Assembly: GCA_002356455.1 (NCBI GenBank)
Contig: AP017968.1
Location: forward strand, 2,728,001-2,792,000
Length of the DNA stretch: 64,000 bases
Direction of reading: 5' to 3'
Origin: Fusobacterium varium
Lineage (GTDB): Bacteria; Fusobacteriota; Fusobacteriia; Fusobacteriales; Fusobacteriaceae
Positions 1 to 64,000 of the stretch are shown here, piece by piece. Under the pieces are notes generated by a model, which worked only from the letters and a program-made list of their open reading frames with translations, did not search any database and had not been told where the DNA came from. The position numbers and the translations under genes were made by a program. Numbering within the stretch: the first letter of the stretch is position 1; each line of letters starts with the position of its first letter.

Positions 1-369
1 CTCTTCTCTTATTATTTTTGTAAGCTGTCTTGTATCTACACCTTTAAATGCTACAACTTTATTTTGTCTTAAAAAACCATCTAAAGTCATTTCACATCTA
101 AAGTTATTTGGAAGTTTTGCATCTTCTTTAATTACAAATCCCTTCAGATGTATTTTAGAAGATTCCATATCTTCTAAATTTATTCCATAATTCCCTATCA
201 TAGGATATGTCATTACTACTATCTGTCCGCAATAAGAAGGATCTGTTAAAAGTTCCTGATATCCTGTCATTCCTGTATTAAAAACAAGTTCACCAACAGT
301 TTCACCTAACTCTCCAAAAATCTTTCCTTCAAAACTCATACCATTTTCAAGAATAAGTTTTCCTTTCAT
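1..369 (-). CDS. carA: Carbamoyl-phosphate synthase small subunit, N-terminal part (cut by window edge)
   Basis: The small subunit supplies ammonia from glutamine to the large subunit for carbamoyl phosphate, which feeds pyrimidine and arginine synthesis. Reading leftward from the ATG at 369, 123 residues are visible, starting MKGKLILENGMSFEGKIFG and including the typical TGMTGYQELLTDPSYCGQI and GVDTRQLTK segments of the CarA N-terminal domain. The glutamine amidotransferase domain must lie beyond the left edge. A GGAGG lies just upstream of the start. The gene follows a short leader ORF (433-558) and a hairpin with a T-tract, which suggests attenuation. Family assignment is firm. Confidence 0.93.
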   Translation of the reverse strand, partial: MKGKLILENGMSFEGKIFGELGETVGELVFNTGMTGYQELLTDPSYCGQIVVMTYPMIGNYGINLEDMESSKIHLKGFVIKEDAKLPNNFRCEMTLDGFLRQNKVVAFKGVDTRQLTKIIREE

Positions 370-398
370 TTGACCTCCCGTAATTTAAAAGTTTTCCT

Positions 399-428
399 AA
401 AAAAAAAGATACAACAGTTTGTCATACC
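399..428 (-). terminator. Attenuator-like hairpin with T-tract ahead of carA
   Basis: On the minus strand GGTATGACAAACTGTTGTATC (428-408) can fold into a weak hairpin (ACAA/TTGT core, flanking G-T and A-T pairs) and is followed at once by nine T. It sits 5 bases after the stop of the leader ORF and about 30 bases before the carA start. The stem is weak, so function as a terminator is an inference from position and the T-tract. Confidence 0.4.
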
Positions 429-432
429 TTTT

Positions 433-558
433 TTAAGATAAATATATGTGAATTAATTTTAAAGACAATATTCCTATAAAAACTTTAAAAACAAATGTAA
501 AAGAATTGAAAATAGAATCATTTATCTTCTTTAATGATAAAATTTTTATTCCTTCCAT
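433..558 (-). CDS. 41-residue leader peptide upstream of carA (candidate)
   Basis: A short ORF starts at ATG 558 with an excellent Shine-Dalgarno (GGAGG at 566-570, 7 bases away) and ends at TAA 433-435. It encodes MEGIKILSLKKINDSIFNSF followed by TFVFKVFIGILSLKLIHIYLS. It begins 30 bases after a near-consensus promoter and ends right before a hairpin/T-tract and carA. The middle is U-rich in the RNA (five Phe codons at residues 17-27). Size and arrangement resemble the pyrBI leader of enterobacteria (pyrL, 44 residues), where UTP level sets attenuation. No protein family is recognised; it could also be a small hydrophobic protein. Confidence 0.5.
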   Translation of the reverse strand: MEGIKILSLKKINDSIFNSFTFVFKVFIGILSLKLIHIYLS

Positions 559-588
559 TCCTTTACCTCCTTTTTTTTACTAAAAGAA

Positions 589-617
589 AGTATATCTATT
601 TTTTCAAATTATGTCAA
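589..617 (-). promoter_or_regulatory. Sigma-70 type promoter for leader ORF-carA
   Basis: TTGACA (617-612) and TATACT (594-589) are separated by exactly 17 bases on the minus strand. The start of the leader ORF follows about 30 bases downstream. Confidence 0.85.
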
Positions 618-717
618 GAATTTTTTAATAATATCCACTTTAAATTTTTTTTATGCCTCCTTTCTATACATTTTTTGTAAAATATTAAAAAAATATAAAT
701 TTTTTTAGTTTCTTGTA

Positions 718-746
718 TTGACTATTGTTCATTTATGTGATAATAA
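718..746 (+). promoter_or_regulatory. Promoter for the grdX-like gene
   Basis: TTGACT (718-723), a 17-base spacer and TAATAA (741-746) lie 18 bases before the Shine-Dalgarno GGGAGG of the gene at 765. Confidence 0.7.
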
Positions 747-764
747 AATAGCGGGAGGTGCATC

Positions 765-1148
765 ATGGATTTTATAATTATCACTAATAACAATAAAGTT
801 TATAATTTTTACAAAGAAACAAATGATGTTTTTTATTTTCAAAAAAAAGATTTCCTAGATCTCTTAGAGATAGTAAAAGAAGAAATATATAAAGGTCATA
901 AACTTCTTTCTGATCCTATCATGTATAATCTGGAAAATTCTGAGAACCCATATAAATCTATTGCTGTTTCTAAAAACACATTTTTAGATGATGGAACTCA
1001 AAAAAAATTAATTGATGGAGTAATCAGTATAGCTAAAAAAATTCCAAACAGAAAAAATTTCTCTGAATTTTCAGAAAATATTTTAGAAGAATTTAGATTT
1101 ATTGATTTAAATCTTTTAACTGATGGAACTAAATCTTTTAGTTATTAA
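765..1148 (+). CDS. grdX: GrdX family protein
   Basis: A 127-residue cytoplasmic protein with the conserved GrdX core: GHKLLSDP (residues 44-51) followed by NPYKSIAVS (61-69). GrdX proteins are known from glycine/sarcosine reductase operons; their biochemical role is unknown. None of the grdA/B/C/D or trx genes is beside it, so this is a stand-alone copy. It has its own promoter, a GGGAGG ribosome site, and is followed after 17 bases by an EAL-like gene, so the two are probably one operon. The family call rests on the core motif only. Confidence 0.6.
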   Translation: MDFIIITNNNKVYNFYKETNDVFYFQKKDFLDLLEIVKEEIYKGHKLLSDPIMYNLENSENPYKSIAVSKNTFLDDGTQKKLIDGVISIAKKIPNRKNFSEFSENILEEFRFIDLNLLTDGTKSFSY

Positions 1149-1165
1149 TTATTCGGAGGTGGACT

Positions 1166-1837
1166 GTGGTTCAATTTTATTTTAAAAGAATCCTTGAGAA
1201 AATAAATTTTAATTTTATTCCTGTTTTTAATCTGGAAGATGATTCTATTTATGGCTACAAAATTATAAAGGATTTTTCTGTAATAGGATTCAATGATAAA
1301 GATCTTATGTACCAAATGGCCTTTGAAGATGATACATTTGAAACTCTTGTTTTAAAACTTCTTGAAAAGTCATTTCAAATGGCTATTGAAAATAATTATA
1401 ATGATAAGAAGCTTTTTTATACTTTAAGATTGAATTATGTCCTGGACAATAGTATATTCTTTGATAGAATTCATACATTGATATCTACACTTAAGTTTAA
1501 TGAGGATAATATTATTTTTGATATAAAAGGAGTAACAGATTGGGAAAAATTTTATGAAGAAACTAAAAACTGTAACTTTAAATATCTTAAACTTAATAAA
1601 GAAGATAGGGGCATCCCTGTAAATTTAAATGTAGTTGCTCAGGAAAAACCAGAACTCATTGAAATCAGAGATGTACAAAATTTTTCACTTATAAAAGAAT
1701 ATATAGACAATAATATCAAAATAATTTTTAACACAAATACTGATTCTTCTTTAACTAAAGAAGAATTAAAAAAAATAGGAGTAGACTATTATTATTACTT
1801 TAATAAAAATAAACAATTTTATGAAACTGAACTATAA
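1166..1837 (+). CDS. Degenerate EAL-domain-like protein
   Basis: A 223-residue protein about the size of one EAL domain. Residues 19-34 (PVFNLEDDSIYGYKII) align with the EAL entry segment, usually a P-I/V-x-D-x-x-x-x-x-x-x-G-Y-E-A-L pattern; the catalytic EAL is replaced by KII, and the metal-binding Glu/Asp positions further on are not evident. It is therefore unlikely to hydrolyse cyclic di-GMP and may be a binding or protein-interaction version. The GTG start at 1166 is chosen because CGGAGGTGG lies 3 bases before it. Probably cotranscribed with grdX. The fold assignment is an inference. Confidence 0.45.
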   Translation: MVQFYFKRILEKINFNFIPVFNLEDDSIYGYKIIKDFSVIGFNDKDLMYQMAFEDDTFETLVLKLLEKSFQMAIENNYNDKKLFYTLRLNYVLDNSIFFDRIHTLISTLKFNEDNIIFDIKGVTDWEKFYEETKNCNFKYLKLNKEDRGIPVNLNVVAQEKPELIEIRDVQNFSLIKEYIDNNIKIIFNTNTDSSLTKEELKKIGVDYYYYFNKNKQFYETEL

Positions 1838-1840
1838 AAT

Positions 1841-1900
1841 AAAAGAACCTGATTCAAAAATTACTATACCTTGATAGTTGTTGAAACAGGTTCTTTTATT
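1841..1900. terminator. Bidirectional terminator
   Basis: Inverted repeat with arms of 17 bases (1841-1857 and 1881-1897, one mismatch) that begins AAAAGAACCTG and ends CAGGTTCTTTT; it serves the convergent genes at 1166 and 1900. Confidence 0.85.
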
Positions 1901-4362
1901 TATTTTTTATCTTCCACCCATTGTACAAGGCTCTCTCTTGTTTTTTCTACTATTTCATCATAAGTCATTTTTTCTGGTGAAATTCTATTAAAAAATTTAA
2001 TTTCTATTTTAGATGCTTTAGGGAATTTAGTATTAGCTGGAAATGCTTCAAAAGCTCCTCTTATTCCAAATGGAATAACTGGTATATTCATTTCTTTAGC
2101 TAAAATAGCAAATGCTTTTTTAAATTCCAGCATCTTTCCATCTCTTGTTCTTGCTCCTTCTGGAAATATAACAACACTTTTCCCATCTCTCAGGACTTTA
2201 GCCATTGTCTGAAGTACTTCACCAAGGTTTTTATTGATGTCTACAAGAATAACATTGGAATTTTCTCCAAGTTTTTTCATATATCCTTTAGAAAAATGCT
2301 TTACTTTTGCAAGATAATATATACTTTTAAGTATTCTTGATGGAACTGAATGATTAAATACAAAAGCATCTAAAAGACTTTGATGGTTTCCAGCATAAAT
2401 AACTGGCTCTGTTGTTAGATTTTCCAATCCATTTTTTTGTATTCTTAAATATAATTTGAAAGGAAGCCATGTAAAAAATTTCCCAATCATTGTTACTATA
2501 TTTGATTTAGGCAGCTCTGCTTCTACATCTTTATTCAAATAATCTTTCCAGTTAATTTCTTCAATCTTTTCATCACTTCTATTTTCTTTTACAAATTCAG
2601 CTAGCTTTTCTACAGTTGGATTATCAAGAATTATATTCTCTGCTCCTTTTACTCCAAAATTGCTCTCTAAATAAGTTAAAAGCTCTACCATATCCAAAGA
2701 ATCCATTCCCAAATCAAGTTCTATATGAGCTGTTGGAGATACTGGTCTATTTTTAGCTTTTATCAGATAATCTTTTATGGAAGTATATTCTTCATATTTA
2801 GGTTCTTCTATTTGAAGACTTTCTGTTTCCTTCTCCTTTAACATATCAGCTATCATAAATCTTCTTATTTTACCTATTTTTGTTTTAGGCATTTCTTCCT
2901 GTACAATTCTTATATCAAGTATTTTTCTATAGTTGGGAGCTTTTCCATTATATGAATCAATGACTCCCCATTTCAATGTTTCTTTTATATTTGTTACTTT
3001 TTCATCATGTATTTTTTGAAAATTAGGATATATTATTGCTGTAAGTACAGAATCAATCTCTGCTATAACTATTTCCTGAATAAGATTTGTTTTATTCATT
3101 ATCTGCTGCTCTATTTCTATTGGATTAATATTTTTTCCATTTGATAAAACAATCATTTCTTTTTTTCTTCCAGTTACATAAAGAAAATCATCTTTTATTT
3201 CACCTAAATCTCCTGTATGTATCCATCCTTCATTATCAATTGTTTCGGCAGTTTCTTCAGGTTTATTGTAATATCCCTTCATTACATTTCTGCCTCTGGC
3301 AATAATCTCTCCATCATCTGCTATTTTAGCCTCTATTCCTGGAAGTATTCTTCCTGCTGATCCTGGTCTTATCTCATTTAATGGTGTAAACGAGATCATT
3401 GGAGAAGTTTCAGTCATCCCATACCCTTCGCACACTTTTAACCCAAGTGTAAGAAAATCTTTTGAAACTCTTGGATCAAGTTTTGAACCACCTGATACAA
3501 AAAATCTTACATTTCCTCCAAAATTATCATGCACCTTTTTAAATATTTTTTTACTGAAAGATATACTGTTTACTTTTTCACACAATTTAAAAATAAATTT
3601 AGTTATTTTTCCTGCATTTATTTTTTCCATTATCTTTTGATGAAGCATTTCCCATAATCTAGGTACTCCAATCATCATAGTCACTTTATGAGTCTGAAAA
3701 GCATCTATCATAGCTTGTGAAGACATTTCTTTAAGAAATATAATTGTAGCTCCTTTAGCTAGCGGAACAACTCCTGAACCTAATAATGGGAATATATGAT
3801 GTAATGGAAGAAGTGCTAATACAATATCCTCTTTGATAAACATATTATATTTATCTAATCCCTCTATATTAACAAGTATATTATCAAACTTCAGCATTAC
3901 TCCTTTAGGTTTTCCAGTAGTTCCAGAGGTATACAGCATTAAAGCTATATTTTCGGGTTCTGGTGAATTGAGGACAAGTTCATCTTTTACTTTATAATCT
4001 TCAACCTCATCTACAACTACTATTTTTAAATTTTTTCCAGTTATTTCCAAAGCTTTTTTTACATTTGAAAGATTGTTTTGTGATGTATAAATATATTTTG
4101 AATCAGAATCTTCTATATAGTAAACAAGTTCATCTCCTGACAAACTTGAATCAAGACATACACATGTTCCTGATTTATCCCAAACTCCCAAAAATGAATA
4201 AAGAAATTCTGGTCTATTTTCCATATAAATAATGACTCTATCTTCATTTTCAATTAAAACCTGTGAAGAAAAAATCTTAGCTTTAGTTATCATTTCTTTA
4301 TAGCTTATATTTATTCCTTCATATATTATCGCCGTCTTATTATAATCCCTTACAAATTCCAA
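1900..4362 (-). CDS. Acyl-ACP/acyl-CoA synthetase fused to ACP and PlsC acyltransferase (paralog 1)
   Basis: An 820-residue three-part enzyme. Residues about 1-500 are an AMP-forming adenylating domain: P-loop LYTSGTTGKPKG (143-154), GYGMTETSP, GWIHTGDLG and GRKKEMIVLSNGKNINP. Residues about 525-600 are an acyl-carrier domain with the phosphopantetheine serine in LGMDSLDMVEL (Ser555). Residues about 630-820 are a PlsC-type acyltransferase with NHQSLLD (659-665, HX4D) and FPEGARTRDG (733-742). The likely role is to activate a fatty acid, hold it on the built-in carrier and transfer it to a lysophospholipid, as Aas does with another domain order. TTG start at 4362 behind GGGGGAT. A second paralog lies at 6225-8726. 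Substrate is not known. Confidence 0.85.
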   Translation of the reverse strand: MEFVRDYNKTAIIYEGINISYKEMITKAKIFSSQVLIENEDRVIIYMENRPEFLYSFLGVWDKSGTCVCLDSSLSGDELVYYIEDSDSKYIYTSQNNLSNVKKALEITGKNLKIVVVDEVEDYKVKDELVLNSPEPENIALMLYTSGTTGKPKGVMLKFDNILVNIEGLDKYNMFIKEDIVLALLPLHHIFPLLGSGVVPLAKGATIIFLKEMSSQAMIDAFQTHKVTMMIGVPRLWEMLHQKIMEKINAGKITKFIFKLCEKVNSISFSKKIFKKVHDNFGGNVRFFVSGGSKLDPRVSKDFLTLGLKVCEGYGMTETSPMISFTPLNEIRPGSAGRILPGIEAKIADDGEIIARGRNVMKGYYNKPEETAETIDNEGWIHTGDLGEIKDDFLYVTGRKKEMIVLSNGKNINPIEIEQQIMNKTNLIQEIVIAEIDSVLTAIIYPNFQKIHDEKVTNIKETLKWGVIDSYNGKAPNYRKILDIRIVQEEMPKTKIGKIRRFMIADMLKEKETESLQIEEPKYEEYTSIKDYLIKAKNRPVSPTAHIELDLGMDSLDMVELLTYLESNFGVKGAENIILDNPTVEKLAEFVKENRSDEKIEEINWKDYLNKDVEAELPKSNIVTMIGKFFTWLPFKLYLRIQKNGLENLTTEPVIYAGNHQSLLDAFVFNHSVPSRILKSIYYLAKVKHFSKGYMKKLGENSNVILVDINKNLGEVLQTMAKVLRDGKSVVIFPEGARTRDGKMLEFKKAFAILAKEMNIPVIPFGIRGAFEAFPANTKFPKASKIEIKFFNRISPEKMTYDEIVEKTRESLVQWVEDKK

Positions 4363-4396
4363 CTTATCCCCCTAAATATTTTAATCGTTTAGTGCA

Positions 4397-4425
4397 ATTA
4401 TAGCATATTTTATAATTTTAGACAA
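4397..4425 (-). promoter_or_regulatory. Promoter for the 1900-4362 gene
   Basis: TTGTCT (4425-4420), 17-base spacer, TATAAT (4402-4397) on the minus strand, 35 bases before the TTG start. Confidence 0.7.
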
Positions 4426-4450
4426 TTAAAACAGTCCCCCTGTATATATT

Positions 4451-4753
4451 CTAAATATATGTTATTTCAACATTTAAAATCATTATTTTACTAAAAACAC
4501 TAAATAATGAACTTATTCTTATTTCTTTTATATTTTTTAAATATTCTGGAATAAACACTTTTATCCCTTTTATATCTTTTACAATATATTTTATTTCACT
4601 TTGTGAAATATTAACTGCAGCTTTTATGAATTCACCCTGAATTACATCTTGACAACCTGCTCATCCAAAGCTCTGTATCTCTTTTTTTAATATTATTCCA
4701 TTAAAATTATTTTTTTTCATATATTTTAAAACTTTTTCTTTTATTTCTATCAA
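4451..4753 (-). CDS. Candidate selenoprotein, HesB/IscA-like or CC/Se-motif type (in-frame UGA)
   Basis: One open frame of 101 codons runs from TTG 4753 (GGAGG at 4760-4764, 6 bases upstream) to TAG 4451-4453, interrupted only by TGA at 4661-4663, codon 31. Read as Sec, the context is KKEIQSFG-U-AGCQDVIQG. The 100-residue length, the redox-type U-x-x-C just after a first strand, and the C-terminal KGIKVFIPEYLKNIKEIRI resemble small HesB-like selenoproteins annotated as CC/Se-motif (seleno)proteins. A hairpin AATTCA-GGG-TGAATT (4643-4629) lies with its G-starting loop 23 bases after the UGA, inside the usual bacterial SECIS range, and GCAG/CTGC can form a basal stem. It has its own promoter. 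The alternative is a pseudogene with one nonsense mutation. No Sec machinery is in the window. Confidence 0.62.
4629..4660 (-). promoter_or_regulatory. Candidate bacterial SECIS element
   Basis: Directly 3' of the in-frame TGA, a perfect 6-bp stem AATTCA/TGAATT closes a GGG loop (loop at 4637-4635). The UGA-to-loop distance is 23 bases and the loop starts with G, both as in the bacterial SECIS consensus. A short basal stem (GCAG with CTGC) could extend it. Function is inferred. Confidence 0.5.
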
Positions 4754-4788
4754 ATTTTTCCTCCTTTCAAAATTTAGTATTTTCTTAA

Positions 4789-4816
4789 ATTTTATCATAT
4801 TTTTGTATTAATTCAA
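4789..4816 (-). promoter_or_regulatory. Promoter of the candidate selenoprotein gene
   Basis: TTGAAT (4816-4811), 16-base spacer, TAAAAT (4794-4789) on the minus strand, about 35 bases before the start codon and divergent from the promoter at 4901. A maintained promoter argues against a dead gene. Confidence 0.55.
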
Positions 4817-4900
4817 TATAAAGAATTTGCATAAAAAACAATATTTGAAAATAAAATTTTATTTTTAAGATATATAAAATTTTATTATTCAATTAAAGGG

Positions 4901-4929
4901 TTTACATATCTTTAAATATGTATTATAAT
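4901..4929 (+). promoter_or_regulatory. Promoter for the CofE-like gene
   Basis: TTTACA (4901-4906), 17-base spacer, perfect TATAAT (4924-4929), 24 bases before AAAGGAG of the next gene. Confidence 0.8.
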
Positions 4930-4966
4930 TAACTGTTAATACTTTATAACTTTAAAGGAGAATGTG

Positions 4967-6160
4967 ATGGAAAGATTAGTTGGAACTATTTCTAGAGGAC
5001 TTCGTGCACCTATTATTCATCAAGGTGACAAAATTGAAGATTTCGTGGTTGATGCAGTGTTAGCTGCTGTTGAAAGCGATGGTATTACATTAAGAAACAA
5101 GGACATTGTTGCTGTTACAGAATCTATAGTTGCCAGAGCTCAAGGGAATTATGCTACTACTGATGATATTGCAGCAGATGTAAAAAATAAATATGGAGAT
5201 AATACTATTGGTGTTATTTTCCCAATTTTAAGTCGTAACAGATTTTCTGTATGCTTAAAAGGAATAGCTAAAGGAGCTAAAAAAATTGTTCTTATGTTTA
5301 GTTATCCATCTGATGAAGTTGGAAATCACTTCATAGATATGGAACTTTTGGATGAAAAAAGAGTAAATCCTTGGAGCGATATTCTTAATGAAGCTGAATT
5401 TACTGAAAAATTTGGAAAACCTCTTCATGAATTTACTGGTGTAAATTATATTGAATATTATTCTGAGTTAATTAAAGAACAAGGAGCAGAAGTAGAAGTA
5501 ATATTTGCTAATAATCCTACTGCTATTTTAAATTACACTGATTGTGTTTTAAACTGTGATATCCATACTCGTTTCAGAACTAGAAAATTATTAAAAAAAG
5601 CTGGAGCTAAAATAGTATTTGGTATGGATGAAATCCTTACTTCTTCTCTAAATGGAAGTGGATATAATGAAGATTATGGATTATTAGGATCTAATAAAGC
5701 TACTGAGGATACTATAAAACTTTTCCCTCGTGATTGTAAGGACACTGTTCTTACTATTCAAAAAATGTTTCTAGATAAAACTGGAAAAAATATTGAGGTA
5801 ATGGTATATGGAGATGGAGCATTTAAAGACCCAGTTGGAAAAATATGGGAACTTGCTGACCCTGTAGTTTCTCCTGGATATACTCATGGTTTAGAAGGAA
5901 CTCCTAATGAAATAAAATTAAAATACCTTGCTGATAATGATCTTGCTGGACTTACTGGTGAAGAATTAACTAAAGCAGTTGCTGAAGCTATAAAAAATAA
6001 AGATTCTGATCTTAAAGGACAGATGATAACTCAAGGAACTACTCCTAGAAGACTTACAGACCTTATAGGTTCACTATGTGACCTGACTTCTGGAAGTGGA
6101 GATAAGGGAACTCCTATCATTTTAATTCAAGGATATTTTGATAACTACATAGATAACTAA
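4967..6160 (+). CDS. Coenzyme F420-0:L-glutamate ligase-like protein (CofE family)
   Basis: A 397-residue protein with an N-terminal F420_ligase (CofE) fold: [17 protein letters not shown], the [18 protein letters not shown] segment and a C-terminal half with [23 protein letters not shown]. In archaea and actinobacteria CofE adds glutamate to F420; fusobacteria are not known to make F420, and no other cof gene is here, so the acceptor is probably different and unknown. ATG 4967 is preferred over the GTG at 4964 because AAAGGAG (4954-4960) then sits 6 bases away. It has its own promoter and terminator and lies divergent to the candidate selenoprotein gene. Confidence 0.75.
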
Positions 6161-6170
6161 TAATAAAATT

Positions 6171-6215
6171 AAAAGAGATTAGCTGAAAAATTCTTTACAG
6201 CCAATCTCTTTTTTT
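6171..6215. terminator. Bidirectional terminator
   Basis: Arms 6171-6185 and 6198-6212 pair with one mismatch (AAAAGAGATTAGCTG with CAGCCAATCTCTTTT); T-tract on the plus strand, A-tract mirrored for the minus-strand gene. Confidence 0.85.
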
Positions 6216-6224
6216 ATTATATTA

Positions 6225-8726
6225 TTATTTTATTAACCACAACTCTATTTCATCCTTACTTTTTTCAACTATCTCTTCTACTGTCAATCCTTCTGGCATT
6301 ATCTTATCAAAAAACTTTATAGATATTGGCATCATACTAGGAAATCTTTGCCCATAAGGCATAGCTTCATATGCACCTTTTATTCCAAATGGAACAACTG
6401 GTATATTCAATTCTTTGGAAAGAATAGCAAAAGTCTTTTTAAAATCCTGTATCTCTCCATCTCTTGTCCTTGCTCCTTCTGGAAATATGACAAGATTCTT
6501 ACCTTCTTTCAATACTTTTGCACTTACTTGTAAAGTTTCTTTCAAATTTTTATTTATATCTATAATAAGAACATTTCCTCTGTCAGCTAAATATTTTCTT
6601 AAAGGTGAACTAAAATGCACTATTGTTCCAAGATAATATGTATCCTTCATCTTAGCAGAAGATATCGCCTGATTGAAAATAAGAGCGTCTAGAAAACTTT
6701 GATGATTTCCAACATATATTGCAGGTTCTGAAAGTATTTTATCCTGCCCTTCTTTTTTCAAACTGAAATAAATACTAAACATTGGCTTTAATATAAATCT
6801 TATAACTTTTCCCACCCATGCTGATTTAGGAAGTTTTATATCTGTACCTTGATTAAGGATTGTTTTCCAGTCAACTTCATTGTCACTGAATTCACCACCC
6901 TTTTCTTTAATAAGTTTAGCCATATCCATCACATTTTTTATATCAGTAAATTCTTCTTCTGTTATTTTTATTCCGAAACTCATTTCTATAAAAGATAATA
7001 TTTCTACTATATCCAATGAATCTAGTCCTAAATCAAGTTCTAAATGTGCATCTGGCATAACTTCTATATTATAATTTTTCTCAATATAATCTTTTAAAGT
7101 TTCATACTCAGTTTTATATTCATCTGGTATTATTATTTCTTTTTTTAATTCAACAGCTGAATTTTCTTCATTTCCATCTTCTATAGCCTGTCCTTTAAGA
7201 AAATCATTAAGCATAAATCTTCTTACTTTTCCTAATTTAGTTTTTGGAAGCTCATTCTTCACTATTTTTATCTCAAGTATTTTTCTATACTTGGGAGCTG
7301 TCACATTATATTTATCTATTATCTCCCATTTTAATGTTTCTTTTATATTAGTTATCTTTCTATGTTTTATTAAATCAAAGTCAGGATACACAACTGCCAT
7401 TAAATGATTATTATATTCCATAACAGCTATTTCTTTTATAAGATCTGTTCCTTTGAATATTTCACTTTCTATATCGCTTGGATTGATATTTTTTCCATTT
7501 GAAAGAACAATCATTTCTTTCTTTCTTCCAATAATAGTAAGATAATTATTTTCTAATTTACCAAGGTCACCTGTATGAAACCATCCATCAGCATCTATTA
7601 CCTCAGCTGTTGCTTTAGGGTTATTATAATAACCTTTCATTACATTAGCACCTTTTACGAGCACTTCTCCATCTTCAGCTATTTTTACTTCTATATCTGG
7701 TATAAGTTCTCCTACTGTTCCAGGTTTTATTCTATGAGGATTATTGAATGAAATAATTGGAGAAGTTTCAGTAAGTCCATATCCTTCCATCAACGGAAGA
7801 CCAAGAGTAAGATAATCTCTAGCAATCTCAGGATCTAATTTGGCTCCTCCTGATGCCATTACCCTTAATGATCCACCTAATTCATCATTAACTTTTTTAA
7901 ATACTAGCCTGCTAAATGCACGACTATTTATCTTCTGACACAATTTGAATAATTTTTTAATTATCCAGCTTTTATTTATCTGTCCCATTATAGCTTTATG
8001 AAGCATTTCCCATACTCTAGGGACTCCAATTATTACAGTTATTTTATAATCTTTTAGAGCTCTTTTTAAGGCTTCTGAAGACATTTCATCTAATATTACA
8101 ACCAAAGTTCCAAAATACATAGTCATAAGTAAATTTATATTTAATGGAAATATATGATGATATGGAAGTATAGCCAGTATCCTGTCAGTCTCATCTACCA
8201 GTTCTATCGCTTTTATAGCATTTATATTAGATAAAAGATTAGCATATGTAAGCATTACACCCTTGGGATTTCCAGTTGTTCCAGAAGTATATAGCAGTAA
8301 AGCTACATCCTCTATATTATCTATATTTACCTCATAATCATCTGGTATAAAATTTTCTGGTACTACTATTTCATCTATATTTATTATTTCTATTTCTTTT
8401 CCATATTTTTCCTTAGCTTCTATTACATTTTTATAATTTTTATTTGTTGCATAAATATATTGAGGTTCTGCATCTTCAAATACATAAAGAAGCTGTTCTG
8501 CATTATAACCTGCATCTAATACAACCCCTATTCCCTTTGAATTCCATACTGAGAAAAGTGCTTCTATTATCTCAGGTCTGTTTTCTATATATACAATAAT
8601 TTTATCATCTTTTTTTATCTTTAATAATGTGGAATAATACTTTATTCCCGTTATGAGCTCTTTATATGAATACTCTCTGTCTTTGTATATAATAGCTGCT
8701 TTTTTTCTATCATGTAAAAAATTCAT
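6225..8726 (-). CDS. Acyl-ACP/acyl-CoA synthetase fused to ACP and PlsC acyltransferase (paralog 2)
   Basis: An 833-residue paralog of the 1900-4362 product with the same order of parts. Adenylation motifs are LLYTSGTTGNPKGVML near residue 145, GYGLTETSPIISF, GWFHTGDLG and GRKKEMIVLSNGKNINP. The carrier site is LDLGLDSLDIVEIL, and the acyltransferase motifs are NHQSFLD and FPEGARTRDG. Compared with paralog 1, the linker before the carrier domain is longer. ATG at 8726 behind CAGGAGG. A 48-codon gene ends 27 bases upstream on the same strand, so the two are probably cotranscribed. Likely fatty-acid activation and transfer to membrane lysolipids; substrate unknown. Confidence 0.85.
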   Translation of the reverse strand: MNFLHDRKKAAIIYKDREYSYKELITGIKYYSTLLKIKKDDKIIVYIENRPEIIEALFSVWNSKGIGVVLDAGYNAEQLLYVFEDAEPQYIYATNKNYKNVIEAKEKYGKEIEIINIDEIVVPENFIPDDYEVNIDNIEDVALLLYTSGTTGNPKGVMLTYANLLSNINAIKAIELVDETDRILAILPYHHIFPLNINLLMTMYFGTLVVILDEMSSEALKRALKDYKITVIIGVPRVWEMLHKAIMGQINKSWIIKKLFKLCQKINSRAFSRLVFKKVNDELGGSLRVMASGGAKLDPEIARDYLTLGLPLMEGYGLTETSPIISFNNPHRIKPGTVGELIPDIEVKIAEDGEVLVKGANVMKGYYNNPKATAEVIDADGWFHTGDLGKLENNYLTIIGRKKEMIVLSNGKNINPSDIESEIFKGTDLIKEIAVMEYNNHLMAVVYPDFDLIKHRKITNIKETLKWEIIDKYNVTAPKYRKILEIKIVKNELPKTKLGKVRRFMLNDFLKGQAIEDGNEENSAVELKKEIIIPDEYKTEYETLKDYIEKNYNIEVMPDAHLELDLGLDSLDIVEILSFIEMSFGIKITEEEFTDIKNVMDMAKLIKEKGGEFSDNEVDWKTILNQGTDIKLPKSAWVGKVIRFILKPMFSIYFSLKKEGQDKILSEPAIYVGNHQSFLDALIFNQAISSAKMKDTYYLGTIVHFSSPLRKYLADRGNVLIIDINKNLKETLQVSAKVLKEGKNLVIFPEGARTRDGEIQDFKKTFAILSKELNIPVVPFGIKGAYEAMPYGQRFPSMMPISIKFFDKIMPEGLTVEEIVEKSKDEIELWLIK

Positions 8727-8753
8727 TTACTGCCTCCTGTTGTCAGAGATATT

Positions 8754-8900
8754 TTATAAATTATCAATCATCTCTTCCAATTGTTTTCTGTCTTTATTAT
8801 TCAAATCTATTCCAGACTTTAATTTTTTTAAAACTTCGCTTTCTTGTGCACTCATGCTTTTTTCCAAAACTTTTATAAGCATTTTTACATAAAAATTCAT
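8754..8900 (-). CDS. Small protein of 48 residues, unknown function
   Basis: The ORF starts at ATG 8900 with AAAGGAG 6 bases upstream and encodes MNFYVKMLIKVLEKSMSAQE followed by a charged helical tail ending EEMIDNL. No family is recognised. It is predicted to be mostly helical, without a clear membrane segment, with a charged, Lys/Glu-rich second half. It lies between the response regulator gene (8913) and the acyltransferase fusion (8726), with gaps of 12 and 27 bases on the same strand, so it is likely in one operon with them. An earlier ATG (8906) is less suitable because it touches the Shine-Dalgarno. Confidence 0.55.
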   Translation of the reverse strand: MNFYVKMLIKVLEKSMSAQESEVLKKLKSGIDLNNKDRKQLEEMIDNL

Positions 8901-8912
8901 ACTCATCTCCTT

Positions 8913-9590
8913 TTATCCTTTAAGAATATATCCTACCCCTCTTACTGTATATATTAATTTTTCTTTATATTCTCTGTCAATTTTACTTCTCAAATGTGTC
9001 ATATATACATCTACTATATTAGTATTGCTTGTAAAATTTATACTCCATATTTTTTCTTTTATCATTGTTCTGCTGAGAACAAGATTCTTATTTCTTACCA
9101 AATATTCAAGCAGTGAAAACTCTTTATATGTAAGTTCAATAAGTTTATCTCCTCTTTTAACCTCTCTGGTAAGAAAATCTATAGATAAATCTTTTATTGT
9201 AATTATGTTATTTCCAGCAGCAGAAATCTTTGCAGTTCTTCTTATTATTGCCCTTATTCTTCCTAAAAGCTCTATAAAGGAAAAAGGCTTAGTTACATAA
9301 TCATCAGCTCCTGCATCCAGTGCTTCCACCTTTTTTTCTATTTTATCTTCAGAAGATATAAATATTATTCCTGATTCACTATTTTCTTTTCTTATTTTTT
9401 CACATAACTCTATCCCTGTTTTATCTTCAATGATACTATCAAGTATTATAAGTTCATAATTTCCTGATATGGCATGATAATAAGCATCTTCCCAATCAGA
9501 ACTATCCTCTACAGAATATCCTGCTTCTTTTAAACCTTTTTTCAAATATTTTTTTATATCTACATCTTTTTGTATTATAAGAATATTCAT
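8913..9590 (-). CDS. OmpR/PhoB-type response regulator (orphan)
   Basis: A 225-residue two-domain regulator. Receiver domain: phosphoacceptor Asp51 in LIILDSIIEDKTG, Ser/Thr switch in FISS (77-80) and Lys101 in YVTKPF. C-terminal winged helix (about 130-225) with LTYKEFSLLEYLVRNKN, typical HTH elements and the terminal YTVRGVGYIL. ATG 9590 is preferred to the GTG three codons earlier because AGGTGG then lies 5 bases away. No histidine kinase gene is adjacent; neighbours are hemolysin III upstream and the small gene/acyltransferase fusion downstream, so it may respond to envelope state, but the target is unknown. Confidence 0.88.
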   Translation of the reverse strand: MNILIIQKDVDIKKYLKKGLKEAGYSVEDSSDWEDAYYHAISGNYELIILDSIIEDKTGIELCEKIRKENSESGIIFISSEDKIEKKVEALDAGADDYVTKPFSFIELLGRIRAIIRRTAKISAAGNNIITIKDLSIDFLTREVKRGDKLIELTYKEFSLLEYLVRNKNLVLSRTMIKEKIWSINFTSNTNIVDVYMTHLRSKIDREYKEKLIYTVRGVGYILKG

Positions 9591-9602
9591 TTGTTCCACC
9601 TT

Positions 9603-10232
9603 TTATATATGGATAATATTATAAATAGAAAGATAATTAAGAACACTTCCACCTATTACAAATATATGCCATATAGAATGAGCAAATTTAAGTTTTTTCA
9701 TTGCATAAAATATTGTCCCTACTGTATATATAACTCCACCTATTATAAGAAGGTTTAGAGAAACTGGACTTAAAGCATTTTTTAAATCTTTAAATACAAA
9801 AACAACTATCCACCCCATTAATATATATAATAAAGTAGAGAGAATTTTAAATCTTCCAACAAAAAATATTTTAAATATTATCCCTAAAAAAGTCAATCCC
9901 CATTGTATCCCAAAAAGAATCCATCTGTTTTTCCCTTCTAATACTGTAAGAAGATATGGGGTATATGAAGCAGATATCAATATGTATATTGCTGAATGAT
10001 CAAGTATTTTAAATACTTTTTTTGCCTTTCCTTCTTCAAGCAAATGATAAGTTCCAGACATAACATACATGAGAATAAGAGCTCCTCCAAATATAGCAGA
10101 CCCTACTATATAATTGGGATACCCTGTTTTTACTGCATGTACTATCAATGAAACACATCCAGCTATTGCCATTCCTGCTCCTATATAATGAGTTATAAAA
10201 TTAAATTTTTCTTCTAATTTGTTGTAATCCAT
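9603..10232 (-). CDS. Hemolysin III / PAQR family membrane protein
   Basis: A 209-residue protein with about seven membrane segments and the family motifs: FITHYIGAGMAIAGC at the start, MYVMSGTYHLLE, KILDHSAIYILISASYTPYLL, and HSIWHIFVIGGS near the end; the Ser/His/Asp residues form the presumed metal site. The family is linked to membrane homeostasis (PAQR) and was named for a pore-forming activity; the exact role is unknown. GAAAGGAG precedes ATG 10232. The gene ends 12 bases before the response regulator start, so the two are an operon. Confidence 0.9.
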   Translation of the reverse strand: MDYNKLEEKFNFITHYIGAGMAIAGCVSLIVHAVKTGYPNYIVGSAIFGGALILMYVMSGTYHLLEEGKAKKVFKILDHSAIYILISASYTPYLLTVLEGKNRWILFGIQWGLTFLGIIFKIFFVGRFKILSTLLYILMGWIVVFVFKDLKNALSPVSLNLLIIGGVIYTVGTIFYAMKKLKFAHSIWHIFVIGGSVLNYLSIYNIIHI

Positions 10233-10415
10233 ATTACTCAGCTCCTTTCAAAAATATAACCATCCTTTTTTTAAGTATTTTCTTTTTCTATATTATATCA
10301 TATTTTAAATCCTGTTTTTCAAAATAAATAATCTCTAATCTTTATATTTCATCTAATTTCTCTTCACAAATCAGAGGTCATATTTTTTTATTTTACATTA
10401 TACCATAAAAAATAT

Positions 10416-10452
10416 AAAAGGGGTATTGTTCTTTCAAACAATACCCCTTTTA
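10416..10452. terminator. Strong bidirectional terminator
   Basis: Perfect 15-base arms (AAAAGGGGTATTGTT at 10416-10430 and its complement at 10437-10451) around a 6-base loop, flanked by T/A tracts; closes the ggt operon. Confidence 0.92.
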
Positions 10453-10476
10453 CTCTTTTAATGTATTTTTTTCATA

Positions 10477-12084
10477 CTAATATAAAGCAATATGTCCATC
10501 TGTTCTAGGTTCTGTTCCTCCTACTAAAACTCCATTTTCCATTCTCCAGATGATTTCTCCTCTTCCCATCATTAATGGATCATATAATACTTTTATGTCA
10601 TGACCCATTGCTGCCAGTTCATAGGCTATATGTTCTGGAACTCCATATTCCAGTTCTATATTTTTCTTTCCTACCCATTGCCATCTCGGTGCATCTAAAG
10701 CTGCCTGTGGATTCATCAGGAAGTCCACTGTATTAGTTACTACCTGTACATGTCCTTGCGGCTGCATAAATCCTCCCATTACTCCAAATGGTCCAATTGC
10801 TTTTCCATCTTTTCCCAGGAATCCTGGGATAATTGTATGATATGGTCTCTTTGATGGCCCTACACAGTTTGCACTTTCAAGATCAAGATTAAAGTTGTTT
10901 CCTCTGTTATGAAGCGCTATTCCTGTTCCAGGAACTACCATTCCTGAACCAAATCCCATATAGTTGCTTTGAATATATGATATCATATTTCCTTCATTAT
11001 CTGCTGCTGCCAGATATACTGTTCCTCCACAGTATGGATCTCCTGCTTCCGGCATTATAGCTGTACTTCCTATTAACTTAGCTCTGTCTTCTGCATATGC
11101 TTTAGATAACAATTGTTCAACAGTTACTTTCATAAATCTAGGATCTGCTACATACTTCTGTACATCTACAAATGCAAGCTTCATTGCTTCTATCATTGTA
11201 TGATATGATCTTACTGTTTCTCTTGCTTCAAACTGGAATCTATCTAAGATATTAAGCGCCATAAGAGCACTTATTCCATGTCCATTCGGTGGAAGTTCAT
11301 AAACATCATATCCATGATATTTTACAGAAATAGGCTCCACCCACTCTGCCTCAAATTCTTCCAAATCTTCTTTTCTTATATATCCATTATATTTTTTAGA
11401 AAAAGCATCTATTTTATCTGCCAGTTCTCCTTTATAGAAAGCATCTGCATATGTATCTCCTATCATCTCAAGAGTATCTGCATGATCTGGAAGTCTCACT
11501 ACATCTCCTATTTCTGGGCATTTTCCATTTTCAGTAAAAGTTTCAAACCAGTATTTAAATTCTTCTCCACTTTCTTTTCCAAAATTTACAGAAGCCTTTT
11601 TCCATAATTTAGCAACATTTACAGGAACTGCATATCCCTCTCTTGCTAATTTTACAGCTGGAGCAACAACTTCACTTAAAGGAAGTTTTCCAAATTTTTT
11701 ACTTAGTTCTGCCCAAGCCTTAGGTATTCCTGGAACATTAACTGGTATAAGTCCATATTTCGGCATTTCTTTCAAACCTTTATTTAATAATTCCTGTGCT
11801 TCAAGAAGTTTTGGTGAAGGGCCACTGGCATTAAGTCCATAAATTTTATCTTTTACACTGAGGATAGCAAATCCATCTCCACCTATACCGTTGCCAGTAG
11901 GCTCTACAACAGTAAGAGCAGCAGCAGTGGCAATAGCAGCATCTATTGCATTTCCTCCCTTTTTAAGTATTTCAAGTCCAGCTTGTGCAGCAAGTGGAGA
12001 ACCAGTTGCCACCATACCATTTTTGGCATACATTACATTTCTTCTTGATGGATATGGATAAATAGTAGAATCAAATTTTAACAT
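10477..12084 (-). CDS. ggt: Gamma-glutamyltransferase (Ntn hydrolase, YwrD-like, no signal peptide)
   Basis: A 535-residue gamma-glutamyltransferase proenzyme that would cleave or transfer gamma-glutamyl groups. The N-terminal half has MVATGSPLAAQAGLEILKKG and GNGIGGDGFAIL. The autoprocessing nucleophile is Thr355 in YCGGTVYLAAADNEGN, and NRGNNFNLD and GGFMQPQGHVQ follow in the small subunit. There is no signal peptide, unlike E. coli Ggt, so action is probably cytoplasmic on imported gamma-glutamyl compounds. It lies 53 bases after a predicted membrane carrier on the same strand and shares its promoter region, which has GTATAC operators. Confidence 0.9.
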   Translation of the reverse strand: MLKFDSTIYPYPSRRNVMYAKNGMVATGSPLAAQAGLEILKKGGNAIDAAIATAAALTVVEPTGNGIGGDGFAILSVKDKIYGLNASGPSPKLLEAQELLNKGLKEMPKYGLIPVNVPGIPKAWAELSKKFGKLPLSEVVAPAVKLAREGYAVPVNVAKLWKKASVNFGKESGEEFKYWFETFTENGKCPEIGDVVRLPDHADTLEMIGDTYADAFYKGELADKIDAFSKKYNGYIRKEDLEEFEAEWVEPISVKYHGYDVYELPPNGHGISALMALNILDRFQFEARETVRSYHTMIEAMKLAFVDVQKYVADPRFMKVTVEQLLSKAYAEDRAKLIGSTAIMPEAGDPYCGGTVYLAAADNEGNMISYIQSNYMGFGSGMVVPGTGIALHNRGNNFNLDLESANCVGPSKRPYHTIIPGFLGKDGKAIGPFGVMGGFMQPQGHVQVVTNTVDFLMNPQAALDAPRWQWVGKKNIELEYGVPEHIAYELAAMGHDIKVLYDPLMMGRGEIIWRMENGVLVGGTEPRTDGHIALY

Positions 12085-12137
12085 CTTATTCCTCCCTAAT
12101 ATTCATAATTATATGTTATTAAAAACTATTTTTTACA

Positions 12138-13316
12138 TTAAAGCATTTTAACAAATTCTCCTGCTACAATTACTGATAATGTAGTTACAGAAGCCAATCC
12201 AGCAACAACATATGCTGGTGTAAGTTTTGACATTATAAATTCATGTTCCTCTTCATCTTCTGCCACAGCAGTTGCTATTTCATTACAAATAAGATATGTA
12301 GCTGGAAATCCTAGAAGCTGTGCAACAACTATCCCCATAGCTAAATTTTTAGAACCAACAAGTTTCCATATTGGAAGTATTTGAGTAAATACATACAATC
12401 CAATCATTGTTGCACCAAATATAACTATTAAGTAATATCCCATTACTATAAGATCATCAAATTTTATTTTGGCAAGAGATGGAATAATTTGAGCAAATGT
12501 CAACATAGAAAAAAATCCAGACATTTTACCTCTATCAAGAATTCTTGGTGGAATTATTCCTAAATATGCAAGCGTAGCAGCCATTATTAATGACCATATA
12601 GTAGTTCCTATTCCAGTATATTTAGAAAGTATTGCTGCAAAATAACAACAAATAGCAGTTACTGCAAAACATACATAAACAGTAAAGTATTTATCATATT
12701 TTTTATACCATTCTCTTTTTACTTCTTCTTTTTTCTCTTTTCCCCCAGAGATTGTTATTTTTTCGCCTTCAGATTTTTTTAATCTGTAATCTGCTATTAT
12801 GATTTTAGCTTCCTTTAAACCAAAAAATGATGCTGGCGGTGTTCCAACAAACTTTTGAATAGCATAGGCAAATGTACCAAAAGCTGCTGCTGTTACAAAG
12901 CCCTTTTCAAGTGCGCCATTTACCATTATATTAGTAGCAACAATTCCACCATTCAGTACAGGAATACTAACAATAGCTACTTCCCTACCCACAATCGGCA
13001 TTACAAGAAAAACTGCAACACAAGTTATTACCATTCCTATAAAAGCCATTAAAACAGTTTTCCATTCTTCTACTAGTTGTTTTACATTTACCATACTTCC
13101 CATATGAAATACTAGTATAGGACTTGCCAATGTAGCAACTTTATCCAATTGTGCTTTTGCAATCAGATCAGAAGGTATTACCCCTGTCATAAATAGGATA
13201 AGAAATCCCATTAATGCAATAAATACTGATGAAAGTTTAGCTTTAGTTGCAACTCCTAAAATATCCCCAATTGCAAATAAGCCTGCTACAATACTAAGCA
13301 TTAAAAATTTTTCCAT
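12138..13316 (-). CDS. Predicted secondary transporter, about 10 membrane segments
   Basis: A 392-residue polytopic protein with a charged central loop (about 185-215, Lys/Glu-rich) dividing two membrane halves. The first half has SIPVLNGGIVATNIMVNGALEKG, reminiscent of glycine-rich re-entrant loops in GltS-type and related sodium-coupled carriers; I do not recognise the exact family. It is the first gene of an operon with gamma-glutamyltransferase, so a gamma-glutamyl peptide or amino acid is a reasonable guess for the substrate. ATG 13316 follows AAGGGGG. Two or three GTATAC-centred sites lie upstream, so the neighbouring GntR protein probably controls it. Confidence 0.6.
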   Translation of the reverse strand: MEKFLMLSIVAGLFAIGDILGVATKAKLSSVFIALMGFLILFMTGVIPSDLIAKAQLDKVATLASPILVFHMGSMVNVKQLVEEWKTVLMAFIGMVITCVAVFLVMPIVGREVAIVSIPVLNGGIVATNIMVNGALEKGFVTAAAFGTFAYAIQKFVGTPPASFFGLKEAKIIIADYRLKKSEGEKITISGGKEKKEEVKREWYKKYDKYFTVYVCFAVTAICCYFAAILSKYTGIGTTIWSLIMAATLAYLGIIPPRILDRGKMSGFFSMLTFAQIIPSLAKIKFDDLIVMGYYLIVIFGATMIGLYVFTQILPIWKLVGSKNLAMGIVVAQLLGFPATYLICNEIATAVAEDEEEHEFIMSKLTPAYVVAGLASVTTLSVIVAGEFVKML

Positions 13317-13370
13317 TTCTACTTCCCCCTTGTAGATTTATTAATACTTTTATAAAAAGTATTTACTAAT

Positions 13371-13470
13371 GTATACCTTAAAAAATAGATTTTCACAAAT
13401 ATAATTTCTATATCCAAACAATACATCTCTTATATTTTTCGTATACAATATATTTTTTTTAGTATACAAT
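13371..13470 (-). promoter_or_regulatory. Candidate GntR operators upstream of the transporter-ggt operon
   Basis: GTATAC cores occur at 13371-13376, 13441-13446 and 13462-13467. The last two, in ATTGTATACG/ATTGTATACT contexts, are 21 bases apart (two helical turns). They match the FadR-subfamily GntR pattern GT-A/C-N0-1-T/G-AC and recur on the other side of the gntR gene. Confidence 0.55.
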
Positions 13471-13513
13471 ACTGTCATGTAATAAAAAATTGGTGTAAAT
13501 TCTTCATAAAAAT

Positions 13514-13547
13514 AAAAAAGAATGGTCTTTTTCTGCCATTCTTTTTT
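13514..13547 (-). terminator. Terminator of the gntR gene
   Basis: Arms 13514-13525 and 13536-13547 pair perfectly over 12 bases (core GAATGG/CCATTC) and are followed by a T-tract on the minus strand. Confidence 0.85.
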
Positions 13548-13550
13548 ATT

Positions 13551-14204
13551 TTAAATAGATATTTTATCAAAGGTTTTTACAACGTAATCTGCTGCATTAT
13601 CTAAATGTTCCTCTAAAGCTTTATATATTTTTTCATCATTTTTCTCTTTTAATGCCTCTATTATCTTTTCATGTTCATTTACTGTTTCTTGCATGTTAGG
13701 ATTAGTTTTTTTAAATATATTCATATAAAAAGACAGTTCAGAAAGTATCTTCAAGGAAAGTTCTTTTTTAGATAAAGAATACAGATAGTTATCAAATTCT
13801 TCCAATGTTTCTGAAAATTTTGCAAGGTTACTACTGTTATTGTACTTTTGACTTTTGGCAACTATTTTTTCAACTTTTTTAATATGCTTATCAGTCATTG
13901 TTTCTTTTATTTCTTTATATATGATATACTCAAGTTCTAATCTTATCTCATATATTTCTTTTACTTTATTTGAATCAAATTTTTTTAAAAATACTCCTTT
14001 AAAAGGTACTCTTTCTATTATTCCCATCATTTCTAATTTACTCAACGCCTCTCTTAAAGGTGTTCTGCTTATATTATATCTGATAGAATACTCATTTTCA
14101 TTTATTTTTTCCCCAAATCTTATATTCCCATTTATAATATCATTTTTTAATGCTTCAAATACAAGTGTTCTTCGATCCATAACTTCTATAGCGTTTTCTT
14201 TCAT
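13551..14204 (-). CDS. GntR family transcriptional regulator, FadR subfamily (FCD domain)
   Basis: A 217-residue regulator. Residues about 12-75 form the winged helix: VFEALKNDIINGNIRFGEKI, NISRTPLREALSKLEMMG and the wing IERVPFKGVFLKKF. The rest is a helical FCD effector domain (IYEIRLELEYIIYKEI and later helices) that usually binds a small carboxylate. AAGGAG precedes ATG 14204. It sits between a transporter-ggt operon on one side and a NhaC-M20 peptidase operon on the other, and both promoters carry GTATAC palindromes, so it probably regulates both. Effector unknown. Confidence 0.85.
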   Translation of the reverse strand: MKENAIEVMDRRTLVFEALKNDIINGNIRFGEKINENEYSIRYNISRTPLREALSKLEMMGIIERVPFKGVFLKKFDSNKVKEIYEIRLELEYIIYKEIKETMTDKHIKKVEKIVAKSQKYNNSSNLAKFSETLEEFDNYLYSLSKKELSLKILSELSFYMNIFKKTNPNMQETVNEHEKIIEALKEKNDEKIYKALEEHLDNAADYVVKTFDKISI

Positions 14205-14728
14205 ATGTTACACTCCTTAATAAAATTTACCCAAAAATTATTTATCCCCATAATAATTTTATCACACTTTTTATTTTTAATCTAGGACTTCAATTTAAAT
14301 TCTACTTAAAAAATAGATAATAACTAAAAAATCTCTATATAGAACAATTTTTTTAGTTACTAATATTATAAATAATATATTTTTTAAAAAAGATCAACTC
14401 TTATATACTGAAATTTATAACAAAAAATATTTTAAATAGAGACAAAGAAAATACAAGTATAAATATCCATATTTAACATATATTAAGACTAATTTAGAAA
14501 AGAAATTCTGTCAAAATAAAAGGTATTTTTATTGGGAGAATGAAAATATTTATATTATTACCATTAATTTTCTATTATATAAATAATTTTTAATTGTAGT
14601 TCATGTTTTTAACTGTAACTTTTTATTTTTCTCTATTAAAAAATAATTTTTTAGATGTTTTACTTATTATTTTGATATTAAAATAAATCAAAAAAAATTA
14701 AAACAATACATTTATATCAAAAAAAGTA
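14205..14728. other. A+T-rich intergenic region between gntR and nhaC
   Basis: About 500 bases of very A+T-rich sequence hold the 5' region of gntR (AAGGAG at the start codon, a possible TAAAAT -10 about 35 bases further up) and nothing else I can support. A 17-codon reading frame near 14540 is too short and its ribosome site too close to count. Confidence 0.5.
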
Positions 14729-14757
14729 TTGACAAATCATTGATTATCTATTAAACT
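14729..14757 (+). promoter_or_regulatory. Promoter of the nhaC-M20 operon
   Basis: TTGACA (14729-14734), 17-base spacer, TAAACT (14752-14757). Both GTATAC operators lie just downstream, over and after the expected start site, a typical position for a repressor. Confidence 0.7.
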
Positions 14758-14768
14758 TTGTTTAAGAA

Positions 14769-14808
14769 ATCGTATACAATATTCTAAAATTAAAAAAGTT
14801 GTATACAA
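14769..14808 (+). promoter_or_regulatory. Paired GntR operator sites ahead of nhaC
   Basis: CGTATACAAT (core 14772-14777) and TTGTATACAA (core 14801-14806, a perfect 10-base palindrome) are 29 bases apart, close to three helical turns. The same motif is found upstream of 12138-13316. Confidence 0.6.
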
Positions 14809-14851
14809 TCTTTAAAGGGCATATATTAAATTAAAATGGGGGGTTATCTTT

Positions 14852-16243
14852 ATGGAAAACCAAGCAAAAAAGGTTTCATCTGGTCAGGCTATGCTTATTC
14901 TTGTTGTTTCGATACTTGTTATCATACTAGGAATAAAAGTAGTTAAGGCACCTACTGCTATTATTTTATTATTTGGAGGAGTTATCACTGTTATAATTTC
15001 TACTATCTTTGGAATTGAATATTCTAATATTCAAAGTGATATAGTGAAAACTATAACTACTATGGCCGTTCCTATCCTTATTGTTCTATCTGTTGGAGTT
15101 TTAGTTGGAGCATGGATGATTTCTGGAACTGTTCCTCTTATGATATACTATGGGATGAAAGTTCTTAGTCCAAGTCTTTTCTTGGTAATGGTATGTATAA
15201 TTTGTACATTAATGTCAGTTATGGCTGGAACATCTTGGGGAACAATAAGTACCGTTGGTATTGCATTTATGGGAGTTGCTGTTGGATTGGGAATATCTTT
15301 ACCTTTAACAGCTGGAGCTGTTGTTAGTGGAGCTATCTTTGGAGATAAACTTTCACCTTTGTCTGATTCTACTGTACTTTCAGCAGCAGTTTGTGAAGTT
15401 AATCTTTTAGAGGCAATAAAGCATTCTTTTAAAACAACTTTACCTGCATTTATAGTAGCATTGATAATGTATTTTGTGATTGGTCTTCAATATAAAGATG
15501 GAGTTATTGGTGGAGAAAGTTATGATCTTATTATGGGAACTCTTGAAAAAACATTTACATTAAATCCCTTGTTACTAATTCCACCAGTATTGGTTTTAGT
15601 CCTTATTATCATGAAAAAACCTACATTACCAGTATTTACTATTGGAATTATTGCTGGTGGTATTTTAGCTATGATATTCCAAGGTTCTTCATTAAATCAG
15701 GTAGCAGGAGCTCTTTCTAATGGATATACTGCTAAAACTGGTGTGGCTATTGTTGATAAAATGCTTGTTAGAGGTGGACTGAACAGTATGCTTAGTACAG
15801 TTGCTCTTCTTATAGCTTCAGCTATATTTGGTGCTCCATTGAGAACAGCAGGAGTTGTTGATATTCTGCTTGAAAAAATAACTAACATAGCTAAAACTGG
15901 TAAATCAATGATGGTTGGAGTATTTGTTTTACACTCACTATTCTTTACAATAACTGGAAGTTACTATGTAACTTATTCAGTTCTTGGACAAATGGTAAGA
16001 GGTTTATTTGATTCTTATGGATTAAAAAGAAAAAATTTAGCCAGAATACTTTTAGATACAGGTACTGGATTTGCTCCAATTGTTCCATGGAGTGTTACAG
16101 GAGTGTTTGTTGCAACTACTCTTGGAGTGAAAACAATGGATTTTATTTTATATGCTCCAGTTACTTATTTAAGTATAATAATTTCTTTCATCTATGTAAT
16201 TACAGGATTCACTATTGAAAAAGTTGATGGAAATAAACAATAA
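14852..16243 (+). CDS. NhaC family Na+/H+ antiporter-type carrier
   Basis: A 463-residue membrane protein with roughly 11-12 segments. Family marks are MAGTSWGTISTVGIAFMGVA, VSGAIFGDKLSPLSDSTVLSAA (the NhaC DSTVL region) and a C-terminal GTGFAPIVPWSVTGVF. NhaC members exchange Na+ for H+, and some couple to organic substrates such as malate/lactate; pairing with a peptidase here suggests uptake of a peptide or acylated amino acid, which is only inference. ATG 14852 follows GGGGGG. The M20 gene begins 117 bases later with no clear terminator between. Confidence 0.85.
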   Translation: MENQAKKVSSGQAMLILVVSILVIILGIKVVKAPTAIILLFGGVITVIISTIFGIEYSNIQSDIVKTITTMAVPILIVLSVGVLVGAWMISGTVPLMIYYGMKVLSPSLFLVMVCIICTLMSVMAGTSWGTISTVGIAFMGVAVGLGISLPLTAGAVVSGAIFGDKLSPLSDSTVLSAAVCEVNLLEAIKHSFKTTLPAFIVALIMYFVIGLQYKDGVIGGESYDLIMGTLEKTFTLNPLLLIPPVLVLVLIIMKKPTLPVFTIGIIAGGILAMIFQGSSLNQVAGALSNGYTAKTGVAIVDKMLVRGGLNSMLSTVALLIASAIFGAPLRTAGVVDILLEKITNIAKTGKSMMVGVFVLHSLFFTITGSYYVTYSVLGQMVRGLFDSYGLKRKNLARILLDTGTGFAPIVPWSVTGVFVATTLGVKTMDFILYAPVTYLSIIISFIYVITGFTIEKVDGNKQ

Positions 16244-16360
16244 AAAATTAATTTTAAGACAGAGAAATAACAGACAGGGGAAAAGCATCAGTGCTTAAAA
16301 AATAAAAAGAATAAAACTTAAAACTAAACCTAAAAAATAAACTATATTGGGGGTTAATAT

Positions 16361-17506
16361 ATGATAAATGAAAATTTGATCAAAGAGTATTGGTATGATA
16401 TGATAAAAATCAGAAGCATTACTGGAGAAGAAGCAAAGCTTGCTGAATATGTTTCTGAAAAATTAAAAGAATTTGGTCTTGAACCTAAAATGAGTTATTA
16501 TGAAGGGGATGAAGAAAAACAAAGCCCTTCTGTATATGCTGTTTTAGATAGTGGAAAACCTGGTCCTAGACTTATGCTTATTGGTCATATAGATACAGTA
16601 AAAGTAGCAAATGGATGGAATACTGATCCTTTTACTCCTACTGAAGATGGAGATAGAACATATGGTCTTGGTGCTATGGATATGAAAGGTGGACTTGCCG
16701 CTATTCTTGCCACTACAAAATACTATTCAGAAAATAAAGATAAATTTACAGGAGAACTTGTTCTTGCTTTTGTATCAGATGAAGAAAATCTTTCTAAAGG
16801 AACTTATCAATTAGTTAATGAAGGATTAAGTGCTGATATGGCTATAATGGCTGAATGCAGGTTTGACAATATGGCTATTGGTTTTAGAGGAAGATACAGC
16901 ATTGAAGTTACTGTATCTGGAAAGGCTGCTCATGCAAGTCATTACCCAAATGTTGGGGAAAATGCTCTTATATATGGAAGTAAATTAGCTATAGCTATTG
17001 AAGAGCTTCCTACTATAATCCATCCCACTTTAGGTGGTGGAACTTGGGTAGTAAGAAGTATTGAAGGCGGAGTAAAAAATGCTTTAATAGTTCCTGAAAA
17101 ATGTGAACTATTTATAGATAGATATACTGTACCTGGAGAAACTTATGAAGTTTGTGAAAAGCAAATTTTGGAAGCTGCTGAAAAATTAGGATTATCTGGT
17201 AAAGTGGATGTTAGACTAAAGCCTAGAAAATCAGCATATATGGAACCATTTGCACTGGAAGAAGCTCATACATTAGTCCAAACTGTAAAAGAAACATTTA
17301 AAGAAGTTACTGGTGATGAAATCAGAATTGAATTTGATAAATCAGTTTGTGATTCAAATATATTAGCTAACTCACTAAACATTCCTACAGTAACTTTTGG
17401 ACCTTCTGGAGGAAATATGCATGGTGCAAATGAGTATGGACATCTTAATCAAGTACTTGCTGCCACAGAAATTTATATAAAAACTGTTTCAAAGCTTTCA
17501 AAATAA
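16361..17506 (+). CDS. M20 family metallopeptidase/deacylase (ArgE/DapE-like)
   Basis: A 381-residue zinc hydrolase. Metal ligands are seen as His76 in MLIGHIDTV, Asp107 in GAMDMKGG and the Glu141-Glu142 pair in SDEEN, with a C-terminal His in NEYGHLN. An insertion with GKAAHASHYPN is the dimerisation lid. The family removes acyl groups from amino acids or cleaves small peptides; the substrate cannot be told. It follows the NhaC-like carrier and ends at a strong terminator, so carrier and hydrolase probably act on the same imported compound under GntR control. Confidence 0.85.
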   Translation: MINENLIKEYWYDMIKIRSITGEEAKLAEYVSEKLKEFGLEPKMSYYEGDEEKQSPSVYAVLDSGKPGPRLMLIGHIDTVKVANGWNTDPFTPTEDGDRTYGLGAMDMKGGLAAILATTKYYSENKDKFTGELVLAFVSDEENLSKGTYQLVNEGLSADMAIMAECRFDNMAIGFRGRYSIEVTVSGKAAHASHYPNVGENALIYGSKLAIAIEELPTIIHPTLGGGTWVVRSIEGGVKNALIVPEKCELFIDRYTVPGETYEVCEKQILEAAEKLGLSGKVDVRLKPRKSAYMEPFALEEAHTLVQTVKETFKEVTGDEIRIEFDKSVCDSNILANSLNIPTVTFGPSGGNMHGANEYGHLNQVLAATEIYIKTVSKLSK

Positions 17507-17530
17507 TCATTAAGTATCCTTAAAATTATA

Positions 17531-17562
17531 AAAAAGAGAATGCTAAACCATTCTCTTTTTTA
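17531..17562. terminator. Bidirectional terminator
   Basis: Perfect 12-base arms (AAAAAGAGAATG at 17531-17542, complement at 17549-17560), loop of 6, T-tracts both ways; between convergent genes. Confidence 0.9.
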
Positions 17563-17572
17563 TATTATAACA

Positions 17573-17965
17573 TTATTTTTTTGTCGTGAATCTTCTATCT
17601 ACTAAAGTGTATTTATATGGGTTAAAAGCTATTTTAGCCAATTTAAAATTTTGTATCCCTACTGGTATTCCTATTATTGTAATGCATTGTAATATTCCAG
17701 CTATAATATGTGATATAGCCAGCCATATTCCTAAAAATATTATCCAGAAAAATGCTGATATTGGTCTTGGTGGCTCTCCATATTCAGTTTTTAATACTAC
17801 ATCTTTTCCAAAGGGCGTAAGACATGAAGCTGCCATTTCAAAACATCCTCTTGCAAATGGTATTGTAACTATCAGTATTGTACTTATTATGCCAGCCACA
17901 AACCATTCAAAAGCCAGAACCAGCCCTCCTAAAAATAACCATATAATATTTAATAATAAACTCAT
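17573..17965 (-). CDS. YccF domain-containing inner membrane protein
   Basis: A 130-residue protein with two copies of the YccF pattern: IIWLFLGGLVLAFEWFVAGIISTILIVTIPFARGCFEMA and, later, FFWIIFLGIWLAISHIIAGILQCITIIGIPVGIQNFKLAK. These make three to four membrane segments. The family is widespread and of unknown function. GAGGAGG precedes ATG 17965. It stands 35 bases after the TtcA-like pair on the same strand, so it may share their transcript. Confidence 0.85.
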   Translation of the reverse strand: MSLLLNIIWLFLGGLVLAFEWFVAGIISTILIVTIPFARGCFEMAASCLTPFGKDVVLKTEYGEPPRPISAFFWIIFLGIWLAISHIIAGILQCITIIGIPVGIQNFKLAKIAFNPYKYTLVDRRFTTKK

Positions 17966-18000
17966 AATTCCTCCTCAGTATTTCAATTGATGTATAAACT

Positions 18001-18759
18001 TTAATTTAATAATTCTTTAATACTATTAAAAATAACACTTCTTACATCTTTATTTTCTAAAGATATCTCTTTTATAAGATTTTTTACTCTCAATCTTCTT
18101 GAATTTTCACTTATTTCGTATGGGCAATCAGATTTTACCACAGGAAGTTCCAGTTTGTTTACATATCTTATTATATCTTTTTCTTCAACAAACGCAAGTG
18201 GTCTTATTACAGTAACTCCATATTCTTCTGAAAGATAACAAGGTTTCATCATTTTCATATTTCCTTGGTAAAAAACATTCATAAGAAACGTTTCTATTAT
18301 ATCATCTTTATGATGTCCTAACGCCAATTTATTTATTCCTTGCTCTTTCATCATTCTGTAAAGAATCCCTCTTCTTATTCTTCCACATAGAAAACATGGA
18401 TTTTTCACTTCTTTTTCTCCAAAAAGCATATCACTTAAATTTGTATGCTCTACTTGAAGTTCTAACCCTAATTTTTCACAATATTTTTCTATTACTTCAA
18501 AAGAAGATTTATCAGTATTAGGATGTATATGAATAGGAATAATTTCAAAATCTAAATTAGCTATCTTCTTTATTCTTACTAGAGCATTTAAAGTTGTTAA
18601 GCTATCCTTTCCTCCTGATACCCCTACTGCTATTCTGTCTCCTGCTTCTATCATATTATATTTATGCATTGCACGTCCTACTGGACTCCATATAGTCTTA
18701 CTGAAATTCTTATTTTCTATAAAATTTAATATTTTATTATTTTTTACTATTTCTTCCAT
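18001..18759 (-). CDS. TtcA-like tRNA 2-thiolation ATPase (PP-loop), copy 2
   Basis: A 252-residue PP-loop ATPase. GVSGGKDS (43-50) is the ATP pyrophosphatase loop; PCFLCGRIRRGILY gives the CxxC pair, and KSDCPYE the third Cys that in TtcA holds a [4Fe-4S] cluster used in 2-thiocytidine formation at tRNA position 32. GHHKDDIIETFLMNVFY is the conserved second motif. ATG 18759 overlaps the end of the preceding paralog (18762), so the two are translated in one operon. Which copy thiolates C32 and what the other does is open. Confidence 0.85.
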   Translation of the reverse strand: MEEIVKNNKILNFIENKNFSKTIWSPVGRAMHKYNMIEAGDRIAVGVSGGKDSLTTLNALVRIKKIANLDFEIIPIHIHPNTDKSSFEVIEKYCEKLGLELQVEHTNLSDMLFGEKEVKNPCFLCGRIRRGILYRMMKEQGINKLALGHHKDDIIETFLMNVFYQGNMKMMKPCYLSEEYGVTVIRPLAFVEEKDIIRYVNKLELPVVKSDCPYEISENSRRLRVKNLIKEISLENKDVRSVIFNSIKELLN

Positions 18760-18761
18760 TA

Positions 18762-19565
18762 TTATTCCTCTGCTTTATTAGTATCACTTTTGTTTCCTCT
18801 TGTATATCCTATAACATAATCAAGGTTTATGTTTTTCATAGAATTAAATATACTTTGTTTTACATTAGGATTTTTTTCTTCTAATTTACCTAAAAGATTT
18901 TTTATCTCTTTTCTCTTTGAGTCTGTTTTTCCAGACTCAACAGGACATCCACATCCCATAGCTTCTATCCCATTTTTTTGAGTATACGATATTATATCTT
19001 TTTCTTTTATATATACCATAGGCCTTATAAGTTCCATTTTTCCGCTTGTTGATTTTACTTTTGGTATCATTGTTTTTATGGTTCCAGCATAAAACATATT
19101 TATCATAGTAGTTTCAACTACATCATCAAAATGATGTCCTAGAGCGAGTTTATTATATCCAAGTTCCTCCACTCTATTGTAAAGTACTCCTCTTCTCATC
19201 TTAGCACATAGAAAACATGGGCTTTCTGGATCTTCTTTAAATGCAATTTCCCATACATTAGCTTCAAAAATTTCACATGGTATTTCTAATTCTTCAAGAT
19301 TAGATTTAAATTTTTCCATATCCATAGATTCAAAACCTGGATTCATAGAAATAAAAGCCACTTCAAAATTTTTACTCCTATCCTTTTTCATTTCTTGAAA
19401 TAATTTACATAAAAGAAGACTATCTTTTCCTCCTGATACCCCTACTGCTATTCTATCTCCATCTTCTATAAGATTAAAGTCTTTCACGGCTTTTACGAAC
19501 TTGGTCCATATTTTCTTTCTATATGCAGTTCTTAAACTCTCTAAAGCTATTTCTCCTTTTTTCAT
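18762..19565 (-). CDS. ttcA: TtcA-like tRNA 2-thiolation ATPase (PP-loop), copy 1
   Basis: A 267-residue paralog of the next gene with IAVGVSGGKDSLLL, PCFLCAKMRRGVLYNR, ALGHHFDDVVETTMINMFYAG and a Cys-rich GCGCPVES at the third cluster position. It is expected to activate a tRNA base with ATP and insert sulfur by way of a [4Fe-4S] cluster. The ATG at 19565 is chosen since AAAGGAGG lies 6 bases ahead; a longer frame to 19640 lacks a ribosome site. The gene is divergent from a Cys-rich small protein at 19667. Confidence 0.87.
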   Translation of the reverse strand: MKKGEIALESLRTAYRKKIWTKFVKAVKDFNLIEDGDRIAVGVSGGKDSLLLCKLFQEMKKDRSKNFEVAFISMNPGFESMDMEKFKSNLEELEIPCEIFEANVWEIAFKEDPESPCFLCAKMRRGVLYNRVEELGYNKLALGHHFDDVVETTMINMFYAGTIKTMIPKVKSTSGKMELIRPMVYIKEKDIISYTQKNGIEAMGCGCPVESGKTDSKRKEIKNLLGKLEEKNPNVKQSIFNSMKNINLDYVIGYTRGNKSDTNKAEE

Positions 19566-19666
19566 CTGTTCCTCCTTTTGCGATATGATATTATAATATT
19601 TTTTCCTATTTCTGTCTAGGATATGATATAATTTATTCAAACATATTTTATACGAAAGGAAAAATC

Positions 19667-19978
19667 ATGACTGATATTGAAATAAAACTTATAAAATTTC
19701 TTCTTACTTCATCTGTCTACAGTGACAATGCTGTGATGAAAAATTTAGGAATAAATGAAGAAGAGCTTGCAGCTGCTTATAATTCTCTTGAAAAAAATGG
19801 ATACCTAGAATCATACAAGGAATATGAATCTAGAAATCCTAAAACAGGATGTTCTTCTAACTGCTGTAGCAATGGAAACTGCAGCAACTGTAATAAGTGC
19901 AGTATAAATACTACTCTTGATACATCAAAAGTAAAAGTAATTACAGTTAAAGCTATTCTAGAATTTGACAACAATTAA
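19667..19978 (+). CDS. Small winged-helix protein with Cys-rich insert, unknown function
   Basis: A 103-residue protein. Residues 1-48 look like a helix-turn-helix/winged-helix start (IKFLLTSSVYSDNAVMKNLG, then EEELAAAYNSLEKNGYL). Residues 57-79 hold six Cys in TGCSSNCCSNGNCSNCNKCS, a likely metal or cluster site. The last part, SKVKVITVKAILEFD, looks like a beta strand pair. I do not recognise the family. It is transcribed divergently from the TtcA pair and ends 17 bases before the IS1182-like element. An iron- or sulfur-sensing regulator is a guess. Confidence 0.7.
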   Translation: MTDIEIKLIKFLLTSSVYSDNAVMKNLGINEEELAAAYNSLEKNGYLESYKEYESRNPKTGCSSNCCSNGNCSNCNKCSINTTLDTSKVKVITVKAILEFDNN

Positions 19979-20032
19979 TTTGGAGTTAAGAAAATAAAGG
20001 GGCTGTTGCAAATTTAAAACAGCCCAATTATC

Positions 20033-20072
20033 AAAAAAGCTGACTTGAAGTTTTCTTCTTGTCAGCTTTTTC
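20033..20072 (+). terminator. Terminator inside the left end of the insertion sequence
   Basis: AAAAAAGCTGAC (20033-20044) pairs with GTCAGCTTTTT (20061-20071), T-tract following. It would stop transcripts entering from outside before they reach the transposase gene at 20136. Confidence 0.8.
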
Positions 20073-20135
20073 TTTTTAAATAAAAAAAGGTATAAAATAC
20101 TAAAAATTTTTTCAAATTTCTAATATAATATACCT

Positions 20136-21614
20136 ATGCAAAAACCAACTAATAATAACATTTTTTTTCAATTAAATCAACCTAAACTTTTTAATTTTTT
20201 ACAATATGAAATTTCTGATGATGATCCTGTAAGAAAACTTAGCTCAATATTGGAGGGATTAGATTTTAGTAGTTTAATGCAAGCATTTTCTTACAAAACA
20301 AAGGTACATCCTATCAGAATGTTTTCTATCATTGTTTATGCCTATTCGCGCAATTTAACTTCTACTAGAGATATAGAAATGGCTTGCCATGAAAATATTA
20401 AATTTAGGTTTCTTTTACAAGATTCTAAAATTCCTGATCACTCTACTATTTCTAGATTCTTAGTAAAAACTGAAGATATTCTTCCAGATCTATTTGAACA
20501 ATTCGTTGAAAAAATTTTTGAAATGGAAAATATTTCCACTGAAACAATATATATTGATGGCACTAAAATTGAAGCATATGCTAATAAATATACATTTGTT
20601 TGGAAAAAATCTATTGAGAAATACAGAGATAGATTAGATAAAAAAATTCTTGAACTAATTTCAAATTTTAATGATGATTTCAACTTACAATATGACAACT
20701 TCCTTGAAATATATTCATATCTTTCTAATTTGAATTTTCAAATAGTCAAAGGTAGAGGAAAGAGAAAATCTAAAGAGCAAAAGTATTTAGAATTATGCGC
20801 AGAATACTTAGAAAAGTATCAAAAATATTCTAATCATTTTAAAAATCTTAATGGTAGAAATAGCTATTCAAAAACTGATATAGATGCTACTTTTATGAGA
20901 ATGAAAGATGACCATATGAGAAATGGTCAATTAAAACCTGGATATAATCTACAAATAGGAGTGATTAGTGAATATATTTCTTCATATGAAATTTTTTCTA
21001 ACTCTTCTGATTCTAAAACTTTGATTCCATTTTTAGAGAAAATTTCATCTCAAAATTTAGAAATTAAAAATATTGTAGCTGATGCAGGATATGAAAGTAT
21101 TTCAAATTATGAATATTTGGAAAAAATGGACTATACTTCATATATAAAACCAATATATTTTGAAAAATCTAAAATCAGAAAGTTTAAAAATGATTTAAAC
21201 GGAGTAGAAAATTTAATATATAATAATTCTGAAAATAAGCTATTTAGAAAAGATGGATTAGAATTAGAATTTCTATACTCTAACAAAAATAATACAGTTC
21301 AATATTTTTGGAATCCTGAAACTAACAAAAAAATTAAGTACAATGCGAGATTTAGAATTTTATCAAATAAATCAAAAGAGAATGTATCAAGCAATTATGG
21401 AAAACAATTAAGAATGAACAGAAGTATTCAAGTAGAAGGTGCTTTTGCAGTTTTGAAAGAAGATATGAAATTGCGAAAATTAAAAGTTCGAAGTAAAAAA
21501 AGTGTTTTAAGAGAAATATGTTTGTTTTGTATCGCTTACAACTTCAACAGATATCTAAGCAGAAATATAAATAATCGCTTAGGAACAACACTTCACTCAT
21601 TAAAAGTAGCTTAG
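20136..21614 (+). CDS. IS1182 family transposase
   Basis: A 492-residue DDE transposase. The N-terminal part carries the family signature: FFQLNQPKLF, DPVRKLSSILEGLDFSSL, HPIRMFSIIVYAYSRN and DHSTISRFL. The catalytic part has ETIYIDGTKIEAYANKYTFVW (first Asp), NIVADAGYESISNYEYLEK (second Asp) and the C-terminal QVEGAFAVLKEDMKLRKLKVR (Glu). Length is normal and no frame break is seen, so it may be active. It is inside perfect terminal repeats. Confidence 0.92.
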   Translation: MQKPTNNNIFFQLNQPKLFNFLQYEISDDDPVRKLSSILEGLDFSSLMQAFSYKTKVHPIRMFSIIVYAYSRNLTSTRDIEMACHENIKFRFLLQDSKIPDHSTISRFLVKTEDILPDLFEQFVEKIFEMENISTETIYIDGTKIEAYANKYTFVWKKSIEKYRDRLDKKILELISNFNDDFNLQYDNFLEIYSYLSNLNFQIVKGRGKRKSKEQKYLELCAEYLEKYQKYSNHFKNLNGRNSYSKTDIDATFMRMKDDHMRNGQLKPGYNLQIGVISEYISSYEIFSNSSDSKTLIPFLEKISSQNLEIKNIVADAGYESISNYEYLEKMDYTSYIKPIYFEKSKIRKFKNDLNGVENLIYNNSENKLFRKDGLELEFLYSNKNNTVQYFWNPETNKKIKYNARFRILSNKSKENVSSNYGKQLRMNRSIQVEGAFAVLKEDMKLRKLKVRSKKSVLREICLFCIAYNFNRYLSRNINNRLGTTLHSLKVA

Positions 21615-21775
21615 ATAAATAAAAAATCATCTACTTCTTTTTTTGATACTTAAAAATAAATATAAAAATATAAATTAGCAGAAATCTATAAAATAGATTT
21701 CTATTTTTTTATAAAAAATAAGAGAAGCTGCACAAATTAGTTTATCAATCACTAATTTGCAACAGCCCCTTTACT

Positions 21776-22705
21776 TTATTTTTTATCTTTTTCTTTAAAT
21801 TCTCCAAATAAAGTACTAAATGTAGTTAAATTTTGAAGTTCTGATGGAATAATTATCTTAGTAGATTTACCATCTGCTACTTTACTGAATGTATCCATTC
21901 CTTTAATCATAAGTACTTCTTTACTTGCATCTGCTTCTTTTAATAATTTGATTGCTTCTGCTTCTGCCCTTTGCACTGATAGTATAGCCTCTGCCTTACC
22001 TTGTGCTTCTTTAATTGCAACTTCTTTTTGACCTTCTGCTCTTAAGATTGCTGATTGCTTTTCTGCTTCTGCCCTCAATATTTGAGATTCTTTTTCTCCT
22101 TCTGCTACAAGAATAGCTGATTTTTTCTGTCCTTCTGCTCTCAATATAGCTTCTCTTCTTTCTCTCTCAGCTTTCATCTGTCTTTCCATTGCATCTTGAA
22201 TCTCTCTAGGCGGAATTATATTCTTTAATTCCACTCTGTTTATTTTCATTCCCCATGGATCTGTAGCCTCATCAAGAATAGCTCTCATCTCAGTATTAAT
22301 CGTATCTCTTGAAGTTAATGTAGCATCAAGCTCCATGTCTCCTATTATATTTCTAAGAGTAGTAGCAGTAAGATTCTCTATTGCATTCATAGGATTTTCT
22401 ACTCCATATGTATATAATTTAGGATCTGTAATTTGAAAATATATTACAGAGTCTATTTGCATAGTTACATTATCCTTTGTTATAACAGGCTGAGGTTTAA
22501 AATCAATAACCTGCTCTTTTAAAGAAACTCTTTTTGCAACTCTGTCAATGAAAGGAACAAGAAAGTTTATCCCAACATTCCAAGTTTCTTTATATCCTCC
22601 AAGTCTTTCTATAACATAAGCTCTTGATTGAGGTACTATTCTCACATGAAAAGCTATTAATACCACAATAAATACAAATAGTAAAAATACAATAAATGAA
22701 CTCAT
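21776..22705 (-). CDS. qmcA: SPFH/band 7 membrane protein (QmcA/stomatin-like)
   Basis: A 309-residue protein with one N-terminal membrane segment (residues 4-24), a band 7 domain (VPQSRAYVIERLGGYKETWN through MKINRVELKNIIPPREIQDAMERQMKAERERR) and a long Ala/Glu-rich coiled coil from about 175 to 265 with repeats of the AEGQK and AEGEKES type. Members form large ring- or cage-like assemblies in the membrane and help quality control by proteases such as FtsH. No NfeD partner gene is adjacent. The insertion sequence ends right at its stop codon, so its own terminator may have been displaced. Confidence 0.9.
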   Translation of the reverse strand: MSSFIVFLLFVFIVVLIAFHVRIVPQSRAYVIERLGGYKETWNVGINFLVPFIDRVAKRVSLKEQVIDFKPQPVITKDNVTMQIDSVIYFQITDPKLYTYGVENPMNAIENLTATTLRNIIGDMELDATLTSRDTINTEMRAILDEATDPWGMKINRVELKNIIPPREIQDAMERQMKAERERREAILRAEGQKKSAILVAEGEKESQILRAEAEKQSAILRAEGQKEVAIKEAQGKAEAILSVQRAEAEAIKLLKEADASKEVLMIKGMDTFSKVADGKSTKIIIPSELQNLTTFSTLFGEFKEKDKK

Positions 22706-22835
22706 TTTTTTCCTCCTTAGTTAATTAATAATACACTTAAATCATATCATAAAATAGCTTTAAATAAAACAGATAATTTCAAATAAAATTTTCTCAATTC
22801 CTCATTTTATCTTAATTTCTAATTTTTACTATTTA

Positions 22836-22869
22836 AAAAAAGAGGCTGAAAAATTTTCAGCCTCTTTTT
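22836..22869 (-). terminator. Terminator after ybaB
   Basis: Perfect 16-base arms (AAAAAGAGGCTGAAAA at 22836-22851, complement at 22854-22869) with a two-base loop; lies right after the ybaB stop. Confidence 0.9.
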
Positions 22870-22876
22870 ATCTCTA

Positions 22877-23233
22877 TTAGAATAATCCAGGAATATTAAT
22901 TCCTCCAGTTACTTTTCCCATTTCAGCCTCTGCTAATTCATCAGCTTGTCTCATCGCTTCTTTTACAGCTGAAAGAATAAGATCTTCAAGCATTTCTTTA
23001 TCTTCAGCAGCTTCTTTTACTATTTCATCACTTAATTTAACTTCTAATAATTCTTTTTGTCCATTAACTCTTACTGTAACAGCTCCTCCACCAACTGATG
23101 CTATTAATTCTTTTTCTTTAAGCCCTTCTTGAACAACCATCATTTGTTGCTGCATAGATTGAGCTTGCTTTAATATATCCATTTGGTTTGAAGCTCCATT
23201 ACCTGTTCTTCCACCCTTTAATTTTCTTACCAT
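22877..23233 (-). CDS. ybaB: YbaB/EbfC family nucleoid-associated protein
   Basis: A 118-residue DNA-binding protein of normal length. A basic N-terminus (MVRKLKGGRTGNG) precedes the helix ILKQAQSMQQQMMVVQEGLKEKE, the strand SVGGGAVTVRVNGQKELLEVKL and the acidic helices that dimerise. The family bends and compacts DNA and affects expression. Its usual partners dnaX and recR are not here; sppA lies 76 bases upstream on the same strand. AGGAGG precedes ATG 23233. Confidence 0.93.
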   Translation of the reverse strand: MVRKLKGGRTGNGASNQMDILKQAQSMQQQMMVVQEGLKEKELIASVGGGAVTVRVNGQKELLEVKLSDEIVKEAAEDKEMLEDLILSAVKEAMRQADELAEAEMGKVTGGINIPGLF

Positions 23234-23309
23234 TGTTTTTTCCTCCTAAAGTTTTTGTTCTTCACGATTGATTATATCATAATATCTCATATTTTTTCAA
23301 CATATAAGT

Positions 23310-25058
23310 TTATATATCATACGGAAAATAATATATAGGTTTAAAATAAAGCTCTTTATCTAAAATAAAGGAATCATATTCCTCTAACATTTTTACTGCT
23401 GGTACATATCTTTTTAAAATAGAATCATAATTTGGAGCATTTATAATTTCAATCGTGTCATACTCTACTAATTTAAGATCATCAGCAAGACCTTTAACTG
23501 CACTTTCTAAACCACCTATTTCATCTACCAACCCTAGTTCCAATGCTTCTTCCCCAAGCCATACTTTTCCTTGAGCTATTCTCTCTACATGCTGTCTATT
23601 AAGTTTTCTTCCAAAAGATACTGTATCTAAAAATTCATTGTATACTTTTAAATTTGAAGCATAAAGCTTATCTCTTTTATCTGCATTAAAATCTTTTACC
23701 ATAGAGTAAATATCTGAATACTCACCCTTTTTCACTTCATCTACATTTATTGATATATTTCCCAACATTTTCTTTATATTTGGAATAATACTTACAACCC
23801 CTATTGAACCTGTAAGACTATCTTTATCAGCATATATCTTTTCTGCTACTGCTGCTATATAATATCCTCCTGAAGCTCCTACTCCTCCAATTGAAACATA
23901 TATTGGTTTAATTTCATTTACCTCTATTATTTTATTGCTTATTATATTAGCTGCTAATGCTGATCCACCTGGTGAATTTATCCTTAAAACAATCCCTTTT
24001 ACAGTATTATCTTTTAAAGCTTTATTTATTTCCTCTATTAATGTATTAGGAGTTATACTTCCTGAAATTCCGCCTGAAGAACTATCCATAAACATTGTTC
24101 CTTCAGCATATATTACTGCTATCTTATCTTTTCTTTTATTTCCATTTATTCCTAAAAGGCTATTTTTTGATAAAAAAGCATTATAATTTTCATAAGAAAG
24201 AAGTTTTTTATCCCCAATAACTTGCTTGAGCTGATCAAAATACATAAATTCATCCACTAAATTTAATTTTTTCATTTGGTTTGGTTCTGATGCCATTAAA
24301 TCACCATTAAGAATTTTTTCATTAATAAAATCATGATTTACTTTTCTTTCAGCTGCTATATTTTTTATAAAATTAGCATATTTTCGATTATACATTCTTT
24401 CAATGTTTTCTTTATATTCCTTTGAAATATGCTCTTTTGTCAGGTTTTCTCCATATGCTTTATAATCTCCAACATGAATAACATTAAATTCTATTCCTAA
24501 TTTATCTGCTAAAAGTTTATAATACATAAGTTCACCATAATATCCAGTAATATTTACTGGGGCACTCATTGTAGGAGGCATAAAAATATGATTGCTTTTT
24601 ATAGCTAATGAATAATTTTTATTATCAGCCATTGTCATATATGAATATACCTCTTTTTTGCTTTTTTTCAAATTATCTAATTTCTTTCCAAGTTCCTCTA
24701 CTTGAGCACTATCAAGAGATAGATTGTCTAATTTCAATACTACTCCTTTAATATCATTATCTCTTTCTATATAATCAAAAGTTTTCAACATAGAGAAAAA
24801 ATTTGTATCCTGTCCTCTTAAAAATTCTGGTAAATTTTTCCCTTTTTCTTTATAATCTTTTGATAAATCTACTTCTATGTAGCTTCCCTTCTCAATAATT
24901 ATTTTATCTTTTTCTAATGTTGTTTTCGCAAAAAAAGCACCTATTGAAAATATCACTAAGAGAAATAAAAAAGCTTTTATAAAAAAAGAAAAGATTTCTT
25001 TTATTACAAATAGTATTGTTCCTAAAATAAATTTTTTTAAAAAGTTTAAAAATTTCAC
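23310..25058 (-). CDS. sppA: Signal peptide peptidase SppA, long (67K) type
   Basis: A 582-residue membrane serine protease with tandem protease repeats, as in E. coli SppA. A membrane anchor lies at about residues 10-45. The catalytic dyad is Lys200 in HVGDYKAYGE (first repeat) and Ser396 in GGVGASGGYYIA (second repeat); INSPGGSALAANII and SLTGSIGVVSIIPN are also conserved. It degrades signal peptides left in the membrane after secretion. GTG start at 25058 with GGAGGT further upstream than usual. Confidence 0.92.
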   Translation of the reverse strand: MKFLNFLKKFILGTILFVIKEIFSFFIKAFLFLLVIFSIGAFFAKTTLEKDKIIIEKGSYIEVDLSKDYKEKGKNLPEFLRGQDTNFFSMLKTFDYIERDNDIKGVVLKLDNLSLDSAQVEELGKKLDNLKKSKKEVYSYMTMADNKNYSLAIKSNHIFMPPTMSAPVNITGYYGELMYYKLLADKLGIEFNVIHVGDYKAYGENLTKEHISKEYKENIERMYNRKYANFIKNIAAERKVNHDFINEKILNGDLMASEPNQMKKLNLVDEFMYFDQLKQVIGDKKLLSYENYNAFLSKNSLLGINGNKRKDKIAVIYAEGTMFMDSSSGGISGSITPNTLIEEINKALKDNTVKGIVLRINSPGGSALAANIISNKIIEVNEIKPIYVSIGGVGASGGYYIAAVAEKIYADKDSLTGSIGVVSIIPNIKKMLGNISINVDEVKKGEYSDIYSMVKDFNADKRDKLYASNLKVYNEFLDTVSFGRKLNRQHVERIAQGKVWLGEEALELGLVDEIGGLESAVKGLADDLKLVEYDTIEIINAPNYDSILKRYVPAVKMLEEYDSFILDKELYFKPIYYFPYDI

Positions 25059-25098
25059 TATGCTACACCTACCTCCATGATTTATTACTTATAGTTTT

Positions 25099-25127
25099 AT
25101 AATAACAGTTCCACACAGCAGTGTCAA
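25099..25127 (-). promoter_or_regulatory. Promoter of sppA-ybaB
   Basis: TTGACA (25127-25122), 17-base spacer, TATTAT (25104-25099) on the minus strand, 41 bases before the sppA start. Confidence 0.75.
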
Positions 25128-25519
25128 ACTTTATCAGATTTTCTTTTTAATTAATTTCATTTATTTTATGACTATAGAAAATATAATAGTTTTTATAAAA
25201 AAAGCACAATTATAAATATTTTACAAATTATGTTTTAATAAAATTTAATATTATCCTTTTTAATATAATTAAGTATATTAATTTCATTATAAATTAAAAA
25301 TATATAAAGTGAATTTTGTTAATTTATGTTTATTTCTATTTAAAATTATCTTTTTTTTATTTTTAAAGCAATTTATTTTAAATTTTTTTTATTTTCAAAT
25401 TATAGATTTGTACTATTTTTTTATTGCTTTATTTCATTTCTTCCTATTAATCAACTTCTTATATACTCAGTTTCTTCGAATAATATATGAAATATATTAT
25501 TTCCATTAGTAATTTCAAA
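25128..25519. other. Intergenic region between sppA and abgT promoters
   Basis: About 390 bases of extremely A+T-rich sequence. A Phe/Leu-rich frame at 25309-25509 lacks a ribosome site and any recognisable content, so I do not call it. Nothing else is supported. Confidence 0.5.
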
Positions 25520-25588
25520 TTGATTTTAATATCATTTTCATGTATAATTTGTTCAGATAATGACTTTTGTTTTCAATTGTACACAATT
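25520..25588 (+). promoter_or_regulatory. Promoter and palindromic operator ahead of the AbgT carrier
   Basis: TTGATT (25520-25525), 17-base spacer, TATAAT (25543-25548). Downstream, AATTGT-AC-ACAATT (25575-25588) is a perfect inverted repeat placed about 20 bases after the expected start, where a repressor could bind. The regulator is unknown. Confidence 0.5.
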
Positions 25589-25651
25589 TGTTAAAAAATT
25601 CAGTGAATATTGACGTCACAAAGGTCAAGAAAAAATTTTAGGGAGGATTTT

Positions 25652-27205
25652 ATGAGTCAAATCAAACAAGAAAAAAAGGGCTTTTTTAATAAGTTCCTTG
25701 ATTTCATCGAAGTTGGTGGAAATAAACTTCCACATCCAGTTACACTTTTCGTATTATTCTGTTTAACTATCATTATAGTTTCAGGAATTACTGAAAAAAT
25801 GGGTGTGTCTGCTACATACAATGCTTTAAACAAAAAAACTGGAAACTTTGAAGAAATAACAGTTACTGTTAAATCTTTAACAAATGCTGCTGGTATCAGA
25901 TATATATTTAACTCTATGGTTAAAAATTTTACAGGATTTGCTCCATTAGGTACAGTTCTTGTAGGTATTATTGGTATTGGAGTTTGTGAAGGAAGCGGAC
26001 TTATGTCTTCTACTATCAAAAAAGTTGTTATGGGAACTCCAAGAAGAGCTATAACTGCTATAGTTGTTTTTGCTGGAGTTATGTCGAATGTTGCTTCTGA
26101 TGCTGGATATGTTGTCCTTGTTCCCTTAGGAGCAGTTATATTCCTTTCATTTGGAAGACATCCATTGGCTGGACTGGCTGCTGCATTTGCTGGAGTATCT
26201 GGAGGATTCTCTGCTAACCTTTTACTAGGTACTACTGACCCGTTACTTGGTGGTATAACTACAGAAGCTGCTAAACTTATAAGACCTGATTATTTTGTTG
26301 CAGCAACAGCTAACTATTATTTCATGTTTGTATCTACATTTATCATCACTGCTTTAGGAACTATTATTACCGAAAAAATAGTAGAACCTAGACTTGGTCC
26401 TTACCATGGTGATGTTGATCATGATATGAAAGAATTAACTGATCTTGAGAGAAAAGGATTAAGAGCTGCTGGAATAGTTGTTCTTGCTTATATTGCAGTC
26501 ATGTTAGTTCTTACTTTACCAGCTAATGCTGTATTAAAAATAGATGGAAGTTTAAAAGCTTGGACTTCTTCTGGACTTATTCCTGCAATGATGTTCTTCT
26601 TCTTACTTCCAGGACTGGCTTATGGATTTACAGCTAAGACTTTAAAAAGTGATAAAGATGTTGCTAAACTTATGGGTAAAGCTCTTGCTGGAATGGGTGG
26701 ATATATGGCTCTTGCATTTACAGCTTCTCAATTTATAGCATATTTTGGATATACAAACCTAGGAACTATCCTTGCTGTTAAAGGTGCAGATACTCTTAAA
26801 TCAATAGGATTTACAGGATTACCATTAATCTTAGGATTTGTTCTGTTCACTGCTTTTATCAACCTATTTATGGGTTCTGCATCAGCTAAATGGGCAATTA
26901 TGGCTCCTGTATTTGTTCCAATGCTTATGGAACTTAACTACTCACCTGAATTTACTCAAGCTGCTTATAGAATTGGGGATTCATCAACAAATATCATTTC
27001 TCCATTGATGTCTTACTTTGCAATGATAGTTGCTTTCATGCAAAAATATGATAAAGACTCTGGTATGGGAACTCTTATTTCAATGATGCTTCCATTCTCA
27101 ATTTGTTTCTTAATTGGATGGACTATACTTCTAGCAATTTGGTTTGTTTTTGGATTACCAATTGGACCTGGAGTATTCATAGAATTTAGTAAAATGATAG
27201 GATAA
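25652..27205 (+). CDS. abgT: AbgT family transporter
   Basis: A 517-residue carrier with an N-terminal cytoplasmic helix (GFFNKFLDFIEVGGNKLPHPVTLF, diagnostic of AbgT) and about 11 membrane segments. Motifs are GVCEGSGLMSS, MSNVASDAGYVVLVPLGAV, GGFSANLLLGTTDPLLGGIT and the C-terminal GSASAKWAIMAPVFVPM and YRIGDSSTNIISPLMSYF. Members import p-aminobenzoyl-glutamate or export sulfonamides. ATG 25652 follows GGGAGGA; the longer frame from 25610 has no ribosome site. It is a single-gene unit with its own promoter and terminator. Confidence 0.92.
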   Translation: MSQIKQEKKGFFNKFLDFIEVGGNKLPHPVTLFVLFCLTIIIVSGITEKMGVSATYNALNKKTGNFEEITVTVKSLTNAAGIRYIFNSMVKNFTGFAPLGTVLVGIIGIGVCEGSGLMSSTIKKVVMGTPRRAITAIVVFAGVMSNVASDAGYVVLVPLGAVIFLSFGRHPLAGLAAAFAGVSGGFSANLLLGTTDPLLGGITTEAAKLIRPDYFVAATANYYFMFVSTFIITALGTIITEKIVEPRLGPYHGDVDHDMKELTDLERKGLRAAGIVVLAYIAVMLVLTLPANAVLKIDGSLKAWTSSGLIPAMMFFFLLPGLAYGFTAKTLKSDKDVAKLMGKALAGMGGYMALAFTASQFIAYFGYTNLGTILAVKGADTLKSIGFTGLPLILGFVLFTAFINLFMGSASAKWAIMAPVFVPMLMELNYSPEFTQAAYRIGDSSTNIISPLMSYFAMIVAFMQKYDKDSGMGTLISMMLPFSICFLIGWTILLAIWFVFGLPIGPGVFIEFSKMIG

Positions 27206-27220
27206 TCTAATAAAATTATG

Positions 27221-27272
27221 GAACCTGATTTTAATTATCAGGTTCTTTTTTATTTCTCTTTTTATTTTTAGA
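27221..27272 (+). terminator. Terminator after abgT
   Basis: GAACCTGAT (27221-27229) pairs with ATCAGGTTC (27257-27265), followed by T6. Confidence 0.85.
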
Positions 27273-27319
27273 AAAATATATTATAATGTATTTTAACAAA
27301 TAAAAAACAGGAGGAAAAA

Positions 27320-28204
27320 ATGAATTATCTTGGGGAACTCTATGCTTTAATTACGGCTTTTGGTTGGGCATTTAGCTCTATTTTTTTTGAAGCAGCTTCT
27401 AAAAAAGCTGATAGTATAACAGTCAATGTAATAAGACTCATTATGGGAATAATCATGTTGGGCTCAGCTACTTTTTTTACAAGGGGAGTATTCTTCCCTA
27501 CTGATTCTACAATCCATAATTGGACTTTCTTAAGTATTTCTGGAATAATTGGACTTTTTCTTGGCGACATGTTTCTCTATGAGTCATATATCCTCATAGG
27601 AGCAAGAATATGTATGCTTTTTATGACTATGACTCCTCTTATTGTAGGTTTATTTGGATTTTTATTTCTTGGTGAATCTCTTACATTTACTCAAACTCTT
27701 GCTATGTTTATTACATGTTCAGGTGTACTTATGGTTGTTTTAAAACCTAAAAGCGAAAATCCTGAAGATAAAAAGCTCTCTCCCAAAGGAATAGCCTTTA
27801 TTACTATAGCAGTTATTCTGGAAGCCCTTGGTAATATATTCACAAAGATAGGTGCAAAAGGATATGATCCTAGTTCTTCAACACAAATAAGAATGATTTG
27901 CGCTATGGGAGTATTTTTATTTTATCTCACATTTAAAAAGAAATGGGGAAAAATATTTTTTTCTTTCACTGATAAAAAACTTATGGGACTTATTTTATTA
28001 GGAACTATTACTGCTACTGTTGGTATTACCTTTTTAATTTCCGCTTTCAATTTAATAAATGCTGGAGTTGCTTCTACTTTTTCTTCTATCAGTCCAATAA
28101 TAGTAATTCCTATTTCTATAATTGTTTTTAAAGAAAAAGTTAAAATGAGAGAAATTTTAGGTGCATTTGTTTCTGTTTTTGGTATTGCATTATTTTTTCT
28201 GTAA
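27320..28204 (+). CDS. EamA/DMT superfamily transporter
   Basis: A 294-residue protein with ten membrane segments in two EamA repeats (residues about 3-140 and 155-292). The first opens LGELYALITAFGWAFSSIFFEAASKKAD, the second SPKGIAFITIAVILEALGNIF. PLIVGLFGFLFLGE and its partner SPIIVIPISIIVFKEKVKM are the paired segment-ends. The family exports metabolites, amino acids or drugs; substrate unknown. The next gene, an ACT protein, begins 9 bases later, so both form an operon. Confidence 0.88.
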   Translation: MNYLGELYALITAFGWAFSSIFFEAASKKADSITVNVIRLIMGIIMLGSATFFTRGVFFPTDSTIHNWTFLSISGIIGLFLGDMFLYESYILIGARICMLFMTMTPLIVGLFGFLFLGESLTFTQTLAMFITCSGVLMVVLKPKSENPEDKKLSPKGIAFITIAVILEALGNIFTKIGAKGYDPSSSTQIRMICAMGVFLFYLTFKKKWGKIFFSFTDKKLMGLILLGTITATVGITFLISAFNLINAGVASTFSSISPIIVIPISIIVFKEKVKMREILGAFVSVFGIALFFL

Positions 28205-28213
28205 GGAGGTTTT

Positions 28214-28579
28214 ATGAATTTAAAAATTTTACCTAATAATTTTTCCATTTGTAAAATAAAAAATCTAAATGATATAAACTATGAGGATGAATTTATTTTC
28301 ATTGGAAAAACTGATGAAGAGCTTTCATTGGTATGTTCTACTAAGTATGTTCCTCAAGAATATATTGAATGTGACAACAACTGGAAAGGTTTTAGAATAG
28401 AAGGAGTTTTAGATTTTTCATTGATTGGTATACTTGCTAAAATATCTAGTGTTCTTGCTGAAAATGGGATAAGTATATTTGCTGTTTCTACATATAATAC
28501 TGACTATATCCTTTTAAAGTCTGATAAGTTTGATAAAGCAATAGAAATCTTAAAAAACTCTAACTATATTTTTAAGTAA
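28214..28579 (+). CDS. ACT domain protein (amino-acid sensing, CASTOR-like type)
   Basis: A 121-residue protein with two ACT-like halves: NFSICKIKNLNDIN with TDEELSLVCSTKYVP at the front, then RIEGVLDFSLIGILAKISSVLAENGISIFAVSTYNTDYILLKSDKFDKAI, a typical ACT fold. Proteins of this class bind amino acids and sense or guide metabolism. It is coupled to an EamA exporter (9-base gap, AAGGAGG before ATG), which suggests that it senses the solute exported. Ligand unknown. Confidence 0.8.
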   Translation: MNLKILPNNFSICKIKNLNDINYEDEFIFIGKTDEELSLVCSTKYVPQEYIECDNNWKGFRIEGVLDFSLIGILAKISSVLAENGISIFAVSTYNTDYILLKSDKFDKAIEILKNSNYIFK

Positions 28580-28595
28580 GTTTTATAAATATACT

Positions 28596-28624
28596 TTGAC
28601 ATTTATTCTTAAATTTGATAAAAT
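28596..28624 (+). promoter_or_regulatory. Promoter of the CNNM/CorC-type gene
   Basis: TTGACA (28596-28601), 17-base spacer, TAAAAT (28619-28624), about 25 bases before GGAGG. Confidence 0.8.
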
Positions 28625-28663
28625 CCTCTTAATTTAAATCAATTATTTAGGAGGATTTTTTTT

Positions 28664-29977
28664 ATGGATGAATTACCAGGTACGACCAATGTTGTATCAC
28701 AATTATTATTTCTTTTAATTTTAACTATTGCGAATGCTTTCTTTGCTGGTGCAGAAATGGCAACTGTTTCAGTGAATAAAAACAAGGTAAAAATGCTTGC
28801 AGAAGATGGCAATAAAAACGCTCTCCTTCTTCAAGAATTATTAAAAGAGCCTACAAAGTTTTTATCTACTATTCAGGTGGCAATAACACTTTCTGGTTTT
28901 TTAGCTAGTGCTTCTGCTGCTACCAGTTTCTCTCACCCTTTAAATGTCATTATGACAAAATTAGGAATTCCTTATGGAGAAACCATAGCAATTGTTTTGG
29001 TTACTATTATTCTTTCATTTTTTACTTTGGTTTTTGGTGAACTCGTTCCTAAACGTATTGCTCTACAAAAAGCTGAAGCTATAAGTTTGTTTACTGTAAA
29101 ACCTGTTTTATTTATCTCAAAACTTACTTCACCTTTTATCAAACTCTTATCTTTTTCTACAAATTTTATTCTGCAAATTTTGGGAATGAAAGCTGAAAAC
29201 CTTGAAGAAAACATTTCCAAAGAAGAGATAAAATCTATGGTAGAGGCAGGGCAGGCAAATGGTGTATTTAATGAAACTGAAAAAGAGATGATAAATTCTA
29301 TATTTAAATTTGATGATATTCTGGCTTCAGAAATAATGATTCCTAGAACAGATGTTTATTCTATTGATATTGATATTCCTATCAATGAATATTTAGATGA
29401 ATTATTAGCAACTAAACATTCAAGAATACCTGTATATGAAGAAGATATTGATAATATTATTGGTGTTCTTTACATAAAAGATCTAATTTTAGAAGCAAGA
29501 AATAAAGGGTTTGAAAATGTGGATATTCGTTCTATACTTCGTAAACCTTATCTTGTTCCAGAAAGTAAAAATATTGATGCATTATTTAAAGAAATGCAAA
29601 AATCTAAAAAATATATTGCCATACTTATAGATGAATATGGAGGTTTTTCTGGTATAGTTACTATGGAAGATCTTGTAGAAGAAGTAATGGGGAATATTGA
29701 TGATGAATATGATGATAATGAACCAAAATTAGAAAAAATTGACAATCATACTTATTCGGTTGATGGCCTTTATTCTATTGATGACCTTATAGACAGCCTT
29801 GATATAGATATTATTTCTAAAAATCACAATACTATATCAGGATATCTAATAGACATATTAGGTGAAATACCTGATGATACATACCTTGATAAAGAAATAG
29901 AAGTAAATGATATTATATTTAAAATAAAAAGTATAAAAGAAAATAGAATAGATAAAATAGAACTTATCTTAAACTAG
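28664..29977 (+). CDS. Hemolysin C/CorC (CNNM) family membrane protein
   Basis: A 437-residue protein. Residues about 10-190 are a CNNM/DUF21 membrane domain (LTIANAFFAGAEMATVSVNKNK, then VFGELVPKRIALQKAE). Residues about 205-330 are a CBS pair (IMIPRTDVYSIDID, SRIPVYEEDIDNIIGVLYIKDL, IAILIDEYGGFSGIVTMEDLVEEVMGNIDDE), and residues about 345-437 form a CorC/HlyC domain. The family takes part in Mg2+ (or Co2+) efflux and regulation. It starts a unit with the exporter gene at 29998, 20 bases further. Confidence 0.92.
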   Translation: MDELPGTTNVVSQLLFLLILTIANAFFAGAEMATVSVNKNKVKMLAEDGNKNALLLQELLKEPTKFLSTIQVAITLSGFLASASAATSFSHPLNVIMTKLGIPYGETIAIVLVTIILSFFTLVFGELVPKRIALQKAEAISLFTVKPVLFISKLTSPFIKLLSFSTNFILQILGMKAENLEENISKEEIKSMVEAGQANGVFNETEKEMINSIFKFDDILASEIMIPRTDVYSIDIDIPINEYLDELLATKHSRIPVYEEDIDNIIGVLYIKDLILEARNKGFENVDIRSILRKPYLVPESKNIDALFKEMQKSKKYIAILIDEYGGFSGIVTMEDLVEEVMGNIDDEYDDNEPKLEKIDNHTYSVDGLYSIDDLIDSLDIDIISKNHNTISGYLIDILGEIPDDTYLDKEIEVNDIIFKIKSIKENRIDKIELILN

Positions 29978-29997
29978 ATTTTCACTAGGAGAAAGAA

Positions 29998-30924
29998 ATG
30001 AAAAAAGCACTTTTATTTGGTATTGGAGCTTCTTTTTTCTTTTCCTTTACATTTGTCCTTAATAGACAGATGAATATAGGAGGAGGAAGCTGGTATTGGA
30101 GTTCATCTTTAAGATATATTTTTATGCTCCCAATACTATTTTTTATAGTAACAGCAAAAAAGCAACTGTTTCCAGTTATAGAAGATATCAAAAAAAATCC
30201 TGCTGCATGGTTTATATGGAGTACTGTAGGATTTGGATTTTTTTATGCTCCTTTAAGCTTTGCTTCAGTATATGGAGCCTCATGGCTGGTAGCTGGAACT
30301 TGGCAACTGACTATAATAGCAGGTGCTCTTATGTCTCCATTTTTTTATACAATAGTTGATGGAAAAAAAATAAGAAATCATATTCCTAAAAAATTTCTCT
30401 TTGTTTCTCTTATAATTTTAATTGGAATATTTCTTATGCTCTCTGAAGAAGCTAAAAAAATATCTATTCTTGATAGCTTTTTGGTAGTTATTCCTGTCCT
30501 TTTTGCAGCATTTTCTTATCCACTGGGAAATCGTAAGATGATGGAATTATGCAGCAGCAGATTAAATACACTTCAAAGAGTATTTGGAATGACATTGTGC
30601 AGTATTCCATTCTGGATAATTATAGTAATTCTAGGAGTAGTTCAGACAGGAATTCCTAGCCATAATCAAATTATTCAATCTTTTATTGTTGCTGTTTCTT
30701 CTGGTGTTATTGCAACAATAATGTTTTTTAAAGCTACTGATATAGTCAAAGGAGATAGTCATAAACTTGCTGTTGTTGAGTCTACTCAAGTTGGAGAACT
30801 TATTTTTACACTTTTAGGTGGAGTTCTTGTTTTTCATGATACTATCCCTACTGTATTAGGTATAATTGGGATAATCTTAGTTGCAATTGGAATGATGATA
30901 AATAGTTTTATTCAGGAAAAATAA
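29998..30924 (+). CDS. Multidrug resistance efflux transporter family protein (EmrE-like DMT)
   Basis: A 308-residue protein with about ten membrane segments. The opening LLFGIGASFFFSFTFVLNRQMNIGGGSWYWSSSLRYIFML and FASVYGASWLVAGTWQLTIIAGALMSPFF are typical for this DMT branch, as is the end ESTQVGELIFTLLGGVLVFHD. Function in drug or metabolite efflux is inferred from family. It follows the CorC-type gene closely and ends at a terminator shared with pepF. Confidence 0.85.
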   Translation: MKKALLFGIGASFFFSFTFVLNRQMNIGGGSWYWSSSLRYIFMLPILFFIVTAKKQLFPVIEDIKKNPAAWFIWSTVGFGFFYAPLSFASVYGASWLVAGTWQLTIIAGALMSPFFYTIVDGKKIRNHIPKKFLFVSLIILIGIFLMLSEEAKKISILDSFLVVIPVLFAAFSYPLGNRKMMELCSSRLNTLQRVFGMTLCSIPFWIIIVILGVVQTGIPSHNQIIQSFIVAVSSGVIATIMFFKATDIVKGDSHKLAVVESTQVGELIFTLLGGVLVFHDTIPTVLGIIGIILVAIGMMINSFIQEK

Positions 30925-30961
30925 AAGAGGAAGCAGTTTGAAAACTGCTTCCTTTCTTTTT
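30924..30961. terminator. Terminator between convergent genes
   Basis: GGAAGCAGTTT (30929-30939) pairs with AAACTGCTTCC (30942-30952), followed by T-rich sequence; mirrored A-rich side for pepF. Confidence 0.87.
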
Positions 30962-30971
30962 AATCACTATC

Positions 30972-32810
30972 TTATTTATTATTTTCTAAATTTTCAAGTT
31001 CTTTTTCTAGCTGATCTAAAAGTTTATCAAATTCTTTTGCTACTGCATGGAAACTTTCTTCTTTCTCCAAATCTACTCCAGCTTTTTTCAACTGATTCAT
31101 TGGATGGTCATTTCCACCAGATTTCAATAATTCAAGATAAGCAGAAGCTGCTGCTCCTCTTTCTTCTATTCCATATTTTTCATTAGTTATTCTATCATAT
31201 AAATTTGCTGATGATGCAAAACTTGTTGCATACTGATATACATAATATGGTGAATTATAAAAATGTGGTATTCTTGCCCAAACTATCTTCTGTAATTCAT
31301 CCATAGTAAGAGTTTCTCCAAAATACTGTTTAAATAAATTTTCCATTATTCCACTTAAAACATCTGGAGTTACAGCTTTTCCTTCTTCAACTAATTTATG
31401 AGCCTGATATTCATAGTTAGCAAATAAGGTTTGAATATAGAAAGTACCCACTATATTTCCCAAAGCCTGTTCTAGCAATGCTATTTTTTCTTTTGAATCA
31501 TTACTGTTGTTTATCATATAATCAAGCATAAGCCTTTCATTAAATGTAGAAGCCACTTCAGCCACAAATATTGTATAATTAGAAGATGCATAAGGCTGAT
31601 TTTCATTTGAAAGAATTGTATGCATTGTATGTCCAAGCTCATGTGCCAATGTAAATACATCATCCATAGTAGATTGATAATTTAAAAGCATATAAGGATG
31701 AACATCATAAATTCCTATAGAGTAAGCTCCACTTCTTTTATTTTCAGTTTCATATACATCTATCCATCCTTCACTAAGGGCTTTATTCATTTTTTCACTG
31801 TAATCTTTTCCTAGTGGAACCACTGAATTCAATACCATCTCTTTTGCTGTATCATATGAAAATTCTTTATTATAATCAACAATGTTTATACTGTTATCAT
31901 AATAATGATAACTTCCCAACCCTAAAGCTTTTTCTCTTAGTTTCACATATCTTTGAAGTGGTGCATTATTATCTATTGCAGATTTTAATAGCGTTTCAAA
32001 CACTTCTGTTGGCACATTTTTAGGTTCAAGAGCCTTGTCTAATGTTGAATTATAATTTCTAGCTTTTGAAGTAGCTGCATCTCTTTGAAGAAGTGATCTA
32101 TATATAGCTCCATAAGTATTTTTATTAGCATCATATGATCCATATAAAGCTTCAAAAGCTTTTTTTCTATCTTCTTGATTTCTGTTAGTAGATAAAACTT
32201 TTGAATAAATACCATTAGTCACTGGTCCTTTATAACCATCTGAAAGCTCTACTTCGTTCCATTTTATATCTGAAATAGAAAGTTCTCCATATATATCATC
32301 TGGAGCTCCCATATATTGTCCATAATAAGACAAGAGTTTTTCTTTTCCTTCATCTAATACATGTCCTTGTAATCTATATATTTCCATCAAACTAAATTTA
32401 TGTTCTTGTAAAATTGGATTTTTTTCTATCCATTTTTCCATTGTTTCTTTTGGTATTTCCAATATTTCAGGTGTCATCCAAGAAGTAGATACAGAATATT
32501 CTGTAAGTATTGCCATTATTTCCTGTAATTTTATAGAAGCTGTTTCATCTTTTGAATTAATATCCTTTAGCATATATGGATATATATATAATTTTTCTAT
32601 TGTTCTGCCTATTTTTTCTTCCAACTGAATCATTTCTGTAAATTTTTCAGAACTATATTTTATTTTCCCTTTATATTCAGGAACCTTTTTCATTAATTCT
32701 TTTGTTTGCTCAAGTTCTCTGTCCCATGCTTCCCAATTAGGATAATATTCTTCCAGATTCCATTTATATTTTTTGTCTATATCTTCCCTTTTTAAAATTT
32801 TCTTTTCCAT
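30972..32810 (-). CDS. pepF: Oligoendopeptidase F
   Basis: A 612-residue M3B zinc peptidase that cleaves short peptides. The zinc site is HELGH at 390-394 in TLAHELGHTMHTIL with a third ligand Glu in IFVAEVASTFNE. Other family blocks are QRDAATSKARNYNSTLD and YDVHPYMLLNYQSTMDD. ATG 32810 has AAGGAG 5 bases upstream. The same frame continues open for 47 more codons to ATA 32949-32951, which has a better ribosome site (GGAGGGAG) and would add a membrane anchor; see the separate entry. Both forms may exist. Confidence 0.93.
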   Translation of the reverse strand: MEKKILKREDIDKKYKWNLEEYYPNWEAWDRELEQTKELMKKVPEYKGKIKYSSEKFTEMIQLEEKIGRTIEKLYIYPYMLKDINSKDETASIKLQEIMAILTEYSVSTSWMTPEILEIPKETMEKWIEKNPILQEHKFSLMEIYRLQGHVLDEGKEKLLSYYGQYMGAPDDIYGELSISDIKWNEVELSDGYKGPVTNGIYSKVLSTNRNQEDRKKAFEALYGSYDANKNTYGAIYRSLLQRDAATSKARNYNSTLDKALEPKNVPTEVFETLLKSAIDNNAPLQRYVKLREKALGLGSYHYYDNSINIVDYNKEFSYDTAKEMVLNSVVPLGKDYSEKMNKALSEGWIDVYETENKRSGAYSIGIYDVHPYMLLNYQSTMDDVFTLAHELGHTMHTILSNENQPYASSNYTIFVAEVASTFNERLMLDYMINNSNDSKEKIALLEQALGNIVGTFYIQTLFANYEYQAHKLVEEGKAVTPDVLSGIMENLFKQYFGETLTMDELQKIVWARIPHFYNSPYYVYQYATSFASSANLYDRITNEKYGIEERGAAASAYLELLKSGGNDHPMNQLKKAGVDLEKEESFHAVAKEFDKLLDQLEKELENLENNK

Positions 32811-32951
32811 CTTTTCTCCTTCTTTTTCATCTTGTTTTTCTATTTTTATATCTTCTTTATTATGATTTTCTTTTCCATTTCCTTCATTTTGAAAATAAAA
32901 TTTTGCACCTATGAGTGCAGCTAAAAATCCAATTACAAATATCTTTTTTAT
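32811..32951 (-). other. In-frame membrane-anchor extension of PepF with an ATA start
   Basis: Upstream of and in frame with pepF, 47 codons without stop read IKKIFVIGFLAALIGAKFYF followed by a charged Lys/Glu linker. This is a Lys-Lys start, one hydrophobic helix and a spacer, the normal layout of an anchored or lipoprotein-like exported enzyme. GGAGGGAG (32956-32963) sits 4 bases before the ATA at 32951-32949, and an in-frame TGA precedes it. Either ATA is used as a rare start codon, or an ATG has been lost and only the cytosolic form is made. Confidence 0.5.
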
Positions 32952-33017
32952 AGTTCTCCCTCCTCACTAGTACTAATTTTATACTTTTTTATTATAACAT
33001 ACTTTTACAAAAAAATC

Positions 33018-33061
33018 TTGACAAAAGTAACAACTTAGTTATAAAATAAAGTTGTTACTTT
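33018..33061 (+). promoter_or_regulatory. Promoter with 13-bp inverted-repeat operator for the osmoprotectant operon
   Basis: TTGACA (33018-33023) is followed by TATAAA at 33040-33045 (16-base spacer) or TAAAAT at 33042-33047 (18). AAAGTAACAACTT (33024-33036) and its exact complement (33049-33061) frame the -10 region with 12 bases between. A repressor bound here would cover the promoter; MarR-like GbsR/OpuAR-type proteins act so on opu genes elsewhere. No regulator gene is adjacent. Confidence 0.65.
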
Positions 33062-33136
33062 AAAAAAAGAATTTTTAGTTTATAGTCGAATAATAAATTA
33101 ACATTTATATTTTATTTCATAATTAGGAGGTTTTAT

Positions 33137-34096
33137 ATGAAGAAAAAAATATTTACTTTCATTATCACTGGTTTTCTTACTTTGGCATTCTTGGGATGTG
33201 GTGGAAATGACAAAAAAGAGGTTCGTTTTGCTGATGCAGGATGGGACAGCAACAAAGTTCACAATGCAGTTGCTGGTTTTATTATAGAAAATGCGTTTGG
33301 TTATACTTGGAGTGAGGTTCCTGGTTCTACTCCAATTTTACATGAAGCTATTAAAAGTGGAGAGATAGATGTACATATGGAAGAATGGACTGATAATATT
33401 CCTAGTTATTATCCTGATTTAAAATCTGGTCTTTTTCAAGAGTTAGGAACTAACTTTGATGATAATAGACAGGGAATATATGTTCCTAAATATGTAATAG
33501 AAACTATGGCTCCTGATTTAAAATCTGTAAAAGATTTACCTAAATACAAAGAGCTTTTCAAAGATAGTGAGAACCCTGAAAAAGGACGTATTTATGGTGC
33601 TATTCCTGGTTGGGAAATAGATAATATTATGTATAAAAAATACGAAGCTTATGGTTTGGATAAAGATTTTGTATATTTCAGACCAGGTTCTGATGCTGCA
33701 TTATCTGCTGCTTTTACTGCTGCATATGAAAAAAAAGAACCAATTGTAGGTTATTATTGGGAACCAACTTGGTTATTAGGAAAATATGATTTTGTTCTTT
33801 TAGAAGATGAACCTTATGATGCTGAAAAATATTTTGAAGGAAAAACTGCTTGTCCATCTGTAAAAGTAACTATTGGTGCTAGCAATAAATTTAAAGAAAA
33901 AGCTCCTGAAATTGCTGCTTTTCTTAGCAAATATCACACTTCAAGCAAATTAACTTCAGAAGCTCTGGCACATATGCAGGAAACTGGAGATAATTACAAT
34001 GCAACTGCTAAATGGCTTCTTAAAAATAATGATAACTTAATAGATCAATGGCTGGATGCTGATAAAGCAGCAGCTGTAAGAAAAGCTTTAAATTAA
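33137..34096 (+). CDS. Glycine betaine/proline-type ABC transporter, substrate-binding lipoprotein
   Basis: A 319-residue lipoprotein: signal MKKKIFTFIITGFLTLAFLGC with the lipid-attached Cys21. The mature part is an OpuAC-type periplasmic-binding fold (VRFADAGWDSNKVHNAVAGFIIE, LHEAIKSGEIDVHMEEWTDN, VGYYWEPTWLLGKYDFVLLE). Aromatic residues in the WD, EEWTDN and YWEPTWL segments probably form the cage for a quaternary amine. It is the first gene of a three-gene operon with permease and ATPase (gaps 15 and -1). Glycine betaine, proline betaine or carnitine are likely ligands. Confidence 0.9.
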   Translation: MKKKIFTFIITGFLTLAFLGCGGNDKKEVRFADAGWDSNKVHNAVAGFIIENAFGYTWSEVPGSTPILHEAIKSGEIDVHMEEWTDNIPSYYPDLKSGLFQELGTNFDDNRQGIYVPKYVIETMAPDLKSVKDLPKYKELFKDSENPEKGRIYGAIPGWEIDNIMYKKYEAYGLDKDFVYFRPGSDAALSAAFTAAYEKKEPIVGYYWEPTWLLGKYDFVLLEDEPYDAEKYFEGKTACPSVKVTIGASNKFKEKAPEIAAFLSKYHTSSKLTSEALAHMQETGDNYNATAKWLLKNNDNLIDQWLDADKAAAVRKALN

Positions 34097-34111
34097 TAAC
34101 AGGAGGATATT

Positions 34112-34975
34112 ATGAATTGGATTTTTAATTTTCCCTTTAAATTGAATATTGATGTAGCTCTTATAGATAGAACTGTTAAGAATTTTAGTATTCAATTTGG
34201 TGGGTTCTTTAATGTTATAAAAAATATTTTAAATGGATTGATAGGTGGTATACTGACCATACTTAATTTTATCCCATGGTGGGTACTTGTTTTACTTGTA
34301 TTTCTTGCTGGATGGAGACTTACAGGAAAATTAAGAAATGGCATCCTCTATAGTTGTATGCTTTTTTTCATAGGAGTAATTGGACTTTGGGATTTGATGA
34401 ATGATACACTTTCTATTGTTCTTGCTGCTGTTTTCATCTCTCTTTTATTAGGATTTCCAATAGGTATATTAATTTCTGGTAATGAAAGGATAAACAGTTT
34501 TGTAAGACCTATACTTGATACCATGCAGACAATGCCTGTCTTTGTTTATCTTATTCCAGCAGTTCTTTTCTTTGGACTTGGAAAAGCTCCTGCAGTTATT
34601 GCTACTACAATATATGCTATTGTTCCTGTCATCAGACTTACAAGTCATGGTATCAGACAGGTAGACAAAGAAGTGGTAGAAGCTGCACGGGCATTTGGTT
34701 CTACAAAATTTCAAACACTATGGAAAGTACAAATACCTCAAGCTCTTCCTACTATTATGACTGGTGTAAACCAGACATTAATGATGGCTATGGCTATGGT
34801 TGTTACATGTTCTATGATTGGTGCTAGTGGTCTAGGTATGGAAGTTCTTATAGGAGTAAATCGTATTGAGATAGGACGTGGTCTTGTTGCAGGTACTGCT
34901 GTTGTTATAGTAGCTATCCTGATGGACCGTATCACTCAGGCATGGATCAATAGAAGTGAGGTGAAGAAAAAATAA
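34112..34975 (+). CDS. Glycine betaine/proline-type ABC transporter permease
   Basis: A 287-residue permease with about six membrane segments and the ProW/OpuAB signature: GFPIGILISGNERINSFVRPILDTMQTMPVFVYLIPAVLFFGLGKAPAVIAT, then the ATPase-coupling EAA loop VEAARAFGSTKFQTLWKVQIPQALPTIMTG and NQTLMMAMAMVVTCSMIGASGLG. It lies between the binding protein and the ATPase; its stop overlaps the ATG of the next gene (TAATG). Confidence 0.92.
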   Translation: MNWIFNFPFKLNIDVALIDRTVKNFSIQFGGFFNVIKNILNGLIGGILTILNFIPWWVLVLLVFLAGWRLTGKLRNGILYSCMLFFIGVIGLWDLMNDTLSIVLAAVFISLLLGFPIGILISGNERINSFVRPILDTMQTMPVFVYLIPAVLFFGLGKAPAVIATTIYAIVPVIRLTSHGIRQVDKEVVEAARAFGSTKFQTLWKVQIPQALPTIMTGVNQTLMMAMAMVVTCSMIGASGLGMEVLIGVNRIEIGRGLVAGTAVVIVAILMDRITQAWINRSEVKKK

Positions 34976-36174
34976 TGAACAAAAATATAGAAAATAATAT
35001 TGATGAAAAACATATTTTAAGTGTAAAAAATTTAACAAAACTCTATGGTTTAAATAAAAATGAAGCAGTGAAAATGCTCAAAGCTGGAGCAGAAAAAAAC
35101 GAGGTTTTTAAAAAAACTGGTGTAACTTCTGCTATCTGGGATATGTCCTTTGACGTGAAGCAGGGAGAAATTTTTGTTATAATTGGTCTTTCTGGTTCTG
35201 GTAAATCTACAGTTATTCGTTGTTTAAACAGGCTTCATAACCCAACATCTGGTACTATCCTATTTGATGGTAAAGATATTGGCAAATTTTCTCAAAAAGA
35301 GCTTACAGATTTTAGAAGAAATAAAATTTCAATGGTATTCCAAAATTTTGGATTGATGTCTCATAGAGATGTTATAAGCAATATCGAATATGGCCTTGAA
35401 ATCAAAGGCATTTCAAAAGAAGAAAGAGAAAAAAAAGCTATGGAAGTATTAAAAATGGTAGGGCTTGAAGGACTAGAACATACAAATATCAACAGCCTTT
35501 CTGGTGGAATGAAACAAAGAGTTGGAATTGCTAGAGCTTTAGCTAATGACCCTGAAATACTTCTTATGGATGAACCATTTTCAGCTCTTGATCCATTAGT
35601 TCGTAGTGATATGCAATTTGAACTATTATCAATACAAAAAAAATTAAAGAAAACAATAGTATTTATTACTCATGATATAAATGAAGCTTTTAAACTTGGT
35701 GATAAAGTTGCTATTATGAAAGATTCAAGACTTATTCAGTTAGACACACCAGAAAATATGTCAGCTAATCCAGCTGATGATTATGTCCGTCAATTCATTG
35801 ACAGTGCTGATAAAACTAAAGTTATAAGTGTAAAGCAGATAATGTTTAATCCTTCTTGTATAATTCGTTTGAAAGAAGGAGCAGGCATTGCTATTCGTGA
35901 AATGAAAAGCAACAGAGTTTCAAGTGCTTATGTTATAGATAATCATATGAAATTTTTGGGAATAATAACAATTGATAATGCTCTTAAATGTAGAAATGAA
36001 AATGGATTTCTTTCTGATTATATATTCAATGAAATTCCAACTACATCCTCAGATGCACTGATAAATGATATTCTTCCTATTGCCGTAAATACTAAATTTC
36101 CTATTGCAGTTATTGATAATGGAGAACTTATGGGAATAGTTTCTAAGGCTTCTATATTATCTACATTAATCTAA
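34975..36174 (+). CDS. Glycine betaine/proline-type ABC transporter ATPase with CBS domains
   Basis: A 399-residue ProV/OpuAA-type ATPase. Residues 1-60 hold the family's leading extension (LYGLNKNEAVKMLKAGAEKNEVFKKTG). Walker A is GLSGSGKST, the signature is LSGGMKQRVGIARALA and Walker B LLMDEPFSALDP, with the switch FITHDINEAFKLGD. Residues about 285-399 are a CBS pair, which in this family senses ionic strength. It is the last gene of the osmoprotectant operon, followed by the CRISPR array. Confidence 0.93.
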   Translation: MNKNIENNIDEKHILSVKNLTKLYGLNKNEAVKMLKAGAEKNEVFKKTGVTSAIWDMSFDVKQGEIFVIIGLSGSGKSTVIRCLNRLHNPTSGTILFDGKDIGKFSQKELTDFRRNKISMVFQNFGLMSHRDVISNIEYGLEIKGISKEEREKKAMEVLKMVGLEGLEHTNINSLSGGMKQRVGIARALANDPEILLMDEPFSALDPLVRSDMQFELLSIQKKLKKTIVFITHDINEAFKLGDKVAIMKDSRLIQLDTPENMSANPADDYVRQFIDSADKTKVISVKQIMFNPSCIIRLKEGAGIAIREMKSNRVSSAYVIDNHMKFLGIITIDNALKCRNENGFLSDYIFNEIPTTSSDALINDILPIAVNTKFPIAVIDNGELMGIVSKASILSTLI

Positions 36175-36200
36175 AATAGAATTTAAATGCTGCAATATAT

Positions 36201-36941
36201 AATTAAAAACTTTTAAGTTATTATCAAGAGGGTTATCCTTAGATACTGGTAGCCCTCTTGGATATTTAAAACTTCTAAGTTACTATTCAATCCATAAAGT
36301 ACCTCCTAAAATATTTTTACTAGTTTTATTTAAAAACTTCCAAGTTACTATTCAATATGGAATAGATAATGTACATGTACATTGTATGTTTTGATTTAAA
36401 AACTTCTAAGTTACTATTCAATATGGAATAGATAATGTACATGTACATTGTATGTTTTGATTTAAAAACTTCTAAGTTACTATTCAATATGGCTGGGTAG
36501 TTCTAAAAAATTCTAATGGACTACTATTTAAAAACTTCTAAGTTACTATTCAATGTATCAATAAATAATATCCATAGACTTTATAATGTTATTTAAAAAC
36601 TTCTAAGTTACTATTCAATTACAGAAATATCAAAATTTTGTAATTTATTTCTTTTATTTAAAAACTTCTAAGTTACTATTCAATATAACAGAAGTTACAG
36701 GAGGGCGTGATGAAGAGGAATTTAAAAACTTCTAAGTTACTATTCAATTAAATATTTTTTTATGTTTTTTGTAAGTAGTTCCTATTTAAAAACTTCTAAG
36801 TTACTATTCAATAGAGACTTGTCTACAGAGTGTAAGAGAAGAGCTTAATTTAAAAACTTCTAAGTTACTATTCAATTAGGGTTTAACACTATACCGTTGT
36901 TGTATATCTCTTATTTAAAAACTTCTAAGTTACTATTCAAT
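36201..36941 (-). CRISPR. CRISPR array, 12 repeats, type I-B-like, no cas genes in the window
   Basis: Repeats of 29 bases begin (minus strand) ATTGAATAGTAACTTAG and end AAGTTTTTAAAT. Plus-strand repeat starts: 36264, 36328, 36394, 36460, 36526, 36591, 36656, 36720, 36784, 36848 and 36913, preceded by a degenerate one at about 36201-36228. The eleven spacers are 35-37 bases. Divergence is at the left (36201 strongly decayed, 36264 lacks one A, 36328 has one substitution), so the left is the old end and the leader is at the right; transcription runs leftward. Spacers at 36357-36393 and 36423-36459 are identical. Repeat type resembles fusobacterial/clostridial type I-B. Cas proteins would have to come from another locus. 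Confidence 0.97.
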
Positions 36942-37020
36942 GCTCATAAATTCACAACTTTTACTTTTTAATATCTTCTCTACTGCTCTAATTATACCAT
37001 CTCATTTTAATTTTTTCCAA
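36942..37020 (-). promoter_or_regulatory. CRISPR leader with promoter
   Basis: A+T-rich sequence next to the least diverged repeat. On the minus strand TTGGAA (37020-37015), 18-base spacer and TATAAT (36996-36991) point into the array, about 50 bases before the first repeat. Confidence 0.65.
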
Positions 37021-37113
37021 CCTAAATAAGTATTTAGATCTTTTCATTTTTTTCTTCTATTATATTCTAAATTTCTAAATTTAAAATCAAAAATTACTTT
37101 TTTAACTTGGAAA

Positions 37114-37156
37114 TTAAAAAAAATCCACTGACCAAAATTTTTTAATCAATGGATTT
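37114..37156 (-). terminator. Terminator of the uracil/xanthine permease gene
   Basis: AAATCCACTGA (37121-37131) pairs with TCAATGGATTT (37146-37156) with one G-T pair; T8 follows on the minus strand. It also stops transcripts before the CRISPR leader. Confidence 0.8.
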
Positions 37157-37162
37157 ATTTAA

Positions 37163-38425
37163 CTAATCTATTTTCTTATTTATTGTCACTTCTCTATCTA
37201 ATGGAAGAACTTTATTTAAAACCACTCCTGCAAGAGCTGCAAGAGCAAGTCCTGAAAGAGAAACTGTTTTCCATATAACAATATTATCTACTGCTATTCC
37301 AAACACAAATATCAATGATGCTATAATAAGATTTCTTGAATTAGAAAAATCTAATCCTGCATCCACTAATGTTCTTGCTCCTACTGCAGATATCATTCCA
37401 AATAATATTATTGAAACTCCCCCCATCACTGGAGCAGGTATAGTTTGAAGAATAACTCCAAATTTTCCTAAAAGTCCTAAGATAATTGCATAACACGCTG
37501 CTATCCTTAAAATTGAAGGATCATAAACTTTAGTTACTGCTAAAACTCCCGTATTCTCTCCATAAGTAGTATTTGCTGGCCCACCTAGAAGTCCTGCCAC
37601 AATTGTAGCAACACCATCTCCCATAAGTGTTCTATGTATTCCAGGATCTTTAAAGAAATCCTTTCCTACAACAGCACCATTTGTTGTAATATCTCCGATA
37701 TGTTCAATAAAAACTACCAAAGCTATAGGAGCTATTGCAAGTATTGCACTTAAAGAAAAAACTGGAAGTGTGAAAAGATCAGCAGCAGCTTCAGTTGAGA
37801 GTCCCAGCCAGTTTGCCCGTGCAATAGGTTCAAAACTTACAAGCCCCATACACATAGCCACTATATATCCCAATGTTACAGATATTAAAATGGGAACAAG
37901 TCTAAAAAATGATTTCTTCATTATTGTTATACTAATCATAGAAATAATAACTATCAAAGCTATTATTAAACTTTTTGGTTCAAACTTTCCATTTGCATAT
38001 CCTGCCATATTTAGAGCTACTGGACTCATTCTAAGTCCTATTACCATTATAATTGGCCCTGTTACTACTGGTGGAAAAAAAGATTTAATTTTTTCTACAC
38101 CAAAAACTTTTACTAAATAAGCCATTATTAAATAAATAAATCCTGCTGCTATAACTCCACCTTTTACAGCTCCTATTCCTTCTTCTTTCAACACCAAACT
38201 TAAAGCACCTATAAAGGCAAAAGATGATCCCAAAAATACCGGAACTATTCTTTTAGTGCAAAAGTGAAATATCAATGTTCCTGCTCCTGCTGCTATAAGT
38301 GCAATTGAAGGATTTAAACCAGTTAAAAAAGGAACTAAAACTGTTGCTCCAAACATTGCAAGAACATGCTGCGCTCCTAACAAGAGTTTTGTTTTACTTC
38401 CTATTTTTTCCATACTATTTTCCAT
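37163..38425 (-). CDS. uraA: NCS2 family uracil/xanthine permease
   Basis: A 420-residue carrier with about 14 membrane segments, typical of UraA/PyrP. Motifs are LGAQHVLAMFGATVLVPFLTGLNPS at the start, FFPPVVTGPIIMVIGLRM, VVFIEHIGDITTNGAVVGKDFF (the substrate-binding Glu/His region) and GLLGGPANTTYGENTGVLAVTKVYDP. It couples uracil (or another base) uptake to H+. It is last in a leftward run with thioesterase, thiamine pyrophosphokinase and a secreted protein. Uracil is the likelier substrate by similarity. Confidence 0.9.
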   Translation of the reverse strand: MENSMEKIGSKTKLLLGAQHVLAMFGATVLVPFLTGLNPSIALIAAGAGTLIFHFCTKRIVPVFLGSSFAFIGALSLVLKEEGIGAVKGGVIAAGFIYLIMAYLVKVFGVEKIKSFFPPVVTGPIIMVIGLRMSPVALNMAGYANGKFEPKSLIIALIVIISMISITIMKKSFFRLVPILISVTLGYIVAMCMGLVSFEPIARANWLGLSTEAAADLFTLPVFSLSAILAIAPIALVVFIEHIGDITTNGAVVGKDFFKDPGIHRTLMGDGVATIVAGLLGGPANTTYGENTGVLAVTKVYDPSILRIAACYAIILGLLGKFGVILQTIPAPVMGGVSIILFGMISAVGARTLVDAGLDFSNSRNLIIASLIFVFGIAVDNIVIWKTVSLSGLALAALAGVVLNKVLPLDREVTINKKID

Positions 38426-38491
38426 TTTTCCCCCTTTTAAAATATATTATTTAAAACTTTATTTTTCCTTAAAAAAAGGATAGTACTGAGA

Positions 38492-38869
38492 CTACCCCTT
38501 TAATTTATTTAAAAATTTTTCTTCATTTACTATAAATCTCTCATGCTTTCCTTCTCCAACTAAAGTATCTTTATGATACACTTTTACAGAAAATTCAAGT
38601 TTCTTCCCATCAACTTTTTCAAGAATAGATACACATCTGATTTTATCTCCTACAAGATTAGCCTTTAAATGTTTTATATTTACTGATATTCCTACTGTTG
38701 TCTCTCCTGCTGGAAGTTCTTTTTGTACCAACTCAAATGAGGTATTTTCCATAAATGCCATAAGTATTGGTGTTGCAAAAACATTTAAAGCTCCTGATGC
38801 AATTTTAGCTGCTGTCTCGTTTTCATTTACTATTTTTTCAAGTGTTAAACTCATTCCTTCTTTCAGCAT
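38492..38869 (-). CDS. Hotdog-fold thioesterase, FlK-like
   Basis: A 125-residue single hotdog domain. FATPILMAFMENTSFELVQKEL carries the Thr/Glu of the FlK-type active site, VGISVNIKHLKANLVGDKI the central helix/strand, and VGEGKHERFIVNEEKF the His. Such proteins hydrolyse short acyl-CoA esters (FlK: fluoroacetyl-CoA). The physiological substrate is unknown. It lies 66 bases before the permease gene on the same strand. Confidence 0.85.
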   Translation of the reverse strand: MLKEGMSLTLEKIVNENETAAKIASGALNVFATPILMAFMENTSFELVQKELPAGETTVGISVNIKHLKANLVGDKIRCVSILEKVDGKKLEFSVKVYHKDTLVGEGKHERFIVNEEKFLNKLKG

Positions 38870-38932
38870 TATTACCCTCCTGATATTAAATTCTCGAAAA
38901 TTATACTACAATAATGCGTTTCTGTCAATAGT

Positions 38933-39190
38933 TTACTTCAATGTATCTTTTTTTAGTTTAGGTTTTCTTCCATTCAAGGCCATATATCCTATCCATAAAA
39001 TAATATAAGAAAAGTATACTCCTAAATTATTTTTCTTTCTATTAAAATATTCAAATATTTTATAACCTGTTCTTAATACTCCTACAACATACTTATCATC
39101 TGATTCTTTTGTTGAACTTGCTAAAAGAACTCCAAAATATGCTGCAATTATTAATAATGATACTCCTATAACAATCCATACTTTCAACAT
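38933..39190 (-). CDS. Small membrane protein, unknown function
   Basis: An 85-residue protein with one strong N-terminal membrane segment (VWIVIGVSLLIIAAYFGVLLA), a charged middle (STKESDDKYVVG), a second weaker hydrophobic stretch (LGVYFSYIILWIGYMAL) and a basic tail (GRKPKLKKD). I do not recognise a family. The gaps to the thiamine pyrophosphokinase gene (21 bases) and the thioesterase gene (63 bases) put it in the same leftward run. It has a clear GGAGGGTAA ribosome site. Confidence 0.65.
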   Translation of the reverse strand: MLKVWIVIGVSLLIIAAYFGVLLASSTKESDDKYVVGVLRTGYKIFEYFNRKKNNLGVYFSYIILWIGYMALNGRKPKLKKDTLK

Positions 39191-39211
39191 ATATTACCCT
39201 CCTGTATCAGT

Positions 39212-39844
39212 CTATTCACTTAATACTATCCCCATCAATTTCCCTGTATCAAAAGTCACTTTGCATGTATCCTCTATGGCTATATTGCTCATACAAATGG
39301 AATCCCCTTGATGAAGTGTATATTTATTTAATGAATATTTAAAACCTTCCAGTGTAAGCCCTTCAACTTTTTCAGAGAAAGGTACAAAAGAAATAGTTTT
39401 TCCTTTTAATTCTATTAATTCAGCTTTTTTCTCAATGGAAAATATCTTTTCTTTTTCTGTTACAAATTTAAGGTTTTTAAATTTAAATATGAGATTCAGA
39501 TTTGTCAGCAAATGATCTATTCTTCCTCCCAATCCTCCAATTACAATAATTTCATCATAATTCAATTTAGAAATATGCTGCAGTATTAATTCACCATCTG
39601 TATAATCTTTATCCTTAGAAAATTTTTTTATTCTTACTTTATTATTACGATATTTTTCTATAATTTCCTTTGTTACAGAATCAAGATCACCCCATATTTC
39701 TAAAGGTAAAATACCTAAAGTTTCTAAATGGATAGCTCCACCATCAGCACAATAAATATCCCCTTTTTTTTCATTTATTAATTTTGTATAAAATTCTTTA
39801 CTTCCTTCAAGCTGTCCATTAAAAAATACATATGCTATTTTCAT
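39212..39844 (-). CDS. Thiamine pyrophosphokinase
   Basis: A 210-residue enzyme that makes thiamine diphosphate from thiamine and ATP. N-terminal catalytic motifs are YCADGGAIHLETLG, LEIWGDLDSVTKE, FSKDKDYTDGELIL and VIGGLGGRIDHLLTNL; the C-terminal thiamine-binding part has SFVPFSEKVEGLTLEGFKYSL. Length is normal. It starts 15 bases after the secreted nuclease-fold gene. Confidence 0.92.
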   Translation of the reverse strand: MKIAYVFFNGQLEGSKEFYTKLINEKKGDIYCADGGAIHLETLGILPLEIWGDLDSVTKEIIEKYRNNKVRIKKFSKDKDYTDGELILQHISKLNYDEIIVIGGLGGRIDHLLTNLNLIFKFKNLKFVTEKEKIFSIEKKAELIELKGKTISFVPFSEKVEGLTLEGFKYSLNKYTLHQGDSICMSNIAIEDTCKVTFDTGKLMGIVLSE

Positions 39845-39859
39845 TATTACCTCTATTTT

Positions 39860-40684
39860 TTAATCATCATCCTCTGATATTTCTACTACTATAAATATAG
39901 GAAGATGATCTGATATTTTATCTTTCATAAGTCTATATTGTCCCTGAGTAAAATCCAGAGCCCCACTTTTTCCTGTAAATTCTTTAGTGTATATTGTTGA
40001 TAAAAACATATTATCATAAGAATTTGCCAAGTTTTTTTTCCCTAATGTTGTTTTTATTACTGGACTTAAAGCATATGTTATTTTATCTGGATGTGAAAGC
40101 AGTTTTTCAAATGACTCATCAAATCCTGAAAGATTAAAATCTCCAGCAATAATAATATCATTTTCTTCTGAATCCATATTTTGAAAATAATCATACACTT
40201 CATTCATCTTAAAAGTTTCTGCTCTCCTTGCACTCTCATTTTTACCAAATACTGAATGAACAAGAACAAATGTAAAATCAAATTCTCCTATTTTAAAATC
40301 TGCCCCATATGGTGGTCTTGCAAATTTTTCTTCTGCATCTTTATAAAAACCTCTTTCTTTTAAAAATTCTACTTTATCTCTTTTCCATATATAAGCAAAA
40401 TATTCCTTATAACTGTTCTTTCCTACTGGATATGGAGATATATGATAATCCCATTTCTCCCCTGAAACTTTATTCAAAGCATTAACAAGCTTTTCTACTC
40501 CTTCTACATCCATTACTTCTATAAGTCCTGCTATATCAAACATTTCAAGAGTCTGAGCTGTCAAAGTATAATCTTTCTGACTTTTTCCAAGTCTTAATGT
40601 GTTAAAAGACGCTATATATCCTTCTTGAGCAAAAATTACTACTGTTAATAAAAAATATATAAAAATCAATTTTATTTTTTTCAT
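39860..40684 (-). CDS. Exported endonuclease/exonuclease/phosphatase-fold protein
   Basis: A 274-residue protein with a signal peptide (KLIFIYFLLTVVIFAQ, cleavage after the Ala-Gln region). DNase I-like fold: SFNTLRLG, GLIEVMD (metal Glu), FTFVLVHSVFGK, AGDFNLSG (catalytic Asp-x-Asn) and the last SDHLPIFI. Such secreted members degrade DNA or hydrolyse phosphoesters in the periplasm; the substrate is unknown. It is the first gene of the leftward run to uraA. Confidence 0.85.
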   Translation of the reverse strand: MKKIKLIFIYFLLTVVIFAQEGYIASFNTLRLGKSQKDYTLTAQTLEMFDIAGLIEVMDVEGVEKLVNALNKVSGEKWDYHISPYPVGKNSYKEYFAYIWKRDKVEFLKERGFYKDAEEKFARPPYGADFKIGEFDFTFVLVHSVFGKNESARRAETFKMNEVYDYFQNMDSEENDIIIAGDFNLSGFDESFEKLLSHPDKITYALSPVIKTTLGKKNLANSYDNMFLSTIYTKEFTGKSGALDFTQGQYRLMKDKISDHLPIFIVVEISEDDD

Positions 40685-40760
40685 ATTTCACACACCTTTT
40701 TTACAAAAAATACTATTATATTAATTTTACCATATTTTAGTCAAGAAACAATGAGAAAAA

Positions 40761-40789
40761 TTGACTTTTTTTTATTTTTGAACTATAAT
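40761..40789 (+). promoter_or_regulatory. Promoter of the HAD phosphatase gene
   Basis: TTGACT (40761-40766), 17-base spacer, TATAAT (40784-40789). Confidence 0.8.
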
Positions 40790-40839
40790 TTCTTAACATG
40801 GATAGTTAATTCCATATAAAAAATGAGGGGATGGTATAT

Positions 40840-41556
40840 ATGATTGCGGCATTTTTTGATATTGATGGAACAATTTATAGAAATTCTCTTCTGACTGAGC
40901 ATTTTAAAAAACTTATAAAATATGAATTGTTGGATTTCAGAGAATATGATACAAGAGTAAAGGAAGCTTTTAAACTCTGGGACGAAAGGGTTGGAGATTA
41001 TGATAAATATCTTCTTGGCCTCACACAAACTTATGTTGATGCTATAAAGGGACTTTCTACAAAATATAATGATTTTGTGGCAGATCAGGTAGTAGAATTA
41101 AAAGGAAATAGAGTTTATTCTTACACAAGAAGTATGATAAAATGGCATAAAGAGCAAGGACATAAAGTTATTTTTATTTCTGGAAGTCCAGATTTTTTAG
41201 TATCCAGAATGGCTAAAAAATGGAATGCTGATGATTTTTGCGGTTCTATATACCATGTAGAAAATGGAATTCTTTCTGGAAAAATTTCTCCAATGTGGGA
41301 TTCAGAAAATAAAATGAAATCTATAGATATGTTTTGTAAAAAATATGGTATTGATTTAATGAAAAGTTATGCTTATGGTGATACTCATGGTGATTACAGT
41401 ATGCTTCTTAGTGTTGGACATCCCAGAGCTATCAATCCAAGTCTTGAACTTTTAAATAGTATAAAAGAATCTGATTATCTGAAAAAAAATACAGAAATCA
41501 TTATAGAAAGGAAAGATGTTATTTATAAAGTACATTCTAATGTAGAGACTTTATAA
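40840..41556 (+). CDS. HAD-IB family phosphatase (SerB-like)
   Basis: A 238-residue phosphatase. Motif I is FFDIDGTIYR (nucleophile Asp and acid Asp), motif II FISGSPDFLV, motif III Lys in ENKMKSIDMF, motif IV YAYGDTHGDYSML. HAD-IB enzymes act on phosphoserine or phospholipid-type substrates; this one is unassigned. ATG 40840 is preferred to 40831 because the GAGGGG ribosome site would touch the earlier start. The gene begins a rightward run. Confidence 0.85.
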   Translation: MIAAFFDIDGTIYRNSLLTEHFKKLIKYELLDFREYDTRVKEAFKLWDERVGDYDKYLLGLTQTYVDAIKGLSTKYNDFVADQVVELKGNRVYSYTRSMIKWHKEQGHKVIFISGSPDFLVSRMAKKWNADDFCGSIYHVENGILSGKISPMWDSENKMKSIDMFCKKYGIDLMKSYAYGDTHGDYSMLLSVGHPRAINPSLELLNSIKESDYLKKNTEIIIERKDVIYKVHSNVETL

Positions 41557-41583
41557 TTTTTTAATTTTAATAAGGAGGCAAAT

Positions 41584-41922
41584 ATGACAATGAGATTATT
41601 TTATTTTGTAATTTCATTTATGTTTATGTTTTTTACTTCTAATTTTGATATTCAGGAAAAACATTCTGCTTTTAAAGATTTACCTCAAAATATTCTGCTT
41701 TTAGGTAAAATAGAAAGCACTAGAGAATATAGTTTTATAAAAATAGACAAAATAGAACTTGCAGATAGGGAAACTTTAAAAAATCCTATACCTGCTTTTT
41801 TAGAAATGACAGAGATTGTTACAGAAGAGCCTTGCATAAATACTGTTATTTATCCACAAAAAGATATTTTAACATTTTATACAATCCTTGAACGGTATGA
41901 TTCCCGAATTCTTTTGATTTAA
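41584..41922 (+). CDS. Exported or anchored small protein, unknown function
   Basis: A 112-residue protein with a hydrophobic N-terminus (LFYFVISFMFMFFTSNF), probably a signal peptide or anchor, then a mixed alpha/beta stretch (DLPQNILLLGKIESTREYSFIKIDKIEL) without known motifs and a single Cys in TEEPCINTV. I do not recognise it. AAGGAGG lies 7 bases before ATG 41584, and it stands between the HAD gene (27 bases) and the giant activase gene (56 bases), on the same strand. Confidence 0.6.
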   Translation: MTMRLFYFVISFMFMFFTSNFDIQEKHSAFKDLPQNILLLGKIESTREYSFIKIDKIELADRETLKNPIPAFLEMTEIVTEEPCINTVIYPQKDILTFYTILERYDSRILLI

Positions 41923-41978
41923 CAATCTCTCATAAAAATCACATTATATTCAAGAAACAATAATAAGGAGATTAATTT

Positions 41979-44900
41979 ATGAGAGAATTTCATATAGGAA
42001 TGGATGTTGGTTCTACTACCATAAAAATAGTATGTCTTGATGAAAAAGATAATATTATTTATTCAATTTATCAAAGACATCTATCTAATGTTAGAGAAAC
42101 AACTAAAAAAATGTTTGATGATTTTTTAGAACATATGAAAAATAATTTTGGTGAAGATATAAAATATAAAATAAGTATCACTGGTTCTAGTGGAATGGGA
42201 ATATCTTCATGGGTAGGAATAGATTTTGTACAAGAAGTTATTGCTTGTATAAAATCTATTGAAACACTTATTCCAGAAACTGATGTAGCTATTGAACTTG
42301 GAGGGGAAGATGCAAAAATAACTTTCCTTAAAAATGATATGGATCAAAGAATGAATGGAAGCTGTGCTGGTGGTACAGGAGCATTCATTGATCAGATAGC
42401 TACCCTTTTGGATACAGATGCTTCAGGTCTTAATGAACTTGCTAAAGGATTTGACTCAATTTATCCAATAGCTGCCAGATGTGGAGTATTTGCAAAAACT
42501 GACATACAACCTCTTATCAACGAAGGGGTAAGAAAAGAAAATATAGCTGTATCTGTATTTCAAGCTGTAGTTAATCAAACTATAACTGGTCTTGCCTGTG
42601 GTAAAAAAATTACAGGAAAGGTGGCTTTTTTAGGAGGTCCTCTTTTCTTTTTAAGTGAGCTTAGAAATAGATTTATTGATACATTAAAATTAACCCCTGA
42701 AGATGTTGTTTTTCCTGAAAATTCACAACTTTTTGTTGCTCAGGGAGCTGCTTTTCTATCTAAAGAAAATGAAGCTGTTTTTTCTTATGAAGAGCTTAAA
42801 ACTAAAGTAGAGCGTCTTAATGAAAAAGATACCTCTGATACTTCAAGATTACAGCCATTATTTGAAACTGAAGATGAACTGAATGAATTTCTTAAAAGAC
42901 ATGAAAAAGAAAAAATAGAAACAAGAGATTTAAATACTTATGAAGGAAATGCTTACCTTGGAATAGATGCAGGTTCCACTACAATTAAAGTAGTTCTTAT
43001 TTCAGAAGAAAAAGAGATACTATTCTCACATTATTCGCATAACAAGGGAAATCCACTTGACAATATTATTGCTACACTCAAAGAACTGTATTCAAAAATG
43101 AATAAAAATATTATTATAAAAGGTTCATGTGTAACTGGATATGGAGAAACTCTTATCAAGGCAGCATTGAGAGTAGATATTGGTATAGTAGAGACTATGG
43201 CACATTATAAAGGATCACAATTTTTCCAGCCAGATGTTGATTTTATACTTGATATTGGTGGACAAGATATGAAATGTCTGAAAATACAAGATGGTATTAT
43301 TACTTCTATTCTTTTAAATGAAGCTTGTTCTTCTGGATGTGGATCATTCCTTGAAACTTTTGCTCATTCGCTTGGAATGGATATTCTGGAATTTTCCAGA
43401 TTAGGAATGGAATCTAAATCTCCAGCTGACCTTGGTACCAGATGTACTGTATTTATGAATTCAAAAGTTAAACAGGCACAAAAAGATGGAGTAGAAGTAG
43501 CTGATATTTCTGCTGGACTTTCTTACTCTGTTGTCAAAAATACACTTTTTAAAGTTATAAAAATAAAAAACAAAGATGAATTAGGAAAAAATATAGTTGT
43601 TCAAGGAGGAACTTTCCTTAATAACTCTGTACTGAGAGCTTTTGAATTGGTTTCAGAAAGGAATGTAATTAGACCTAATGTTGCTGGACTTATGGGAGCT
43701 TTTGGAGCTGCCCTTATAGCAATGGAACAGGCTGGAGAAAGTTCATCTATTATGACTCTTGATGAGTTAAATAATTTCAGCTGTACTACAAACCTTACTA
43801 GATGTAAGCTTTGCAATAATCATTGTTTATTGACTATCCATAAATTTAAAAATGGTGAAAATTTTATATCAGGTAACAGGTGTGATAACCCTCTTGGAAA
43901 AATGAAGAAAAATACAGCACCTAATATGTTTGATTATAAATACAACAGAATATTTAACTATACACCTTTAGAACCTTCAAAAGCTACTAGAGGAGAAATT
44001 GGTATTCCTAGAGTCTTGAATTTCTATGACTCATATCCATTTTGGTTTACATTATTAACTAACCTTGGATTTAGAGTAATTATATCTGATGATTCATCTA
44101 AAAAATTATATGAAAAAGGGATTGATACTATTTCTTCTGATTCTATATGCTACCCTGCAAAACTTGTTCATGGACACATTGTGGACCTTATAGAAAAAGG
44201 TGTAAAAAGAATCTTCTATCCTTGTGTTATATTTGAAGAAAAAGAAGATGAAAAATCTTCTAATCAGTTTAATTGTCCAATTGTCATGTCATATCCAGAA
44301 GTTATTAATAATAACATGGATATTTTAAAAGAAAAACATATAGATTTAATACTTCCATTTTTCTCATTTGAAAGTAAAGAAGTTCTTTATAAGACTGTCT
44401 TTGAAGAATTTGAAAGATTTGGAATATCAAAATCTGAAGCTAAAATGGCTGTAGATGCTGCATGGGAAGAAAAATATAACTTTAGAAAAGATATGAGAAA
44501 CAAAGCTCTTGAAATAATTGCTGATCTAGAAAAAACTGGAAAAACTGGAGTAGTTCTTTGTGGAAGACCTTATCATTGTGACAAAGAAATTCATCATGGT
44601 ATTCCAAACATAATAAATTCCTTTGGAATAGCTGTTCTTACAGGAGATGCTGTTGCCAGTCTTGCTTCTCTTGATGAAGAACTAAGAGTAATAGATCAAT
44701 GGACATATCACTCAAGGTTATACAGAGCTGCTGCTTATGTAGGAAAAAGCAAGTGTCTTGAACTTATAGAACTAAATAGTTTCAGTTGTGGTATAGATGC
44801 AGTGACTACTGATCAAGTAGAAGAAATATTAGCCAATTATGGAAAGGTACATACTCTTTTAAAAATAGATGAAATAAGTAACCTTGGAGCTGTAAAAATA

Positions 44901-46208
44901 AGAATAAGAAGCCTTTTAGCTGCTCTAGACTATAAGAAAAATGCTCTTAGATCTTCTATTAAAAAGAAAATAGAATATAAACGAGCTCAATTTACTAAAA
45001 AAATGAAAAAAGAATATACTATCCTTGCTCCACAAATGGCACCAATGCATTTTAAATTATTAAAAACTGCATTCAAAGCTGAAGGATATAATCTTGAAGT
45101 GCTGGACGAAACACAAGAAGCATTAGATTGTGGACTTCAATATGTTAATAATGATGCTTGTTATCCATCTATATTGGTTATTGGAGAACTCATCGCAGCA
45201 TTAAAATCAGGAAAATATGATCTTGATAAAACTGCTGTTATGATTTCACAAACTGGTGGAAGCTGTCGTGCTACTAACTATTTAGGGTTCTTGAAAAAAG
45301 CTATAAAAGATAGTGGCTTTGAAAAAATTCCTATTCTTTCTTTAAATGCAAGTGGTTTTGAAAAACAGGAAGGTTTCTCTATAACTCTTCCTTTTGCTCA
45401 TAAATGCCTGATAGCTGTATCATATGGGGATATTCTTATGAAACTTCTTTATCATGTACGCCCCTATGAAAAAATTAAAGGAAGTGCTTTTGAATTATAT
45501 GAAAAATGGAATGAAAAAGTCAAAGAAAATATATATAATGGTAAATTTTCTCAATTTAAAAATAATATAAATGCAATAGTAAATGATTTTTCTAAAATTG
45601 AAGTATCTGATGAAAAGAAAATAAAAGTTGGAATAGTTGGAGAAATACTTGTTAAATTCAGTCCTTTTGCTAATAATAATCTAGCTGAATTCATAGAGGC
45701 TGAAGGAGGAGAGGTTTATACTTCAAGTCTTATGAGTTTTGTTAAGTATTGTATATATAGTGATATATTTATAACTGAAAGATTTAAAGGCAAAATTGCA
45801 GCAATGAAATTAAAAGCTGCACTTTGGATAATAGAACAGTATACAAAAGTATTAAATAATGCTTTACAAAAAAATTCTAGATTTGGACATGAGGATTCTA
45901 TACAAGACCTTGCTCAAAAGACTTCTCAGTACATATCAATAGGAAATCAGTCTGGTGAAGGATGGTTTCTTATGGGAGAAATGATAGAGTTCATTGAGAA
46001 AGATGTTCCTAATATCGTTTGTGTACAACCTTTTGGATGTCTTCCTAACCATATAACTGGAAAAGGTATGATTAAAAAATTAAGGTCAGAGTATAAAAAT
46101 GTTAATATAGCTCCTATAGACTATGATCCTGCTTACTCTGAAGTTAATCAATTAAATAGGATAAAACTTATGCTGTCTGTTGCCAGAAAAAATCTAAAAA
46201 ACTCTTAA
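41979..46208 (+). CDS. 2-hydroxyacyl-CoA dehydratase activase-related protein, double ATPase plus DUF2229-type region
   Basis: A 1,409-residue protein. Residues 1-270 and about 325-575 are two BadF/BcrA-type ASKHA ATPase domains: GMDVGSTTIKIVCLDEKDN with NGSCAGGTGAFIDQIA, then GIDAGSTTIKVVLISEEKE with EACSSGCGSFLETFA. The Cys in each likely ligates a bridging [4Fe-4S] cluster. Next come TRCKLCNNHCLLTIHKF (cysteine cluster) and a DUF2229-like region, then a C-terminal HgdB-like part with NNDACYPSILVIGEL and QTGGSCRATNYLGFL. Archetypes use ATP to push an electron into a dehydratase. No dehydratase subunit is adjacent, so the partner is unknown. GGAG precedes ATG 41979. Confidence 0.85.
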   Translation: MREFHIGMDVGSTTIKIVCLDEKDNIIYSIYQRHLSNVRETTKKMFDDFLEHMKNNFGEDIKYKISITGSSGMGISSWVGIDFVQEVIACIKSIETLIPETDVAIELGGEDAKITFLKNDMDQRMNGSCAGGTGAFIDQIATLLDTDASGLNELAKGFDSIYPIAARCGVFAKTDIQPLINEGVRKENIAVSVFQAVVNQTITGLACGKKITGKVAFLGGPLFFLSELRNRFIDTLKLTPEDVVFPENSQLFVAQGAAFLSKENEAVFSYEELKTKVERLNEKDTSDTSRLQPLFETEDELNEFLKRHEKEKIETRDLNTYEGNAYLGIDAGSTTIKVVLISEEKEILFSHYSHNKGNPLDNIIATLKELYSKMNKNIIIKGSCVTGYGETLIKAALRVDIGIVETMAHYKGSQFFQPDVDFILDIGGQDMKCLKIQDGIITSILLNEACSSGCGSFLETFAHSLGMDILEFSRLGMESKSPADLGTRCTVFMNSKVKQAQKDGVEVADISAGLSYSVVKNTLFKVIKIKNKDELGKNIVVQGGTFLNNSVLRAFELVSERNVIRPNVAGLMGAFGAALIAMEQAGESSSIMTLDELNNFSCTTNLTRCKLCNNHCLLTIHKFKNGENFISGNRCDNPLGKMKKNTAPNMFDYKYNRIFNYTPLEPSKATRGEIGIPRVLNFYDSYPFWFTLLTNLGFRVIISDDSSKKLYEKGIDTISSDSICYPAKLVHGHIVDLIEKGVKRIFYPCVIFEEKEDEKSSNQFNCPIVMSYPEVINNNMDILKEKHIDLILPFFSFESKEVLYKTVFEEFERFGISKSEAKMAVDAAWEEKYNFRKDMRNKALEIIADLEKTGKTGVVLCGRPYHCDKEIHHGIPNIINSFGIAVLTGDAVASLASLDEELRVIDQWTYHSRLYRAAAYVGKSKCLELIELNSFSCGIDAVTTDQVEEILANYGKVHTLLKIDEISNLGAVKIRIRSLLAALDYKKNALRSSIKKKIEYKRAQFTKKMKKEYTILAPQMAPMHFKLLKTAFKAEGYNLEVLDETQEALDCGLQYVNNDACYPSILVIGELIAALKSGKYDLDKTAVMISQTGGSCRATNYLGFLKKAIKDSGFEKIPILSLNASGFEKQEGFSITLPFAHKCLIAVSYGDILMKLLYHVRPYEKIKGSAFELYEKWNEKVKENIYNGKFSQFKNNINAIVNDFSKIEVSDEKKIKVGIVGEILVKFSPFANNNLAEFIEAEGGEVYTSSLMSFVKYCIYSDIFITERFKGKIAAMKLKAALWIIEQYTKVLNNALQKNSRFGHEDSIQDLAQKTSQYISIGNQSGEGWFLMGEMIEFIEKDVPNIVCVQPFGCLPNHITGKGMIKKLRSEYKNVNIAPIDYDPAYSEVNQLNRIKLMLSVARKNLKNS

Positions 46209-46274
46209 AAAATATTTAATTTATGATATAATTAAAGAAATAAAGAGGTTTTAAATTTTTTGGAGGTGGATTGA

Positions 46275-47381
46275 TTGTATAAAGCTAACTATCTTATGAT
46301 GACTCCTGGACCTACAATGGTAAGAGAAAATGTTTTAAAAGCTAGATGCAGCTTTTTTGGAAACCCTGATTTAGACCCTAATTTTTTTGCTTTTTATGAT
46401 AAATTATGTAAAAAAACTGGAAAATTATTTGGTGCTAAAAAAGCCCAGACTGTTATAATGAATGGTGAGGGCATGCTCGGATTAGATACTGCCTGTGCTT
46501 CGCTTACTGAACCAGGAGACAAAGTTCTTGTTATATCTAATGGTATCTTTGGAGAAGGGTTCAAAGGTCTAGTAGAAACTTATGGTGGAGAGGTTACCTT
46601 ATTTGAAACTGATGTTAAAAGTACTCTTGATATAGATAAATTAAGAATATTTCTTGAAAAAAATAAAGATTTTAAATATGCCACTGTAGTTCATTGTGAT
46701 ACTCCTTCTGGGGTACTTAATAATGTTGAAATTATTTGTAAAATTTTAAAATCTGAAGGGATCATGACAGTAGTTGACAGTGTCGCTGCTGTAGGTGGAG
46801 TTCAATTAGATGTAGATGGTTGGGGAATTGACATTGCTCTAGGAGGCTCTCAAAAAGTTTTTTCCGCTCCTTCTGGAATTACAATAATGACAGTAAGCAA
46901 TGATGCATGGGAGGCTATTGAGAATAGAAAAACTCCAATTGCTTCTTTTTACTGTAACTTATCTTTATGGAAAAATTGTGTAAAAGAACAGCTTTTCCCT
47001 TATACAATGCCTGCTAGTGATTTAATAGCTTTTGATGTTGCAATTGATAACATCTACAAAGAAGGAATAGAAAAAGTTAGAGAAAGACATCATACTGCTG
47101 CTGAGTATGTAAGAACTAGACTTATGGATATAGGAGTAGAGCTTTATTTAAAAAATGGATACTCTCCAACGGTAACTGCTTTCTGTCTTCCAGAAGGATA
47201 TGATTGTAAGGAAGTATCTGATTATCTTCTTCATAATTTTGAAGTAATGATAGCTGATTCTTATTCTTATCTAAGCAATAAAGTACTTAGAATAGGACAT
47301 ATGGGTGAAAATGCTCGTTTCTACAGACTTGATTATACTTTAAAAGCTATTGAAAAAACTTTAAGAATTCTAAAAAAATAA
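46275..47381 (+). CDS. Class V aminotransferase (serine-pyruvate/alanine-glyoxylate type)
   Basis: A 368-residue PLP enzyme. It starts with the family's MTPGPTMVRENVL, followed by VIMNGEGMLGLDTACASL (phosphate binding), TVVHCDTPSGVLNNVE, VVDSVAAVGGVQLDVDGWGID and the PLP lysine in LGGSQKVFSAPSG. Relatives transfer amino groups between serine/alanine and pyruvate/glyoxylate, or use aminoethylphosphonate. TTG 46275 is the start: TGGAGGTGG lies 5 bases before it. It follows the giant activase by 66 bases and ends at a terminator. Confidence 0.88.
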   Translation: MYKANYLMMTPGPTMVRENVLKARCSFFGNPDLDPNFFAFYDKLCKKTGKLFGAKKAQTVIMNGEGMLGLDTACASLTEPGDKVLVISNGIFGEGFKGLVETYGGEVTLFETDVKSTLDIDKLRIFLEKNKDFKYATVVHCDTPSGVLNNVEIICKILKSEGIMTVVDSVAAVGGVQLDVDGWGIDIALGGSQKVFSAPSGITIMTVSNDAWEAIENRKTPIASFYCNLSLWKNCVKEQLFPYTMPASDLIAFDVAIDNIYKEGIEKVRERHHTAAEYVRTRLMDIGVELYLKNGYSPTVTAFCLPEGYDCKEVSDYLLHNFEVMIADSYSYLSNKVLRIGHMGENARFYRLDYTLKAIEKTLRILKK

Positions 47382-47392
47382 TATTTTGCATT

Positions 47393-47436
47393 AAAAGTCT
47401 CTTTTTTGACACTTCAAGTCCTAAAAGAGACTTTTT
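47393..47436 (+). terminator. Terminator after the aminotransferase gene
   Basis: AAAAGTCTCTTTT (47393-47405) pairs with AAAAGAGACTTTT (47423-47435), T-tract follows. Confidence 0.85.
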
Positions 47437-47527
47437 AAGTTCAAACTATTGCTTTTATTTAATTTAAACTATACATTATATAATGCAGATATTATAAATA
47501 ATTTCAAATTCAGGGGAAGGAAACTTT

Positions 47528-48256
47528 ATGTGTGATTTTGATAAAAACAATAAAATGCCATTATATGGTCAATTAATGAATTTTCTACTTTCAGAAATAG
47601 AATGTGATAAATTTAAAGAACATGAGAAATTACCTTCTGAAAGAGAGCTTTGTGAAAGATTTTGTGTAAGCCGTGATACTGTAAGGCAGGCTATTTTCCA
47701 ATTAGAAAAAATGGGATATATCTATAAAAAACATGGCAAAGGAACTTTTGTTGCACCAAAACAATTGAAACCTGATCTATATAAATTTTATGATTTTACA
47801 GAAGAAATGAAAAAACTTGGAAAAGAAGCTCTTTCTAAAGTTTTATCTTTTGAAATAGTTCCTGCTGATAAATATATAGCAAAATTTTTAAAAATAAAAG
47901 AAAACAGTAATGTTCATAGGATTATCCGATTAAGACTTGTTGATTCTATTCCTCTTATTTTTGAAAAAACATATCTTCCTATGGAAAAATTTAATTGTTT
48001 TTACATTGATGAGTTAAACAATTCTTCACTCTGTAATATATTAAAAAATAGATTCTCTATAAAATTTTCCAAAGGAGAAGAAACTTTTTATCCAATTACT
48101 CCTGACGAAGAAATAATAAGATATCTTAATCTGATGAAGTTCCAACCAGTAATAAAAATAGAGAGAATTACCTTTGAAGATGAAAGTCCCATAATGTTTA
48201 CTGAAAGAATAGTAAGAGGAGATAAATTTAAATATACAGTTACAACCTTATTCTAA
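47528..48256 (+). CDS. GntR family regulator, HutC type (UTRA domain)
   Basis: A 242-residue regulator. The winged helix covers residues about 8-75 (PLYGQLMNFLLSEIECDKFK, KLPSERELCERFCVSRDTVRQAIFQLEKMGYIYKKHGKGTFV). The rest is a UTRA effector domain (VLSFEIVPADKYIAKFLKIKENSNVHRIIRLRLVDSIPLIFEKTYLP, then RIVRGDKFKYTV). The family responds to sugars or other small molecules. Neighbours give no clear target. Confidence 0.9.
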   Translation: MCDFDKNNKMPLYGQLMNFLLSEIECDKFKEHEKLPSERELCERFCVSRDTVRQAIFQLEKMGYIYKKHGKGTFVAPKQLKPDLYKFYDFTEEMKKLGKEALSKVLSFEIVPADKYIAKFLKIKENSNVHRIIRLRLVDSIPLIFEKTYLPMEKFNCFYIDELNNSSLCNILKNRFSIKFSKGEETFYPITPDEEIIRYLNLMKFQPVIKIERITFEDESPIMFTERIVRGDKFKYTVTTLF

Positions 48257-48398
48257 TTTTAAAAGAAACTAAATTAATAGAAATTCTTTATAATAAATAT
48301 TTGACATAAAAATTTCTTTTTTCTAAAAATCCATACTATTAAACTATATTTTATGATATAATATTCCATAGTATATTTTTAATAAAAAGGAGTAAAAA

Positions 48399-48833
48399 AT
48401 GAAAATAACACAGGAAACAAATTGTGCTATCAAAACTATTCTATATTTATCTACACTTCAAAAGGGCGAAATATCTCCTGCAAAAGTTATTGGAAAAGCT
48501 ATTGATTTTTCTGATAAATTTGTACTTAAAGTTTTGAGACCCTTAACAAGTGCAAATATAGTTCTTCCTTTCAGAGGTGTTACTGGGGGATATTGCTTAG
48601 AGAAGACTATTGATAAAATTAACCTTTTAGATGTCATAATTGCTGTACAAAATGATATTAATATATTAACTGTCATGAAAAATATGTCTAAAAAAGATAT
48701 CAAAAAGGATGAAATATTCTCTATATTTGATCAAATACAAGAACTTGAAAAAAAAATCTTAAAAAAAATAACTTTTGATATGATTATCAATAATAAAGTA
48801 AATTTAAAAGATATACTAGAAATTACTATCTAA
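48399..48833 (+). CDS. Rrf2 family regulator without the iron-sulfur cysteines
   Basis: A 144-residue protein with an Rrf2 winged helix: MKITQETNCAIKTILYLSTL, VIGKAIDFSDKFVLKVLRPLTSANIVLPFRGVTGGYCLEKTIDKINLLDVI. IscR-type members hold a [2Fe-2S] cluster with three Cys after about residue 90; this one has only Cys9 and Cys68 and lacks that triplet, so it is probably clusterless (like CymR) and senses through protein or ligand contacts. GGAG precedes ATG 48399. It follows the GntR gene by 142 bases and is probably separate. Confidence 0.85.
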   Translation: MKITQETNCAIKTILYLSTLQKGEISPAKVIGKAIDFSDKFVLKVLRPLTSANIVLPFRGVTGGYCLEKTIDKINLLDVIIAVQNDINILTVMKNMSKKDIKKDEIFSIFDQIQELEKKILKKITFDMIINNKVNLKDILEITI

Positions 48834-48876
48834 TAAAAAAAGCTGCCTGTAAAGATATTCTTTCTTCAGGCAGCTG
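48834..48876 (-). terminator. Terminator of the YwqK-repeat gene
   Basis: AGCTGCCTG (48841-48849) pairs perfectly with CAGGCAGCT (48867-48875); seven T follow on the minus strand. On the plus strand the T-tract is weak. Confidence 0.8.
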
Positions 48877-48893
48877 CTCATTTTCTTCTCCAA

Positions 48894-49445
48894 TTATTTA
48901 AATTGTTCAGAACCATTAGAATAATGGCATTCCTTTACTAATTTTCCTTCTGCGTCATACTCTTTATAAACACCTTCTAATTTTCCATTTTCTCCATAAT
49001 TACATTCTATGTATAGAACTCCATTTGAAAAATATTCTTTATAAGAACCATACATAGCTCCATTTTTAAAATTAACATCAAGTTTCACTTGTCCATTCGG
49101 GAAATATTTTATATTTTTTGTTGTTGTAGAATTATTAGTATGCTCTGATGATTTTTTTAATTTTCCATTTGGGAAAAATTCTTCATAAAGTCCTACTGTT
49201 TCTCCATTTACAAGAGTACGCCTAGAACTTAATTTTCCATCACTGTAGAAAGTTTCATATATTCCATGGATATTTCCATTTTTATAGAATTTATGTGTTT
49301 CTACCTGACCATTCATATAATATGATTTATATTCTCCTTCTCTAATTCCATTTACATAATTTTTTTCTTCCTGAATTCTCCCATTATCGTAAGTTTTTAC
49401 CCATAGCCCTTCTTTTTTACCATCCTTATTATACTGATTTGTCAT
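48894..49445 (-). CDS. MORN/YwqK-type repeat protein
   Basis: A 183-residue protein made of about seven repeats of 22-24 residues with the pattern YxNGxxxxxxxYxNGxxxGxYxxYxxNG (for example GIREGEYKSYYMNGQVETHK, GIYETFYSDGKLSSRR, GSYKEYFSNGVLYIEC). This is the YwqK/MORN_2 pattern, sometimes linked to toxin-antitoxin or effector-immunity sets; no toxin gene is next to it. No signal peptide. ATG 49445 follows AAGGGGG; a longer frame to 49502 lacks a ribosome site. Function unknown. Confidence 0.75.
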   Translation of the reverse strand: MTNQYNKDGKKEGLWVKTYDNGRIQEEKNYVNGIREGEYKSYYMNGQVETHKFYKNGNIHGIYETFYSDGKLSSRRTLVNGETVGLYEEFFPNGKLKKSSEHTNNSTTTKNIKYFPNGQVKLDVNFKNGAMYGSYKEYFSNGVLYIECNYGENGKLEGVYKEYDAEGKLVKECHYSNGSEQFK

Positions 49446-49539
49446 GATTATTCCCCCTTTGAATAATGATAATGATGTATAGTTAATATTAGTATACCTC
49501 ATAATCTTTAAGAAATAAAGAGATTAAATTAAATTTTTC

Positions 49540-50664
49540 CTATTTTGATATATTTTTTTCTGTTTTATAATGGAAAATATGAATATTTAACATATTAAAG
49601 TCAAATAATAGTTTTTTTCCAAATGAAATATTTGTGATTACATCTGTAGAAGCTCTTGCTGTGAACTCCTTTTCTCCTATTTTAAAATATATGTATACTT
49701 CATTCCCCATATTTTCTACTACACTGACAATTCCTTCTACCCTATTTTTTTCTCTGCTATTTCCATCTGATACTTTTATATTCTCTGGTCTTATTCCAAA
49801 CCATATTTTTTCACCAATATTATTTTTTAATTTTTCATATTTTTCCTTACCTAAAGTTAAATAAGTATCAGTACTCAATTTTACTATAATATCCCCATTT
49901 TCCTCTAAAAGCTCTCCTTCGACTATATTCATGGCTGGTGAACCTATAAATCCAGCTACAAATTTATTTACAGGGAAATTATATATATTCATTGGAGTAT
50001 CTACCTGCATAACTTTTCCTTTGTTAAGCACACATATTCTGTCTCCCATTGTCATTGCCTCTACCTGATCATGGGTTACATATATCATTATAGTTTCTTT
50101 CCCCTCATTGAGAAGTTCTTTATGAAGCTGTGTTATTCTTACTCTCATAGACACTCTTAATTTGGCATCTAAATTGGAAAGAGGCTCATCAAAAAGAAAT
50201 ACTTTTGGTTCTCTTACTATTGCTCTTCCTAATGCTACTCTCTGTTTTTGTCCCCCTGACATTTCTTTAGGTTTTCTATCAAGAATATCACTTATTTCAA
50301 GCCTTTCAGCAGTTTCTCTTACTTTCTTATCTATTTCTTTTTTAGAAAATTTTGCCATTTTTAATCCAAAAGCCATATTTTCATAAGTAGACATATGGGG
50401 ATAGAGAGCATAATTTTGAAATACCATAGCTATACCTCTATCTTTAGGTGGAAGATTATTAGCCATTCTTCCTTCTATCCATAATTCTCCGCTTGTTATA
50501 TCTTCCAAACCTGCTATCATTCTTAGCATAGTTGATTTAGCACATCCTGATGGTCCCACTAATACCATAAACTCTCCAGATTTTATTTCTAAATCTATCC
50601 CATGAACAGCTTTAAAACCATTAGGATATACTTTTTCAATATTTTTTAAAATAACTCCACTCAT
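49540..50664 (-). CDS. MsmX/UgpC-type ABC transporter ATPase (orphan)
   Basis: A 374-residue carbohydrate-importer ATPase. Walker A is GPSGCAKST (37-45; Ala replaces the usual Gly before Lys, seen in some relatives), signature MSGGQKQRVALGRAI, Walker B VFLFDEPLSNLDA, switch YVTHDQVEAM. Residues about 240-374 form the OB-type regulatory domain (FVAGFIGSPAMN, WFGIRPENIKV). No permease or binding protein is near, so it may serve several sugar importers, as MsmX does in Bacillus. ATG 50664 behind AAAAGGAG; the longer frame from 50691 has no ribosome site. Confidence 0.9.
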   Translation of the reverse strand: MSGVILKNIEKVYPNGFKAVHGIDLEIKSGEFMVLVGPSGCAKSTMLRMIAGLEDITSGELWIEGRMANNLPPKDRGIAMVFQNYALYPHMSTYENMAFGLKMAKFSKKEIDKKVRETAERLEISDILDRKPKEMSGGQKQRVALGRAIVREPKVFLFDEPLSNLDAKLRVSMRVRITQLHKELLNEGKETIMIYVTHDQVEAMTMGDRICVLNKGKVMQVDTPMNIYNFPVNKFVAGFIGSPAMNIVEGELLEENGDIIVKLSTDTYLTLGKEKYEKLKNNIGEKIWFGIRPENIKVSDGNSREKNRVEGIVSVVENMGNEVYIYFKIGEKEFTARASTDVITNISFGKKLLFDFNMLNIHIFHYKTEKNISK

Positions 50665-50757
50665 ATCTGCTCCTTTTTCTGTATTCTTCAATAAGAATTA
50701 TACCATATTTTTTCTTTGTTGTATAAAGGCAAAAGATAACTTGTTATTTTTAGTCTA

Positions 50758-50786
50758 TTGACAATAATATTTGAATGTGATACAAT
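50758..50786 (+). promoter_or_regulatory. Promoter of the metF-metH riboswitch transcript
   Basis: TTGACA (50758-50763), 17-base spacer, TACAAT (50781-50786), about 18 bases before the aptamer. Confidence 0.8.
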
Positions 50787-50803
50787 TCATAAAATAATTA
50801 AAT

Positions 50804-50940
50804 CCATAGAGAGAGATGGAGGGACAGGCCCTTTGATATCTCAGCAACCTGCTTTTAAGTGTGGTGCTAATTCCTGATAGATGGTTTAGATTCTAAGACT
50901 TTAAGCTTTTTTCATCTATCAGGTGGAAAAAGCTTTTTTT
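50804..50940 (+). promoter_or_regulatory. SAM-I (S-box) riboswitch with terminator, metF-metH leader
   Basis: The aptamer (50804-50884) has the S-box core: GAGGGACAGGCCC, GATATCTCAGCAACC, GTGGTGCTAATTCC and the closing CCTGATAGATGG. The terminator stem is formed by 50903-50916 and 50922-50935, followed by T7. CATCTATCAGG (50913-50923), which includes the loop, is the exact complement of aptamer bases 50873-50883, so without SAM an antiterminator can form. High SAM should stop transcription before metF. Confidence 0.95.
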
Positions 50941-50966
50941 ATTGGATTCAAACAGGAGATGAGCAA

Positions 50967-51848
50967 ATGAAAATTTCAGAATTATTTAAAAGAAAAAAAA
51001 CAATTGTATCCTTTGAAGTATTTCCGCCAAATAATATATATTCTTTAGAAGATGTCTATTCTTCCATTGATGAGCTTGCAAAATTACAACCTGACTTCAT
51101 GAGCGTCACATATGGAGCTGGTGGAGCTACTCGTGGAAGAACAGTAGAGATTGCTTCAAAAATCAAAAATAACAACAAAATAGAAGCTCTTGCACATCTC
51201 ACATGTCTGGGAGCTAAAAAAAATGAAATTGATGATATATTAGAACAGTTAAGAATAAATAATATAGAAAATATTCTTGCCTTAAGAGGAGATAAGCCTA
51301 AAGATGGTCTTCCTATTGAAGAGGGTGATTTTAAATATGCACAGGAACTTGTTTCATATGTAAAGAAAAAAAGGAACTTTTCAATAGGAGGAGCTTATTA
51401 TCCAGAAGGTCATCAAGAAACAAATGATCTTCTTGATCTTTTTAATCTAAAAACAAAAGTAGATTCTGGAACTGATTTCCTTATCTCTCAAATATTCTTT
51501 GATAATGAATCTTTTTATCGTTTTAGAGATAAACTGGATAAACTTCATATAAACATACCATTAGTTGCTGGTATAATGCCTGTTACAAATGCAAAGCAAA
51601 TAAGAAAAATAACTTCAATGTGCGGATGCAATATTCCTGAAAAATTTCAAAAGATATTAAATAAATATGAAAATAATACTCAAGCATTAAAAGAAGCTGG
51701 TACTGCATATGCCACTGAACAAATTATAGATTTAATAACATCTGATATTGATGGAATACATTTATATACTATGAATAAAGTAGATACAGCAAAAAAAATA
51801 ATGGCAAATATTGCTCATATAAGAGAAATTTCTGGAGGTAGCAGATAA
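50967..51848 (+). CDS. metF: 5,10-methylenetetrahydrofolate reductase
   Basis: A 293-residue TIM-barrel flavoenzyme that makes 5-methyl-tetrahydrofolate, the methyl donor for MetH. Motifs are VSFEVFPPNN at the start, FMSVTYGAGGATRGRTVEIASKI, ALAHLTCLGA, ILALRGDKPKDG, GGAYYPEGHQE, and DFLISQIFFDNESFYRF. CAGGAG precedes ATG 50967. Its stop overlaps the metH start (ATGATAAATG region), so the two are coupled, and both are downstream of the SAM-I riboswitch. Confidence 0.95.
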   Translation: MKISELFKRKKTIVSFEVFPPNNIYSLEDVYSSIDELAKLQPDFMSVTYGAGGATRGRTVEIASKIKNNNKIEALAHLTCLGAKKNEIDDILEQLRINNIENILALRGDKPKDGLPIEEGDFKYAQELVSYVKKKRNFSIGGAYYPEGHQETNDLLDLFNLKTKVDSGTDFLISQIFFDNESFYRFRDKLDKLHINIPLVAGIMPVTNAKQIRKITSMCGCNIPEKFQKILNKYENNTQALKEAGTAYATEQIIDLITSDIDGIHLYTMNKVDTAKKIMANIAHIREISGGSR

Positions 51849-54800
51849 TGATAAATGAACTAAAAAAAAGAATACTTGTATTAGATGGAGCTACTGGAAC
51901 AGCTATTCAAAAATATAATCTTACAGAAGCTGATTTTCAAGGAAAAAAGGGCTGCAATGAAATTCTAAACATCACAAGACCTGACATTATTAAAGAAATA
52001 CACACTGACTATATAAAAGCTGGAGCTGATATCATTGAAACCAACTCATTTAACTGCAACAGAATATCTCTGAAAGATTATGGAATAGAAGATATGTCTT
52101 ATACTCTTTCAAGAAAAGGGACTGAATTAGCTAGGGAAATAGCAGATAATTTCTTTAAAACTTCTGGTAAAAGAATATATGTTGCTGGTTCTATTGGTCC
52201 TACAAGCAAAAGTCTTTCTCTTCCTATTGGAGATACTCCTTATGAAAGAGAAATTAATTTTGATCATATGAAAAACATATACTCTGAACAAATAGAAGGT
52301 GTCATAGATGGTGGTGCTGATTGTATATTGATAGAAACTATATTTGATGGATTAAGTGCTAAAGCTGCACTTATAGCTGCTGAGGATCTATTTGAAAAGA
52401 AAAAAATTCAACTTCCAATTATGATTTCTGCAACTGTAAACAAGCAGGGAAAAATTTTCTCAGGGCAAAGTATAGAATCATTAATTGTTGCTTTAGATAG
52501 ACCTTCAGTTATTTCTTTTGGGCTCAATTGTTCTTTTGGAGCTAAAGACCTTATTCCAATGATAAAAAAAATAGCTGCTTTTACAGATAAATATGTTTCA
52601 CTGTATCCAAATGCTGGGCTTCCTAATGAAAATGGTGAATATGAAGAAACTCCTGAAATAACAACTGGATATTTAAAAGAATTAGTAGATAAAAAACAGG
52701 TAAATATCCTTGGAGGATGCTGTGGGACACATTTTTCACATATCAAAGCAATAGCTGATTTAGTAGAAAATAGAGAACCCAGACCTATTATTGTTAAAGA
52801 AAATAAATGCTTTTTATCTGGAAATGAAATATATAATTTTAGTAATAAATTCACAGTAATTGGTGAAAGAAATAATGTAGCTGGCTCTAAAATATTTAAA
52901 ACATTGATTGAGGAAAAAAACTATATAAAAGCCTTAGAAATAGCTCGTTCACAAATAGAAAAAGGAGCTGCTGTTTTAGATATCAATCTTGATGATGGAT
53001 TACTGATATCTCATGAAGAAATGGAAAAATTCCTAAGAATAATACAAAACGATCCAATAGTTTCAAAAATTCCTATAATGATAGATTCATCAGATTTTCT
53101 TACTATTGAAACTGCTTTAAAAAATATAGCTGGAAAATCAATAGTAAATTCCATTTCTTTAAAAGAAGGGGAGGAGTCTTTCAGAAAAAAAGCCAGAATA
53201 ATAAAAAAATATGGTGCTGCTGTTGTAATTATGGCTTTTGATGAAAAAGGACAGGGGATATCCTTTGAAAGAAAAATAGAAATCTGTAATCGTTCATATA
53301 AATTATTGAAAGAAGAAAAATTTTCAGACTTAGATATAGCTTTTGACCCAAATATACTTGCTATTGGTACTGGAAGTGAAGATGACAGATATAATGGATT
53401 AAATTTTTTAAAAACAGTTCAATGGATAAAAGAAAATCTTCCTCATTGCAGTATTACTGGAGGACTTAGCAATTTATCTTTTGCTTTTAGGGGAAATAAT
53501 TCATTAAGAGCAGCTATACATTCTCTTTTTATCGAAATTGCAAAAGAAAAGGGAATGAATTTTGCCATAATGAACCCTAATGAAAAAATACCTCATCTGA
53601 CTTCTTCTGAAAAAAACATCATTTTAGCATTGATAAATGGAGAAACAGAATCTCTTGATTCTATATTAGATCTTGCTGCAAGATTAAAAAATACTTCTAT
53701 TAATTTAAAATCTAATAGTATACCTGCCAATAAGGCAATAAATAATGATTTTGAATCTTTAAAAACTAGAATAGAAAAAGCTCTTATCTATGGTGGAAGT
53801 ACAACTTTTGATACAGATATAAATACTATTTTAGAAAATATGGCTCCTTTGGATATAATACAAAATATCTTAATGAAAGGTATGGATAAAATAGGTATTC
53901 TTTTTGAAAAAGGAGAACTTTATCTCCCACAACTTATAAGATCCGCAAGTGTTATGAATAAAGCAGTAGATATTCTCAAGCCTTATATGAAAGTAAAAGC
54001 TGATATAGGAATAAAAGGTAAAATTCTTATGGCTACTGTTGAAGGAGATGTTCATGATATAGGCAAAAATATTGCTGGAACAGTTCTAAAATGTAACGGT
54101 TATGAAGTAATAGATTTAGGAGTTATGGTAAGTAAAGAAAAAATATTAGAAGAAGCCATAAAAAATAATGTAGACATAATAACATTAAGTGGTCTTATTA
54201 GTCCTTCATTAAAAGAAATGGAAAAAACTCTGTTTCTTTTAAATAATAATAAAATATCTGTTCCTGTTCTTATAGCTGGAGCAGCTACATCAAAATTACA
54301 TACTGCAGTCAAACTGGAACCATTGTATAAAAAAAGAACTTTTCATACTACAGATGCTTTGGATACTCTTACAATAATAAATCAACTTATCTATGGTGAT
54401 AAAGAAGTCTTTATGGAAGAAAAAACAAAAGAGCTTGAAAACCTTTGCAGTATATATCTAAATACTAAAAAAGAAAATTCTGAAAAACAAATCTGTTTAA
54501 AAGATAATTTTTCTTCAGAAACTGTATTTCCAAATCAATTAGGAAAACAATATTTAGAATTTCCTCTCGAAAAAATTGAAAAATATATCAATTGGAATTT
54601 TCTTTTGCATAATATGAAAGTTAAAAATACTCCTTTAGAAGAACAGACATTAAATGATGCTAAATATATCTTCAATAAAATGAAAGAAAATAGTATAAAA
54701 ATAAAATGTTCATTTGGAATTTTTTCATGTATAAAAAATTCAGATACTTTAACAATAAATGATGGAGATAAAAGCTGGAGCATCTCCTTTATAAGAGGAA

Positions 54801-55186
54801 AAATAAAAAATAAAGATATTGGAATAAGCGATTTTTTTAATAAAAAAGACTTTATAGGAGCTTTTGTTATTTCGGTAACTAGTTCTTTGTTCACTCATGA
54901 TAATTATATGAGTATAATGGAAAATATCCTTCTTACAAGAATTGCAGAAGCAGCTTCTGAGTTTTTAGAAATTTATCTAAAAGAAGAAAATATCTGGGTT
55001 CCTAATATCAGACCTGCTATAGGTTATTCGTCAATTCCAGATCATTCTATTAAAAAAATTATTTTTGAAATCATTAATGGAGAAAAAACAGGAGCATCTC
55101 TCACTAATAATTTTGCTATGACTCCCTTGAGTACAGTATGTGGTATCTATATTTCCAATCCAAAAAGTTTTTATTTTAATTTGTAA
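51848..55186 (+). CDS. metH: Cobalamin-dependent methionine synthase
   Basis: A 1,112-residue four-module enzyme that transfers methyl from methyl-tetrahydrofolate through cobalamin to homocysteine. Homocysteine module: zinc ligands Cys228 (GLNCSFG) and Cys291-Cys292 (GGCCGTHF). Folate module from about 335 (FTVIGERNNVAGSKIFK). B12 module with His736 in GDVHDIGKNI and SGLISPSLKEM. C-terminal activation module ending GYSSIPDHSIKK and TPLSTVCGIYISNP. It is about 115 residues shorter than E. coli MetH, mostly in linkers. Second gene of the SAM-regulated operon. Confidence 0.95.
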   Translation: MINELKKRILVLDGATGTAIQKYNLTEADFQGKKGCNEILNITRPDIIKEIHTDYIKAGADIIETNSFNCNRISLKDYGIEDMSYTLSRKGTELAREIADNFFKTSGKRIYVAGSIGPTSKSLSLPIGDTPYEREINFDHMKNIYSEQIEGVIDGGADCILIETIFDGLSAKAALIAAEDLFEKKKIQLPIMISATVNKQGKIFSGQSIESLIVALDRPSVISFGLNCSFGAKDLIPMIKKIAAFTDKYVSLYPNAGLPNENGEYEETPEITTGYLKELVDKKQVNILGGCCGTHFSHIKAIADLVENREPRPIIVKENKCFLSGNEIYNFSNKFTVIGERNNVAGSKIFKTLIEEKNYIKALEIARSQIEKGAAVLDINLDDGLLISHEEMEKFLRIIQNDPIVSKIPIMIDSSDFLTIETALKNIAGKSIVNSISLKEGEESFRKKARIIKKYGAAVVIMAFDEKGQGISFERKIEICNRSYKLLKEEKFSDLDIAFDPNILAIGTGSEDDRYNGLNFLKTVQWIKENLPHCSITGGLSNLSFAFRGNNSLRAAIHSLFIEIAKEKGMNFAIMNPNEKIPHLTSSEKNIILALINGETESLDSILDLAARLKNTSINLKSNSIPANKAINNDFESLKTRIEKALIYGGSTTFDTDINTILENMAPLDIIQNILMKGMDKIGILFEKGELYLPQLIRSASVMNKAVDILKPYMKVKADIGIKGKILMATVEGDVHDIGKNIAGTVLKCNGYEVIDLGVMVSKEKILEEAIKNNVDIITLSGLISPSLKEMEKTLFLLNNNKISVPVLIAGAATSKLHTAVKLEPLYKKRTFHTTDALDTLTIINQLIYGDKEVFMEEKTKELENLCSIYLNTKKENSEKQICLKDNFSSETVFPNQLGKQYLEFPLEKIEKYINWNFLLHNMKVKNTPLEEQTLNDAKYIFNKMKENSIKIKCSFGIFSCIKNSDTLTINDGDKSWSISFIRGKIKNKDIGISDFFNKKDFIGAFVISVTSSLFTHDNYMSIMENILLTRIAEAASEFLEIYLKEENIWVPNIRPAIGYSSIPDHSIKKIIFEIINGEKTGASLTNNFAMTPLSTVCGIYISNPKSFYFNL

Positions 55187-55245
55187 TAATTTTAAATACC
55201 TGATACAGTATATATTGAAGTTTATTAATTTAAGGAGGAAATATT

Positions 55246-55533
55246 ATGATAGTTGTATATGCAAAATCTATTGTACCTGAAAAAAATATTGATAAATATT
55301 TAGAAATAGCAAAAAAGCTGGTAGAAGAAACAAGAAAAGAAAATGGAAATATTTTTTATGAACTGATACAAGACACAAATAATAAAAATATTCTTGCTTT
55401 TATAGAAAAATGGGAAAATATGGAAGTTTTGAATAAACATATGAAGACCTCACATTTTATTACACTTGTTCCCAAATTAAATGAATTAAGAGAGGGAGAA
55501 TCTGAACTTACTATACATGAAATTTTATTTTAA
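55246..55533 (+). CDS. Antibiotic biosynthesis monooxygenase (ABM/YgiN-like) protein
   Basis: A 95-residue ferredoxin-like fold of the ABM family: MIVVYAKSIVPEKNIDKYLEIAKKLVEETRKENGNIFYELIQD, FIEKWENMEVLNKHMKTSHFI. Family members act on quinones or other small aromatics, and many are uncharacterised. AAGGAGG precedes ATG 55246. It lies 59 bases after metH, possibly on the same transcript, and ends at a strong terminator. Confidence 0.88.
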   Translation: MIVVYAKSIVPEKNIDKYLEIAKKLVEETRKENGNIFYELIQDTNNKNILAFIEKWENMEVLNKHMKTSHFITLVPKLNELREGESELTIHEILF

Positions 55534-55572
55534 AAAAAGGCAGTCTGTCTATAAAACAGGCTGCCTTTTTAT
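55532..55572. terminator. Bidirectional terminator
   Basis: AAAAAGGCAG (55534-55543) and CTGCCTTTTT (55561-55570) pair; inner CTGT/ACAG extends the stem. Confidence 0.88.
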
Positions 55573-55575
55573 TTA

Positions 55576-56754
55576 TTAATCTCTGCATATTCCTTGTTCT
55601 CTTGCTACTTTTTCAACTGCATCTGCTACTGCATCTGCAACTCTTCTATCAAAAGCATCTGGAATAATATAATTTTCATTCATTTCTTCATCAGTAATAA
55701 GAGAAGCTAATCCTCTTGCTGCTGCAAGTTTCATCTCTTCAGTTATTTTCTTAGATTTTGCTCTTAAAGCTCCTTTGAATAGTCCTGGAAATACAAGAAC
55801 ATTGTTTATTTGATTAGGATAGTCTGATCTTCCAGTACCTACTATTTTTGCTCCTCCAGCCAAAGCATCTTCTGGCATTATCTCAGGAGTAGGATTTGCC
55901 ATTGCAAATATTACAGCATCTTTATTCATTGTTTTTACCATTTCAGTAGTAAGAATATTTCCTACAGATACTCCAACAAAAACATCTGCTCCTTGTACTG
56001 CAAATGCTAAATCTCCAGCAAGATCATTAGGATTAGTTATTTCAGCCAACTCTTTTTTAGAAAAATCATAAGATTCTTTTTCACTTCTTCTAAGAATTCC
56101 TGGTTTATCAAGAACTAATATTTCCTTTGCTCCTAAATCTCTTATAAGTTTAGTTATAGAACTTCCTGCTGCTCCTGCTCCATTCACTACAACTTTAGCA
56201 TCAGAGAATTTTTTCCCTACAACTTTAAAAGCATTAATAAGTCCAGCAGCAACTACTATTGCTGTTCCATGTTGATCATCATGAAATACAGGAATATCTA
56301 ATTCTTTTTTTAATCTAGTTTCTATCTCTATACATCTAGGTGCTGATATGTCTTCTAAATTTACCCCTCCAAGTCCTGGAGCTAATAATTTTACAGTTCT
56401 TATTATTTCCTCTGGATCCTTAGTATCTAAACAAATAGGAATTGCATCTACCCCTGCAAATTCTTTGAATAGTACACATTTTCCTTCCATTACTGGAAGA
56501 GCAGCTTCTGGACCAATATCTCCAAGTCCTAATACAGCTGTTCCATCAGTAATAACTGCAACCATATTTCCTTTAGCTGTATATTTATATACATCCTCTT
56601 TATTAGCTGCTATTTTTCTGCAAGGTTCTGCTACACCTGGAGAATAAGCAAGGCTCAAATCATCTTTATTGGCTACTTTTACTTTTGAAACTATTGATAT
56701 CTTTCCTTTGTTTTTTTCATGCATTTCTAGTGCTCTTTCAAATACTGTTGGCAT
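55576..56754 (-). CDS. NAD(P)-dependent malic enzyme (oxaloacetate-decarboxylating)
   Basis: A 392-residue short malic enzyme that converts malate to pyruvate and CO2. Motifs are SLAYSPGVAEPCRKIA (malate site Tyr), GLGDIGPEAALPVMEGK, VNLEDISAPRCIEIE, FHDDQHGTAIVVAAGLINA, the dinucleotide fold VVNGAGAAGSSITKLI and FAMANPTPEI. Length fits the single-domain type without the phosphotransacetylase extension. GGAGGGAG precedes ATG 56754. Single gene; it may supply pyruvate from citrate or malate catabolism together with citrate lyase (62408). Confidence 0.94.
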   Translation of the reverse strand: MPTVFERALEMHEKNKGKISIVSKVKVANKDDLSLAYSPGVAEPCRKIAANKEDVYKYTAKGNMVAVITDGTAVLGLGDIGPEAALPVMEGKCVLFKEFAGVDAIPICLDTKDPEEIIRTVKLLAPGLGGVNLEDISAPRCIEIETRLKKELDIPVFHDDQHGTAIVVAAGLINAFKVVGKKFSDAKVVVNGAGAAGSSITKLIRDLGAKEILVLDKPGILRRSEKESYDFSKKELAEITNPNDLAGDLAFAVQGADVFVGVSVGNILTTEMVKTMNKDAVIFAMANPTPEIMPEDALAGGAKIVGTGRSDYPNQINNVLVFPGLFKGALRAKSKKITEEMKLAAARGLASLITDEEMNENYIIPDAFDRRVADAVADAVEKVAREQGICRD

Positions 56755-57056
56755 AAATATCTCCCTCCATTATTATAAATATTTTTTAAAAATTTATTTT
56801 CATTTTTTATGGTAGTGCAAACTATATTTAAATAATATATATTTACCTTTAAAGCTTTATATGATGTATTATATCCCTTTTTTGTACAAAAGTAAAGTAT
56901 TTTCTTTTTTTCTTGTCTCATTTACGTATTTAATATCTAATATTGATATAATAAACTTAAACTAGTACATATATTTTCTGAAAATAAATTTTTAAAATAT
57001 TTTTTTCATAAGTGTACAATATATATTATTTATTATTTTATTTTTTATAAAAATTT
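56755..57056. other. Intergenic region upstream of the malic enzyme gene
   Basis: About 300 A+T-rich bases. A leftward TATAAT near 56870 with a weak CTTTAC -35 could be the malic enzyme promoter. No gene or RNA is recognised. Confidence 0.4.
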
Positions 57057-57096
57057 AGGTGATTGAAAAAAAATTTTATTTTTCAGTCACCTTTAT
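57057..57096. terminator. Terminator after the 69-residue gene
   Basis: AGGTGATTGAAAAA (57057-57070) pairs with TTTTTCAGTCACCT (57079-57092), one mismatch; T-rich both sides. Confidence 0.75.
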
Positions 57097-57110
57097 TTTA
57101 TACAATATTT

Positions 57111-57320
57111 TTACTTTAGTATACCTAATTTTTTCAATTTTTCTTCATTTTCTTCTACAAACTCTTCAGTAATAGCATATGATGTGATTTTAGTAACCAC
57201 TATTGCAGTTCCATCAAAAGATATTTCTACTTTTTTATCTTTTTCCAAAAATTCTTCTCCTCTTTCTACAGCTTTAGCCAAATTTTCTGCATCTATTCTG
57301 TCTTTTAATCCACCTCTCAT
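57111..57320 (-). CDS. Small acidic protein, unknown function
   Basis: A 69-residue protein starting MRGGLKDRIDAENLAKAVER, then GEEFLEKDKKVEISFDGTAIVVTKITSYAITEEFVEENEEKLKKLG. It appears to be helix-strand-strand-helix with alternating charge and no Cys. No family is recognised. A GGAGG-type site precedes ATG 57320, and it ends at a good terminator, so it is likely a real single gene. Confidence 0.6.
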   Translation of the reverse strand: MRGGLKDRIDAENLAKAVERGEEFLEKDKKVEISFDGTAIVVTKITSYAITEEFVEENEEKLKKLGILK

Positions 57321-57401
57321 AAAAATACCTCCTCTGTTAATATATTATTATTCTATATTATATTATACTAAATTAAAATTCCTTTCCTTTAAAATAAAAA
57401 A

Positions 57402-58724
57402 AGCTGAGTAACATTTAAAAAAAATGTTTTACTCAGCTCTCTTTTTTGTATAATATAGTTACCACCCTAATTATACAAAGGAGACATTCATGCAAATCAA
57501 ACATATTATCTCTAAAGTCAATATAACAAATCTTTTAGGTAAAATCAAGAAATATTTTAAAAATGAACATTTTGAGGATGTTAAACAGACTATTCAAAAA
57601 TTCTTAGCTTGTTCTATTGATAAATCTTTTCTCTCTCTTCAATGCCCTAAGTGTCATGAGGCGCATAAAATTAAAGTTACTTGTAAATCTAGATTTTGTC
57701 CTTCCTGTGGTAAACGTTATTCTGCTGTTTGAACTGAAAAAACTTCCACTTCTCTTATTGATGTTAAACATAGAAGTGTCCTTTTTACTATTCCTGAAGA
57801 ACTTAGAATGTTTTTCTTCTATGATAGAGACCTTTTAACTAAGCTTGCTTATGCTGTTAATGATGTTTTTAAATATCAATTTCATAACATTAAAGCAAAA
57901 AATCAAAGAATTCATAAAATTTCAAAATATTCCTCTAAATACTTTACTAACTCAGATATCATTCATTATGGATTGATTACTGTTATTCATACCTTTGGGC
58001 GCGATCTTAAATGGAACCCTCATATTCATGCTATTGTTACTTTAGGTGGATTCAATAAAAACTTCCAATTTCTTGAAAAAAAATATTTTCATGTCAATTC
58101 CATTGCTGGACAATGGAAAAAAATGGTTATTGATATTGTTAAATCTGGAAATTATGACAAGCCTGAAATTAAAGCTAAAGCTTATGCTGCTGCTAACTAC
58201 CTTTATCGCAAAAATACAAGATTCTTTTTCAATGTTGCAAAAAATGATTTAAATAATAATATTTATGCAATTAAATATATTGGCAGATATCTGTCAAGAG
58301 CTCCTATCGCAGAATATAAAATTGTTGATTTCTATGATAATAAGGTTACTTTCTATTATGAAAGTCTTGCTGATGATAAACAAAGAATTGAGCTTACTTT
58401 AGATGTGGAAACATTTCTTTCCAAATTAATTATTCACATTCCCCCTAAACATTTCAAAATGATTAGGCGCTTTGGAATCTATTCTAGAAATATTAAATCA
58501 GAACTTAAAAACATCATGAAATTCATGAGAAAATATGTCTCTAAATATTCCAATTCTACTTTTTATCAACTTGAAATATGGAACGCTTTTGGAGTAAATC
58601 CTTTTTATTGTTTTAAATGTAATGCCAGAATGAAAGTTAAAAAAATATCATATTTTAATATACATACAGGCTCCATTTGCTGGAAAGAATATCGCTAAAC
58701 AGCTGATTAACAATCAGCTTTTTT
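57402..58724 (+). mobile_element. IS91-like element, transposase broken (approximate ends)
   Basis: The interval is framed by two hairpins: AGCTGAGTA...TACTCAGCT (57402-57438) on the left and AGCTGATT-AAC-AATCAGCT (58701-58719) followed by T6 on the right. Between them lies a HUH transposase frame with one nonsense codon. IS91 elements have no inverted terminal repeats or target duplication, so the true ends cannot be fixed here; the hairpins are the best guess. Confidence 0.65.
57490..58698 (+). pseudogene. IS91 family transposase, interrupted by in-frame TGA
   Basis: A frame of about 402 codons from ATG 57490 (AAAGGAG upstream) to TAA 58696-58698 is broken at TGA 57730-57732. The first 80 residues hold the zinc-binding domain (LQCPKCHEAHKIKVTCKSRFCPSCGKRYSAV); the rest has the HUH motif in LKWNPHIHAIVTLGG and the likely catalytic Tyr in YAIKYIGRYLSRAPIA. 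In relatives the position after RYSAV/RYTD is Trp, so TGG to TGA is the simple reading, not selenocysteine. Otherwise no frame damage is visible, so the mutation looks recent. Confidence 0.85.
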
Positions 58725-58836
58725 GTGCTGTCAATTTTAATCTTATTCAATTAATATATCTAATATGAATACAAAATAATTAACATTTTTTATTTTTTCA
58801 ACAAATTTATCAAATTATAATTTCCTAAGAAAAAAT

Positions 58837-58867
58837 AAAAAAGAAGATAAATAAATATCTTCTTTTA
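58837..58867 (-). terminator. Terminator of the nucleoside-recognition membrane protein gene
   Basis: AAAAAAGAAGATA (58837-58849) pairs with TATCTTCTTTT (58856-58866). Confidence 0.75.
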
Positions 58868-58870
58868 CGA

Positions 58871-60022
58871 TTATATAAATAATGAATACAAGAAATTTGC
58901 TGCTATTCCAGCTGCTAATCCTCCAATAGTATGACTAAATATTGCTTTTCCAGTCAGATCTCTATACTTTAGACTGTCCATCATAGCTACATGAGTACTT
59001 AAATATCCACTCCAACACATCCCCATACTTGTAAAGACAGCAATCTCTCTTGGACCTATTACTCCTTCTTTTATAAATTGAGGTACAAGACCAATAGCGG
59101 CTCCCACTGCTCCAAGGGCTGTTATAGGAAAGGCTATTGCCTGTGGACTGCTAAATCCAAAAAGTGGTTTTAATATAAAATTAAGTTTTGCTCCAACTAT
59201 TGGAAGTATTCCTATTCCTTCATAAGCAGCTCCTGTATACCCACCTTCTGGCATACCATTTGTAAGCATAAGCACTGTTGTACATATAATAATTACTCCA
59301 GGAATTATAGCAATTCCCATATCCACTCCTACTTTTCCACCTTCTAGCATTGCCTCTAAAAATCTTCCAAAAACTGTTCCTCTTCTTATTTCTCTTGTAT
59401 CAAGAACAAATTTTTCTATTTCTTTTTCTTCCTCAGATTCTCCTATACTTTTAAAATATTTTTTACTATAATGTATCATTAAATTTACACTTACTATACT
59501 TCCAACTATTGCTCCAAGATTTCCAATAAGAACTGCTTTAAAAAGATTTTCTTTCATAAGTCCGCCTTGCGCAACCATAAATGCAGAAACTATAAACCCC
59601 ATTCCAAAAGATGTTCCTAAATTAGTAAGAGCTGTAAACTGATAATTTTTAAAATATTTTCTAAACTCTTTATTAGCTGCCAAGCTTAGTACAGCTGGAT
59701 TATCAGATATATATGTTGTCACTATTGCCAATGCAGAAGCTCCTGGCAATCTGTACAAAGGATAAATTATAAAATAAAGCAGTTTATTTATTAGAGATAT
59801 CACTCCAAATTCAGATAATATCTCTGATAGAGCCCCTGCTAATACTGCTACCCCCATTATAAAAAATACTGTGTTTATTAAAAGATCATGTGCAGTTCCC
59901 ATTATTGTATTTATCATATTTACAGGTCCCATTATATTAGCTGTTGCTATGCAAGAACCTATCAGCAACCCTAAACATATAAAAGCTTCTAGGCTTATTG
60001 CTTTCTTTTTCAATTTTTCCAT
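58871..60022 (-). CDS. Nucleoside-recognition (Gate) domain membrane protein, CD0519/CD1768-like
   Basis: A 383-residue membrane protein with about 10 segments. Gate-type features are VVTTYISDNPAVLSLAANKEF, TALTNLGTSFGMGFIVSAFMVAQGG and AVLIGNLGAIVGSIVSVNLMIHY, then a second half with GIAIIPGVIIICTTVLML and FTSMGMCWSGYLSTHVAMMDSL. The family is related to YjiH/Spore maturation gate proteins and is uncharacterised; transport of a nucleobase or similar compound is a guess. It is a single gene, leftward, 160 bases after the nucleosidase gene. Confidence 0.7.
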   Translation of the reverse strand: MEKLKKKAISLEAFICLGLLIGSCIATANIMGPVNMINTIMGTAHDLLINTVFFIMGVAVLAGALSEILSEFGVISLINKLLYFIIYPLYRLPGASALAIVTTYISDNPAVLSLAANKEFRKYFKNYQFTALTNLGTSFGMGFIVSAFMVAQGGLMKENLFKAVLIGNLGAIVGSIVSVNLMIHYSKKYFKSIGESEEEKEIEKFVLDTREIRRGTVFGRFLEAMLEGGKVGVDMGIAIIPGVIIICTTVLMLTNGMPEGGYTGAAYEGIGILPIVGAKLNFILKPLFGFSSPQAIAFPITALGAVGAAIGLVPQFIKEGVIGPREIAVFTSMGMCWSGYLSTHVAMMDSLKYRDLTGKAIFSHTIGGLAAGIAANFLYSLFI

Positions 60023-60112
60023 GTATCTATCTCCTTGGTTTTTCTCATACTACAAAAGTATAACACTGGATATAAAAGGTGTCAATAATTTTGTATTTAA
60101 ATGCTTTTTAAT

Positions 60113-60162
60113 AAAAAAAGTGTATCTTTAAACATTGCTTTATCAACATCAAAGATACACTT
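60113..60162 (-). terminator. Terminator of the nucleosidase gene
   Basis: AAGTGTATCTTT (60118-60129) pairs perfectly with AAAGATACACTT (60151-60162); T7 follows on the minus strand. Confidence 0.87.
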
Positions 60163-60182
60163 AAAAATATATTCAATTTTCC

Positions 60183-60938
60183 TTACTTAATTTTTTTCAG
60201 CATTTCTTTTACAATATTAGCTGAATTATCAGCTGCAATTATGACAAAATCTTCATATGTCATTTTAGCACTTCCATCTGCTTTATCTGAAACTGCTCTC
60301 AATACAACAAATGGTATATTATACAAGTGAGCTACCTGAGCTACAGCTCCACCTTCCATTTCTACAACAGAAGCTCCAAAGACTTTTCCTATCATCTCAA
60401 CCTTATCTTTATTGGCTATAAATTGATCTCCAGTTGCTATTCTTCCAATTTTAACTTTATCTTTCCCAAGAACTTTTACAGCAGATTCATAGGCAATATC
60501 TATTAAATTTTTATCAGCTTTAAATTCTATAGATTCACTGCCTGGTATCAGTCCCATAGGTCTTCCAAAAGCCGTTAAATCAACATCATGCTGCACTAAG
60601 TCTTTTGATACAACTATATCAGCAATATTTAATTTATTATCTACTGCTCCTGCAACCCCTGTAAATATTATGCTTTCAGCTTTAAATTCTCTAATAACTG
60701 TATCTGCTCCAATAGCTGCATTTACTTTTCCAACTCCTGTTTTTAAAAGTACTACATCCTTCTCTTCAAGTATTCCTTCGTAATAAGTTATAGCTCCTAT
60801 TTTTATTTCAGTCACATTTTTCATAGAATTCTTAAGAATCTCTATTTCTGAATCCATTGCTCCTATTAAAGCAATTTTTTGTGCAAAAGTAGTTATTCCT
60901 AAACAAATCATTAGCAACACTGTTATTAGTCTTTTCAT
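60183..60938 (-). CDS. mtnN: 5'-methylthioadenosine/S-adenosylhomocysteine nucleosidase with signal peptide
   Basis: A 251-residue Pfs/MTAN enzyme that removes adenine from MTA, SAH or 5'-deoxyadenosine. Catalytic elements are GAMDSEIE (Glu), VVEMEGGAVAQVAH (ribose site) and RAVSDKADGSA (Asp). Unlike the cytosolic enzyme, it begins with a clear signal peptide (KRLITVLLMICLGITTFAQ) before the usual MTAN start KIALIGAMDSE, so it is probably exported. GGGGAAGAGG precedes ATG 60938. It follows metK with a terminator in between, on the same strand. Confidence 0.88.
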   Translation of the reverse strand: MKRLITVLLMICLGITTFAQKIALIGAMDSEIEILKNSMKNVTEIKIGAITYYEGILEEKDVVLLKTGVGKVNAAIGADTVIREFKAESIIFTGVAGAVDNKLNIADIVVSKDLVQHDVDLTAFGRPMGLIPGSESIEFKADKNLIDIAYESAVKVLGKDKVKIGRIATGDQFIANKDKVEMIGKVFGASVVEMEGGAVAQVAHLYNIPFVVLRAVSDKADGSAKMTYEDFVIIAADNSANIVKEMLKKIK

Positions 60939-60952
60939 CCTCTTCCCCTTTT

Positions 60953-61003
60953 AAAAAAAGATGATCAAAAATCTAATTTTAAATTTTTGATTCATCTTTT
61001 TAT
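60953..61003 (-). terminator. Terminator after metK
   Basis: AAAAAGATGATCAAAAAT (60955-60972) pairs with ATTTTTGA and TCATCTTTTT (60983-61001, one bulged base). Confidence 0.8.
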
Positions 61004-61010
61004 ATTTTAA

Positions 61011-62165
61011 TTATTTATTTAAAACTCTTTTTAATTCTTCTACTTTATCAACTTTTTCCCATGGAAGATCTAAATCTGTTCTTCCTATATGTCCAAATGC
61101 TGCCAAATCTTGATATTTAAATTTTCCACTTCTTAATTCAAGCGCTCTTTCTATTCCTCTTGGTGTTAAATCAAATACTTTTTTTACTGCCTCTGCTAAA
61201 TCATGTTCATCTACTTTTCCTGTTCCAAATGTATCTACTTTTACTGATGTTGGTTCTACTACCCCTATTGCATATGATAATTGTATTTCACATTTATCTG
61301 CCAAGTTTGCTGCTACTATATTTTTAGCTACCCATCTTGCGGCATATGCTGCTGATCTATCTACTTTTGAAGGGTCCTTTCCTGAAAAAGCTCCTCCTCC
61401 ATGTCTAAAGAACCCTCCATATGTATCTACTATTATTTTTCTTCCTGTTACTCCAGTATCTCCATGTGGTCCTCCAATTACAAATCTTCCTGTTGGATTA
61501 ATATGGAAATGTTTTACCTCTTCCGGATTAAGTTCATATGATCTTAAAACTGGTTTTATTACTTTTTCTATTACTTCTTCCCTAATCTGAGCTTGAGTTA
61601 CATCTGGATTATGTTGTACAGATACTACCACTGTATCAACATGATCTATTTTCCCATTTTCATCATAAGCTAAAGTCACTTGTGATTTTGCATCTGGTCT
61701 TGCCCATGGAAGTTCTTTTGCTCTAGTCATTTTAGTAAGTTTTACCAATATCTCTCTAGCTAATACAAGAGCCAACGGCATTAGTTCTGGAGTTTCTTTT
61801 ACAGCTCCTCCAAACATTATTCCCTGATCTCCTGCTCCTCCAATATCTACTCCCATAGCAATATCTGGTGATTGCGCATGGATAGCACTAAGTACTCCGC
61901 AATTTGAATCAAATCCCATTCCTTCTTTGTACCCAATCTCATCTATTTTACTTCTTACAATATCCTGAATATCTATATAAGTGGTAGTTGTAATCTCTCC
62001 TCCTACAACAACCTGTCCTGTTGTACAAAATACTTCACATGCCACTCTTGAATTTGGATCATCAGCAAGACATGCATCTACTACTGCATCCGAAATTTGA
62101 TCTGATACCTTATCTGGATGACCAGGTGATACAAATTCTGATGTGAAATAAGTTAAATTTTTCAT
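61011..62165 (-). CDS. metK: S-adenosylmethionine synthetase
   Basis: A 384-residue enzyme that makes SAM from methionine and ATP. Motifs are [35 protein letters not shown], and the phosphate loop [22 protein letters not shown]. Length is normal. AAGGAGG precedes ATG 62165. It is under a SAM-I riboswitch (62204-62343), so it is expected to shut down when SAM is high, in step with metF-metH. Confidence 0.97.
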
Positions 62166-62203
62166 TTTTCCTCCTTAAAATATATTAATAATTTAATGTT
62201 TAA

Positions 62204-62343
62204 GATAAAAAAATCCCTTTCACCAGACAGATGAAAGGGATTAAGTGTTAAATCCAATATTCCATCTATCAGGAGTTAGCACCACACTTAAAAAGCAGGT
62301 TGCTGAGATTTCAACGGGCCAGTCCCTCAATCTCTCTTGATGG
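62204..62343 (-). promoter_or_regulatory. SAM-I (S-box) riboswitch with terminator, metK leader
   Basis: On the minus strand the aptamer (62343-62262) reads CCATCAAGAGAG, GAGGGACTGGCCC, ATCTCAGCAACC, GTGGTGCTAACTCC and CCTGATAGATGG. The terminator has arms 62242-62232 and 62222-62212 and a T-tract to 62204. The terminator loop (CATCTGTCTGG) can pair with CCTGATAGATG with one mismatch and one wobble, so it forms the antiterminator. A long core is identical to the metF-metH riboswitch. Confidence 0.95.
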
Positions 62344-62371
62344 TATTCTTTATATTTATCATTTATACCTT

Positions 62372-62400
62372 ATTATATATTTTTTTACTAATCATGTCAA
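62372..62400 (-). promoter_or_regulatory. Promoter of the metK riboswitch transcript
   Basis: TTGACA (62400-62395), 17-base spacer, TATAAT (62377-62372) on the minus strand: a full consensus promoter starting just after the citF stop. Confidence 0.92.
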
Positions 62401-62407
62401 TAATTAT

Positions 62408-63952
62408 TTAGTTATTTTTTACTTGTCTTACAACATCCACTACAGAACCATCTCTATATTGTACTACAGCAACTACTTTATCCTCAAATTCTATTGCTTC
62501 TTCTTTTCCTGTCATAGCCTCTGCTATTTCCTTTAGTTCTTCTATTGTTTTTATTGGAAGATTAGAATTTTTAAATTTCTCTATCAAGTCTTTTCTTAAT
62601 GGATTTATTGCTATTCCTCTTTCTGTTACCAGTACATCTACTGTTTCTCCAGGAGTTGTTACTGTAGTTATTCTATCTTTCACTACTGATATTCTTGCAT
62701 TTACAAGTTGTGATACTATTATACATAATTTTGATCCAGCAGCTGTGTCACTGTGTCCTCCAGATCCTCCCATAATAACACCATCTGATCCTGTAGTTAC
62801 ATTTACATTGAAATTTGTATCCATTTCTGTTGCACCTAGTATAACTATATCAAGCATATTTACTACTGAACCTTTGTTATTTGCATTTGCATACATTGTT
62901 GCTGACATTTTTATATGATTTGGATTCTCTTTTGCTGATTTGATTGCATTAAGATCAAAACATTGTACATCAAATAAAGCTTTAAAAAGTCCATCTTTAT
63001 ACATATCTACTATATATCCTGTTATTCCTCCAGCAGCAAAGCTACCTACTATATTTTTTGATTTCATAAGATTTCTAACTTCTGCTGCAACAGCAAGTGA
63101 TATTCCTCCTGCACCTGTCTGAAAACTCATTCCATCTTTTAAATATCCTGATTGTTCTATAAATTTAGCTGTAAGATCAGCAACTTTTAATCCAATTGGA
63201 TTTTTAGTAATCTGAGTAGTTCCAGATACTATTCCCTTAGGATCTCCAATAGCATCTACTACTAATACATAATCTATTAAAGTCTGATTGATTTCTATTG
63301 TTGTATTTGGATAAGGAACTAAATTATCAGTAATTGCTACTACTAATTTAGCATTTTCAACATCTGAATGAGCATATCCTAAAGCTCCACATGCTGATTT
63401 TCCATCTACTCCATTAATATTTCCATATTCATCTGATGTTGGAGCTGCAACAAAAGCTATATCTACTTCAACTTCTCCTGTTTCCATTATTCTTGCTCTT
63501 CCACCATGTGTATGCATAACAGCTGGTTTCTGCATTTTCCCTTGTGATATTGCTTGAGCTACTGGTCCTGACATATATCCAGCATATATTTGTGTCACTA
63601 TTCCTTTTTCTATCATTTCTACTAAAGGTTTATGACATGGGAATATAGAACTTGCAACTATTGTTACATCTTTGTATCCTCTTTTTGCTATTTCTGCCAT
63701 TACTAAGTTTAATACATAATCTCCATTTCTTAAATGATGGTGAAAAGACACTACCATTCCATCTTTTAATGGAAGTTTATCCATTAATTCTACAAAATCA
63801 GTATGAAGTTTTTTATCATTAGGAGTTACAGCTTTAAAACTATAATTCTTTTTTACTACTCCTGTTGTATTTGCTAAATATCCATTATAATGATTGATTT
63901 TTCCGTATCCTTCTATAAAATCAGGAACTTCTCTTCCTAAAATATTTTTCAT
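62408..63952 (-). CDS. citF: Citrate lyase alpha subunit (citrate CoA-transferase)
   Basis: A 514-residue subunit that exchanges the acetyl group on the carrier protein for citrate, the first step in cleavage to oxaloacetate and acetate. Family stretches are FHHHLRNGDYVLNLVMAEIAKRG, MSGPVAQAISQGKMQKP, HTHGGRARIMETGEVEVDIAF, DEYGNINGV, FQTGAGGISLAVAAEVR and GSGGHSDTAAGSKLCIIV. The start ATG 63952 has GAGGTG upstream. citE and citD should precede it beyond the right edge; the last 48 bases may hold the end of citE, but the frame is not certain. Confidence 0.95.
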   Translation of the reverse strand: MKNILGREVPDFIEGYGKINHYNGYLANTTGVVKKNYSFKAVTPNDKKLHTDFVELMDKLPLKDGMVVSFHHHLRNGDYVLNLVMAEIAKRGYKDVTIVASSIFPCHKPLVEMIEKGIVTQIYAGYMSGPVAQAISQGKMQKPAVMHTHGGRARIMETGEVEVDIAFVAAPTSDEYGNINGVDGKSACGALGYAHSDVENAKLVVAITDNLVPYPNTTIEINQTLIDYVLVVDAIGDPKGIVSGTTQITKNPIGLKVADLTAKFIEQSGYLKDGMSFQTGAGGISLAVAAEVRNLMKSKNIVGSFAAGGITGYIVDMYKDGLFKALFDVQCFDLNAIKSAKENPNHIKMSATMYANANNKGSVVNMLDIVILGATEMDTNFNVNVTTGSDGVIMGGSGGHSDTAAGSKLCIIVSQLVNARISVVKDRITTVTTPGETVDVLVTERGIAINPLRKDLIEKFKNSNLPIKTIEELKEIAEAMTGKEEAIEFEDKVVAVVQYRDGSVVDVVRQVKNN

Positions 63953-64000
63953 CTATAAACACCTCACATATTATTGATTAATCTATCAGACCAATAAGTC

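Follow-up and report, generated by a model that had tools for sequence, protein, structure and literature searches.

The reverse strand of the window (the whole stretch of 64,000 nucleotides of Fusobacterium varium that was analysed) carries at positions 4451 to 4753 a small frame interrupted by one TGA, and the question that this locus raises is whether the codon marks a broken gene or is read by the cell as selenocysteine (Sec). The locus is very probably a real and conserved gene with its UGA decoded as Sec. This reading is preferred because the frame is conserved, Sec and Cys exchange at the interrupted codon, a hairpin downstream of that codon shows covariation, and the genome holds a full set of Sec genes. 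Sec decoding of the TGA at codon 31 appears practically certain, and it is highly likely, leaving the role of the protein aside, that the product is a Sec-decoded protein with the predicted fold of an A-type Fe-S carrier. The elements of the gene are as follows.

4451 to 4753, reverse strand: putative selenoprotein gene of 100 residues, translated with TGA as U; the TGA is conserved in 29 genomes
4753 to 4751, reverse strand: start codon TTG, read directly
4453 to 4451, reverse strand: stop codon TAG, read directly
4661 to 4663, reverse strand: in-frame TGA, residue 31, decoded as selenocysteine within the motif FG-U-AGC; the relatives all have either TGA or a codon for Cys here
4760 to 4767, reverse strand: ribosome-binding site AAAGGAGG, separated from the TTG by 6 nt, read directly; similar sites lie upstream of many relatives

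Codon 31 is the sole in-frame TGA of the frame, as a sequence-only reading of this DNA had proposed, and both the whole read-through frame and its TGA are conserved across genera. The predicted product starts with MIEIKEKVLKYMKKNNFNGIILKKEIQSFG-U-AGCQDVIQGEFIK and includes the stretch GIKVFIPEYLK, and its thiols and selenols would be those of Sec31 and Cys34, with no others. Given the local base composition, a run of 69 open codons past the TGA would arise by chance with a probability of about 2e-4. The ribosome-binding site claimed in the earlier reading is indeed there (4767-4760). The promoter that it had placed upstream exists as a TTGAAT-16-TAAAAT match at 4816-4789, but its occurrence is not above chance, since shuffled sequence would hold 7.6 +/- 3.0 such sites and the actual sequence has 6.

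A search with the read-through protein detected relatives in 26 of 100 genomes, with exactly one internal TGA in 25, and a profile search detected homologues in 35 of 98 Fusobacteriota genomes. The aligned codon is TGA in 29 of the latter, which belong to the genera here numbered g1, g8, g13 and g4, and the six TGA-less genomes all have Cys at this position, in eight sequences, two of them in each of G016 and G028. These Cys-only genomes include three without a selA match (G016, G028 and G059) and three with selA (G024, G035 and G042). Every relative has Sec or Cys at residue 31 and nothing else, and the relatives are free of other frame breaks. In an alignment of 36 sequences, column 31 (Sec/Cys) is the only invariant one, and identity to the window protein is as low as 23% among the TGA forms and 17% among the Cys forms. 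Downstream of the TGA, dN/dS ranges from 0.08 to 0.51 in close pairs, and therefore purifying selection continues past this codon. That codon 31 is a mere stop, brought about in an ordinary small gene by a nonsense mutation or by a sequencing error, is barely conceivable, although one genome alone would look the same; this reading was rejected, since the TGA is conserved among distant relatives (29 genomes in four genera, with the identities given above and no other breaks), selection persists after it, and Cys is the only alternative at that codon.

The distribution of the TGA form also follows that of selA, which is present in 28 of the 29 TGA-form genomes against 24 of the 69 others (Fisher P = 4e-9, to be taken as a guide only since the genomes are related). 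The TGA-form genome without selA (G056) is 76% complete. All 19 genomes of g1 and g8 have selA, and 18 of them have the gene; the genome without it is 71% complete. A search of genome contigs with a 13-row alignment gave one match, to a Fusobacterium MAG; the genome-contig search with the single protein gave no match, and neither did a search of viral contigs.

The host genome (4.12 Mb, 3 contigs) has a single cluster of tRNA-Sec (67.6 bits), selB, selA and selD at 2,840,380-2,845,595 of the same contig, about 108 kb from the frame, and all four of selA, selB, selC and selD are thus present. None of the outcomes that the earlier reading had named as refuting it was therefore observed. Its selD has an in-frame TGA of its own, at GGUASK, and is therefore a second, well-known Sec gene in this genome. 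The locus resembles known bacterial selenoproteins both in this gene set (SelA, SelB, SelD and tRNA-Sec) and in a UGA that aligns with Cys in homologues. As a separate observation, G001 and G009 both have a selA that appears to be split by a frameshift around model position 375, for which sequencing error, decay or a programmed shift are possible.

Other clients of the pathway are few. In the 19 genomes of g1 and g8, searches gave neither a formate dehydrogenase alpha subunit whose gene has an in-frame TGA nor a full-length GrdB, and the window's genome gave no match to GrdA or GrdB. Among the few families tested, SelD and the 4451-4753 protein would be the only Sec clients of the window's genome, and in g1 and g8 this protein is the only Sec protein found besides SelD among those families, SelD having been seen in the window's genome. 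A GrdX-family protein (NF038093, 86 bits) is encoded at 765-1148 on the forward strand; the sequence-only reading was right about this gene, but the link that it drew to the 4451-4753 gene is not supported in a genome with no GrdA or GrdB match.

The rarity of TGA as a stop in the window (1 of 49 ORFs of at least 100 aa) would agree with a codon read as another amino acid, e.g. Trp under genetic code 4, or with leaky read-through. However, TGA is not simply reassigned, because 8 of the 33 ORFs taken from elsewhere in the same genome end with it as an ordinary stop; in addition, the long neighbouring genes have no in-frame TGA, and the aligned residue is Cys and never Trp. With these observations, and with all Sec genes and a Sec-type selD present, code reassignment and leaky read-through are hardly credible and were rejected.

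Sec decoding is further supported by a hairpin placed downstream of the UGA, where the earlier reading had noted a 6-bp stem with a loop that starts with G. Its parts are as follows.

4629 to 4643, reverse strand: SECIS-like hairpin AATTCA-GGG-TGAATT; 3 of its 6 pairs show compensatory changes, and 27 of 28 Sec genes keep it
4635 to 4637, reverse strand: apical loop GGG, +24 to +26 after the UGA
4626 to 4647, reverse strand: extended hairpin from RNAfold, with a lower stem ATG/CAT and a bulged U at 4644

The GGG loop at +24 to +26 and the 6-bp stem agree with the geometry rules of the bSECIS model for loop, stem and spacing. Unlike that model, the hairpin is A+U-rich and has a free energy of -3.9 kcal/mol when isolated (-10.4 for a 54-nt segment), against a model limit of -7.5. 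SECIS scanners would overlook the gene, perhaps in part because of this low stability of the lone hairpin. An Rfam scan of the region gave a chance match only. A stem of at least 5 bp around a loop that has its centre at base +25 from the UGA is found in 27 of 28 Sec genes against one of eight Cys sequences (L082). The stem reads AATTCA/TGAATT in most of g1 and g8, AATTCG/CGAATT in L030 and L031, GCTTCA/TGAAGC in g13 and GTTCA/TGAAC in most of g4; as exceptions, L032, L035 and L036 require a 5-nt loop and L080 has mismatches. The lower stem ATG/CAT is weaker and lineage-specific. Across the stem columns 93.5% of the cells are paired, and the covariation of 0.295 compares with 0.101 +/- 0.020 in shuffled alignments (0 of 500 as high) and with at most 0.058 in slid registers; RNAalifold, unaided, returns the same six pairs. 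When synonymous codons were shuffled with the protein kept, P ranged from 0.001 to 0.35 per sequence, with a combined P of 2e-6 for eight rows hand-chosen to represent the lineages, and for single g1 sequences the shuffles match the hairpin about 5% of the time.

The one Cys sequence that retains the hairpin, as AATTCA-AGT-TGAATT, comes from G059, an 82%-complete genome with no selA match, and reads GSKCCP where its sister genomes have GSKUCP. This hairpin is a fossil SECIS, such as was known before from a HesB-like gene (PMC1794560). In the tree the sequence groups with the Sec rows of its own genus (support 96/91), a position that makes a Sec-to-Cys change in this lineage likely.

With regard to the protein itself, the sole NCBIfam match is the 'CC/Se motif family (seleno)protein' NF041239, at 14.5-15.1 bits against a cut-off of 40. 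This model matches 21 of 25 fusobacterial members over nearly their full length, all below the cut-off (best 36.3 bits, 4.5e-9), and the weak but consistent match backs the CC/Se assignment guessed from the sequence alone. The NF041239 family was first predicted in Moorella thermoacetica. The fusobacterial protein resembles it as a small one-domain protein with a Sec/Cys site, and differs from it in score (15 bits in the window) and in motif: the CC/Se motif is listed as CxxU (PMC13188914), whereas g1 and g8 have U-x-x-C and g13 and g4 have U-C. The Cys rows of g6 (PCSMC) do contain CxxC, and it is the second Cys of this motif that aligns with Sec. The U-x-x-C motif claimed earlier is correct for the window (UAGC) but varies among the relatives. 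L030 has Pro instead of the second Cys, and other genera have a Cys elsewhere, so that relative to the fixed Sec/Cys the second thiol is found at +3 (g1 and g8), +1 (g13 and g4), -2 (L041 and L030) or -3 (g6); in g14 a Cys is adjacent to the fixed residue. Outside the phylum, NF041239 had no match in the one outgroup genome searched. The HesB-like selenoprotein motif is listed as UxGP (PMC13188914), and L030 has exactly UAGP; in contrast, none of the 25 members has the family model TIGR01911 among its listed matches (E <= 1). We filed the protein as a fusobacterial variant of the HesB-like/CC-Se selenoproteins, and no account of such a protein from fusobacteria was found in the open-access full-text literature.

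A search of solved structures by sequence found no relative, and PF01521 matched neither the window protein (E <= 1) nor anything in its own genome; some members have weak matches to IscA/SufA/HesB models. The AlphaFold2 model of the window protein has a pLDDT of 85, its top five Foldseek matches are all of the IscA/SufA/HesB type (best E-value 4e-3), and its best solved matches are A-type Fe-S proteins only (SufA, AQ_1857 and IscA). In VIA-align, ten A-type rows, among which we count 9a4q_B, a YneR model, have Z from 8.1 to 5.1, and the next row has 2.1. Both Foldseek and VIA-align thus support the guess of a HesB/IscA-like protein, and an A-type carrier fold is predicted with good confidence. 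In a weak hhalign profile match to E. coli IscA (E 0.028, probability 1.8%), taken as no more than a hint for the register, Sec falls on the first conserved Cys of IscA and GC-x-G is in register with the IscA GCSG. Sec would most likely be the counterpart of that cysteine. The protein differs from IscA, SufA and ErpA in that it stays below the PF01521 cut-off and lacks their three conserved Cys, with Sec in place of the first and the C-terminal pair of true A-type carriers absent.

Could the protein nevertheless be a true A-type Fe-S carrier, that is, a selenium-based replacement of IscA/ErpA? The predicted fold would fit, and so would its occurrence in a phylum that seems devoid of such proteins, as PF01521 was over cut-off in none of the 98 Fusobacteriota genomes searched (it is present in 9 of 14 control genomes) and a survey reports A-type carriers to be absent from Fusobacteria (PMC2682760). 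However, the C-terminal Cys pair is missing, and the gene occurs in only about a third of the genomes of the phylum and is therefore not a general carrier replacement. We consider a true carrier rather improbable. In a related and still speculative version, slightly less improbable, the whole Sec machinery would be kept for one tiny protein (and SelD), which would act as a selenium-dependent stand-in for an A-type carrier with its second thiol moved between at least four positions.

The neighbouring genes are as follows.

1900 to 4362, reverse strand: AMP-ligase/carrier-protein/acyltransferase fusion of 820 aa (PF00501, PF00550, PF01553), in the same direction as the Sec gene and 88 bp downstream of it
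6225 to 8726, reverse strand: paralogous AMP-ligase/carrier-protein/acyltransferase fusion of 833 aa, assigned by Pfam
4964 to 6160, forward strand: divergent neighbour of the F420_ligase family (CofE-like), 398 aa (PF01996, 186.8 bits)

The CofE-like gene scores well below the NCBIfam CofE cut-offs; a gene of the F420_ligase family also adjoins the Sec gene in four g8 genomes. Adjacency to the downstream fusion is kept in the window's genus, and in five sister genomes (L089, L090, L095, L097 and L098) the Sec gene is directly preceded by a fusion copy, and in all of these except L098 it is placed between two fusions. In those other than L095, which represent four species, the upstream stop lies one base before the ATG of the Sec gene. 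The two fusions and the Sec gene form an apparent operon in sister genomes. The abutting of the gene on paralogous fusions in g1 would agree with a small redox enzyme or thiol partner of acyl-carrier/acyltransferase enzymes, a reading that we regard as possible but unlikely, as the neighbourhood is consistent inside g1 and partly in g8, and other genera have different neighbours. Because of this variation the gene has no fixed partner. In G016 and G028, a Cys homologue (L103 and L104) directly follows what appears, by eye, to be a class I ribonucleotide reductase pair.

The preferred reading, a Sec-decoded protein with an A-type fold, could be summarized in mechanistic terms as follows. A ribosome that reaches the UGA at codon 31 would meet the hairpin just downstream, SelB would bind it and deliver a Sec-tRNA that depends on SelA for its synthesis and on SelD for its selenium, and a protein of 100 residues would result, with a predicted A-type Fe-S carrier fold (IscA/SufA/HesB) and Sec at the first conserved Cys site in the absence of the C-terminal Cys pair. 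We infer the insertion of Sec at this UGA from the evidence set out above. The missing C-terminal pair favours selenol/thiol chemistry or the binding of a single-site metal or cluster over canonical Fe-S carriage; this would be the most likely role, at a confidence evenly balanced between yes and no. In the window's genus the protein may serve the surrounding acyl-ligase/acyltransferase enzymes, a tentative link that we hold to be doubtful.

Since the protein falls far short of the score required by the one family model that matches it, and a UGA interrupts its frame, current annotation would probably miss the gene. Several genera of the window's family nevertheless conserve it, and it gives these bacteria a concrete selenium-dependent protein. 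It also offers a natural Sec-to-Cys series, which includes a fossil SECIS, and a predicted A-type carrier fold in a phylum reported to be without A-type carriers.
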